Below are positions 1 through 41,678 of a DNA stretch of 41,678 bases, piece after piece. The notes below the pieces were generated by a model, which was not told the origin of the DNA, did not search any database, and saw only the letters and a program-made list of their open reading frames with translations. Position numbers and translations under genes: made by a program. This DNA is from Pseudomonadales bacterium (GTDB lineage: Bacteria; Pseudomonadota; Gammaproteobacteria; Pseudomonadales; Pseudohongiellaceae), in contig JAJDVS010000100.1 in NCBI GenBank assembly GCA_022825945.1, positions 1 through 41,678 of the forward strand, read 5' to 3'. Each line of letters begins with the position of its first letter. The first letter of the stretch is position 1.

Positions 1-987
1 CGGGCTGGCGAACATCGCCAGGAAAGTCGACGCAGCGTCGTCCGGTTGCGCCAGCGGTTCCGCCCCGCCGCCGACCACGACCGCGCGCATGACCAGGCCG
101 ATCGAGATCCACAACAGCGCCGAGACGATGTAACCGAGCAGCGAAAGCGGCAGGATGCTGCGATTGTCCGCCAGATTCCGGTTCATCATCATCTTGGTGA
201 CGATATGGGGCTGTCCCGCAAGGCCGATGCCGAACACGAAGAACCAGCCCAGGGAAGTGACAATGCCGGCCGCGCCAAAAGGCATCATCGATTCGCTGTC
301 GTCGGCGAGCACGATTTCGCCGGCTTCCCGCAGGCCGCCGTCAAAGGCCTGCATGGCGGTAATGAGGATGAGAATTCCGGCCACCATCATCACCAGCCCC
401 TGTAGCACATCGGTATAGACCGATGCGATCACGCCGCCGGTAACGCAGTAGAACACCAGCACCGCGGATGACAGCAGCACGCAGGAGAAAAGGCTGGTGT
501 CGGCGAATCTTTCGGTACCGGCAAGAATCGACTGCATCACCACCGACATGGCCAGAATCTGGGTGGCAAGATAGCCCAGCACCCCAAGCACAATGGTCAG
601 CGCCACCAGGCCCCGGGCCAGTTCGCTGCCATAACGCGCCGCGATGACATCGGGAATCGACATACAGCCCCGCAGCTCGGCGATCATGCGGATGCGCTTG
701 GCGACGAGGAAAAAGCCGAGCCCGAAAGCCGTGGCCGAGATCACCACCATCCAGAAGGAACTGACGCCGACGGAATACACCAGCCCGGGGCCGCCGACAA
801 AGCCGAATCCGCTAAGGGTGCTCGCGAACAGGGCCAGGGAAACCACGATCGGCCCCAGGCTGCGGCCGGCGATGAAGAAGTCTCCGGCGCTGCGGGTGCG
901 GCCCATGCTCCAGAGGCCGATCGCCACGCACAAGGCCATGTAGAGGACGATGACGCCGAGGATGATTTCCTGTCTGAATGCTTCCAT
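1..987 (-). CDS. Sodium:solute symporter family permease (3' end beyond window)
   Basis: Reading the minus strand from the ATG at 985-987 gives 329 uninterrupted codons to the window edge. The frame opens MEAFRQEIILGVIVLYMALC, then a second hydrophobic segment after the hydrophilic stretch RSAGDFFIAGRSLGP, then GFGFVGGPGLVYSVG, and continues with repeated hydrophobic helices. This N-terminal pattern (short periplasmic end, helix, GDFFIAGRSLG loop, G-rich unwound helix) is typical of the SSS family, which couples Na+ entry to uptake of solutes such as amino acids, sugars or acetate. Family members usually run 450-550 residues, so roughly a third is missing. The substrate cannot be told from the sequence. 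No good Shine-Dalgarno precedes the ATG. It is transcribed leftward, away from the repeat block at 1030-1253. Confidence 0.85.
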   Translation of the reverse strand, partial: MEAFRQEIILGVIVLYMALCVAIGLWSMGRTRSAGDFFIAGRSLGPIVVSLALFASTLSGFGFVGGPGLVYSVGVSSFWMVVISATAFGLGFFLVAKRIRMIAELRGCMSIPDVIAARYGSELARGLVALTIVLGVLGYLATQILAMSVVMQSILAGTERFADTSLFSCVLLSSAVLVFYCVTGGVIASVYTDVLQGLVMMVAGILILITAMQAFDGGLREAGEIVLADDSESMMPFGAAGIVTSLGWFFVFGIGLAGQPHIVTKMMMNRNLADNRSILPLSLLGYIVSALLWISIGLVMRAVVVGGGAEPLAQPDDAASTFLAMFASP

Positions 988-1029
988 TTTGCTGGCGTCA
1001 GGCGTCCTCTTTCATGTGACGGCACATTA

Positions 1030-1253
1030 GGTATTCTCTGAAAAACTCCATCCGTGGAGTTTTTCATTATCGCAAAACAAAAGCGTGGTTTTGTTTTGCT
1101 CCCGAATTCAATGGCTTGCTCCAGTCACGGAGCATAGCTCCGTACCGTTGCGGCCGCGCTCGAAGCTGCGCTTCGAAAACGCTTGCCTTCACCCATCGAA
1201 TTCGGCGGCACTTCCATGTGCCGCAGGGAAGCTCTGACTTGATCAGAGCTTCC
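1030..1253 (+). repeat. Family-1 modular hairpin repeat, copy 1 (longest)
   Basis: Six hairpins in a row: 1040-1065 (11-bp stem, loop TCCG), 1072-1099 (11-bp stem of A/C-rich GCAAAACAAAA, loop GCGTGG), 1127-1143 (7 bp, loop ATA), 1160-1176 (7 bp, loop TGC), 1205-1224 (7 bp, loop TTCCAT) and 1227-1253 (11 bp, loop CTTGA). The two small hairpins at 1127 and 1160 sit inside a wider weak palindrome whose arms are CGAATTCAATGGC (1103-1115) and CCATCGAATTCG (1193-1204). The first two hairpins and the last arms recur at 14860-15005; the first and last recur inverted at 28722-28810; a stub recurs at 39304. No open frame here looks like a protein. Confidence 0.85.
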
Positions 1254-1353
1254 TTAGCGGATCCCCTTGATGATGCGGCAATTCTCATTTTGGCACTGAA
1301 TCCCCCATTCACGCCATTCCGCAAGGAGCGACTGCGCCGAGCATCGTCCGCCG

Positions 1354-1453
1354 GCTGTCATTCTGCGCGGAGCCGCAGAATCTCGTGAATTTGACTCCGC
1401 GCCATCCGGCAAAAGATTCTGCGACTGCGCTTCGCTCCGCGCAGAATGACAGC
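1354..1453. repeat. Family-2 hairpin repeats, inverted pair in the gap before the NHL gene
   Basis: Two copies of the dispersed family whose ends are TGTCATTCTGCG and CGCAGAATCTC. Copy 1356-1384 is a short variant (ATTCTGCG, 6-base centre, CGCAGAAT). Copy 1415-1451 is longer and inverted. Together they form a 19-bp perfect inverted repeat, 1354-1372 with 1435-1453. The rest of the 988-1577 gap holds family-1 copy 1 (1030-1253), unremarkable sequence, and a TTGACA at 1496-1501 with only a weak -10 candidate (CATTTT, 1519-1524) at 17 bp, which might serve the NHL gene. Confidence 0.8.
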
Positions 1454-1577
1454 GGGGGAATCTGGGACACCCATCGCGCACCCATCGCATCGTCCTTGAC
1501 ATCTGCGCGGCCAGGGGCCATTTTTGCAGCCCACGACCTGATACACAGTCAGCAATTTCCCAATTTCGAGGTGAACA

Positions 1578-2747
1578 ATGAAAATGAGCTTTTCTTCCGG
1601 TGGCGCAGCCGGAATTGCATGCAGGGCGGGAGCATTGGCCCTGACCGCGTCGCTGGTCTCCGCCGCCGCCCTGGCCCAGCCGCCCCGGCCGGGCGCCGTG
1701 TACCCCGCGGCCCATGCCGGTCAGCAGCCGGTCAACCATCTGCCCAATCCCTATGAAACCCAGCGCAATTTCGGCACCCTGCCCGATGGTCGCAACTGGG
1801 GTTCGGTGAGCGCGGTCAATATCGATATTGATGGTGTCCACGTGTGGGCGGGCGACCGCTGCGGCACCAATTCCTGCGCGACTTCGGACGTGGACCCCAT
1901 CGTCAAGCTCGACCCCAGTGGCCGCGTGGTGCAGTCTTTCGGCGGCGGCATGATCATCTGGCCCCACGGCATTGACGTGGACAGCGAAGGCAATGTCTGG
2001 ATTGCCGACGCCCGGCTGGCGAATGAAAACGAACTGGCGGAAAACCCCGCCGCCGCCACCCGCGGCAGCGCCGTGCTCAAGTTCAGCCCGGAGGGCGAGC
2101 TGCTGATGACTCTTGGCACGCCGGGTGAAATGGGCGACCCGCCGACGCACTTCACCGAACCCAATGACGTGCTCGTGGCGCCCAACGGCAATGTCTTCGT
2201 CGCCGAAACCCACAGCGCCCAGTTCCAGAGCGAGCCGGGCCCGGACGCCAAGAGCCGCATCTCGATCTTTGCGCCGGACGGCAGCTTCATCAAGAGTTTT
2301 GGCCAATGGGGTTTTGAAGATGGGGAATTCCGGGCGCCGCACTCCCTGGCCATGGACTCCCAGGGCCGCCTCTTCGTGGCGGACCGCGGCAACAACCGCA
2401 TCCAGATCTTCACCCAGGACGGCGAACATCTCGATACCTGGTACCAGTTCAGCCGCATCAGCGGGATTTTTATCGACCGCGGCAACGATATGCTCTACGC
2501 CATCGATTCCGAATCCGACCCGAACTACAACCCCGGCGGCTGGCGCAAGGGTCTGCGGGTGGGCAATGCCCGCAATGGCGAAGTGCTGTATTTTGTGCCG
2601 GAGCACATTTCGGAACGGTCTTCGGGCATGGGCGGCATCGGTTCCATGGGTGAGGGAGTCACCGTGGACAGCAGCGGCAATGTGTATGCCGGCGAAGTCG
2701 GCCCGATCCGGGGCATGACGAAGTTTGTGCCCAGGCTGATTCCCTGA
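1578..2747 (+). CDS. Exported NHL-repeat beta-propeller protein
   Basis: 389 residues. Residues 1-33 are a signal peptide (hydrophobic core AGALALTASLVSAAALA, cleavage expected before Q34), so the protein should be periplasmic or secreted. The mature part carries repeated NHL-type blades: PHGIDVDSEGNVWIADA, PNDVLVAPNGNVFVAETH, PHSLAMDSQGRLFVADRGNN and GEGVTVDSSGNVYAGE. Proteins of this type form six-bladed propellers; some are peptidyl-alpha-hydroxyglycine lyase-like, others bind ligands, and the role here is not determinable. Start: ATG 1578 follows GAGGTG at 1568-1573 by 4 bases; a second ATG at 1584 has a more usual spacing of 10 and is an equal alternative. A 13-bp perfect stem-loop follows the stop. 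Confidence 0.85.
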   Translation: MKMSFSSGGAAGIACRAGALALTASLVSAAALAQPPRPGAVYPAAHAGQQPVNHLPNPYETQRNFGTLPDGRNWGSVSAVNIDIDGVHVWAGDRCGTNSCATSDVDPIVKLDPSGRVVQSFGGGMIIWPHGIDVDSEGNVWIADARLANENELAENPAAATRGSAVLKFSPEGELLMTLGTPGEMGDPPTHFTEPNDVLVAPNGNVFVAETHSAQFQSEPGPDAKSRISIFAPDGSFIKSFGQWGFEDGEFRAPHSLAMDSQGRLFVADRGNNRIQIFTQDGEHLDTWYQFSRISGIFIDRGNDMLYAIDSESDPNYNPGGWRKGLRVGNARNGEVLYFVPEHISERSSGMGGIGSMGEGVTVDSSGNVYAGEVGPIRGMTKFVPRLIP

Positions 2748-2751
2748 TTTT

Positions 2752-2784
2752 TGGCGGGCGCCGCTGAATCCGCGGCGCCCGCCA
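2752..2784 (+). terminator. Strong stem-loop after the NHL gene, probable terminator
   Basis: A 13-bp perfect, almost all G/C stem (2752-2764 with 2772-2784) and a 7-base loop begin 5 bases after the NHL stop codon, followed by TATTTTC. The T run is short, so termination strength is uncertain. Its position makes the in-frame TTG at 2751 a poor start for the next gene. Confidence 0.55.
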
Positions 2785-2813
2785 TATTTTCACCAGCCCG
2801 GACTTGCGCGGCC

Positions 2814-4070
2814 TTGTCCTTCTTCCAGGCCACCCTGGGAATTTTCGCGTTCATTGGCATAGCCATTGCCTTGAGTGAACAACGTCGGCTGCCCGGCTGG
2901 CGCCTGCTTGCCGGCGGGCTCGGCTTGCAGTTCCTGTTCGCCCTGCTCGTGTTCCGCCTCGAATTCGTGCAGGGGGCGCTGCATGGCGTCAATCAGGGAG
3001 TGCAGGCGATTACCGCGGCGGTCGAGGCCGGCACCGTGCTGGTTTTCGGCTATCTTGGCGGCGAGCCCGCCAACGTGGCCTATCCCTATGCGGTGACGGA
3101 CCCGGGCGCCACCTACATCCTGGCCTTTCGCGTACTGCCCCTGATCCTGTTCGTTACCGCGTTTTCCGCAGTGCTGTGGCATCTGCGGGTGCTGCCGCTG
3201 CTGGTGCGCGGATTCGCCTTCGTGCTGCGGCGCAGCCTCGGCGTTGGCGGCGCCGTGGGCCTGTCCGCCGCCGCCAATGTGTTTATCGGCATGGTGGAAT
3301 CTCCGGCGCTGATCCGTCCCTGCCTGCGTTCGCTGACCCGTAGCGAGTTGTTCATCGTCATGACCTGCGGCATGGCCACCATCGCCGGCAGCGTGCTCGT
3401 GCTGTATTCGGTGGTACTACAGGAAGTGCTGGACGATGCCCTGGGCCATATTCTCACGGCATCCGTCATCAGTGCGCCGGCGGCCATCCTGCTTGCCCTG
3501 ATCATGGTGCCGGAAAGCGGCGCGGGCAGCGCGGATGAAATGAATCTGGAAAGCAATTACCAGAGCATCATGGACGCCATCACCCAGGGCGCCGGCGACG
3601 GACTGCGGCTGATGCTCAATGTGGCGGCCATGCTGATCGTGCTCGTCGCCCTGGTGACTCTCGCCGATAGCCTGCTGGGCCTGTTGCCCGAATTGGCGGG
3701 GCGGGAAATCAGCCTGGATAGAATCTTCGGCTGGCTGTTTGCGCCGCTGGTCTGGCTGATGGGGATACCCTGGAGCGAGGCGCCCCTGGCCGGCTCGCTG
3801 ATGGGAACGAAAACCGTTCTGAACGAGTTGCTCGCCTATCTCGCCCTGGCGGAATTGCCCGCCGGTACCCTGGGAGAGCGCTCCACCATCATACTCACCT
3901 ACGCGCTTTGCGGCTTCGCAAACTTCGGCAGCCTTGGCATCATGATCGGCGGCCTGAGCGGCATGTGTCCCGAGCGCGGCGGGGAGATTATCGGGCTTGC
4001 CATGAAGGCGCTGGTATCCGGCACCCTGGCGACCTGCATGACCGGGGCGGTGGCGGGGATGCTGGCCTGA
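2814..4070 (+). CDS. CNT-family (NupC-like) nucleoside transporter
   Basis: About 418 residues, an inner-membrane protein with many hydrophobic helices. Seen: N-terminal LLAGGLGLQFLFALLV, then VFGYLGG, AFRVLPLILFVTAFSAVLWH, the segment GLSAAANVFIGMVESPALIR (the N-x-F-x-G-x-x-E-x-P signature of concentrative nucleoside transporters), LPxLA-type helices, and near the end ALCGFANFGSLGIMIGGLSG. These match the CNT fold, which imports nucleosides with Na+ or H+. Start: the frame is open back to TTG 2751, but that lies at the stem-loop of the preceding gene. TTG 2814 gives SFFQATLGIFAFIGIAIALSE, which aligns with the usual NupC N-terminus, so I prefer it; there is no clear Shine-Dalgarno. The stop is 4 bases from the convergent M28 gene. 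Confidence 0.85.
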   Translation: MSFFQATLGIFAFIGIAIALSEQRRLPGWRLLAGGLGLQFLFALLVFRLEFVQGALHGVNQGVQAITAAVEAGTVLVFGYLGGEPANVAYPYAVTDPGATYILAFRVLPLILFVTAFSAVLWHLRVLPLLVRGFAFVLRRSLGVGGAVGLSAAANVFIGMVESPALIRPCLRSLTRSELFIVMTCGMATIAGSVLVLYSVVLQEVLDDALGHILTASVISAPAAILLALIMVPESGAGSADEMNLESNYQSIMDAITQGAGDGLRLMLNVAAMLIVLVALVTLADSLLGLLPELAGREISLDRIFGWLFAPLVWLMGIPWSEAPLAGSLMGTKTVLNELLAYLALAELPAGTLGERSTIILTYALCGFANFGSLGIMIGGLSGMCPERGGEIIGLAMKALVSGTLATCMTGAVAGMLA

Positions 4071-4074
4071 CTGT

Positions 4075-5823
4075 CTATTCCCGCGCGGCGGCGCTGGCGT
4101 CCCGGGTCTCCTTGAACTCATTGCCTTCGTACCACTGCGGCCAGACGGAGTCATTGGCCAATCGCTTGCCGATCTCGAAATAGAGCAGCACGTCCTCGGC
4201 GGCGCCGGTCAGGTCCCATTCCGGGTCGTATTCGTCCCCGGGGGCGTGGTAGCGATTGGCGACGTAGTCTTCCGACTGCTCCACCCCCCATTCATTGCCA
4301 TGCTCCCGGCTGTCGGTGCCGCCTTCGGCGTACAGCGAGGGTACCCCGGCCCGGGCGAAATTGAAATGATCCGAGCGGTAATAGAATCCTCGCTCCGGCG
4401 TGGGTTCGGGGACGATGATCCGGTCCTGGGAAAAAGCCGCATCGGTGAGATAGTCTTCAAGTTCGCTGCTGCCGTAACCGATCACCACGATATCGCGCAC
4501 CCGCCCCCAGGGGTTGAGAGCATCCATGTTGATATTCGCCACGGTGGTGGCGATGGGATACACCGGATTTTCGGTGTACCACTGGGAGCCGAGCAGGCCG
4601 GATTCCTCGGCGGTAACCGCCAGAAACACCACGCTGCGCTCCGGCGGGGCGGGCTCGTTCAGATACAATTCGGCCAGCGCGAGCAGGGCGGCGGTGCCGG
4701 TGGCGTTGTCCACGGCGCCGTTCCAGATGTTGTCGCCTTCCATGCCTTCCACCATGCCGAGATGATCCCAGTGTGCGGTGTAGATGATGGTCTCATCCGG
4801 TCGCGCCGAGCCGGGAATGGCGGCAATCACATTGTGGGAGCTTGAGCCGCGCACGCTGGTTTCCACGCTCATGCTGGCGCGGATATTCCCCAGCGGAACC
4901 GCGCTGAAACCGGGTTCGGCGGCCGCGGCCTTCATTCCCTCATAGTCCATACCCGCCGCGGCAAATAGCGCTTCCGCGGTCTCCCGGGTGATCCAGCCTT
5001 CGATATCGGCAAGATGGGCGTTGTCATTCTCCGCGGCCAGGGTGATCTGCGGACCGGACCAGCTATTGTCCACCACATCCCAGCCATAGCCCGCCGGCCC
5101 GGTTTCATGCACGATGAGGATTCCCGCGGCGCCCTGCCGGGCGGCTTCCTCGAATTTATAGACCCAGCGCCCGTACCAGGTCATGGCATTGCTATTGAAC
5201 AAATCCGGATCCTGGGTGGCATAGCCCGGGTCGTTCACGAGCACGACCACGGTCTTGCCCGCGGCATCCACATTGGCGTAATCGTTCCAGCCGCGCTCGG
5301 GGGCGACAATGCCATAGCCCACAAAAACGACTTCGCTGTCTTCCACGACAACCGGCGAAGCATGATGCCGGCTGCCGATGACCATCTCGCTCTTGTAGGC
5401 TGGGCTGGCGTCGAAGCTGCCGCTGAATTGCAGCACGGGCTCGGTGGTCGCAATGATTTCCACCACATCGACTTGTTGCCGATATGAATCGCCATTGCCC
5501 GGCCCCACCCCCAGGGCGCTGAACTGCCCGGTCAGATAGTCGATGGTCATCCGCCCGCCGGGAGTCGCCGGGGCGCGGCCCTCAAACGCATCGGCGGCCA
5601 TGATCGCAGTGTGTTCATGCAAGACGGTCGCCACCGCGTTGCGGCGGTCTTCCAGGTTGGCATCCGGGCGCTCATCGGGAACTGTACCGGACGCCGGCGC
5701 GCCGGTGGCTGGTTCCGGTTCCATCGCCGGAGCGGTAACCGTGCCGGAGTCGCCGCAGGCGGCCAGTGCAGGAAGGGCAAGCGCAAGAAGAATGCCGGGC
5801 AAAGCCGGCTGGCGGAATGTCAT
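4075..5823 (-). CDS. M28-family zinc metallopeptidase, lipoprotein
   Basis: 582 residues from ATG 5823, which has GAGG 6 bases upstream; the frame stays open 12 codons further but that extension has no signal. The N-terminus is a lipoprotein signal with lipobox LAAC (C23). A protease-associated-type domain lies in the middle (for example KTVVVLVNDPG, GAAGILIVHE). The peptidase half has the M28 metal and catalytic pattern: AHWDHLG (His), NGAVDNATG (bridging Asp), TAEESGLLGS (catalytic Glu pair), NMDALNPWG (Asp) and YHAPGDEYD (His). Expected role: aminopeptidase anchored in the cell envelope, releasing amino acids from peptides. It is convergent with the nucleoside transporter and downstream of ychF; an 18-bp stem-loop at 5866-5883 lies between. 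Confidence 0.9.
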   Translation of the reverse strand: MTFRQPALPGILLALALPALAACGDSGTVTAPAMEPEPATGAPASGTVPDERPDANLEDRRNAVATVLHEHTAIMAADAFEGRAPATPGGRMTIDYLTGQFSALGVGPGNGDSYRQQVDVVEIIATTEPVLQFSGSFDASPAYKSEMVIGSRHHASPVVVEDSEVVFVGYGIVAPERGWNDYANVDAAGKTVVVLVNDPGYATQDPDLFNSNAMTWYGRWVYKFEEAARQGAAGILIVHETGPAGYGWDVVDNSWSGPQITLAAENDNAHLADIEGWITRETAEALFAAAGMDYEGMKAAAAEPGFSAVPLGNIRASMSVETSVRGSSSHNVIAAIPGSARPDETIIYTAHWDHLGMVEGMEGDNIWNGAVDNATGTAALLALAELYLNEPAPPERSVVFLAVTAEESGLLGSQWYTENPVYPIATTVANINMDALNPWGRVRDIVVIGYGSSELEDYLTDAAFSQDRIIVPEPTPERGFYYRSDHFNFARAGVPSLYAEGGTDSREHGNEWGVEQSEDYVANRYHAPGDEYDPEWDLTGAAEDVLLYFEIGKRLANDSVWPQWYEGNEFKETRDASAAARE

Positions 5824-5907
5824 GGCAACCTCATCTGATAATGATAAATCAAGGCGCAAAGCATACCGGGACCACGCTCCCGGGGGAAATGTTGGCAGCG
5901 CCGGACA

Positions 5908-6999
5908 CTACACATTGAACCGAAAGTGGATGATGTCGCCGTCGCGCACGGCGTAGTCCCTGCCTTCGAGGCGCCATTTGCCGGCGTCCCGGGCGCCGCT
6001 TTCGCCCTTGTGCGCGACGAAATCGTCGAAGGAAACGACTTCCGCGCGGATGAAGCCGCGCTCGAAATCGGTATGAATGACACCAGCCGCGCTCGCCGCT
6101 TGGGCGCCCTTTCGCACCGTCCATGCGCGGGCTTCCTTTGGACCGGCGGTGAAAAAGGTCTGCAAGCCGAGAAGCTGATAGGCGGCGCGGATGACTCGGT
6201 CGAGGCCGGCTTCCTCCATGCCCAGCTCTTCCAGGAACTCCTGCCTGTCGTCGTCCGCAAGCTCGGCGATTTCGGCCTCGATCTTGTTGCAAACGACCAC
6301 CATTTCGGCGCCTTCCGCTTCAGCAATGGCGGCCACCGCCACAACCCGGTCATTGCCGTCGATACCGTCCTCAGCCACGTTGGCGATGTACAGCACGGGC
6401 TTGGCGGTGAGCAGGTGCAGGCTGCGCAAATTCTCTCGCTCCTCCCGATACAACTCGATGGCCCGCACCGGCTGCATCCGGTCGAGGCCGGCCTGGACCT
6501 TCTCCAGCAGCGCAGCCTGCCGCTGGGCGTCCTTGTCGCCGCTCTTGGCGACGCGGATCACCCGGTCCAGGTTGCGGTTGACGGTTTCCAAGTCCGCAAG
6601 GGCAAGCTCGGTATTGATGGTCTCGATATCCTCCGCGGGTCGAATCTGGTCGGAAACATGGGTGATGTTGCTGTCTTCGAAGCAGCGCACCACATGAGCG
6701 ATGGCGTCGGTTTCGCGAATATTGGCGAGAAACTGGTTGCCGAGGCCTTCGCCTTGCGAGGCGCCGGCCACCAGACCGGCGATATCGGTGAATTCCACCG
6801 TGGTGGGAATCGTTCTGGCGGGTTGCACGATTTCCGCAATGCGGTCGAGCCTTGGGTCAGGGACGGCCACCACGCCGGAATTGGGCTCGATGGTGCAGAA
6901 AGGGTAGTTCTCCGCAGCGATGCCCGCCCGGGTAAGGGCATTGAACAAGGTGGACTTGCCCACATTGGGCAAGCCGACGATTCCGCAACGCAACGCCAT
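5908..6999 (-). CDS. ychF: Ribosome-binding ATPase YchF
   Basis: 363 residues, the same length as E. coli YchF. Walker A / G1 motif GLPNVGKST lies within the first 15 residues, G3 region [20 protein letters not shown] follows, and the base-recognition motif is NKIE rather than NKxD, the hallmark that makes YchF prefer ATP to GTP. A coiled helical region lies mid-protein and the C-terminus is a TGS domain ending [11 protein letters not shown]. YchF binds the ribosome and is implicated in stress responses. Start ATG 6999 has GAGGAG about 9 bases upstream; the frame extends upstream into pth but the family N-terminus begins at [11 protein letters not shown]. It lies 13 bases after pth, so the two are probably cotranscribed. 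Confidence 0.97.
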
Positions 7000-7012
7000 T
7001 TTCGCCTGCTCC

Positions 7013-7588
7013 TCATTCCATCCGGTGTGCCGGCCCACTATGCAGGATTCGCATGGCTTCTTCCCATTCGCCGGCCGCAACCCGGGGCAGGACCGAGATG
7101 GCGTCGCCTATGCCGTCCTCGATCAATTCGCGTTCCGCCGGGGGCGGGTCGCCGAGCACGTAATTTGTCACCAGGGACTTGTGCCCCGGGTGTCCCACGC
7201 CGATGCGCAGGCGCCGGAAGGCATTGCGTCCGCCGAGGGATTCGATAATGCTGCGCAGGCCATTGTGGCCGCCATGCCCGCCGCCGGACTTGAAACGAAT
7301 CCTGCCCGCGGGGAAATCGATCTCATCGCAGGCGATGAGCACCTGTTCGGCTTCGATCCGATAAAAGCCACAAACAGCGGCCACCGATAGCCCGCTGCGG
7401 TTCATGAATGTGGCCGGCCACAGCAGGCGGATTTCCCGCCCGGCGATGCGGATCTTGCCGGTTTCGCCATGGAACTTGCCGCGGGCGCGCAATTCCCCGC
7501 CGTATTCGGCGCACAGGCGCTGAAGCAGCCACAAGCCGGCATTGTGGCGGTTGCCGGCGTACGCGGGCCCCGGATTGCCGAGGCCCAC
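7013..7588 (-). CDS. pth: Peptidyl-tRNA hydrolase
   Basis: Cleaves peptidyl-tRNA released from stalled ribosomes. Active-site motifs are present: [15 protein letters not shown] (catalytic His), TFMNRSG (Asn), [10 protein letters not shown] (Asp) and [13 protein letters not shown] (Asn). The start is odd. The only ATG/GTG/TTG after the in-frame stop is GTG 7588, giving 191 residues that begin VGLGNPG and lack the first residues of strand beta-1. The preceding codons read LTAQDSLQLI, which looks like genuine Pth sequence, and include CTG 7616-7618, overlapping the rplY stop. Translation may therefore begin at CTG 7618. The coordinates given use GTG. It lies between rplY and ychF, the usual gammaproteobacterial order. 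Confidence 0.93.
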
Positions 7589-7614
7589 GATCAGTTGCAG
7601 GGAGTCTTGCGCGG

Positions 7615-8289
7615 TCAGGATTCTTCTTCCGCGTCGGGCGCAGCATCGCTTTCCGATTCAGGCGCAGTTTCTGCGTCTCCGGCCTCATCAAGCGCGCCGC
7701 CCCTGGGAGACTGCACCGTGGCGACGGAAAGATCGCCTTCCTTGCCGTGGGACAGGGCCACGCTGCTGACGCCTTCCGGCAGCGTGATGTCCGACAGATG
7801 CACCGACTGGCCGAGTTCCACCTGGAGCATGTCCACTTCGATGAATTCCGGCAGGTCCTGTGGCAGACAGCTCACGTCGATTTCGGTCATCGACTTGAGA
7901 ATGCGCCCGCCGCCGGTTTTCACGCCGACGCATTTTTCCTCGTTGATGAAATGCAGGGGGACGCGGATATTGACCGCCTGGCCCTCGCTGATGCGGAGAA
8001 AATCCGCATGCAGGATCACCGGCCTGGCCGGGTGGCGCTGCAAGTCCTTGATTACGGCGCGTTCCTTGTGCTTCCCATCCAGATTGAGCGTGACGATCTG
8101 GGAGAAGAATGCCTCGTTTTCCGTGGCGTGGAGAATGCTGTCGTGATCGATGGCGAGCAATGCCGGTTCCTTGTCCGCGCCATAGAGCACGGCGGGAATG
8201 GCATTGTGCAATCGACGCAGGCGGCGGCTCGCACCTTTCCCCTTGTCGGTTCGCACCGATACATCGAGTTCGAATTCAGGAGTTGACAT
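7615..8289 (-). CDS. rplY: 50S ribosomal protein L25/general stress protein Ctc
   Basis: 224 residues, the long two-domain (CTC/TL5) form rather than the about 95-residue E. coli form. The N-terminal domain binds 5S rRNA (KGKGASRRLRRLHNAIPAVLYG, split over residues 17-40). The C-terminal beta domain includes VNIRVPLHFINEEKCVGVK and DLPEFIEVDMLQVELGQSVH. The tail is acidic and low complexity (residues about 195-224, many E, D, A, S). ATG 8289 is preceded by AGGA 7 bases upstream. The 116-bp gap to prs contains a 7-bp hairpin with loop ATT (8363-8379). Confidence 0.95.
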   Translation of the reverse strand: MSTPEFELDVSVRTDKGKGASRRLRRLHNAIPAVLYGADKEPALLAIDHDSILHATENEAFFSQIVTLNLDGKHKERAVIKDLQRHPARPVILHADFLRISEGQAVNIRVPLHFINEEKCVGVKTGGGRILKSMTEIDVSCLPQDLPEFIEVDMLQVELGQSVHLSDITLPEGVSSVALSHGKEGDLSVATVQSPRGGALDEAGDAETAPESESDAAPDAEEES

Positions 8290-8405
8290 GACGATTTCCT
8301 GTTGCTCGTTGAATACTCCCGGCGGAGCTTGCGACCAGCCTTGCCGGGGTCCTGTCGCAGTTCGCCGGCATTGCCGGCGCGGCTCGCGACCCGCCGCCGC
8401 ACGGT

Positions 8406-9356
8406 TCAGGTATTGTCGAACATCGCGCTGATGGATTCTTCGTTGCTGACCCGGCGAATCGACTCCGCGAGCAGTTTCGCCATGGACAACTGCCGGATGC
8501 GTTCGCAGTTCCTGGCGTCTTCGCGGAGCGGGATCGTGTCGGTTACCACCAGCGAATCGAGGCTGGAATTCTCGACATTCCTGATCGCCTTGCCGGAAAG
8601 CACCGGATGCGTGCAATAGGCTACCACGCCAAGCGCGCCGGCTTCCTTGAGCGCATCCGCCGCCTTGCAGATCGTCCCGGCGGTATCCACGAGGTCGTCG
8701 ACGATCAGGCAGGTGCGACCGTCGACATCGCCGATGATGTGCATGACCTGGGCTTCATTGATGGATGGCCGGCGCTTGTCGATGATTGCCAGATCCACAT
8801 TGAGCTGTTTGGCCACCGCCCGGGCCCGGACCACGCCGCCGATATCCGGCGAAACCACGGTGAGGTTGCGGTAATTCTGGCGCTCGATCTCGTCGGTCAG
8901 CACCGGCGAGCCGTAGACGTTGTCCACGGGTATGCTGAAAAAACCCTGTATCTGTTCGGCATGCAGGTCCACCGTAAGCACCCGGTCCACCCCCACGGCG
9001 CCGATCATGTCGGCCACCACCTTGGCGCTGATGGCGACCCGCGCCGAGCGCACCCGGCGGTCCTGGCGGGCATAGCCATAATAGGGAATCACCGCGGTGA
9101 TGCGATTGGCCGAGGCCCGGTGCAGGGCGTCGGCGATGAGCATCAGCTCGATGATGTTGTCATTGGTGGGCGAGCAGGTGGGCTGAATGATGAAGACATC
9201 CTTGCCCCGGACGTTCTCGTTCAGTTCCACGGAGATTTCGCCGTCGCTGAATTTGTCGATGCTGGCGTCGCCAAGCGGAACGCCGATGTATCGGGCAATG
9301 CGATCCGCGAGTTGCGGATTGGCATTGCCGGTGAAAACCATGAGATTGGTGGCCAC
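8406..9356 (-). CDS. prs: Ribose-phosphate pyrophosphokinase (PRPP synthase)
   Basis: 316 residues, matching the class I enzyme that makes PRPP from ribose 5-phosphate and ATP for nucleotides, His, Trp and NAD. Recognisable blocks: [16 protein letters not shown], the ATP-binding flexible loop region [31 protein letters not shown], the PRPP/ribose-phosphate motif [15 protein letters not shown], and the C-terminus [10 protein letters not shown]. The start is GTG 9356 ([15 protein letters not shown]); an ATG five codons later (9341) is the alternative. The upstream Shine-Dalgarno is weak. It follows ispE and tRNA-Gln, with about 370 bp of repeats between prs and the tRNA. Confidence 0.97.
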
Positions 9357-9466
9357 GGTGGGTGATTTGCCTTTTGTTGGTGGTTGGTTACCGGGTCAGA
9401 TTGCAGGCGTTACGGGATTTGCATCGTTCAGGTGAACTCATATTGAAGCTTGCGAAGCGAACTTCC

Positions 9467-9538
9467 CGTCATTCCGCGCGGAGCGAATTTTCCATCCCCC
9501 GTCATTCTGCGCGGAGCGAAGCGCAGTCGCAGAATCTC
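9467..9538 (+). repeat. Family-2 hairpin repeat, partial plus full copy
   Basis: A partial copy (9467-9487, CGTCATTCCGCGCGGAGCG) is followed by a full one (9500-9538) reading GTCATTCTGCG ... CGCAGAATCTC. Both have the same orientation, downstream of tRNA-Gln and upstream of prs on their strand. Confidence 0.8.
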
Positions 9539-9627
9539 ATCCAGTGTACTCCGCACTCCCAAAAGGATTCCGAGACTTCGGGCGAAATGGCGCTTTCTGT
9601 GTTGTTCTCTTCGGTCGGGGCGCTTTC

Positions 9628-9659
9628 GGCAAATTTCGGGCGCAGCCCGAAAGTTTGCC
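9628..9659. repeat. Long hairpin with GCA triloop
   Basis: Arms 9628-9641 and 9645-9659 pair over 14 bp with one bulged base, around loop GCA (9642-9644). The loop and closing pairs form GCGCAGC. It lies between tRNA-Gln and prs. Nothing nearby looks like a protein. Confidence 0.75.
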
Positions 9660-9690
9660 TTTCGCTGCTCGACACACGATTTACGGTTTT

Positions 9691-9735
9691 AGCCATTTTT
9701 CGGCGTCTGGCGCAGCCAGACGCCGAAAAATGGCT
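9691..9735. repeat. 21-bp perfect hairpin overlapping the tRNA-Gln 3' end
   Basis: Arms 9691-9711 and 9715-9735 are perfectly complementary (21 bp) with loop GCA at 9712-9714. The right arm takes in the encoded CCA, the discriminator base and the last acceptor base of tRNA-Gln. On the tRNA strand no T run follows, so it is not a standard intrinsic terminator. Confidence 0.85.
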
Positions 9736-9805
9736 GGGGTGGCTGGACTCGAACCAACGAATGCAAGGATCAAAACCTTGTGCCTTACCACTTGGCGACA
9801 CCCCA
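9731..9805 (-). tRNA. tRNA-Gln (anticodon TTG)
   Basis: A 75-nt minus-strand tRNA including an encoded CCA (9731-9733). Acceptor TGGGGTG pairs with CACCCCA, leaving the weak U1-A72 pair typical of tRNA-Gln; discriminator G. The anticodon stem CAAGG/CCTTG encloses loop TTTTGAT, so the anticodon is TTG. T arm GTTGG-TTCGAGT-CCAGC is standard. It sits between ispE and prs. The 3' end is embedded in a 21-bp palindrome. Confidence 0.97.
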
Positions 9806-9813
9806 ACACGCGA

Positions 9814-9822
9814 ATTTTACCA
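9814..9822 (-). promoter_or_regulatory. Extended -10 promoter candidate for tRNA-Gln
   Basis: On the minus strand TGG-TAAAAT (extended -10, 5 of 6 to TATAAT) precedes the tRNA 5' end by about 8 bases, with a GC-rich discriminator (TCGCGTG), as in growth-rate-controlled stable RNA promoters. No good -35 hexamer is visible. The implied 5' leader would be only about 2 bases. Confidence 0.4.
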
Positions 9823-9911
9823 GTTTCTCGCGGGAAATCGCGCGCTTTGCGGAATCCCGGGCCTTAATGGTCAGCATGCCTGGCGAATGCCCGGTCCCGT
9901 GTTCCTTTCGG

Positions 9912-10754
9912 TCATGCGACTGCGTGCTCCATTTGCGAGATTCCCCGGGCGGCGAAGCCGGTCCAGCCACTGGGCAATTGGGCCAGAATCCCTTCCGCCG
10001 CAGCCTCGCCAGCAATCTCGACAAAGACGCTGGCGCCGGTGCCCGACATGCGCGCCGCGCCGAATCGGCCCAGCCAGGTCAAGGCTTCATCCACCGCCGG
10101 GTAGAGCCGGCGCGTGACCGGTTCGCAGTCGTTGCGGCAGCTTCCCGCGAGAAAGTCGGCAATTCTGATGTTTGCGGAGTTGCGTGTCAAATTTTCATCC
10201 CGGAAAACCGCCGCCGTGGAGACCTCACAGGCAGGCGTGACCACCAGGTACCATCGCTCGGGAAGTTCCACCGGTGTCAGGATTTCGCCGATGCCTTCGC
10301 CCCAGGCGCTGTGGCCGCGGAGAAATACCGGCAGGTCGGCGCCGAGGCGCAGGCCAATCCGGCAAAGCGCGTCGATGGAAAGACCCAGCTTCCAGAGCCG
10401 GTTCAGCGCCAGCAGGGCGGCGGCGGCATTGGAGCTGCCGCCGCCCAGTCCGCCGCCCACAGGCAAACGCTTTTCCAATTCGATATCGGCGCCAGCCTTG
10501 CAGCCGCTCTCCCGAGCCAGCGCGGCTGCTGCCCGCAGGATCAGATTGTCGCTTGTGGAAAGCAAGCGGCCCTGGGGGGTGTCGGCAATACGCAGGGAGA
10601 CGCCGTTTCGCCGCCGGGGCGCAAAATGCAGCAAATCGCCATGATCGAGCAACTGGAACAGGGTTTGCAGCTGGTGGTAGCCGTCGTCGCGACGACCGGT
10701 GACATGCAGGAACAGGTTGAGCTTGGCCGGGGCCGGCAGACTGAGCGCGGTCAT
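9912..10754 (-). CDS. ispE: 4-diphosphocytidyl-2-C-methyl-D-erythritol kinase
   Basis: 280 residues, a GHMP-family kinase phosphorylating CDP-ME in the MEP isoprenoid pathway. The N-terminal catalytic region is PAPAKLNLFLHVTGRRDDGYH (split: PAPAKLNL with the active-site Lys, then GRRDDGYH). The ATP loop is PVGGGLGGGSSNAAAALLA and the catalytic Asp lies in GADLPVFL. The GHMP C-terminal motif is MSGTGASVF. The ATG overlaps the lolB stop by 4 bases (ATGA, 10751-10754), so lolB and ispE are translationally coupled. Confidence 0.97.
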   Translation of the reverse strand: MTALSLPAPAKLNLFLHVTGRRDDGYHQLQTLFQLLDHGDLLHFAPRRRNGVSLRIADTPQGRLLSTSDNLILRAAAALARESGCKAGADIELEKRLPVGGGLGGGSSNAAAALLALNRLWKLGLSIDALCRIGLRLGADLPVFLRGHSAWGEGIGEILTPVELPERWYLVVTPACEVSTAAVFRDENLTRNSANIRIADFLAGSCRNDCEPVTRRLYPAVDEALTWLGRFGAARMSGTGASVFVEIAGEAAAEGILAQLPSGWTGFAARGISQMEHAVA

Positions 10755-11353
10755 TCCGGTGACCCGACGATCCAGCGCAGGCCCACGAAGCGGAGGCGGA
10801 CATCGTCTGCGGCGCGGGAAAGTTCAATGGCGCCCGGCAGGCTCAACTTGCCGTATCGCCGCGGATCATCGTATTGCACCGACCAGCCATCCTGACGCAG
10901 GGTGTGCAACTGGTTTGCGTCGTTGAAATCGAGTTCCACATCGCCGGCCGGAGCGGGCAGGCCGCGCACCCAGTATTCCAGACGGGAGACCGGCAACTCA
11001 TAGCCGAGTTGCTCGAGAATCAGGTTTTCCGGCGTGGCCGCGGTAAGCACCTCGCCGTCCGATTCGAGGCTGACGCCATCCGGGCCGCCGCTGATCAGGG
11101 TATTGCCGGCATTGAAGGAGCCCCAGAGGCGGATGTTGTAGTTGCGCTGCCGCTGCCGCCAGAGAATCCGGGGCGTGTGGGATTCATTGTCGTAGCGCAC
11201 ATTGACCCGCCCCCGCAGTTGCCATTGCTCCAGCGCCGCAAGTCCCTCCCGCTGGCGGTTCCAGTCACCGCCCTCAAGCGCCCGCGGCGCATTGACGCAG
11301 CCCGCCAGCACCCCGGCGACCAAAACCAGGAAACCGATCGAAGTTGCTGTCAT
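10751..11353 (-). CDS. lolB: Outer-membrane lipoprotein insertion factor LolB
   Basis: 200 residues from ATG 11353 (E. coli LolB has 207). The signal peptide ends in lipobox LAGC within MTATSIGFLVLVAGVLAGC. The body fits LolB: WQLRGRVNVRYDNE, the lipid-cavity strand series, and YELPVSRLEYWVRGLPAP near the LolB hydrophobic loop, ending QYDDPRRYGKLSLPGAIEL. LolB accepts lipoproteins from LolA and inserts them in the outer membrane. The frame stays open 27 codons further upstream, but that part reads through a family-2 repeat; the lolB start codon itself lies inside the repeat (GGAATGACA). There is no clear Shine-Dalgarno apart from GCGGA abutting the ATG. Confidence 0.93.
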   Translation of the reverse strand: MTATSIGFLVLVAGVLAGCVNAPRALEGGDWNRQREGLAALEQWQLRGRVNVRYDNESHTPRILWRQRQRNYNIRLWGSFNAGNTLISGGPDGVSLESDGEVLTAATPENLILEQLGYELPVSRLEYWVRGLPAPAGDVELDFNDANQLHTLRQDGWSVQYDDPRRYGKLSLPGAIELSRAADDVRLRFVGLRWIVGSPE

Positions 11354-11467
11354 TCCGCGCGAAGCGAAGCGGGGTCGCAGAATCTCCTGATGAAAGCCTT
11401 GCAACACTGGGACACTCATCAAAGTTACTGTCATTCTGCGCGAAGCGAAGCGAAGTCGCAGAATCTC
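11349..11467 (+). repeat. Two family-2 hairpin repeats upstream of lolB
   Basis: Full copies at 11349-11386 (TGTCATTCCGCG...CGCAGAATCTC) and 11429-11467 (TGTCATTCTGCG...CGCAGAATCTC), same orientation, 80 bases apart. The first contains the lolB ATG at its edge. Confidence 0.85.
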
Positions 11468-11533
11468 ATGACGAAGCTTCGGGCCAAGAGGCTGCGCCGC
11501 AGGAATTCACGGCTGCAAATCCGTTCTCATCCA

Positions 11534-11599
11534 CGCCCCTGGCCGCTCGATTTCGTTGCATATCCGCCAATATTCGCCTCAATCGATCAGCCAGGGGCG
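11534..11599. repeat. 19-bp imperfect inverted repeat between the TPR gene and lolB
   Basis: Arms 11534-11552 and 11581-11599 match at 17 of 19 positions, with a 28-base loop. Possible mRNA processing or termination structure; no T run on either strand. Confidence 0.6.
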
Positions 11600-11625
11600 C
11601 GGCGATAACGAATTTTCGCTTTCGC

Positions 11626-11650
11626 GAATTCCTACGGCGCAGCCTCCTGG
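11626..11650. repeat. 25-bp gene-end motif, copy 1
   Basis: A 25-base sequence identical at 24 positions to 35543-35567; its core GGCGCAGnCTCCT also appears at 40856-40868. Here it starts 2 bases after the stop of the TPR gene on the minus strand. Confidence 0.7.
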
Positions 11651-11651
11651 A

Positions 11652-13403
11652 TCATGGCCTCCCCTTGAGCCGCTCCATGGTGGGCAGGATGAATTCGCTT
11701 TCGGGGTTTTCCGCAAGGGCTTCAGCCCAGACGCTTTCGGCTTCCTGCCGGCGGTCCAGCGTCCAGAGCACCTCCCCGAGATGGGCGGCGACTTCGTGGT
11801 CGGGAAAGGCCGCGTAGGCCCGGCGCAGGTTTTCCAGCGCCTCGTCGAGAATGCCGAGTTTGAACTGGGCCCAGCCGAGACTGTCGATGATGGCCGGGTC
11901 ATCCGGTTCGATCGCGATGGCGCGCTCGATCAACTCCAGCGCCTCTTCATGGCGCTCGGTGCGGTCCGCCAGCATGTAGCCAAGATGATTGAGCGCCCTG
12001 GCGTTATCCGGCTGCATGCGGATGATCTGTTGCAGATCGGCCTCGGATTCCGCCATGTTGCCGCTGGAATCGTGGACGAAAACCCGGGTGAAAAGCAGGT
12101 CGGCGTGATTGGGATAGCGATTCAGGGCACGGTCAAGCAGTTTCCTGGCCCGCTGCGGATGGCCCTCCTGCAACAGAATGGCGGACTCCATGCCGATGAA
12201 CTGGATTTCCAGCCTGCTGCTGCCCCGGGAAAGCTGCGCCAGCCAGTCGTGGGCCTCGTCAAAGCGGCCAAGCTGAATGGCAAGTCTCGTGCTTTGCTGC
12301 TGGGCCGGCAGAAAGTTCTCCACGCCTTGGCGCACCTGGCGAAAGTGGGCAATGGCGGCTTCGAAATCACCAAGTTGCTGATTGGCATATGCGATGTAGA
12401 AATGCGCGTCGTCTTCATTTTGCCTCGCCCCAAGCATCTGTTCGAAAATGCCGATGGCCGATGGGAAATTTTCCATTTCGAGATCGAGCAGGCCGGCGGA
12501 AAGCAGGGTTTCCCAGTCATCCGGCGCCTGGGCGAGCATGATGCCGAACTGTTCCCTGGCGAGGGCAAGCTGCCGTTGTTGCAATAACAGCCGGGCGTAG
12601 CCCAGCCGCAGGCCGCGGTTGTCCGGGAAGGCCTCAAGCCCGGCTTCCAGCGCGGCCGCCGCGCCTTCGCCGTCATTGGCGCTTTGGTGGAGTTGGGCCT
12701 GCAACTGCACGAGTTCAGGCGTCATTTCAACGCGGTCGCCGAACTGCCCGAACTCCGCCAGCGCCAGGTCGAACTGCTGGTTTTGCGCAAGTAGCTGCAC
12801 CAGGGCGATGCGGACCGAGCCGTTTGCGGGGTAGCGCTCCTTGATCCCGCGCAATCCGGCGATCAGATCCGAGCGAATCCGGCGCTCCAGGTTGCCGGTG
12901 GCGGAAGCGAGGATGCTGAATTCAAAACTGCCGCCGGCTTCCAGCACCTGTTCCATGTGGGAAAGCGCCTGGGCCGGCCGGCCGGCTTCCAGCAACTGGA
13001 AAGACAACAGCAGATGCGGCTCCGGCGAATCCGGGGAAACTTCCGCCCAGAGCAGCCCGAGTTCGAGCAAACTGCGTCCGTCGCCGATGGCCGAAGCGAA
13101 CTGCACTGCGCGCTCGATGACGCCGAGGTCAAGGGTTTCCCGGGCCAGCTCGAAATAGACTTCGGCGGCCTGATCGAGATCGCCGCGCTGGGCGCTCAAT
13201 TCGCCGGTGATGGCCTGGTAGAGTTGCTCGGCGGTGAAACTGCCGTATTCGATGGGGGTGGGCGCCGGCGCCTCGACCGGAGTTTGCGCGGCAGGCTCCG
13301 TTGCGGGGGTTTCCGCAACGCGAGTCCCGGTCTGCAAGGCGCAGGCCGCCAGCAGCAAGACCATGCCGGCAGGCAGACTGGCGCGCAGCATCGAAACACT
13401 CAT
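11652..13403 (-). CDS. TPR-repeat lipoprotein encoded upstream of lolB
   Basis: 583 residues. A lipoprotein signal with lipobox LLAAC (MSVSMLRASLPAGMVLLLAA then C) is followed by a Pro/Ala-rich linker and a long run of tetratricopeptide helices, for example NHLGYMLADRTERHEEALEL and DPAIIDSLGWAQFKLGILDE. In Pseudomonas a TPR protein of similar size occupies the same place between hemA and lolB, so this is a conserved but poorly characterised envelope protein, probably a scaffold at the inner face of the outer membrane. ATG 13403 follows GGA weakly; the longer frame back to 13901 overlaps hemA on the other strand and is not credible. The stop is followed by a 25-bp dispersed motif. Confidence 0.88.
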   Translation of the reverse strand: MSVSMLRASLPAGMVLLLAACALQTGTRVAETPATEPAAQTPVEAPAPTPIEYGSFTAEQLYQAITGELSAQRGDLDQAAEVYFELARETLDLGVIERAVQFASAIGDGRSLLELGLLWAEVSPDSPEPHLLLSFQLLEAGRPAQALSHMEQVLEAGGSFEFSILASATGNLERRIRSDLIAGLRGIKERYPANGSVRIALVQLLAQNQQFDLALAEFGQFGDRVEMTPELVQLQAQLHQSANDGEGAAAALEAGLEAFPDNRGLRLGYARLLLQQRQLALAREQFGIMLAQAPDDWETLLSAGLLDLEMENFPSAIGIFEQMLGARQNEDDAHFYIAYANQQLGDFEAAIAHFRQVRQGVENFLPAQQQSTRLAIQLGRFDEAHDWLAQLSRGSSRLEIQFIGMESAILLQEGHPQRARKLLDRALNRYPNHADLLFTRVFVHDSSGNMAESEADLQQIIRMQPDNARALNHLGYMLADRTERHEEALELIERAIAIEPDDPAIIDSLGWAQFKLGILDEALENLRRAYAAFPDHEVAAHLGEVLWTLDRRQEAESVWAEALAENPESEFILPTMERLKGRP

Positions 13404-13542
13404 TGGAGATTCCACAAAAAAAGGAGTATAGCAATGTCCGGGGAAGCTGGCTCCGGTCAAGGCAATGGGACACGCATCGGCCTGCTCTGCCCGAGTCCGC
13501 CAATGCCCGGGATTGCCGTCAGGCGAGTGTGGCCCGGTACTC

Positions 13543-13551
13543 TGGTATATT
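13543..13551 (+). promoter_or_regulatory. Extended -10 promoter candidate for hemA
   Basis: TGG-TATATT (extended -10, 5 of 6) ends 32 bases before the hemA GTG. No convincing -35 at 16-18 bp. It lies in the 180-bp divergent gap between the TPR gene and hemA, which otherwise shows no repeats. Confidence 0.4.
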
Positions 13552-13583
13552 TGCGCTTTCCCGCCTGAACTTCCTGGAATACC

Positions 13584-14861
13584 GTGGAACTGGCAGTTAC
13601 CGGCATCAACCACAGTACCGCCAATATCGCCTTGCGCGAGAAGGTAGCCTTTCCCTCCGACCTCATATCCGATGCCTTGCGGCAGGCCGTGGGGTTGCCC
13701 GGCGTGAATGAAGCCGTCATTGTCTCCACCTGCAACCGGACCGAGGTGTATCTGGGTTTCTCCGGGGCTGCGCCCGAGACGGATGAAGGGGCGGGGCGGC
13801 ATCGGATCACGCTGGACTGGCTGGCGGGAATTCATGGCTTGCGCGCCGAAGAACTGGCGCCGTCGAGCTATTTCCATCATGGCGGCGATGCGGTGCGACA
13901 CCTTATGAAGGTCGCTGCGGGCCTGGATTCCATGGTACTCGGCGAACCCCAGATTCTGGGGCAGATCAAGTCCGCCCTGGCCCTGTCAAGGGAATTGAAA
14001 CTCGCCGGGGGGCAGCTTGCCCAGGCATTCGAGGCGTCCTTTTCCATTGCCAAGGAAGTGCGCAGCGAAACCGCCATTGGCGCCAGCCCGGTATCGGTTG
14101 CCTATGCGGCGGTCACGCTGGCCGGGCGAATCTTCTCCGACCTGTCCCGCTTGCAGGTTGTGCTGGTGGGCGCCGGCCGCACCATCGAACTCGCCGCGCG
14201 GCATCTGACCGAGAAAGGGGTCCGCAGTATCGTTGTCGCCAATCGCACGCTCGATAATGCCCTGCAACTGGCAGGCAGGATTTCCGGCGAAGGCGCCCTG
14301 CTGTCGGACTTGCCCGCGTTGCTGATTCACGCCGATATCGTAATCTCGTCCACAAGCAGTCAGTTGCCCCTGATTGGCAAGGGCATGGTGGAGCGGGCGA
14401 TTCGCCGGCGCAAGCACCGCCCGATGCTGCTCGTGGACCTCGCCGTTCCGCGTGACATCGAAGTGGAAGTGAGCGAGATTCCCGACGCCTATCTCTACGG
14501 CATTGACGACATCGGCAATGTCATAGAGGACAGCGTGGCAAGCCGGCGGCAAGCCGCGATCGAGGCCCAATCCATCATTGATCGGGGGATGGAAAGCTTT
14601 CTCGGGCAGTTGCGTTCGCGCAACGCTGTCGCTACCCTGCGCCGCCTGCGCGGCAAGGCCGATGAGATTCGTCAGGCCGAGCTTCGCCAGGCCCGGCGTG
14701 AATTGGAAAAAGGCAAGGATGCGGAAGCCATCCTCGAGTCACTGGCCCGGGCCATTACCAACAAACTGATTCATTCACCCAGCGTTCGCATGAAGCAGGC
14801 CAGCGCCGAAGGAAGGGATGAATTGCTTGACGCAACCCGGGAACTGTTCGAGCTTGACTAG
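13584..14861 (+). CDS. hemA: Glutamyl-tRNA reductase
   Basis: 425 residues. Reduces Glu-tRNA(Glu) to glutamate-1-semialdehyde, the first committed step of C5 tetrapyrrole synthesis. Seen: N-terminal GINHSTANIALREKVAF, catalytic Cys in VIVSTCNRTEVYL, substrate region GGDAVRHLMKVAAGLDSMVL with GEPQILGQIK, NADPH-binding VVLVGAGRTIELAARHL, DLAVPRDIE, and the C-terminal helical dimerisation domain ending DATRELFELD. The start is GTG 13584, with GGAA about 6 bases upstream. The stop TAG at 14859-14861 overlaps the edge of a family-1 repeat. It is divergent from the TPR/lolB block, as in Pseudomonas. Confidence 0.97.
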   Translation: MELAVTGINHSTANIALREKVAFPSDLISDALRQAVGLPGVNEAVIVSTCNRTEVYLGFSGAAPETDEGAGRHRITLDWLAGIHGLRAEELAPSSYFHHGGDAVRHLMKVAAGLDSMVLGEPQILGQIKSALALSRELKLAGGQLAQAFEASFSIAKEVRSETAIGASPVSVAYAAVTLAGRIFSDLSRLQVVLVGAGRTIELAARHLTEKGVRSIVVANRTLDNALQLAGRISGEGALLSDLPALLIHADIVISSTSSQLPLIGKGMVERAIRRRKHRPMLLVDLAVPRDIEVEVSEIPDAYLYGIDDIGNVIEDSVASRRQAAIEAQSIIDRGMESFLGQLRSRNAVATLRRLRGKADEIRQAELRQARRELEKGKDAEAILESLARAITNKLIHSPSVRMKQASAEGRDELLDATRELFELD

Positions 14862-15005
14862 GTATTCTCTGAAAAACTCCATCCGTGGAGTTTTTCATTA
14901 TCGCAAAACAAAAGCGTGGTTTTGTTTTGCTCCCGAATTCAATGGCTTACGCCATCGAATTCGGCGGCACTTCCATGTGCCGCAGAATTCCTCACTGGAG
15001 TGAGG
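14860..15005 (+). repeat. Family-1 modular hairpin repeat, copy 2, between hemA and prfA
   Basis: Five hairpins in series: 14871-14896 (11 bp, loop TCCG), 14903-14930 (11 bp, loop GCGTGG), 14934-14963 (13-bp arms, 12 matches, loop TTAC), 14964-14983 (7 bp, loop TTCCAT) and 14990-15005 (6 bp, loop TGGA). The first, second and fourth are identical to those in copy 1; the last module differs. The right arm of the last hairpin contains the prfA Shine-Dalgarno. Confidence 0.88.
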
Positions 15006-15013
15006 CCGATTCC

Positions 15014-16099
<1,086 letters not shown>

Positions 16100-16121
16100 A
16101 CAGCCGTATGGAATTCCCAAT

Positions 16122-16160
16122 GAGATTCTGCGACTGCGCTTCGCTTCGCGCGGAATGACA
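16122..16160 (-). repeat. Family-2 hairpin repeat between prfA and prmC
   Basis: Copy reading GAGATTCTGCGAC ... CGCGGAATGACA, opposite in orientation to those near lolB. Confidence 0.85.
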
Positions 16161-16214
16161 GGCTGCGGTGGGCGGCGTCAAAATGAGAATCACTGGCAGA
16201 TTGTCCAATCCATT

Positions 16215-16258
16215 ATTGTGTATGGCCTCTAGCAAAATTGTGTATGGCCTCTAGCAAA
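16215..16258 (+). repeat. Perfect 22-bp tandem duplication over the prmC start
   Basis: 16215-16236 and 16237-16258 are identical (each begins ATTGTGTATGG and ends CTAGCAAA). Because 22 is not a multiple of 3, the first ATG (16222) opens a 10-codon frame, MASSKIVYGL, stopping at TAG 16252-16254, while the second ATG (16244) starts prmC. The short frame overlaps the prmC start by 11 bases. Confidence 0.95.
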
Positions 16259-17161
16259 CCGGTGACTACGATAGCCGATGCGCTCGCAAGCGCCCGGAAA
16301 TTGCCGGGCGCCGCAGACAACTCCCGACTTGATGGCGAACGCTTGCTCGCCCACGTGCTTGGCGTCAGTCGCAGCGCATTGTACGCCCATCCCGAACGAC
16401 CGATCGGCGACCGGGAAATCAGCGAGTTTCGACGGCTTCTCAAACGGCGAAGCAAGGGCGAACCCATTGCCTACCTGTTGGGAAACGCGGGCTTCATGCA
16501 CTTCCAGCTTGCGGTCGATCCCTGTGTACTGATTCCCCGCCCGGAAACCGAATTGCTGGTGGAACTGGCGCTGGAATCCGCCCCCGAAAACAAAAACGGC
16601 CCCCTGCAAGTCGCCGACCTCGGCACAGGCAGCGGCGCCATCGCCATCGCCCTCGCGCGGGCCAAGCCGGACTGGCTCATCCACGCCGTGGACATCAGCC
16701 CGCAAGCCCTGGCCCTCGCCCGCCGCAATGCCCGGGAACTGGGCGCCAACAACATCCGCTTCCGGGAAGCTTCCTGGTGTGAGGGTCTGGCGGATTCCGC
16801 CCATGACATGATCGTCGCCAATCCGCCCTATGTGGCGCTGGGCGACCCGGCGCTGCATCCCGATTGCGCGTTCGAGCCCGACGTGGCCCTGTTCGCGGGA
16901 GCGGACGGCCTGTCCGCTATTCGCGAAATCATCGCCCAGGCCGGGCGCTGCCTCAAGGCCGGCGGCCTGCTGCTGCTCGAACACGGCCACGACCAGCGCG
17001 AGCCAGTGGCCGGGCTGCTCTCCGCCGCCGGATACCGCGACATCAGGCACTGCCAGGACCACGCCGGCCACGACCGGCTCATCTGTGCCAGGGAAGGCGG
17101 GCGCCCTCCCGCAAAATCCCCAAGGAGATTCTGCGACTACGCTTCGCTTCGCGCAGAATGA
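16244..17161 (+). CDS. prmC: Release factor glutamine methyltransferase
   Basis: 305 residues (E. coli 277). Methylates the Gln of GGQ in RF1/RF2. Seen: N-terminal helical domain with EPIAYLLGNAGF and VLIPRPETELLVE, SAM motif VADLGTGSGAIAIALA, acidic VDISPQALALARRNA, and the catalytic NPPY in IVANPPYVALGD. The C-terminus is odd: after LICAREGG the last residues, including RRFCDYASLRAE, are encoded by a family-2 repeat that also supplies the stop (TGA 17159-17161). The start is the second ATG of a 22-bp tandem duplication; no clear Shine-Dalgarno. TTG 16238 is also in frame. Confidence 0.95.
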   Translation: MASSKPVTTIADALASARKLPGAADNSRLDGERLLAHVLGVSRSALYAHPERPIGDREISEFRRLLKRRSKGEPIAYLLGNAGFMHFQLAVDPCVLIPRPETELLVELALESAPENKNGPLQVADLGTGSGAIAIALARAKPDWLIHAVDISPQALALARRNARELGANNIRFREASWCEGLADSAHDMIVANPPYVALGDPALHPDCAFEPDVALFAGADGLSAIREIIAQAGRCLKAGGLLLLEHGHDQREPVAGLLSAAGYRDIRHCQDHAGHDRLICAREGGRPPAKSPRRFCDYASLRAE

Positions 17162-17163
17162 CA
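17125..17163 (-). repeat. Family-2 hairpin repeat ending prmC
   Basis: Copy reading GAGATTCTGCGAC ... CGCAGAATGACA; the TGA in GAATGACA is the prmC stop codon. Confidence 0.85.
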
Positions 17164-17306
17164 GTGATTCCGATGGTTTTCCCGCGTCTTTCGAAAAGCC
17201 GACAGCGGCGAGATCCAGGGGGCCTGAGATTCAAAGATGGCGGTCCCACATCTTCGACTATAATCCCGGGTTTGCCCGGGCGCGCCATGCCCAATGCAGC
17301 CAGCCG

Positions 17307-18083
17307 ATGAATGAACAGCAGTTGTTGCGCTTCAGCCGCCAGATCATGTTGCCCGAAATGGACGTGGCGGGACAGCGCAAGCTCATGGACGCCACCGTTC
17401 TCATCGTCGGCATGGGTGGGCTCGGCTGCCCCGCGGCCATGTATCTTGCCGCGGCCGGAGTCGGCCGCCTGCTGATCGCCGATGACGATATCGTTGAATT
17501 GACCAATCTGCAGCGCCAGATCGCCCATGCCGAGAAATCGCTCGGTCAGGCCAAGGTCGATTCCGCCCGGGACCGGCTGCTCAGCCTCAATCCCGATGTT
17601 GCCGTGACCACGATCCGCCAGCGCCTGCAAGGCAACAGCCTCGATGCGGCGGTGGCCGGGGCCGACCTCGTGCTCGACGCCTGCGACAATTTCGAAACCC
17701 GTTTCGCCATCAACACCTCCTGCTTCGCCAGGGGAAAGCCGCTGATTTCCGCCGCCGCCATCCGCATGCAGGGCCAGATTGCCGCCTTCGATCCGAACAT
17801 TGCCGCCAGCCCGTGCTACCATTGCCTGTATCCGCAAATCGGCGAACTCGATACGAGTTGCGCCCGCAATGGCGTAATGGCGCCGCTTGTGGGCATTATC
17901 GGTTCGGTCCAGGCCATGGAAGCCATCAAGATGCTTACCGGCATCGGCCAGACTCTCATCGGTCGTCTCCTGCTCCTCGATGCCGCGAGCATGCAATGGC
18001 GCGACCTCAAACTCCCACGGGACCCGGATTGTGAAACCTGCTCCTTCCGCCCCCGCGCCGGATCACCCCATGCCGGCAACTGA
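17307..18083 (+). CDS. moeB: Molybdopterin-synthase adenylyltransferase / ThiF-family E1-like protein
   Basis: 258 residues (E. coli MoeB 249). Activates the C-terminal Gly of a ubiquitin-like sulfur carrier (MoaD or ThiS) by adenylation. Seen: MNEQQLLRFSRQIMLPEMD, nucleotide loop GMGGLGCPAAMYLAAAGVG, ADDDIVELTNLQRQ (the conserved Asp and Arg), ACDNFETRFAIN, and two zinc-binding Cys pairs, CYHC and CETC. The segment SCARNGVMAPLVGIIGS matches the MoeB region with its conserved Cys. MoeB and ThiF cannot be separated safely; the distance after prmC is 145 bp. The end overlaps rhlB by 14 bases, suggesting coupled translation. Confidence 0.88.
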   Translation: MNEQQLLRFSRQIMLPEMDVAGQRKLMDATVLIVGMGGLGCPAAMYLAAAGVGRLLIADDDIVELTNLQRQIAHAEKSLGQAKVDSARDRLLSLNPDVAVTTIRQRLQGNSLDAAVAGADLVLDACDNFETRFAINTSCFARGKPLISAAAIRMQGQIAAFDPNIAASPCYHCLYPQIGELDTSCARNGVMAPLVGIIGSVQAMEAIKMLTGIGQTLIGRLLLLDAASMQWRDLKLPRDPDCETCSFRPRAGSPHAGN

Positions 18084-19317
18084 CGAATCACTCACTACAT
18101 TCGACGAATTCGATCTGCGCGAACCCCTGCGCCAGGCGATCCACGCCCTGGGCTTCACCCATTGCACACCGATCCAGGCCGCAAGCCTTCGCCATACCCT
18201 GCAAGGCCACGACGTCACCGGCAAGGCCCAGACCGGCACCGGCAAGACCGCGGCATTCCTCATCACCATCATCAACGACCTGCTGAGCAATCCCGTGGAA
18301 GGAGAACGCTTCGTCGGCGAACCCCGGGCGCTGGTGGTTGCCCCCACCCGGGAACTCGCCGGCCAGATCGCCGCCGACGCCGAAGCGCTTACCCGCTTTT
18401 GCGAACTGCGCGTGGTCACCCTGGTGGGGGGGGAGGATTATCAAAAACAGCATCGGGCGCTGGACGCCGGCCCGGTCGATATCGTCGTCGCCACTCCCGG
18501 CCGCCTGCTCGATTTCGCCGGCAGCGAAAATTTGTACCTGGGTCTGATCGAACTGCTCGTCCTCGACGAGGCGGACCGCATGCTCGACATGGGCTTCATT
18601 CCCCAGGTGCGCCGGATCGTCTCCCGCACGCCGCGCAAGGATTGCCGCCAGACCCTGCTCTACAGCGCCACCTTTCCGCCGGCAATCACCGAACTTGCCG
18701 GCCGCTGGGCGCTGGACCCGGTCATGGTGGAAGTCGATCCGGAGCAGATCGCCGCCGAGGCGGTGGACCAGAAAGTCTATCTCGTCACCACCAGCGACAA
18801 GTACCATCTCCTGTACAACCTGCTCAGCGAACCCGGCAAGAACAAGGTGCTGGTATTCAGCAACCGGCGCGACCAGGTGCGCAGGCTCGCGGACGACCTG
18901 CACCGCAACGGCGTCAATTGCGGGATGCTGTCCGGCGAGATTCCCCAGCACAGGCGCAGCCGCACCCTCGCCCGGTTCAAGTCCGGCGAAATCCATGTGC
19001 TCGTCGCCACCGACGTTGCCGGGCGCGGCCTCCATATAGAGGAAGTCACCCACGTCATCAATTACACCTTGCCCGAGGAACCCGATGACTACGTCCACCG
19101 CATCGGCCGCACCGGTCGCGCCGGCAAGGTGGGAACCTCCATCAGCTTCGCCTGCGAGGAAGATTCCTTTCTTCTGCCCCCCATCGAGGACAAACTCGGC
19201 GGCAAGCTCGACTGCATCCATCCCGACCCATCCCAACTCACCCCGGCGCCACCTTTCCACCGCCCCTCCCAATTCAAGGAAAAACCCCAACGCCGCCAAA
19301 CCGGTCGTCGCCGCTGA
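18070..19317 (+). CDS. rhlB: DEAD-box RNA helicase, RhlB type
   Basis: 415 residues (E. coli RhlB 421). All helicase motifs are in order: Q motif GFTHCTPIQAASL, motif I AQTGTGKTAAF, Ia PTRELA, Ib TPGRL, II DEAD, III SAT, IV VLVFSNRR, V ATDVAGRGLH, VI HRIGRTGRAG. The C-terminal basic tail (KEKPQRRQTGRRR) and the segment CEEDSFLLPPIEDKLGG resemble RhlB rather than RhlE/SrmB/DeaD. RhlB unwinds structured mRNA for the RNA degradosome, which fits a genome full of hairpins, though that link is only inference. ATG 18070 lies within the end of moeB. Confidence 0.85.
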   Translation: MPATDESLTTFDEFDLREPLRQAIHALGFTHCTPIQAASLRHTLQGHDVTGKAQTGTGKTAAFLITIINDLLSNPVEGERFVGEPRALVVAPTRELAGQIAADAEALTRFCELRVVTLVGGEDYQKQHRALDAGPVDIVVATPGRLLDFAGSENLYLGLIELLVLDEADRMLDMGFIPQVRRIVSRTPRKDCRQTLLYSATFPPAITELAGRWALDPVMVEVDPEQIAAEAVDQKVYLVTTSDKYHLLYNLLSEPGKNKVLVFSNRRDQVRRLADDLHRNGVNCGMLSGEIPQHRRSRTLARFKSGEIHVLVATDVAGRGLHIEEVTHVINYTLPEEPDDYVHRIGRTGRAGKVGTSISFACEEDSFLLPPIEDKLGGKLDCIHPDPSQLTPAPPFHRPSQFKEKPQRRQTGRRR

Positions 19318-19325
19318 AATCCCCC

Positions 19326-19353
19326 GAGATTCTGCGACTGCGCGCAGAATGAC
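19326..19353 (-). repeat. Family-2 hairpin repeat, short variant
   Basis: GAGATTCTGCGACTG directly joined to CGCGCAGAATGAC; the central segment present in other copies is missing. It starts 9 bases after the rhlB stop. Confidence 0.75.
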
Positions 19354-19371
19354 TGAATTGGTACGCTGTGA

Positions 19372-19481
19372 GTCGCCGTCGGGGGCGCAGTGCAGCGGGC
19401 GTGCGAGGCAGGGACAGCCGAGCCCGAAGCCTACAGGGATGTATTCACGGCGTCCGCTGCACTGCGCCCCCCGACGGCGAC
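19372..19481. repeat. Large inverted repeat with family-3 core, upstream of the S10 operon
   Basis: Arms 19372-19401 and 19451-19481 pair over about 30 bp with one mismatch and one bulge; the loop is 49 bases. The loop holds a 23-base sequence (19402-19424) that recurs inverted at 39339-39361 with one difference. The remainder of the 19318-19715 gap contains the family-2 short copy, the S10 promoter and an untranslated leader of about 125 bases. Confidence 0.8.
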
Positions 19482-19554
19482 GGATTGAAGCCACACGATT
19501 TCCCCCACCATCACCCCAAGCAAACTTTTTTGTGGATACAGGCATTTTTTGCTT

Positions 19555-19583
19555 GACACCCCCAAGTCAAGTCAGCAAAATAC
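19555..19583 (+). promoter_or_regulatory. Sigma-70-type promoter of the S10 operon
   Basis: Perfect -35 TTGACA (19555-19560), 17-bp spacer, -10 CAAAAT (19578-19583, 4 of 6). Transcription would start near 19590, giving a leader of about 125 bases before rpsJ. I could not identify an L4-type attenuator hairpin in it by eye. Confidence 0.6.
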
Positions 19584-19697
19584 GCGTCTTTTTTGGGCGG
19601 GCGAACCTGAAGCCATCGATTTTGATCGGATCAGGCCGCGCCCGGGTAGTCGGGAAACGAGGCGAAGAGTGGCGGGGAAAAGGGCTTTCGGGCCTGA

Positions 19698-20027
<330 letters not shown>

Positions 20028-20046
20028 GCGCGCTGAACCAGAACCA

Positions 20047-20081
20047 GGCAACGGGTTGTCAGTCCCCGTTGCCCTTTTTTT
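20047..20081 (+). terminator. Intrinsic terminator-like hairpin between rpsJ and rplC
   Basis: Stem GGCAACGGG (20047-20055) pairs perfectly with CCCGTTGCC (20065-20073), loop of 9 bases, then C and seven T (20075-20081). This is a canonical Rho-independent terminator, 20 bases after rpsJ. It could be an attenuator or be bypassed by antitermination. Confidence 0.85.
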
Positions 20082-20194
20082 AGCTGAAAGATTGTGGCGC
20101 ACTGATCTCACGGATATCCCTGATATCGCGCCAGGTGCAACGCGCAAGCGGCCAGAGAGGGTTTCAGCCCCGTGCACAAAGAGGTGTTCAACAA

Positions 20195-20845
20195 ATGTCC
20201 TTAGGGCTTGTCGGTCGCAAGAGCGGGATGACCCGCGTCTTCACGGAAGACGGGGAATCCATTCCGGTGACCGTGGTGGAAGTGCAACCGAACCGGGTGA
20301 CCCAGGTCAAGACCCCGGAGTCGGACGGTTACAGCGCGGTCCAGGTCACCATGGGCTCGCGCAAGGCTTCGCGCGTCAACAATTGTGAAGCCGGCCATTT
20401 CCGCAAGGCGGGAACCGAAGCCGGTGAAGGCCTGTGGGAGTTCCGCACCGAGGGCCTTGATCTCGGCGAGGTCAACGCCGGCAGCGAATTCCGGGTGGAC
20501 CTGTTTGCAGTCGGCCAGAAAGTCGATGTCACCGGCATCTCCAAGGGCAAGGGCTTCCAGGGCACGGTCAAGCGTCACAATTTCAGCATGCAGGACGCCA
20601 CCCACGGCAACTCGATTTCACACCGCGCCCCCGGCTCCATCGGCCAATGCCAGACGCCGGGCAAGGTATTCAAGGGCAAGAAGATGGCCGGACAGATGGG
20701 CAACGTGCGCAAAACCGTGCAAAGCCTCGAAGTCGTGCGCGTGGACCTCGAAAACCATCTGCTGCTGATCAAGGGCGCGCTGCCCGGCGCCACCGGTTCC
20801 CGGGTCATTGTGCGGCCCGCCATCAAGACCAGACGGACGAATTGA
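20195..20845 (+). CDS. rplC: 50S ribosomal protein L3
   Basis: 216 residues (E. coli 209). [20 protein letters not shown] opens the protein; the long extension reaching the peptidyl-transferase centre contains [20 protein letters not shown] and [17 protein letters not shown], with the Gln methylated by PrmB in other bacteria. ATG 20195 is preceded by GAGGTG (20181-20186) at 8 bases. A weak promoter after the terminator (TTGTGG at 20092, TATCCC 17 bp later) is possible but unconvincing. Confidence 0.98.
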
Positions 20846-20847
20846 TC

Positions 20848-21465
20848 ATGGAACTGGCCTTGACGGTTCCGGGCAAGAAGACCCGGAAAAAGATTTCCCT
20901 TCCCGACGAGGCCTTTGCCCGGGAATTCAATGAGCCGCTGGTGCATCAGACAGTGGTGACCTATCTCGCCGGCGCCCGCCAGGGCAGCGTCCGGCAGAAG
21001 AACCGCTCCGAAGTCCGCGGCGGCGGGCGCAAGCCCTGGCGCCAGAAGGGCACCGGCAGAGCTCGGGCCGGCACCATCCGCTCGCCGATCTGGCGTGGCG
21101 GCGGCCTTGCTTTCGCGGCCCGGCCCCGGGACTACGGCAAGAAACTCAATCGCAAGATGTACCGCAGCGCGATGCGGTGCATCGTCTCCGAACTCATTCG
21201 CCAGCAACGTCTCATCGTGGTGGACGATTTCAGCCTCGAATCGCACAAGACGAAGGAACTCGTGGGCAAGCTCAGGGAATTCGAACTCGACAACGTGCTC
21301 ATCGTTACCGGAGAGGTGGAGCGGAACCTGTATCTCGCCGCCCGCAATCTCCACAAGGTGGATGTCCTCGACGCCCAGGCCATCGATCCGGTGAGCCTGA
21401 TCGGTTTCGACAAGGTGCTTTGTACCGTGGCGGCCATGAAGCAGATGGAAGGAATGCTGTCATGA
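20848..21465 (+). CDS. rplD: 50S ribosomal protein L4
   Basis: 205 residues (E. coli 201). The extended loop lining the exit tunnel is seen as [19 protein letters not shown] then SPIWRGGG. In E. coli L4 also represses the S10 operon; whether it does here is unknown. ATG 20848 is 3 bases after the rplC stop, and the stop overlaps the rplW ATG (ATGA). Confidence 0.98.
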
Positions 21466-21761
21466 ACCCGGAACGCATGTATCAGGTATTGCTGGCGCCA
21501 CATGTGTCCGAGAAGACCACCATAGCCGGCGACGAACACAACCAGTACGCCTTCCGGGTAGCGCGGGACGCCACCAAGGCGGAAATCAGGCAAGCGGTGG
21601 AAACCATTTATGAAGTGGTGGTCACCGATCTCCAGGTGCTCAATGTGAAGGGCAAGGTCAAGGGCGCCGCCCGGGGCCGCCCGCGCAAGCGCCCGGACTG
21701 GCGCAAGGCCTATGTGCGCCTGCAGCCCGGCGATGAAATCGATTTCGCGGATGCGGGTTAG
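21462..21761 (+). CDS. rplW: 50S ribosomal protein L23
   Basis: 99 residues (E. coli 100). Binds at the tunnel exit where trigger factor and SRP dock. Seen: [31 protein letters not shown] and the basic loop [20 protein letters not shown]. Overlaps rplD by 4 bases. Confidence 0.98.
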
Positions 21762-21775
21762 GAGGAGTTGACGCC

Positions 21776-22606
21776 ATGCCGGTCGTAAAATGCAAACCCA
21801 CATCACCCGGACGCCGTTTCGTCGTCAAGGTGCGCCATCCCGAATTGCACAAGGGCGCGCCATTCGCGCCGCTTACCGCGCCCAAGCCGAAAACCGGCGG
21901 TCGCAACAACCAGGGCAGAATCACCCGGCGCCACGCCGGCGGCGGCCACAAGCAGAAGTACCGCATCATCGATTTCCGCCGCAACAAGGACAACATCGAA
22001 GCCAGGGTGGAACGGCTCGAATACGACCCGAACCGCTCTGCCAATATCGCCCTGCTGCTCTATGCCGATGGCGAGCGCCGCTACATCATCGCCCCGGCGG
22101 CGGTGCGGGCGGGAGACCGGCTCCTGTCCGGCGAGGATTCTCCGATTCGCGCCGGCAACTGCCTGCCGCTGCGCAATGTGCCGCTCGGCAGCAATGTGCA
22201 TTGTGTCGAGTTGAAGCCGGGCAAGGGCGCCCAGATCGCCCGCAGCGCCGGCGCCTCGGTGCAGCTCGTGGCCCGGGAAGGGAAATACGTCACCCTGCGC
22301 CTGCGCTCCGGCGAAATGCGCAAGGTGCTTGCCGATTGCCGCGCAACCCTGGGCGAAGTTTCCAACTCCGAGCATTCCCTGCGCTCCCTGGGCAAGGCGG
22401 GCGCGAGCCGCTGGCGCGGCATCCGGCCAACGGTGCGGGGCGTGGTGATGAATCCCGTGGATCACCCCCATGGCGGCGGCGAAGGCAAATCCTCCGGCGG
22501 CCGGCATCCGGTATCGCCCACCGGCGTGCCCACCAAGGGCTTCAAGACCCGTTCCAACAAGCGCACCGACAAGCTGATCGTGCGGCGCAGAAAGTCGAAC
22601 CGCTAG
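21776..22606 (+). CDS. rplB: 50S ribosomal protein L2
   Basis: 276 residues (E. coli 273). Required for subunit association and the peptidyl-transferase centre. Seen: [20 protein letters not shown] and the functional His region [20 protein letters not shown], then [20 protein letters not shown]. Strong Shine-Dalgarno GGAGGAG just upstream of ATG 21776. Confidence 0.98.
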
Positions 22607-22639
22607 GGTGGTACGGGATCAGCAAAGAGGAATCGAGCA

Positions 22640-22918
22640 GTGCCACGTTCATTGAAAAAAGGCCCCTTTATCGATCTGCACCTGATGAAGAAAGTGCAGA
22701 AGGCCGCGGAGAACAACGACAAGCGCCCGATCAAGACCTGGTCGCGGCGTTCGATGATTTCGCCGGACATGCTCGGCCTGACGATCGCCGTGCACAACGG
22801 CCGCCAGCATGTGCCGGTATTCATCAGCGAAGACATGGTGGGTCACAAGCTCGGCGAGTTCGCCCTGACCCGCACCTATCGCAGCCATGTTGCCGACAAG
22901 AAGGCAAAGCGGCGGTAG
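22640..22918 (+). CDS. rpsS: 30S ribosomal protein S19
   Basis: 92 residues, as in E. coli. Binds 16S rRNA in the 30S head with S13. Seen: [39 protein letters not shown] and [14 protein letters not shown]. Start is GTG 22640 with AGAGGA upstream. Confidence 0.98.
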
Positions 22919-22936
22919 GCGGCAGGAGATACGGTG

Positions 22937-23272
22937 ATGGAAGTGGCGGCAAGATTGCGGGGCGCGCGGATCTCGGCGCAGAAGGCGCGGCTCGTGGCGG
23001 ACCAGGTCCGCGGCAAGCCCGTGGAGGAAGCCCTGCAGTTGCTGACTTTCAGCACCCGGAAAGCCGCGGCGATCATCCGCAAGCTGCTCAACTCGGCCAT
23101 CGCCAACGCCGAGCACAATGAAGGCGCCGATGTGGACGAATTGAAGATAGCGACGATTTGCGTGGACGAGGCGCGTACCATGAAACGCATCCGGCCGCGG
23201 GCGAAGGGCAGGGCGGACCGGATTCTCAAGCGCTCCTGCCATATAACCATCAAGGTAGCCGACGGCGAATAG
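22937..23272 (+). CDS. rplV: 50S ribosomal protein L22
   Basis: 111 residues (E. coli 110). The beta hairpin lining the exit tunnel is near [20 protein letters not shown]. Starts [23 protein letters not shown] 22937 matches the family start, although GTG 22934 directly before it is nearer the AGGAG and could be used. Confidence 0.97.
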
Positions 23273-23309
23273 GACGCGGCAGGCGAAGGCGGGAGTCAGG
23301 ACTAGGCAA

Positions 23310-23990
23310 ATGGGTCAAAAAGCGCATCCAACCGGCATCAGGCTTGGCATCGTCAAGCGGCATACCTCGCTGTGGTACGCCGAAGGCGAGCAATACGCGG
23401 ACAACCTGCTCGTGGATCTGAAGGTGCGCGAATACATCCGCAAGCGTCTCGCCAATGCCTCGGTGTCCCGGGTGGATATCGAACGCCCCGCCGAAACCGC
23501 GCGCATCACGATCCATACCGCGCGGCCGGGCATCGTGATCGGCAAGAAGGGCGAGGACGTGGAAAAGCTGCGCGCCGCCCTTGCCAGCCTGATGCAGTTG
23601 GACCAGCGGGCGGTGCAGGTGAACATCGAGGAGATCCGCAAGCCCGACCTCGACGCCCAACTCGTCGCCGACAGCGTCGCCCAGCAGCTCGAACGCCGGG
23701 TGATGTTCCGCCGGGCCATGAAGCGGGCGGTGCAGAACGCCATGCGCCACGGCGCCGAAGGCATCAAGGTGCAGGTGGGCGGCCGCCTCGGCGGCGCGGA
23801 GATCGCGCGCTCGGAATGGTATCGCGAAGGCCGCGTGCCCCTGCACACCTTCCGCGCCGATATCGACTACGCCACCTCGGAAGCCAGCACCACCTATGGC
23901 GTGATCGGCGTCAAGGTATGGATTTTCCGGGGCGAGGTATTCGATCTCGACGAAGCCATGCTCGGGCCCGGCGCCAGGGCGGCCTCCTAG
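23310..23990 (+). CDS. rpsC: 30S ribosomal protein S3
   Basis: 226 residues (E. coli 233). Lies at the mRNA entry tunnel. Seen: [20 protein letters not shown]-domain [15 protein letters not shown], and [20 protein letters not shown]. The C-terminal tail is slightly shorter than in E. coli. Confidence 0.98.
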
Positions 23991-24045
23991 GCCGTCGTCA
24001 GGCCGGACCGGGTAAAGATACAGAAGGTATAGAGAGTCAGGAAAA

Positions 24046-24459
24046 GTGTTACAGCCCAAGCGCACCAAGTTTCGCAAGATGCACAAGGGCCGCAACCGCG
24101 GCCTGTCCCACCGCGGCAGTTCGGTGGATTTCGGCCAGTTCGGCCTGAAAGCCGTCAGCCGCGGCCGCCTGACCGCGCGCCAGATCGAAGCGGCGCGGCG
24201 GGCGATGACGCGCCGGGTGCGCCGGGGCGGCAAGATCTGGATCCGGGTATTCCCGGACAAGCCGATCACTCAGAAGCCACTCGAAGTGCGCCAGGGCAAG
24301 GGCAAGGGCAATGTGGAGTACTGGGTCGCCCAGATTCAGCCGGGCCGGGTCATGTTCGAGATTGAAGGCGTGGACGAGGAACTGGCCCGGGACGCATTTT
24401 CCCTGGCCGCGGCCAAGCTGCCGTTCCGCACGAGTTTTGTGAAACGGACGGTCATGTGA
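24046..24459 (+). CDS. rplP: 50S ribosomal protein L16
   Basis: 137 residues (E. coli 136). Organises the A-site tRNA region of the 50S. Seen: [39 protein letters not shown] and [20 protein letters not shown]. Start is GTG 24046. The stop overlaps rpmC. Confidence 0.98.
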
Positions 24460-24683
24460 TGAAAGCGAGCGAATTGCGGGAATTGACCCCCGCCGAATTG
24501 CAGACCCGGCTCGAGGAACTGCGCAAGGAGCAGTTCGGCTACCGCATGCAGAAGGCGACGGGGCAGTTGGGCCAGCCGCATCTGGCGACGGCGGTGCGCA
24601 AGGATATTGCGAGAATCAAGACATTGCTCGCCGAAAAGGCCGCCGCGGATGCGGCGCTGACGGCGGTGGAAGAAAGCGAATGA
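24459..24683 (+). CDS. rpmC: 50S ribosomal protein L29
   Basis: 74 residues, about 11 more than E. coli because of an Ala/Glu-rich C-terminal tail. Two-helix protein at the tunnel exit: [20 protein letters not shown] and [19 protein letters not shown] 24459 overlaps the last base of the rplP stop (TGATG); GTG 24456 is in frame. Confidence 0.96.
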
Positions 24684-24955
24684 CAGAAATCAATGTGGAA
24701 CAGGGCAAGGGACGCACGACTTCAGGCAGGGTGATCAGCAACCGCATGGACAAGTCCATCGTGGTGCTCGTGGAGCGACGGGTCAAGCATCCGGTATACG
24801 GCAAGATCGTCAAGCGCTCCACCCGGATTGCCGCCCATGACGCGAACAACGACTGTCGTCCCGGCGATGAAGTGACCATCCGCGAGGTGCGGCCGATTTC
24901 CCGCACCAAATCCTGGGCGCTGGTTTCGATTGACAAGCGGGCCACGGGAGTTTGA
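24680..24955 (+). CDS. rpsQ: 30S ribosomal protein S17
   Basis: 91 residues (E. coli 84), a primary 16S rRNA-binding protein of OB fold. Seen: [38 protein letters not shown] and [16 protein letters not shown]. Overlaps rpmC by 4 bases (ATGA). Last gene of the S10 part; an 83-bp gap without an obvious promoter leads to rplN. Confidence 0.97.
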
Positions 24956-25038
24956 CACCCCATGAAAATCACGACGAAAGCTGTCACGGACATCGGGCCA
25001 GGGGCCTGACCCAGGGATTGAAAGGCGGATACTGAGCG

Positions 25039-25407
25039 ATGATTCAAGTGCAATCCTACCTCGATGTGGCCGACAACAGCGGCGCGCGCCGGGTCATGTG
25101 CATCAAGGTGCTTGGCGGCTCCCACCGGCGCTATGCCCGAATCGGCGACATCATCAAGGTCACCGTGAAGGAGGCGATTCCCCGGGGAAGGGTGAAGAAG
25201 GGCCAGGTGCTCGACGCTCTCGTGGTGCGAACCCGCAAGGGCGTGCGCCGGGGTGACGGCTCCCTGATCCGTTTTGACGACAATGCCGCGATTCTGCTGA
25301 ACAACCAGCAGGCGCCCATCGGTACCCGGGTATTCGGCCCGGTTACCAGGGAACTGCGGGAAGAGCGCTTCATGCGGATCATCTCACTCGCGCCGGAGGT
25401 GTTGTAA
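25039..25407 (+). CDS. rplN: 50S ribosomal protein L14
   Basis: 122 residues (E. coli 123). Lies at the subunit interface and contacts 16S rRNA. Seen: [38 protein letters not shown] and [19 protein letters not shown]. First gene of the spc segment. Confidence 0.98.
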
Positions 25408-25439
25408 TCGGCTGTCGGGGCTGATGGGAAGGGAAAGCT

Positions 25440-25754
25440 ATGCGCAAACTGCGACGAGACGACGAAGTGATCGTGATTGCCGGTCGGGACAAGGGCACCC
25501 GGGGCACGATCTCCCGCATGGTGGGCGATGACCGGGTCATCGTCGCGGGGGTGAACATGATCAAGCGGCATACCCGGCCCAATCCCAATCTGGGTCAGGC
25601 GGGGGGTATCGTGGAGAAAGAGGCGCCACTGCATATTTCCAATGTGGCCATATTCAATCCCGGCACCGGCGCGGCAGACCGGGTCGGCATCCGCATCGAC
25701 GAGGACGGCGGCAAGACCCGCTTCTTCAAGTCGAGCGGCGACGCAATAGACTGA
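25440..25754 (+). CDS. rplX: 50S ribosomal protein L24
   Basis: 104 residues, as in E. coli. Assembly initiator with a KOW motif: [20 protein letters not shown], then [13 protein letters not shown] and [22 protein letters not shown] 25440 follows GGGAAGGGAAAG. Confidence 0.98.
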
Positions 25755-25773
25755 AACAGGCCGGGTGGGAGCA

Positions 25774-26331
25774 ATGGCGGGATTCAAGAAATTCTATCAG
25801 CGGGAAGTGGCGCCGGCCTTGACGAAACAATTCGGCTACGCCAATCCCATGCAGGCGCCCAGGGTGACCAAGGTGGTGCTCAACATGGGCCTTGGCGACG
25901 CGGTTGCGGACAAGAAAGTCCTGGAGCACGCCAGCGCCGACATGCGGGCCATCAGCGGCCAGAAGCCGGTGATCACCAAGGCGCGCAAGAGCGTGGCGGG
26001 ATTCAAGATTCGCGAAGGCTGGCCCATCGGCTGCAAGGTGACCCTGCGGGGCGAGCGGATGTACGAGTTTCTCGAGCGGCTGGTGGGAATCGCCATCCCC
26101 AGAATCCGGGATTTTCGCGGCCTCAATCCGAAATCCTTCGACGGCAATGGCAATTTCGCCATGGGCGTGAGCGAACAGATCATCTTCCCCGAGATCGACT
26201 ATGACAAGATCGACAAGATTCGGGGGCTCGACATCATCATCACCACCGACGCCGACAGCGATGAAGAAGGGCGGGCCCTGCTCGCCGCCATGCGCTTCCC
26301 CTTCCGGGGCATGGGCGCGGCGGCGGGTTGA
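25774..26331 (+). CDS. rplE: 50S ribosomal protein L5
   Basis: 185 residues (E. coli 179). Binds 5S rRNA and the P-site tRNA. Seen: [76 protein letters not shown] and [20 protein letters not shown] 25774 ([12 protein letters not shown]) matches the family start; GTG 25765 is in frame. Confidence 0.98.
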
Positions 26332-26381
26332 CGGCATCGGCAACGGGAGCGAACGCGGCGAGCGCCGCGGGAGACGGGTAC

Positions 26382-26687
26382 ATGGCAAAAGTTTCAATGA
26401 TCGCCAGGGAAGCGAAGCGAATGAAGACCGTGCGGCGGTACGCCGCCCGTCGCGACGCGCTGAAGGCGGTGCTCGCCGATTCGAAAGCGGGCAGCGAGGA
26501 AAAATGGGAAGCGCAGATGAAGTTGCAGAAGTTGCCGCGAAACGCGAGCCCCGTGCGGGTCGTGCGGCGCTGCCGGCTTACCGGCAGGCCCCGGGGCGTA
26601 TTTCGCAAGTTCGGCCTGTGCCGCAACAAGTTGCGCGAAGCGGCCATGCGCGGCGATGTGCCGGGCCTGGTGAAAGCAAGCTGGTAG
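26382..26687 (+). CDS. rpsN: 30S ribosomal protein S14 (zinc-free type)
   Basis: 101 residues, as in E. coli, without the CxxC pairs of the zinc-binding form. Seen: [17 protein letters not shown] and [20 protein letters not shown]. The frame stays open to 26328, but MAKVS is the family start; the extra 18 codons lie in the gap after rplE. Confidence 0.97.
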
Positions 26688-26700
26688 GCGGGGAATCACC

Positions 26701-27096
26701 ATGAGCATGACCGACCCGATCGCCGATTACCTGACCCGCATCCGCAATGCGCAAATGGCCAGGCTGGAAACCGTGCGCTGCCCGGCATCGAAGATCAAGC
26801 TTGCCATTTCCGGGCTGCTGCTCGAAGAGGGTTACATCCAGTCCTACTCGGTGGACGACAACGGCGGCAAGCCGGAAATCGAAGTGGCGCTGAAGTACGT
26901 CAACGGCGTGCCCGCCATCGAGGAGATCAAGCGGGTAAGCCGTCCCGGCCTGCGCAGCTACCGCGGCAAAGGCGATTTGCCCAGCAACCGCGCCGGCCTC
27001 GGCACCGTCATCATGTCCACCAACCTGGGCCTGATGACCGACCGCCAGGCCCGGGCGAAAGGCGTCGGCGGCGAAGTGATCTGCACGGTGTTCTAG
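26701..27096 (+). CDS. rpsH: 30S ribosomal protein S8
   Basis: 131 residues (E. coli 130). Primary 16S rRNA binder and, in E. coli, repressor of the spc operon. Seen: [37 protein letters not shown] and [20 protein letters not shown]. Confidence 0.98.
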
Positions 27097-27106
27097 GAAC
27101 CAGACC

Positions 27107-27640
27107 ATGTCGAGAATGGCCAACAATCCGGTGCAGCTTCCCAAAGGCGTGGAGGCGGCGCTGCGCGGCGGAGAAGTCTCCGTCAAGGGCGGCAAGGGCG
27201 CTCTCCAGCTCGCGCTGCCGGTGGAAGTCGAGGTGGCCCAGGGCGAGGAAGGCCTGCGGGTCAGCGCCCGGCGAAATTCGCGGCGGGCCAAGGCCATGGT
27301 GGGGACCGTGCATTCCCTGTTGCGCAACATGGTCACCGGGGTTTCCGAGGGCTATGAGAAAAAGCTGGAACTGCGCGGCGTCGGCTACCGCGCCAGGGCC
27401 CAGGGGTCGAAGCTGAATCTGACCCTGGGCTATTCCCATCCCATAGATTACGCCGTTCCCGAAGGCATCAAGGTGGAAACGCCTTCCCAGACGGAAATCA
27501 GCGTCAGCGGGGCGGACAAGCAGAAAGTGGGCCAGGTGGCCGCCGAAATCCGCGCTTTCCGCCCGCCCGAGCCCTACAAGGGCAAGGGCATTCGCTATGT
27601 GGGCGAGCGCGTGTTCTCGAAAGAGGCGAAGAAGAAGTAG
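27107..27640 (+). CDS. rplF: 50S ribosomal protein L6
   Basis: 177 residues, as in E. coli. Binds near the sarcin-ricin loop and stalk base. Seen: [49 protein letters not shown] and [18 protein letters not shown]. Confidence 0.98.
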
Positions 27641-27650
27641 AGGCCAGATT

Positions 27651-28001
27651 GTGAGTGCAAAGAAAGACGCCCGCCTGCGCCGGGCGCGAAGAGCGAGGGC
27701 GCGGATCCGGCAACAGGGTATCAACCGCCTGTGCGTGTTTCGCTCGCCCAGGCATATGTACGCCCAGGTCATCGCCCCCGGCGGCGCCTCGGTGCTGGCC
27801 TGCGCCTCCACCGTGGAGAAGGACCAGCGCGACGGCGCCACGGGCAATATCGAGGCCGCCGGCAAGGTGGGCCAACGCATCGCCGAGCGCGCCCTTGCGG
27901 CGGGAATCGACACAGTGGCTTTCGACCGTTCGGGTTACGCCTACCATGGCCGCGTCAAGGCCCTGGCGGAAGCGGCCCGGGAAGCGGGCTTGAAGTTCTA
28001 G
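27651..28001 (+). CDS. rplR: 50S ribosomal protein L18
   Basis: 116 residues (E. coli 117). 5S rRNA-binding protein. Seen: basic N-terminus [36 protein letters not shown] and [23 protein letters not shown] 27651 has GAGG 7 bases upstream and matches the family start. Confidence 0.97.
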
Positions 28002-28010
28002 GTATTCAAT

Positions 28011-28520
28011 ATGGCATTCAGAGAATCGGCGGAAAAAAACGAAGAGGGTCTGCAGGAGAAGCTGATCCAGGTCAATCGTGTCGCCAAGGTGGTCAAGGGC
28101 GGCCGGATCTTCGGCTTCACCGCGCTCACCGCGGTGGGCGACGGCAATGGCCGGGTCGGTTTCGGCCGCGGCAAGGCCCGGGAAGTCCCCCTCGCCATTC
28201 AGAAGGCGATGGAATCCGCGCGCCGCAACATGATTACGGTCAATCTCGACGGCCAGACCCTGCAGTATCCCATCAAGGCCCGCCACGGCGCGTCGAAGGT
28301 GTACATGCAGCCAGCCTCGGAAGGCACCGGCGTCATCGCCGGCGGCGCCATGCGCGCCATACTCGAACTCGCCGGCGTGCAGGACGTGCTCGCCAAGTGC
28401 TATGGCTCCACCAATCCGGTGAACGTGGTGCGGGCGACTTTCAAGGGCCTGCGCGACATGCGCTCGCCGGAAGACGTGGCCTACCGGCGCGGCAAATCGG
28501 TTGACGAGATTCTGGGCTGA
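28011..28520 (+). CDS. rpsE: 30S ribosomal protein S5
   Basis: 169 residues (E. coli 167). Shapes decoding accuracy and mRNA entry. Seen: [60 protein letters not shown] and [19 protein letters not shown]. Confidence 0.98.
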
Positions 28521-28524
28521 GAAA

Positions 28525-28737
28525 ATGGCAAAGGCGAAATCCAAGGCAACCGTCCGGGTAACCCTGGTGCGCAGCCCCATCGGGGCCCAGCCCAGGCACA
28601 AGCTGTGCTTGAAAGGGCTTGGCCTGCGCCGCATGCACCAGACCGTGGAAGTCGAAGACACCCCGGCGGTGCGCGGCATGATCAACAAGATCAGCTACCT
28701 GCTCGCTGCGGAATCGGGCCAGGAAAGCCCTGATTAA
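28525..28737 (+). CDS. rpmD: 50S ribosomal protein L30 with a short repeat-derived tail
   Basis: 70 residues (E. coli 59). The core is [37 protein letters not shown] and [12 protein letters not shown]. Normal L30 ends soon after this; the extra end [10 protein letters not shown] runs into a family-1 repeat, whose first hairpin (28722-28749) contains the stop codon TAA in its loop. ATG 28525 lies 4 bases after the rpsE stop. Confidence 0.96.
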
Positions 28738-28810
28738 GTCAGAGCTTCCCTGCGGGCACATGGAAGCGATAATGAAAAACTCCACGGATGGGGTTTTTCA
28801 GGGAATACCT
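28722..28810 (-). repeat. Family-1 modular hairpin repeat, copy 3, between rpmD and rplO
   Basis: Inverted relative to copies 1 and 2. Contains the GGAAGCTCTGA-type hairpin (28722-28749, imperfect), half of the GTGCCGC module, and the GAAAAACTCCA hairpin (28774-28799, one mismatch). The GCAAAACAAAA and GAATTC modules are absent. Confidence 0.85.
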
Positions 28811-28851
28811 GGCGGGATCGTTGGCGGGAAACAGAGAATGGAGTTGGGCAA

Positions 28852-29544
28852 ATGCGACTGAATGACCTGAAACCGGCCCCGGGCAGCGGCAAGGCGAGAA
28901 AGCGCGTCGGCCGCGGCATGGGCAGCGGTTTCGGCAAGACCTGCGGCAAGGGGCACAAGGGGCAGAATTCCCGCTCCGGCGGCGGCGTTCGCCCCGGATT
29001 CGAAGGCGGCCAGATGCCGTTGCAGATGCGCCTGCCCAAGTTCGGCTTCACCTCCCGGGTGGGCCGCGTGACCGCCGAGGTGCGCACTTCGGAATTGAAC
29101 CGGATCGATGCCGAAGTCATCGACCTCGACGCCCTGTGCAAGGCCGGCGTGGTGCAGGCCAATATCAAGCGCGCCAAGGTCATGCTATCCGGTGATGTGA
29201 CCCGGGCGCTAACCGTGCGGGGGTTGCGGGTCAGCAAGGGCGCCCGGGCTGCCATCGAAGCCGCCGGCGGCAAGATCATCGGCGACTGGGACCAGAGCGC
29301 CGGGGAAGATGCGCCCCCCTCTACGGAAGACACGTCCCCCCCTGCGGAAGACACGTCCCCCCCTGCGGATAAAACGCGCCCCCCCGCTGTCATTCCGCGC
29401 GAAGTCGCGGAATCCCGGGCAGATGGCGCGAAACCTGAAAAGGGTGGGGAAGATTCGGGAGATTCTGCGACTCCGCTTCGCTCCGCGCAGAATGACAGTG
29501 AAGGGAAAGCCGCGCGGAATGACAGTGAAGGGGAAGCCGGGTAA
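28852..29544 (+). CDS. rplO: 50S ribosomal protein L15 with an 88-residue C-terminal extension
   Basis: 230 residues against 144 in E. coli. Residues 1 to about 142 are canonical: [60 protein letters not shown], and [20 protein letters not shown] ending EAAGGKI. Residues 143-230 have no counterpart in the family. They start with seven-residue repeats (DTSPPAE type, DNA repeats around 29313-29385), then translate family-2 hairpin repeats ([35 protein letters not shown]). The extension is acidic and Pro/Ser-rich, probably disordered. The stop lies 6 bases before secY. Confidence 0.95.
29313..29538. repeat. Tandem and family-2 repeats inside the rplO 3' end
   Basis: About three degenerate 21-24-bp units rich in C (29313-29385), then a family-2 short copy (29388-29415), a full family-2 copy inverted (29459-29497), and a 27-bp tandem duplication (29485-29511 and 29512-29538, differing at two positions). 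All are read in frame by rplO without a stop. Confidence 0.85.
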
Positions 29545-29550
29545 TCCACC

Positions 29551-30876
29551 ATGGCGAAAGCACCAGGCATCAATCCCGAGAACATCGGCGCCGGCCTTGG
29601 CGAGTTGAAGTCGCGCCTGCTGTTCTTGCTGTTCGCGATTTTCGTCTATCGCGTGGGCACCCATATTCCGGTGCCGGGAATCGACCCCCTGCAATTGCAG
29701 GCCTTTTTTTCCCAGACCGAAGGCACCTTCGCCGACCTGTTCAACATGTTCTCCGGCGGCGCCCTGGAGCGCATGAGCATCGTCGCCCTGGGCATCATGC
29801 CCTACATTTCCGCATCGATCATCATGCAATTGCTCACTGCGGTCAGCCCCCAGCTCGACCAGTTGAAGAAGGAAGGCGAATCGGGCCGGCGCAAGATCAC
29901 CCAGTACACCCGCTGGGGCGCCCTGGCCCTGGCCACGGTGCAGGGCACCGCCATGACCATGGGCCTGCTCACGCCCCTGGCCTACAACCCCGGCCCCGCC
30001 TTCACCCTCACCGCGATCATTTCCCTGGTGACCGGCGCCATGTTCCTGATGTGGCTGGGGGAGCAGATCACCGAAAAAGGCGTCGGCAACGGCATTTCCA
30101 TGCTGATCTTCGCTGGCATCGTGGCGGGTTTCCCGGCCGCCGTGGGCACTTCCCTGACCCAGGCCTACGAAGGCCAGATCAATGGCGTGCTATTGCTTGT
30201 GGTGGGCCTGATCGCCGTTGGCGTGGTGGGCTGCATCGTCTATGTGGAGCGCGCCCAGCGCCGCATCACCGTGAACTATGCCAAGCGCCAGCAGGGCCGC
30301 AAGATGTACCAGGCCCAGGCCAGCCACCTGCCGCTGAAGATCAACATGGCTGGGGTGATTCCGGCGATTTTCGCCAGCAGCATCCTGCTTTTCCCGGCCT
30401 CCCTCGGGCAGTGGTTCGGCCAGTCCGAAAGCGCCGAATGGCTGCAGGATCTCGCCCTGCTCATCGGCCCCGGCCAGCCGCTGTACATCATCATTTTCAG
30501 CGCGATGATCATCTTTTTCTGTTTTTTCTACACCGCGCTGGTGTTCAACCCGCGGGACGTGGCGGACAACCTGCGCCGCTCCGGGGCGTTCATTCCCGGC
30601 ATCCGGCCCGGCGAGCAAACCGCAAAGTACATCGACGGCGTAATTACCAGGCTGACCATGTTCGGCGCGATCTATATCACCCTGGTCTGCCTGCTGCCGA
30701 ATTTCATGCAGATGCTGGCCAATGTGCCGTTCAACCTCGGTGGAACGGCATTGCTGATTTCCGTGGTGGTGACCATGGATTTCTGGTCCCAGGTGCAGTC
30801 GCATCTGATGTCGCATCAATATGACTCGCTGATGAAGAAGTCCAGGCTCGGCGCTTACGGCCGGTCGGGAATCTAG
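29551..30876 (+). CDS. secY: Preprotein translocase subunit SecY
   Basis: 441 residues (E. coli 443), the ten-helix channel of the Sec translocon. Seen: [20 protein letters not shown], the plug/TM2 region [54 protein letters not shown], the cytoplasmic loop [20 protein letters not shown], and ending [16 protein letters not shown]. No clear Shine-Dalgarno at normal spacing; translation may be coupled to the altered rplO end, 6 bases away. Confidence 0.98.
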
Positions 30877-30901
30877 CGGAATTCCGAAAGAGGGGAATAC
30901 G

Positions 30902-31018
30902 ATGAAAGTGCGAGCGTCGGTCAAGAAAATCTGCCGCAACTGCAAGATCATCAAGCGCAATGGCGTCATCCGGGTGATCTGCAGCACCGAACCCCGCCAC
31001 AAACAGCGGCAGGGGTGA
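30902..31018 (+). CDS. rpmJ: 50S ribosomal protein L36
   Basis: 38 residues: [38 protein letters not shown]. Zinc-ribbon protein with three Cys and a His in the positions of the zinc-binding (C+) form. The length matches E. coli L36 exactly. AGAGGGGA upstream of ATG 30902. Confidence 0.97.
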
Positions 31019-31019
31019 G

Positions 31020-31261
31020 GCCCGGTCGGCGCAGCCGACAAAGAGCGAAGCTCTTTGAGGGGCGAGGCCAAGCGTTTACGAAGCGCAGCTTCGTGCGCAG
31101 GACGAGCGACACCGAGCTGTGCTCGGTGGCTGGACGAACGGCTCGCCATGGATGGCGAGACTGGGGCTTGGCGAAGCCCAAAGAGCCGCGCCAGGGATGG
31201 CATGAGCAAGCCAGACCAGGGCAGGTTGCCCGGTCGGCGCAGCCGACAGCCCCTGAGGGGC
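31020..31261. repeat. Eight-hairpin block between rpmJ and rpsM, bounded by a 21-bp direct repeat
   Basis: Hairpins: 31025-31039 (loop GCA), 31040-31056 (AAAGAGC-GAA-GCTCTTT), 31078-31094 (ACGAAGC-GCA-GCTTCGT), 31110-31128 (CACCGAGC-TGT-GCTCGGTG), 31142-31159 (CTCGCCA arms), 31164-31179 (GGGCTT-GGCG-AAGCCC), 31233-31247 (same as the first) and 31249-31261 (GCCCC-TGA-GGGGC). The sequences 31020-31040 and 31228-31248 are identical over 21 bases. It separates the spc and alpha segments. Confidence 0.9.
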
Positions 31262-31283
31262 AACGGACAATTGGAGTGAATTT

Positions 31284-31640
31284 ATGGCACGTATTGCCGG
31301 AGTCAACATACCGGACAACAAGCATATCGTGATTTCGCTGCGGTATGTCTATGGCATTGGGCCGACCATGGCCGGGGCGATCTGCAAGGCCGCCGGCATC
31401 GAGCCCGCGACCCGCACCGCCGAACTCAGTCCGGAACAGCTCGATTCGATCCGGGCCGAAGTCGTCAAGATCCCCACCGAGGGCGATCTGCGGCGGGAAA
31501 CGTCCATGAACATCAAGCGGTTAATGGACCTTGGCTGCAACCGCGGCATCCGGCATCGCCGTTCGCTGCCGGTGCGCGGGCAACGCACCAAGACCAATGC
31601 CCGCACCCGCAAGGGTCCGCGCAAGCCGATCAGGAAGTAG
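31284..31640 (+). CDS. rpsM: 30S ribosomal protein S13
   Basis: 118 residues, as in E. coli. 30S head protein contacting the P-site tRNA and the 50S. Seen: [58 protein letters not shown] and [18 protein letters not shown]. Preceded by TTGGAGTG. In E. coli the rpsM leader binds S4 as a pseudoknot; here the leader is a hairpin block and I cannot see that pseudoknot. Confidence 0.98.
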
Positions 31641-31643
31641 ACC

Positions 31644-32039
31644 ATGGCCACAGCAAAAGCGAAATCCGGGCGCAAGAAGGCGCGCAGCGAAGTCTCAGAC
31701 GGCGTGGTGCATATTCATGCGTCCTTCAACAACACGATCATTTCCATCACCGACCGGCAGGGCAACACCCTGACCTGGGCCACCGCCGGCGGTTCGGGAT
31801 TCCGCGGCTCGCGCAAGAGTACGCCCTTCGCCGCCCAGGTGGCGGCGGAAAAGGCCGGTCGCACCGCCATGGAACTGTACCGGCTGCAGAATGTGGACGT
31901 GAAAGTGAACGGCCCCGGCCCGGGCCGCGAATCCGCGGTGCGGGCGCTCAATGCCTGCGGGCTGCGGGTCAACAATATTACCGATGTGACTCCCATTCCA
32001 CACAATGGTTGCCGCCCGCCCAAGAAGCGGCGCGTGTAG
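31644..32039 (+). CDS. rpsK: 30S ribosomal protein S11
   Basis: 131 residues (E. coli 129). Platform protein near the mRNA exit. Seen: [40 protein letters not shown] and [20 protein letters not shown]. Starts 4 bases after rpsM. Confidence 0.98.
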
Positions 32040-32059
32040 GAAGGCGAAGGAGACCGAGT

Positions 32060-32680
32060 ATGGCCAGATATCTGGGCCCGAAATGCAAGTTGTCCCGCCG
32101 GGAAGGCACCGACCTGTTCCTGAAAAGCGGTGTTCGCCCGTTCGAGAACAAGTGCAAGTCCGAGGCGATTCCGGGCCAGCACGGCCAGCGCCGCGGCAGG
32201 TTGTCGGATTACGGCGTGCAACTGCGGGAAAAGCAGAAGGTCCGCCGCACCTACGGCGTGCTGGAAAAGCAGTTCCGCGGCTATTACAAGGAAGCCGCCC
32301 GGCGCAAGGGCGCCACCGGCGAGAATCTGCTGCAACTGCTGGAATGCCGGCTCGACAATGTGGTGTACCGCATGGGATTCGGTTCCACCCGCGCCGAGGC
32401 GAGGCAGCTCGTGTCGCACAAATCCATCAGCGTCAATGGCGATCTGGTGAACATTCCCTCGTACCAGGTGAATGCCGGAGATGTGGTCGCCGTGCGCGAG
32501 CGGGCCAAACAGCAGTTGCGGATCAAGTCCGCGCTGGACATGGCGGCGCAAAGAACCGAAGTGGATTGGGTTTCGGTTGACCCCGGCAAGATGGAAGGTC
32601 AATTCACCCGCATCCCGGACCGGGCCGACCTGCCATCCGAAATCAACGAGAACCTGATCGTGGAGTTGTACTCCAAGTAG
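32060..32680 (+). CDS. rpsD: 30S ribosomal protein S4
   Basis: 206 residues, as in E. coli. Assembly initiator. Seen: [60 protein letters not shown] and the S4 RNA-binding domain [23 protein letters not shown] 32060 has AAGGAGA upstream. In E. coli S4 represses the alpha operon. Confidence 0.98.
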
Positions 32681-32771
32681 CCCATGCGTCGCAACAGCGC
32701 CCTGGGTGTTCGAACCAGCCATTGGTACATAAACCGGCAATCAGTGCTTTAGTCAGCAACAGGTAGAACTC

Positions 32772-33770
32772 ATGCAGCTTTCCTTATCCGATTTCCTCAC
32801 CCCGAGAGTGGTGCAGGTTGACCAATTCGACAAGCGCCACTCCAGGGTGGTGCTCGAGCCACTGGAGCGGGGTTTCGGCCACACCCTGGGCAACGCCCTG
32901 CGGCGGATTCTGCTTTCCTCGATGCCGGGCAGCGCCATCGAGGAAGTGGAAATCGACGGCGTGGTGCACGAATACAGCACCATCGAAGGCGTACGCGAGG
33001 ATGTGGTGGAGATCCTGCTCAACCTCAAGGGCATCGCCATCGTGCTCAATGATCGCCAGGAAGCCATGCTCAACCTGAGCGGCAAGGGCCCCGGCGTGGT
33101 CACCGCCGCCAATATCGAGGCGACCCACGGCGTGGACGTCATCAATCCGGAACACGTCATCGCCCATCTCAATGAGGAAGGCGAATTGAACATGCGTCTC
33201 ACCGTGGGCGCCGGGCGCGGCTATTCCCCCGCCGACTCCCGCATCGGCGAGGACGACGAGACCCGGGCGGTGGGCAAGCTGCTGCTTGACGCTTCCTACA
33301 GTCCCGTGGTGCGGGTTTCCTACTCCGTGGAAAACGCCCGGGTGGAGCAGCGCACCGACCTCGACAAGCTGATCATCGATCTGGAAACCGACGGCACCAT
33401 CGACCCGGAAGGCGCCATCCGCCATGCGGCCACGATTCTGCAGCACCAGTTGGCGGTATTTGTCGATTTCCGCAGCGAAATCATCAACGAGCCGGCCCGG
33501 CGCGATGACGAGATCGACCCGATCCTGCTGCGCCCGGTGGACGATCTCGAACTCACCGTGCGCTCGGCCAACTGCCTCAAGGCGGAAGACATCTACTACA
33601 TCGGCGACCTGATCCAGCGCACCGAAGTCGAATTGCTGCGTACTCCCAATCTGGGCAAGAAATCACTCACCGAAATCAAGGACGTGCTCGCCACCCGGGG
33701 GCTTTCCCTCGGCCTGCGGCTCGAAAACTGGCCACCGGCGCGGCTCAAGTCGGAAGAGCGGCTGGTATAG
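32772..33770 (+). CDS. rpoA: RNA polymerase alpha subunit
   Basis: 332 residues (E. coli 329). The N-terminal assembly domain includes [20 protein letters not shown] and [20 protein letters not shown]; the linker and C-terminal DNA-contact domain are seen as [40 protein letters not shown] and [18 protein letters not shown], with the Arg and Lys used for UP-element binding. 91-bp gap after rpsD without an obvious terminator. Confidence 0.98.
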
Positions 33771-33791
33771 GCCATTATTGAGGTTCATCCC

Positions 33792-34181
33792 ATGCGACAC
33801 AGAAAAAGCGGCCGCAGCTTCAGCCGGGACAGCGCCCACCGCAAGGCCATGTTTCGCAACATGACTTCGTCTCTGGTGGAGCACGAAATCATCAAGACCA
33901 CCCTGGCCAAGGCCAGGGAACTGCGCACCGTGGCCGAACCTCTCATCACCCTGGCCAAGGAAGACAGCGTGGCCAACCGCCGCCTCGCCTTCCGCCGCCT
34001 GCGCAACAAGGCCACCGTGGGCAAGCTCTTCAGCGAACTCGGCCCGCGCTATCAGGATCGCCCCGGCGGCTACATCCGCATCCTCAAATGCGGCTACCGC
34101 GACGGCGACGCCGCCCCCATGGCCTGGGTGGAACTCGTGGACCGCCCGAGCAGCGAGGACCAGCGGGAACTCGAAGTATAG
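33792..34181 (+). CDS. rplQ: 50S ribosomal protein L17
   Basis: 129 residues (E. coli 127). Seen: [40 protein letters not shown] and [20 protein letters not shown]. Last gene of the alpha cluster. No intrinsic terminator is apparent in the 143 bp that follow. Confidence 0.98.
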
Positions 34182-34272
34182 GTCCAGCCGGGCCCGCTTC
34201 GTCGGATTCAGGACCGCCGCCAAAGACGAATCGGTCGATGTTTGGAGCGTCGGAGGTTTCCACTGCTTGATT

Positions 34273-34293
34273 CATATGATGTGGCATAATATG
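34273..34293 (+). promoter_or_regulatory. Palindromic operator overlapping an extended -10, before vapBC
   Basis: CATATGATG-TGG-CATAATATG: 9-bp arms with 8 pairs and a 3-base centre. It contains TGG-CATAAT (34282-34290), an extended -10 with 5 of 6 matches. Binding of the VapB-VapC complex to such a palindrome would block the promoter, the usual autoregulation of vapBC operons. No clear -35. Confidence 0.5.
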
Positions 34294-34324
34294 ACGCTTT
34301 TTTTGATGCAAAGAGTATCGGTTT

Positions 34325-34519
34325 ATGAGGACTACTGTAACGCTTGACGACGATCTTGTCGCAAGAGCGAAATACTTGACGGGTCAGCAGAGGCTCCGGG
34401 AATTGATCAACGAAGGCCTTACCGCCCTGGTCGAGCGGGAAAGCGCGCGAAGGCTTGCCAGACTTGGAGGTACGGAAAAAGATCTGGTTTTGTCGCCACG
34501 CAGAAGAGAATCGTTGTGA
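34325..34519 (+). CDS. vapB: VapB-type antitoxin
   Basis: 64 residues. The N-terminus MRTTVTLDDDLVARAKYLTG is a ribbon-helix-helix DNA-binding region as in VapB/DUF2191 antitoxins; the rest (LRELINEGLTALVERESARR) is helical and ends in a basic, probably flexible, toxin-binding tail. Stop overlaps the vapC start. Lower GC and A/T-rich upstream DNA, unlike the ribosomal genes before it, suggest acquisition. Confidence 0.85.
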   Translation: MRTTVTLDDDLVARAKYLTGQQRLRELINEGLTALVERESARRLARLGGTEKDLVLSPRRRESL

Positions 34520-34875
34520 TTCTGGCAGATTCATCAATCTGGGTTGATCACTTGCGGAACAATAATGAAGAACTGGTGGAATTGCTACTGCAGGAAATGA
34601 TCGTAAGTCATCCTTTGGTAGTTGCGGAACTTGCCCTTGGCTCTTTGCGACAAAGAAATCTTGTCCTTGGTGAACTCGACGCGCTTCCGGGTCTGCCAGT
34701 GGCAACCATTTCTGAAGTACGGGCATTGGTTGAAACCCGGAAGCTGTACAGTCGGGGCATAGGCTTTGTCGATGCGGCTTTGCTGGCCTCCTGCCTGCTG
34801 AGGCAAGGAACCAAACTCTGGACCCGGGATCGAAGACTGGAGAATGTTGCTTCGGAACTTGGCGCTCTGGCCTGA
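34516..34875 (+). CDS. vapC: VapC-type PIN-domain toxin ribonuclease
   Basis: 119 residues. PIN-domain acidic residues are present: Asp in MILADSSIWVDHLR, Glu in VVAELALGSL, Asp in GFVDAALLAS and Asp in LWTRDRRL. PIN toxins cleave tRNA or rRNA with Mg2+ or Mn2+. GTG 34516 overlaps the vapB stop by 4 bases (GTGA). All acidic positions are kept, so the toxin looks active. Confidence 0.9.
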   Translation: MILADSSIWVDHLRNNNEELVELLLQEMIVSHPLVVAELALGSLRQRNLVLGELDALPGLPVATISEVRALVETRKLYSRGIGFVDAALLASCLLRQGTKLWTRDRRLENVASELGALA

Positions 34876-34900
34876 TTGTTTGTACTTCGCGTTTTTCCCT

Positions 34901-35366
34901 ATGAAAATTCTTGGCATTGATTTCACCAGCAGGCCCGGCAGGGGCAAACCGCTGATCTGCGTTGAATGTGAGTTTGCCGGCAATCAGCTTGCGCCGCACG
35001 CGCTCAGGAAGTGGGAGAGTTTCCAGGGATTTGAGGCTGCCCTCGCCCAACCGGGACCCTGGGTCGCCGGAATTGATTTTCCCTTCGGCCAGTCAGGCAA
35101 ATTCGTTCGCAACATCGGCTGGCCAGCATCCTGGGCGGACTATGTGGATCATGTGGCGTCCATGTCCCGCGAGCAGTTCCGCCAGCTACAGCCTGAAAGT
35201 TCAACTCGGCGCCATGTCCCCGTCAATCTTCGCCGACGACGCCACCGGCGACAGCCTCGACGCCCTCTGCTGCGCCATCCAGGCCGCATGGTCCTGGCAA
35301 AACCGCCGCCGCAACCACGGCATTCCGCCCGATTTCAATCCCACCGAAGGCTGGATCGTGGATCCA
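34901..35366 (+). pseudogene. DUF429-family gene with internal deletion and frameshift
   Basis: The first frame (34901 to about 35190) reads MKILGIDFTSRPGRGKPLIC, GPWVAGIDFPFGQSGKFVRN and GWPASWADYVDHVASMSREQ, a clear DUF429 N-terminus. A different frame then gives the family C-terminus: DDATGDSLDALCCAIQAAWS and NPTEGWIVDP (to 35366). The frames meet near 35190-35215 and the central part, roughly 100 or more residues in intact members, is missing. Function of the family is not established; RNase H-like fold has been proposed. It starts 26 bases after vapC. Confidence 0.85.
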
Positions 35367-35433
35367 GGGTTGGCAAACACGTCGCCCGGAACACACGGAG
35401 ACGAACTGAACCATAATTCAATGTCAAGGAAAG

Positions 35434-35535
35434 CAAAAAGGTCGCCAGTCTCAGGGCGGTATCCGGAGTGATTCCACGCCGTTCGCGCACTATGTCGTTG
35501 ATGCGGGGAGCATTTACTCTCAATGCCTTCGCCAG
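35434..35535 (-). pseudogene. Remnant of a HigA-type antitoxin gene
   Basis: The minus strand reads LAKALRVNAPRINDIVRERR then GITPDTALRLATF, the helix-turn-helix core of HigA antitoxins (family pattern LAKALGVPxxRINEIVRGKRGITxDTALRL). An in-frame stop (35536-35538) lies just before it and the following residues do not fit. No HigB toxin is visible. It overlaps no intact gene and abuts the 25-bp motif at 35543. Confidence 0.7.
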
Positions 35536-35542
35536 TCATTTT

Positions 35543-35567
35543 GAATTCCTACGGCGCAGGCTCCTGG
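35543..35567. repeat. 25-bp gene-end motif, copy 2
   Basis: 24 of 25 bases identical to 11626-11650. On the minus strand it encodes the last residues (QEPAP) and TAG stop of the abiEi-like gene and marks the boundary with the truncated higA remnant. Confidence 0.75.
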
Positions 35568-36190
35568 TTCTGACATACGATAGCCTCGGCAATCCCCATC
35601 CCGCTGAACCGCTTTGTTATTGTACTTGCGATCCTGTCCGCGTATTTCTGGTCAGTGAACAATGACGCAAGTTTTTTCAGATCCAAAACAGAGACGTCAA
35701 CTTCGGGCAACCTGCCAAACCGCTTTCCCTTGCGAGTGCCGATGTAGAGCGTATCTAGCAAAGCTTTCTCGCCAGACGCCAGCAAGTAAGGCGGTTGTGT
35801 CTCGGACATGGCAAAACCCGATTGCATCATTTCCGGCTTGATCCGAAAGAATTCATACCGGCCGACAGGAGACGAAACGACTCTGCCATGGCCGGTGGTC
35901 GCGATCTGGACAGACGCTGGAATCTGCGAGATCACGCCATGAGCGTGCAAGGCGGACAGGAAAGAAACATAGCCTCGTTCATTGCCAAGTAACAGGCCCG
36001 TGGCCTGATTAGGCGAAAAATCGCGGTGCGCCGGCTGACACCAAATTCCACGACTTATTTTGACAAGTACGCCAAGCGCTTCGAGGCGGGTCAGTTTTCG
36101 TGACGCGCTACTCGTGGAACTTCCGCACAGAAATGCAAACTCCCTGGTTTTGAAAATTGCATGGTCCCGGAGAAACTCAACTTCGTTCAT
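35549..36190 (-). CDS. AbiEi-family antitoxin of a type IV toxin-antitoxin system
   Basis: 213 residues from ATG 36190. The N-terminal winged-helix part is FKTREFAFLCGSSTSSASRK, LTRLEALGVLVKISRGIWCQ; the family core follows: YVSFLSALHAHGVISQIPAS, VQIATTGHGRVVSSPVGRYE and YLLASGEKALLDTLYIGTRK. AbiEi proteins repress their own promoter and counter the AbiEii nucleotidyltransferase. The ATG overlaps the toxin stop by 4 bases. The last five residues and stop come from a dispersed 25-bp motif, so the natural C-terminus may have been replaced. Moderate confidence that this is the antitoxin rather than another winged-helix partner. Confidence 0.8.
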   Translation of the reverse strand: MNEVEFLRDHAIFKTREFAFLCGSSTSSASRKLTRLEALGVLVKISRGIWCQPAHRDFSPNQATGLLLGNERGYVSFLSALHAHGVISQIPASVQIATTGHGRVVSSPVGRYEFFRIKPEMMQSGFAMSETQPPYLLASGEKALLDTLYIGTRKGKRFGRLPEVDVSVLDLKKLASLFTDQKYADRIASTITKRFSGMGIAEAIVCQNQEPAP

Positions 36191-36951
36191 GAACCGACCT
36201 CCAGCAAGCCGAACACGAAGTCGTGTATTTCCGCCCAAGCTTTCGGGGTTCCAAATCGATCCAGGAATTCCTGCTCGAGAAATGGCAGTACCTGGCCGGA
36301 AAAACTTTCAAAGTCGAGCAAAAATACCTGTTCCAGCGCACGATCTCGGATTTCAGGGTCAATTTTTCCGATAGCGGAAAGATCGTGGCCGCCAAGACCA
36401 AGGATATACAGGTCAAATACGTCTCTGGCCTGGACGGCGGTCCGGTTTGCAAGCGCCTCCAGTTTTTGTTCCGCGGCTATCGAGGCGGGATAGTGTTGGC
36501 AAGGGAAAGAAATCTGGCGATACGGGAACACTACCGAATCGTCGATATTCTGCCTGACAAAATCCTTCCCTTCGTTTCGGCGCGAAAACTCTATCTTCGT
36601 GGGAAGCCTTTCTTTCGCCTCGGTGAGCAACTGCAATCGGAACCGTTGGGTGGTCGTGGTGTGCTTGGCCTTGTCGCTGTCGCCGACCAAGAGATCCGTT
36701 ATGCCAAAACTTCGCAGGGACCTTCGCAGGGCGGCACTTTCGAGAATCTTGTATCCGTTTTTTTTCAGAGTCGCCACGGACCCGCCCAGCACGTCGATAT
36801 CCATGTCTTCCGAATATCTCGGACTCCTGAAGAAAAACCGGAGGTTTGTCCCGCCTTTCAGGACAAACAGCGCCGGATCACAGACCTTCAGAAGCTGCGC
36901 CAGAAAGCTCAAATGGAAAACTTCCCTGAGTTGTCGGTGTGTGTATCGCAT
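36187..36951 (-). CDS. AbiEii/AbiGii-family nucleotidyltransferase toxin
   Basis: 254 residues. Nucleotidyltransferase motif I is seen as FVLKGGTNLRFFFRSPRYSE followed by DMDIDV (catalytic acidic pair); further family blocks are LPTKIEFSRR and EQKLEALANRTAVQARDVFD LYIL. Characterised AbiEii/MenA-type toxins transfer nucleotides, inhibiting growth, for example by modifying tRNA, and can abort phage infection. It comes first in the operon, the reverse of the usual abiEi-abiEii order. ATG 36951 has no Shine-Dalgarno and lies only 6 bases after a good -10, so the mRNA is probably leaderless. Confidence 0.85.
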   Translation of the reverse strand: MRYTHRQLREVFHLSFLAQLLKVCDPALFVLKGGTNLRFFFRSPRYSEDMDIDVLGGSVATLKKNGYKILESAALRRSLRSFGITDLLVGDSDKAKHTTTTQRFRLQLLTEAKERLPTKIEFSRRNEGKDFVRQNIDDSVVFPYRQISFPCQHYPASIAAEQKLEALANRTAVQARDVFDLYILGLGGHDLSAIGKIDPEIRDRALEQVFLLDFESFSGQVLPFLEQEFLDRFGTPKAWAEIHDFVFGLLEVGS

Positions 36952-36957
36952 GGCTTA

Positions 36958-37000
36958 ATTATGTATCTTGATTGCCGAATATGTCAATTCAAATACATAA
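36958..37000 (-). promoter_or_regulatory. Promoter and inverted-repeat operator of the abiE pair
   Basis: Minus strand: TTGACA (36987-36982), 18-bp spacer, CATAAT (36963-36958), then 6 bases to the ATG. An 8-bp perfect inverted repeat, TTATGTAT (36959-36966) with ATACATAA (36993-37000), brackets the promoter and fits AbiEi-type autorepression. The gap 37001-37203 beyond holds no gene, repeat family or clear terminator that I can recognise. Confidence 0.65.
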
Positions 37001-37203
37001 ATAAATCGTTCAGTTTTCCAGGATATTGAGTTACGCTGGATACATGTATGCGAAACGGGTGTTTTCCATACGCGCTTCGCTGCCATGTCAACAAAGCGCA
37101 TTTTTTCATGGCAATGCGTCTATGTACAAGAAACTGCCGGATTCTGGACCTCCAATGATGTTAATCGGCGGGGCAGTTTTGGCCCCCCACCCAAATCTAT
37201 TTC

Positions 37204-39210
37204 CTACTCAGGCAAAGCCATGGCCGTCAATCTCGGTCCGGTCTGCAGGATCACGTATTGCCTTCCTTCGTGGGTCCAGGTGCTCATGCCGTAGCGGCTG
37301 CGTTCGGGGACTTCGGCTTCGGCGAGTTTTTCGCCGGTGGCCTTGTCAACCGCGTAGAGCATGACCTGGCCTTCGCTGTTGACGTCGGAGTACATCAGCA
37401 TGTTGGGCGTGATGGTCATGGGGACGAGGTTGCCCGAGCCGGTGTTGCCGATGTCGAGGCCTTCCAGGGCCGGGTTGTTGAGTACGCGGCTCGGGGTTTC
37501 GCCGGCGGGGATCATCCAGGCGTGTTCGCCGGTGTTCATGTCGATGGCGGTGATGCGGCTGTAGGGGGGCTTGTACAGCGGGATGTCCGCCGGGTGGCGG
37601 GGAGCGCCGCCGCCGGGTCCGTCCGCGTACTGGGCGAAGGTTGTGCCCGTGGGCTCTTCGTATTGCAGGTCGGCTTCCTCGCCGGGGACGAGTTGCACCG
37701 GGCTGCAGGCTTTCTGGGAAGAGATGTACAGGTAGCCGGTGTTGGGATCGGCCACCGAGGGCGAGGTGATGTTCGCGCCGCCGCCACCGCCGGGGCAGAT
37801 CAGCGAAGCGCGCTTGCCCAGGGGATTGTCGCGGTGGATGGGCGGATTGAACAGCGGCCCCATTTCGTAGTCGGCCATGGCCGCGATCGCCTGTTGCCGC
37901 AGTTCGGGAGTGAAGTCCACCAGATCGTCGATGGAAACTCCCTGCATGTCGAAAGGCGCGGGCCGGGTGGGGAAGGACTGGGTGGGTGACAGCACTTCGC
38001 CGGGGACGATGGACGCAGGCACTTCGCGTTCCTCAAAGGGCCAGAGCGGCTCGCCGGTGAGGCGGTTGAAAGCATAGACGAAGCTTTGCTTGGTGACCTG
38101 CATCACCGCGGGGACGGGTTGGCCGTCCACATTCAGGTCGAGCAGGACCGGCGCCTGGGGATTGTCGTAGTTCCAGATGTCGTGCTTGACGGTCTGGAAA
38201 TGCCACACCCGCTCGCCGGTGCCCGCGTCAAGCGCGATCAGGCTGGTGCCGAAGAGATTGTCGCCGGGGCGGAAGCCGCCGTAATAGTCGATGGTGGCGC
38301 CATTGGTGGGAATGTAGACGATACCGTTTTCCGCGTCGGCGGAAATCGGCGCCCAGGACGAGACATCGCCGGTCCACTGCCAGGCGTCGTTTTCCCAGGT
38401 CTCGTGGCCGTACTCCCCGGGCCGGGGAATCACGTTGAACTTCCAGCGGAATTCGCCCGTGGTCTTGTCATAGCCCAGAATGTCGCCGGGCACGTTCTCG
38501 ATGCGGGCCTGGTTGTAGCCCTGTTCGGCGGAGTTGCCGACCACGATGGTGTCATTGACCACGATGGGCGGCGAAGAAGAGGTGATGTAGCCGGTTTCCA
38601 GCGGGATGCCCTCGTATGGATCGTAGGGGTGGCCGAGGTCGGCGAGCATGTCCACCACGCCGGTTTCGGGGAAGCCGTCCACGGGCACCTGGCCACCGAA
38701 GCCGTCCAGGGGAGCGCCGGTTTCCGCGTCCAGGGCCACCAGGAAGAAGCCCGGCGTGGCGACATAGATCACGCCGCGTCCGTCCACTTCATCGTAGGCG
38801 ATGCCCTTGCCGTAGTCGGCGCGCATGGAGTATTCCCAGCGCCGGGTGTTGGGCAGGCGATAGCTCCACAGGGTTTCGCCGCTGGCCGGGTCGAGGGCAA
38901 CGATGTGGCGGCGGTAGCCGGCCAGGGTGAACAGCTTGCCGTCGATGTAGCTCGGCGTCGCGCGGCCGCTTGCGGCGCCCATGCTGGCGCCGTCCCAGAC
39001 CCAGGCGACTTCGAGTTGGTCGAAGTTGTCGGCGGTGATCTGGGTGGATTCGGAGTAGCGGGTCTGGGCGAAATCATTACCCAGGGTGAACCACTCTACG
39101 GAATTCTGGGCGACGCCATCCTGGGCGGACAGGGAACCGGCGCCGAGCAGCATCGCGGCCATCAACAGGGCCTTGCCTGGGGCGCGGTGAATAGCAGGGG
39201 ACTTTTTCAT
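37204..39210 (-). CDS. PQQ-type beta-propeller dehydrogenase (quinoprotein), exported
   Basis: 668 residues. Signal peptide residues 1 to about 29 (hydrophobic GKALLMAAMLLGAGSLSA, cleavage before QDG). The mature protein has repeated propeller W-motifs, for example TLAGYRRHIVALDPASGETL, VWHFQTVKHDIWNYDNPQAP and FVYAFNRLTGEPLWPFEERE, matching PQQ-dependent alcohol/glucose dehydrogenases that oxidise substrates in the periplasm and pass electrons to the chain. There is no CxxCH haem motif and no adjacent Cys pair, so it is not a quinohaemoprotein or a classical methanol dehydrogenase. Substrate unknown. ATG 39210 has GAGG 7 bases upstream; a longer GTG start at 39222 is in frame. Confidence 0.88.
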   Translation of the reverse strand: MKKSPAIHRAPGKALLMAAMLLGAGSLSAQDGVAQNSVEWFTLGNDFAQTRYSESTQITADNFDQLEVAWVWDGASMGAASGRATPSYIDGKLFTLAGYRRHIVALDPASGETLWSYRLPNTRRWEYSMRADYGKGIAYDEVDGRGVIYVATPGFFLVALDAETGAPLDGFGGQVPVDGFPETGVVDMLADLGHPYDPYEGIPLETGYITSSSPPIVVNDTIVVGNSAEQGYNQARIENVPGDILGYDKTTGEFRWKFNVIPRPGEYGHETWENDAWQWTGDVSSWAPISADAENGIVYIPTNGATIDYYGGFRPGDNLFGTSLIALDAGTGERVWHFQTVKHDIWNYDNPQAPVLLDLNVDGQPVPAVMQVTKQSFVYAFNRLTGEPLWPFEEREVPASIVPGEVLSPTQSFPTRPAPFDMQGVSIDDLVDFTPELRQQAIAAMADYEMGPLFNPPIHRDNPLGKRASLICPGGGGGANITSPSVADPNTGYLYISSQKACSPVQLVPGEEADLQYEEPTGTTFAQYADGPGGGAPRHPADIPLYKPPYSRITAIDMNTGEHAWMIPAGETPSRVLNNPALEGLDIGNTGSGNLVPMTITPNMLMYSDVNSEGQVMLYAVDKATGEKLAEAEVPERSRYGMSTWTHEGRQYVILQTGPRLTAMALPE

Positions 39211-39303
39211 TATCAGCCTCACAAGAATCGATTATCAGGCAGGTGAAACAAAAGCGGAGGCTGACCCATCGTTTCTGGCATGTCAAGAAACAAAATGTTT
39301 CCT

Positions 39304-39388
39304 GATATTCTCTGAAAAACTCCATCCCCGGAGGCTCAGGCTCGGCTGTCCCCGCCTCGCATGCCGCCGCCCACCACAATCCGGCGGC
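39304..39388. repeat. Composite repeat: family-1 stub joined to inverted family-3 core
   Basis: 39304-39327 matches the start of family 1 at 23 of 24 bases, then breaks off in the first hairpin. 39339-39361 is the inverted 23-base family-3 core of 19402-19424 (22 matches). A GCCGCCG/CGGCGGC hairpin follows (39363-39388). The 246-bp gap 39211-39456 also has TTGACA on the minus strand (39286-39281) without a good -10. Confidence 0.75.
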
Positions 39389-39456
39389 GGCTTGCTGAGT
39401 CCCGAATGAACAAGAATCAATTTGCGATTCGGAATGAGCCGGGGATATTGTTCGTC

Positions 39457-40374
39457 TCAGCTTGGGATCAGAGTCTGCGTGAAGTTTTCTTTCTCCAGCC
39501 CGCCACGCAAGGCTGCTGACTGGGTGTTGGTGAGCGGGACGAGCGGTGGGCGGGGCTTGGCCCAGGTTTCGTCGCGGATGGCGATGGCGATTGCGGCTTT
39601 CACCGAGGCGACCATGGGGGCGGCTTCGAAGAGTTCGCGGATGCGGGTCAGGTTGGACTGGAGCTTCCCGGCTCCGTCCTGGCGCCAGTTGGCGCAGAGC
39701 GCGGCGATGGGGGCGGGGTTGATATTGGCGGTGGCCGAGATGCAGCCGGCGCCGCCTGCCCGCAGGGTCTTGAGCAGAAAGCGCTCGGAGCCGCAAAACA
39801 CCCGGAAGTCGTCCCAGCCGGCATCGATGAAAGCGGCGGTTTGCTCCCATTTTCCGGAACTGTCCTTGATGCCGGCAATGGCGCCGGGATAGGCCCTGAC
39901 GAGGCGGTTGATCACTTCCATGGGCCAGGGCGTCAGGGACATGGCGGGGAAGTGGTAGAGGTAGATCTGCAAATCCTCATTGCCCACCCGCTCGATGACT
40001 TCGGCAGTGTAGCCGAACAGGCCGTCTTGGCTGAGGTTCTTGTAGTAGAAAGGCGGCAGCAACAGCACCCGGGGGCAGCCTAGCGCCGCGGCCCTGGAAG
40101 TGAGTTCCGCGGTTTCGCTCAGGGAGCACAGTCCCGTACCGGGCATGATGCGGTCCGGGTCGGCGCCGGAGTCAAGCAATTGCTCGAGCAGGGCGGTCTT
40201 TTCCGCCATTGAAAGCGAGTTGGCTTCGCTGGTGGTGCCGAATACCGCGAGCTTTACTCCCTGGCCAAGCAGCCAGTGGCAGAAACGGATAAAGCGTTCC
40301 GAATCGGGATTGAGGTTTTCATCAAAGGGCGTAATCACCGGAGCCAGGGCTCCTTCGAGTCGGTCTATGCTCAT
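39457..40374 (-). CDS. Dihydrodipicolinate synthase/N-acetylneuraminate lyase family aldolase
   Basis: 305 residues, a TIM-barrel class I aldolase. Seen: ALAPVITPFDENLNPD, pyruvate-carboxylate loop FGTTSEANSLSMAEK (GTTGE-type), LLLPPFYYKNLSQDGLFGYT with the catalytic Tyr, and the Schiff-base Lys in AGIKDSSGKWEQ. The GTTSE and YYKN variations suggest a relative of DapA rather than the lysine-pathway enzyme itself; such paralogues act on sugar acids or hydroxy-oxo acids. ATG 40374 overlaps the lspA stop (ATGA). Confidence 0.88.
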   Translation of the reverse strand: MSIDRLEGALAPVITPFDENLNPDSERFIRFCHWLLGQGVKLAVFGTTSEANSLSMAEKTALLEQLLDSGADPDRIMPGTGLCSLSETAELTSRAAALGCPRVLLLPPFYYKNLSQDGLFGYTAEVIERVGNEDLQIYLYHFPAMSLTPWPMEVINRLVRAYPGAIAGIKDSSGKWEQTAAFIDAGWDDFRVFCGSERFLLKTLRAGGAGCISATANINPAPIAALCANWRQDGAGKLQSNLTRIRELFEAAPMVASVKAAIAIAIRDETWAKPRPPLVPLTNTQSAALRGGLEKENFTQTLIPS

Positions 40375-40874
40375 GGGTCGGCGTTCCTTGTGGTTTTGCG
40401 CGCCAGCAGGCCGTAGAGGATCATCGGCCAGATTCCCGCGTGAATCATCACGTCGGCGAGGTTGAATATGTAGTTCCAGTATGGGATATGCTGCAGGTTG
40501 ATGTAGTCGATCACGCTGCCGTGGAGGAGCCGGTCGATGACATTGCTCAGGCCGCCCCCGGCGATAAAGCCGAAACAGGCGTATTCGAAGCGCGAAATGC
40601 CGGCGCCAACAAACAGCCATAGCGCGATGCCCGCGAGCAGGCCGAGGCTGAGTGCGCCGAACAGCCAGCCATGGCCCTGCAGCAGCCCGAAGATGCCGCC
40701 GTGGTTGCGGATATGGGTCAGATGCACAAAGCCATTCCACTCCAGGGTGCCGTGGAGGGGGATGTTCTGGTTCACCCACCAGCCCACGGCCTGGGCGCAG
40801 GCAAGAGTCAGCCCGGCAATCAGGCAGAAAAGGAGGAAATCCGTCGTTCTGTTGTGGCGCAGGCTCCTAGACAA
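40371..40874 (-). CDS. lspA: Lipoprotein signal peptidase (signal peptidase II)
   Basis: 167 residues, four membrane helices. Cleaves prolipoproteins after lipid attachment, so it would process LolB, the TPR and the M28 proteins here. Catalytic Asp region GGGLSNVIDRLLHGSVIDYI and FNLADVMIHAGIWPMIL match the family (usual NxxDR...D and FNxAD). The start is TTG 40874 with AAGGGG 8 bases upstream, overlapping the end of the preceding gene by 8 bases; no ATG or GTG is available near. It is not in the common ileS-lspA setting. Confidence 0.9.
   Translation of the reverse strand: MSRSLRHNRTTDFLLFCLIAGLTLACAQAVGWWVNQNIPLHGTLEWNGFVHLTHIRNHGGIFGLLQGHGWLFGALSLGLLAGIALWLFVGAGISRFEYACFGFIAGGGLSNVIDRLLHGSVIDYINLQHIPYWNYIFNLADVMIHAGIWPMILYGLLARKTTRNADP
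40855..40870. repeat. Gene-end motif, partial copy 3
   Basis: GGCGCAGGCTCCT (40856-40868) is shared with 35553-35565. It overlaps the TAG stop of the phosphatase gene and the first codons of lspA. Confidence 0.45.
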
Positions 40875-41496
40875 CTTGCGACCCCTTGACGTGGGCGAAA
40901 GGCTGGTCGGCGTATTGCAGAATCTCGCCGGCGCCGCCGCGCTCAAGTTGCACGATGCTTTGGGCGCAATTGTGCATGGGATGCCAGGCCCAGAGGTCGC
41001 GCATGGGCAGCTTTTCAAAGAAACACAGCACCGACTTGATCAGGGCGCCATGGCTGACCACGGCAACGCGCTGGCCCAAATGCCGCCGGGCAATGCCGCG
41101 AATCGCCTGCAGGGCGCGCTCCTGCAGTTCAAAGAAGGTCTCCGCGCCTTCCACCTGGAACAAATGCGGCATGTGCCAGAAGTGATGCTGTGATTCCGGG
41201 TCTTCCACGGCGATTTCCGCGTGCAGGCGGCCTTCCCAGGGGCCGAGGTCGATCTCCCGCAGGGCGTCGACAAAGACCAGGTCTTCGTGACGGTCCGGAA
41301 AGGCTAGCCAGGCGGTCTCCTTGGTGCGCAGCGAACTGCTGCAATAGATGGCGTCATAATGGGTGTCCGCCAGCCGTTTGCCGAGTTCCACGGCCTGCCG
41401 GTTGCCTTTTTCATTCAGGCCCACATCGCATTGCCCCTGGACCCGCCGGTCCCGGTTCCACTGGGTTTCGCCATGCCGCAACAGATGCAGTTCCAT
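40867..41496 (-). CDS. Histidine phosphatase family protein (GpmB/CobC-like)
   Basis: 209 residues. Phosphohistidine motif LLRHGETQWN at the N-terminus, SSLRTKETA, the acid catalyst region LREIDLGPWEG and the second His in VVSHGALIKSVL. The family includes phosphoglycerate mutases, alpha-ribazole phosphatase and broad phosphatases; the sequence does not decide which. First gene of a minus-strand run with lspA and the aldolase. Confidence 0.88.
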   Translation of the reverse strand: MELHLLRHGETQWNRDRRVQGQCDVGLNEKGNRQAVELGKRLADTHYDAIYCSSSLRTKETAWLAFPDRHEDLVFVDALREIDLGPWEGRLHAEIAVEDPESQHHFWHMPHLFQVEGAETFFELQERALQAIRGIARRHLGQRVAVVSHGALIKSVLCFFEKLPMRDLWAWHPMHNCAQSIVQLERGGAGEILQYADQPFAHVKGSQVV

Positions 41497-41498
41497 AC

Positions 41499-41678
41499 TA
41501 GGGCCTGTTCACACTATGCGCTGTCGCTCTGCCGGATCTCTTTTTTCGTCCGGCAAGACGCCGCGAGCGCCTTGTGGTTGATCCACATGAGCGAGCGGCA
41601 ACGCCGCCGGGAGGAAAAAGAGACCCGGCCCTTCGGGTTGTGTCTGTCACGTCGCCACCCGGCGTTGCGACTCGCTCA
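41499..41678. repeat. Structured repeat or MITE-like element, cut by the window edge
   Basis: Starts TAGGGCCTGTTCACACTA upstream of the phosphatase gene. Contains the hairpin GCCGGA (41531-41536) with TCCGGC (41549-41554), and an inverted repeat of 41588-41611 with 41658-41678 (TGAGCGAG and GCAACGCCG shared, two small differences and a 2-3-base gap). No credible protein frame. It continues beyond the window. Confidence 0.55.

Follow-up and report, generated by a model that had tools for sequence, protein, structure and literature searches.

How does a ribosomal protein gene come to end in a long tail coded partly by dispersed repeats, and what keeps such a tail open up to the next gene? The question was raised by rplO in the window, i.e., the whole 41,678-nt stretch of DNA analysed here. 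The ORF (28852-29544) encodes a protein L15 of 230 amino acids, the last 88 of which form the tail, open throughout. The NCBIfam model rplO_bact (TIGR01071) was matched over its length (residues 2-142, model positions 1-143 of 144, 158.5 bits for a cut-off of 77.95), and secY lies directly downstream. The match ends at residue 142, as does that of Pfam Ribosomal_L27A, so that residues 143-230 lie beyond the model. The original prediction had described an open, repeat-bearing tail of 88 residues with two hairpin repeats, a 27-bp tandem duplication, an acidic composition, and a stop 6 nt before secY; all of these were recovered, but the tail starts at 29278 and not, as had been proposed, at 29279.

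The tail is composite (Table 1). Three 21-bp Pro-rich units were delimited by the repeat finder (29304-29366), and reading of the peptide brings the number to about four. These seven-residue repeats, also announced by the original prediction, are local tandem copies and not dispersed repeats. The 27-bp duplication (29483-29509 and 29510-29536) shows 93% identity between its copies. Dispersed-repeat sequence accounts for 62 of the 264 tail nucleotides, about a quarter, not counting an additional incomplete arm within the 27-bp duplication; thus, the claim that dispersed, mostly intergenic repeats have become coding in a core ribosomal protein was supported, but not that they make up the whole tail. 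With 21 acidic and 9 basic residues, the tail has a net charge of −12, versus +18 for the core. In an AlphaFold prediction based on a 19-row alignment, residues 151-230 had pLDDT values of 40-54 by block, consistent with disorder. Confidence in the model as a whole is low, however (mean pLDDT 63.6, pTM 0.38), and core residues 21-70 score poorly as well (42-56), which counts against a firm assignment of the tail as disordered. A similarity search of plasmids found no tail-like DNA.

Table 1. Coordinates of the features discussed in the text. Positions are those of the window unless a locus is given.
Feature	Coordinates	Strand	Evidence or remark
prmC (start approximate)	16262..17161	+	Last residues and stop codon within repeat copy 17127-17162
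rplO core, L15 residues 1-142	28852..29277	+	TIGR01071 match, ORF
L15 tail, residues 143-230 and stop TAA	29278..29544	+	ORF; codons 29278-29541, stop 29542-29544; no helix or strand predicted after residue 143
Tail start IGDWDQSAG, clade-specific	29278..29303	+	GDW motif common to 10 close loci whatever the tail
Pro-rich 21-bp tandem units	29304..29387	+	Repeat finder and alignment
Short hairpin repeat copy, 26 nt, read VIPREVAE(S)	29389..29414	+	Identical in window, L002, L003, L005
Spacer between hairpins, 46 nt, fast evolving	29415..29460	+	Commonest spacing elsewhere 22 nt
Long hairpin repeat copy, 36 nt, inverted	29461..29496	-	+ strand read as 12 residues
27-bp tandem duplication over 3' arm of long hairpin	29483..29536	+	Two copies in window and L003, one in L002
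secY	29551..30876	+	Start codon 6 nt past L15 stop
TruD with long insert	L119 (G000 C112), 533-1924
MurB with repeat peptide between its two Pfam domains	L208 (G022 C90), L242 (G103)

The locus was compared with 80 others (L002-L081), from which ORF extraction recovered 38 (36 with a secY start), the other 42 being missed by its motifs. Among the 80 loci, the match extended to at least query residue 220 only in L002, L003, and L005 (genomes G083, G032, and G021, respectively; the window belongs to G000), and all three have a repeat-coded tail. In these four assemblies, the tail is open to a homologous stop by secY, and hairpin order, frame, and spacer length are alike. Among the window, L002, and L003, all indels have lengths divisible by three and affect the tandem units and the duplication of 27 bp; by reading, the Pro-rich units number three in L002, two in L003, and none in L005. 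In the alignment with L005, gap placement was ambiguous, with both hairpins and the stop in register. Since four assemblies keep the frame open, the loss of a stop near residue 145 through sequence error is very unlikely. An assembly or binning artefact, by a lost stop or a chimeric join, might be suspected because the close records compared (L002-L011) are titled metagenome-assembled genomes, but the four assemblies have the homologous tail and stop in common and yet show their own differences. Sequence error and chimera were thus rejected, and the chance that such an artefact produced the tail is negligible.

Tails of variable length and sequence were common among the loci read. The window and 10 other sequences with the GDW motif have tails of 14-120 residues, so that an end at residue 142, which the original prediction took as canonical, holds for the family model but is not the norm in this lineage. 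The repeat peptide was absent from the tails of L004 (genome G018), L007, L009, and L010, and L004 has an unrelated 120-residue tail despite an L15 match 97% identical. No single unrelated tail conserved among the relatives, which would have spoken against the original prediction, was found. As variable tails are common in the relatives, the repeat seems to have entered an existing, labile tail. The secY start lies 6 nt past the L15 stop in 10 of the 11 GDW-motif sequences and 10 nt past it in the remaining one. Among 26 more distant loci with a measurable gap, this distance was 1-95 nt, and a fixed secY gap is therefore no general need.

The origin of the L004 tail was searched for separately (L004 3442-3786, i.e., G018 C18:55567-55911). 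The 115 residues used as query matched, in the 84 genomes of the genus, only themselves and two weak candidates (E 0.006-0.007); the best matches were at E 0.07 among phages and E 0.03 in PHROGs, and there was none in the PDB.

To count the dispersed repeat, we used the pattern GTCATTCN{6,36}GAATC, with the reversed pattern as a control. The window contained 11 matches at 10 distinct places, versus a mean of 0.27 in shuffled sequences, and its own genome (G000, 2.64 Mb) contained 321 (169 + 152), versus 0 for the control; this genome-wide count includes some overlapping matches, and a few of the matches listed do not look like the repeat. The presence of the repeat in the tail is not due to chance. 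Among the 84 genomes of the genus, counts were raised in nine (G000, 321; G083, 274; G032, 225; G021, 223; G018, 171; G103, 85; G022, 70; G104, 59; G073, 50) and ranged from 3 to 42 in the remaining 75.

Neighbouring copies pair in inverted order. In a sample from the own genome, 15 of 28 pairs consisted of a 26-nt hairpin, a 22-nt spacer, and a 36-nt hairpin, and this commonest composite measures 84 nt. The six reading frames were open in 17, 16, 9, 7, 0, and 0 of 17 distinct composites, the L15 frame being the one open in 7. Each L15 hairpin is predicted to fold as RNA when taken alone (−11.1 and −10.9 kcal/mol). Many dispersed copies and a palindromic stem-loop structure, here seen in the single hairpins and in the inverted composite, are traits of protein-coding palindromic repeats. 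The repeats avoid genes: 28 of 29 copies in a contig-order sample lay outside predicted genes, whereas the same caller, a simple codon-usage model made for this analysis and not a published gene finder, called 80% of that DNA coding. In a sample chosen by similarity, 45 of 51 copies lay outside genes. With this caller, six of 75 copies in the own-genome set and 18 of 129 in a wider set (111 outside) fell within ORFs, both sets being biased because many loci were picked by similarity to the L15 copy. At the tail, the one Rfam match up to E 1 (E 0.94) fell far short of its gathering score. The printed repeat form GTCATTCTGCGC was not found in literature text, and GTCATTGCGAG was matched there only in papers which, judged by title, deal with other subjects.

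L15 is not a special case, as the repeat is also coding in TruD, MurB, PrmC, a DNA methylase (G018), and a GIY-YIG protein (G000), and in an open frame of G083 related to the methylase frame but with no Pfam match. TruD has a long insert of tandem repeat-coded units in G000, a shorter one in G083 and G032, and none in seven other genomes. In MurB, the repeat peptide occupies one spot in G022 and G103 and is absent from seven others; G021 yielded no match to MurB. In G000 and G083, unlike G032 and G022, the repeat forms the end of PrmC and contains its stop; no PrmC was extracted from the available stretches of G018, G021, and G036. In these three conserved proteins, the repeat is in frame and is absent at the homologous place in relatives.

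Taken together, a dispersed family of repeats is found in frame in L15 of four genomes and in several other proteins, and the homologous L15 stop before secY has been kept. The explanation that we consider quite probable is that L15 already had a C-terminal extension, probably disordered and tolerant of sequence change, into which a small palindromic repeat of mobile type, 84 nt long in its commonest form, was inserted in frame, and that tandem duplications and deletions then altered the tail while keeping the frame. The element would have been moved in trans by some enzyme, and insertions in L15 may survive thanks to the disorder of the tail and to a unit whose length is divisible by three and which lacks stops in some frames. 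Judging from the sequence, the tail would be translated and coupled to secY, and both the frame and the 6-nt gap may have been kept by selection for L15 in its full length and for translation that continues into secY without a break. The variable gap of the distant loci counts against this last step, and a review, in its accessible part, calls it unclear how secY is regulated within the spc operon of E. coli (PMC10931766). Most likely, the tail is tolerated rather than useful, and the peptide itself is probably not needed. That the acidic tail has a selected function, either on the ribosome or away from it (a flexible charged antenna, for example), seems quite improbable: tails are common in the loci read, and those of the window and the 10 other GDW-motif sequences are all net negative (−1 to −13), but four of seven tails from more distant loci are net positive, and neither length nor sequence is conserved even between L15 proteins that are 97% identical.

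The same relatives were used to follow the history of the insert. A GTR+G tree of the L15 core and SecY was built from the window and 15 loci, one of the 17 chosen having been dropped when no secY start was found. The window, L002, L003, and L004 grouped together, with L007 next, while L005 was placed with the repeat-free, short-tailed L009 (support 96) and L010 (95). This placement counts against a simple insertion history, since one ancestral insertion then needs several losses. Two histories would fit: repeated loss of an old insertion, or a gain of the repeat by L005, be it separate or by transfer. A second insertion or a transfer into L005, which would be compatible with in-frame insertion into an existing tail, is possible but has the lesser chance of being correct; it agrees with the tree and with the occurrence of the spacer end GATTCGGGA at another genomic copy (C9:5822). 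However, of the 39 pairs sampled in five genomes, no others than the four L15 copies showed the 46-nt spacing, which favours a common origin of these copies. The spacers, which have 26-28 of 46 bases in common, appear to favour it weakly, as codon shuffles reached such similarity in 715-1419 of 20000 cases once the last 9 nt were removed.

Plain tolerance of the tail does not predict the low rate of synonymous change observed in the hairpins. Between the window and L005, the most diverged pair, we counted 1 synonymous change per 16.2 sites in the hairpins, versus 38.3 per 114.5 (34%) in the core and 9 per 10.7 in the spacer. At the rate of the core, no more than 1 change in 16 has a binomial probability of 0.013, a value that comes from one species pair with few sites and is not proof. 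Moreover, the lone synonymous hairpin change has a counterpart in a Q to R replacement by which pairing in the stem is restored. Selection on structure would produce this pattern, but so would copying from other genomic copies, because both paired variants are common among the copies listed; intergenic hairpins offered too few alignable places to serve as a control. That the hairpins are kept for a role as nucleic acid, in the structure of the rplO-secY mRNA or as a DNA-binding site, with the peptide as a by-product, therefore appears unlikely, even though both are predicted to fold alone. In the longer stretch 29380-29545, hairpin 1 is predicted to pair with the 27-bp duplication and not with itself, and the lack of the repeat peptide in L004, L007, L009, and L010 and the poor Rfam score also speak against such a role. 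We are similarly doubtful that the insert is of dual use, with selection acting on the hairpins as structures of mRNA or DNA where rplO meets secY and the nucleotide structure, not the peptide, maintained. If this were so, a ribosomal protein would have acquired a coding mobile element kept for its nucleotide structure.

We looked for an enzyme that could have moved the element in an in-frame insertion of this kind. REP and BIME elements are mostly extragenic and consist of unlike hairpins, inverted relative to each other and separated by a spacer. The repeat described here is alike in these respects but differs in that Y1_Tnp (PF01797, RAYT-type) was absent from all nine genomes searched, while 5 of 14 control genomes were positive. 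REP/RAYT mobilisation was rejected on this ground. DDE_Tnp_1 gave five matches in G000, but no enzyme was linked to the element; this and the absence of Y1_Tnp count against the insertion explanation.

A closer parallel is provided by the palindromic elements of Rickettsia (RPEs) and Wolbachia. In the accessible parts of the published accounts, RPEs are palindromic repeats of about 100-150 bp found in frame in conserved proteins, where inserts can occupy one position across orthologues and fall in regions exposed to solvent (PMC10969869, PMC3767692, PMC2229807), and an RPE-carrying guanylate kinase is described as translated and active (among PMC10969869, PMC3767692, PMC2635572, PMC11764897, PMC2229807). 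Likewise, the present repeat is a dispersed palindrome that enters conserved proteins and leaves its hosts unbroken. It differs in being an 84-nt inverted composite of two hairpins, in its lineage (Pseudomonadales/Gammaproteobacteria by record titles, versus Rickettsiales for RPEs proper), and in lying mostly between genes, whereas nearly half of the RPEs of R. conorii are reported in ORFs in the portion available (PMC10969869). The ATGAC motif, described as frequent in RPE-4, RPE-6, and RPE-7 (PMC3767692), also ends the present element (GAATGAC), a likeness at the level of the motif. By their description, Correia/NEMIS, ERIC, and other bacterial MITEs are similarly short and stem-loop forming, some with open frames fused to genes (accessible text of PMC2229807). 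The element would thus work like an RPE in another lineage, a likeness of behaviour. No ribosomal-protein host is named in the accessible parts of three RPE accounts (PMC3767692, PMC2229807, PMC10969869), and among the publications listed by our search, none was about such a repeat in rplO as judged by title and abstract start; with most subscription papers outside the search, this is no proof of absence.

The mechanism is of a known kind, in another lineage and a striking host protein, with frame and stop kept. Protein-coding palindromic repeats, described mainly from Rickettsia and Wolbachia in the accessible literature, are extended to a gammaproteobacterial clade. The relatives form a group of uncultured gammaproteobacteria whose small hairpin repeat lies mostly between genes; among close members, a given site may be filled in one and empty in another, and the hosts include a universal ribosomal protein. 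Identity across L15 core and SecY is 97-98% between the window and its nearest relatives, so that coding repeats can be traced over short distances as they are gained, expanded, and lost, and the question arises of how far the tail of a ribosomal protein may vary.

Finally, two hydantoinase frames, L186 (G103) and L196 (G104), also carry the repeat, and both end inside a repeat copy that supplies the stop codon. Seven of the eight host proteins submitted to Pfam, a set that left out the second hydantoinase, gave a match.
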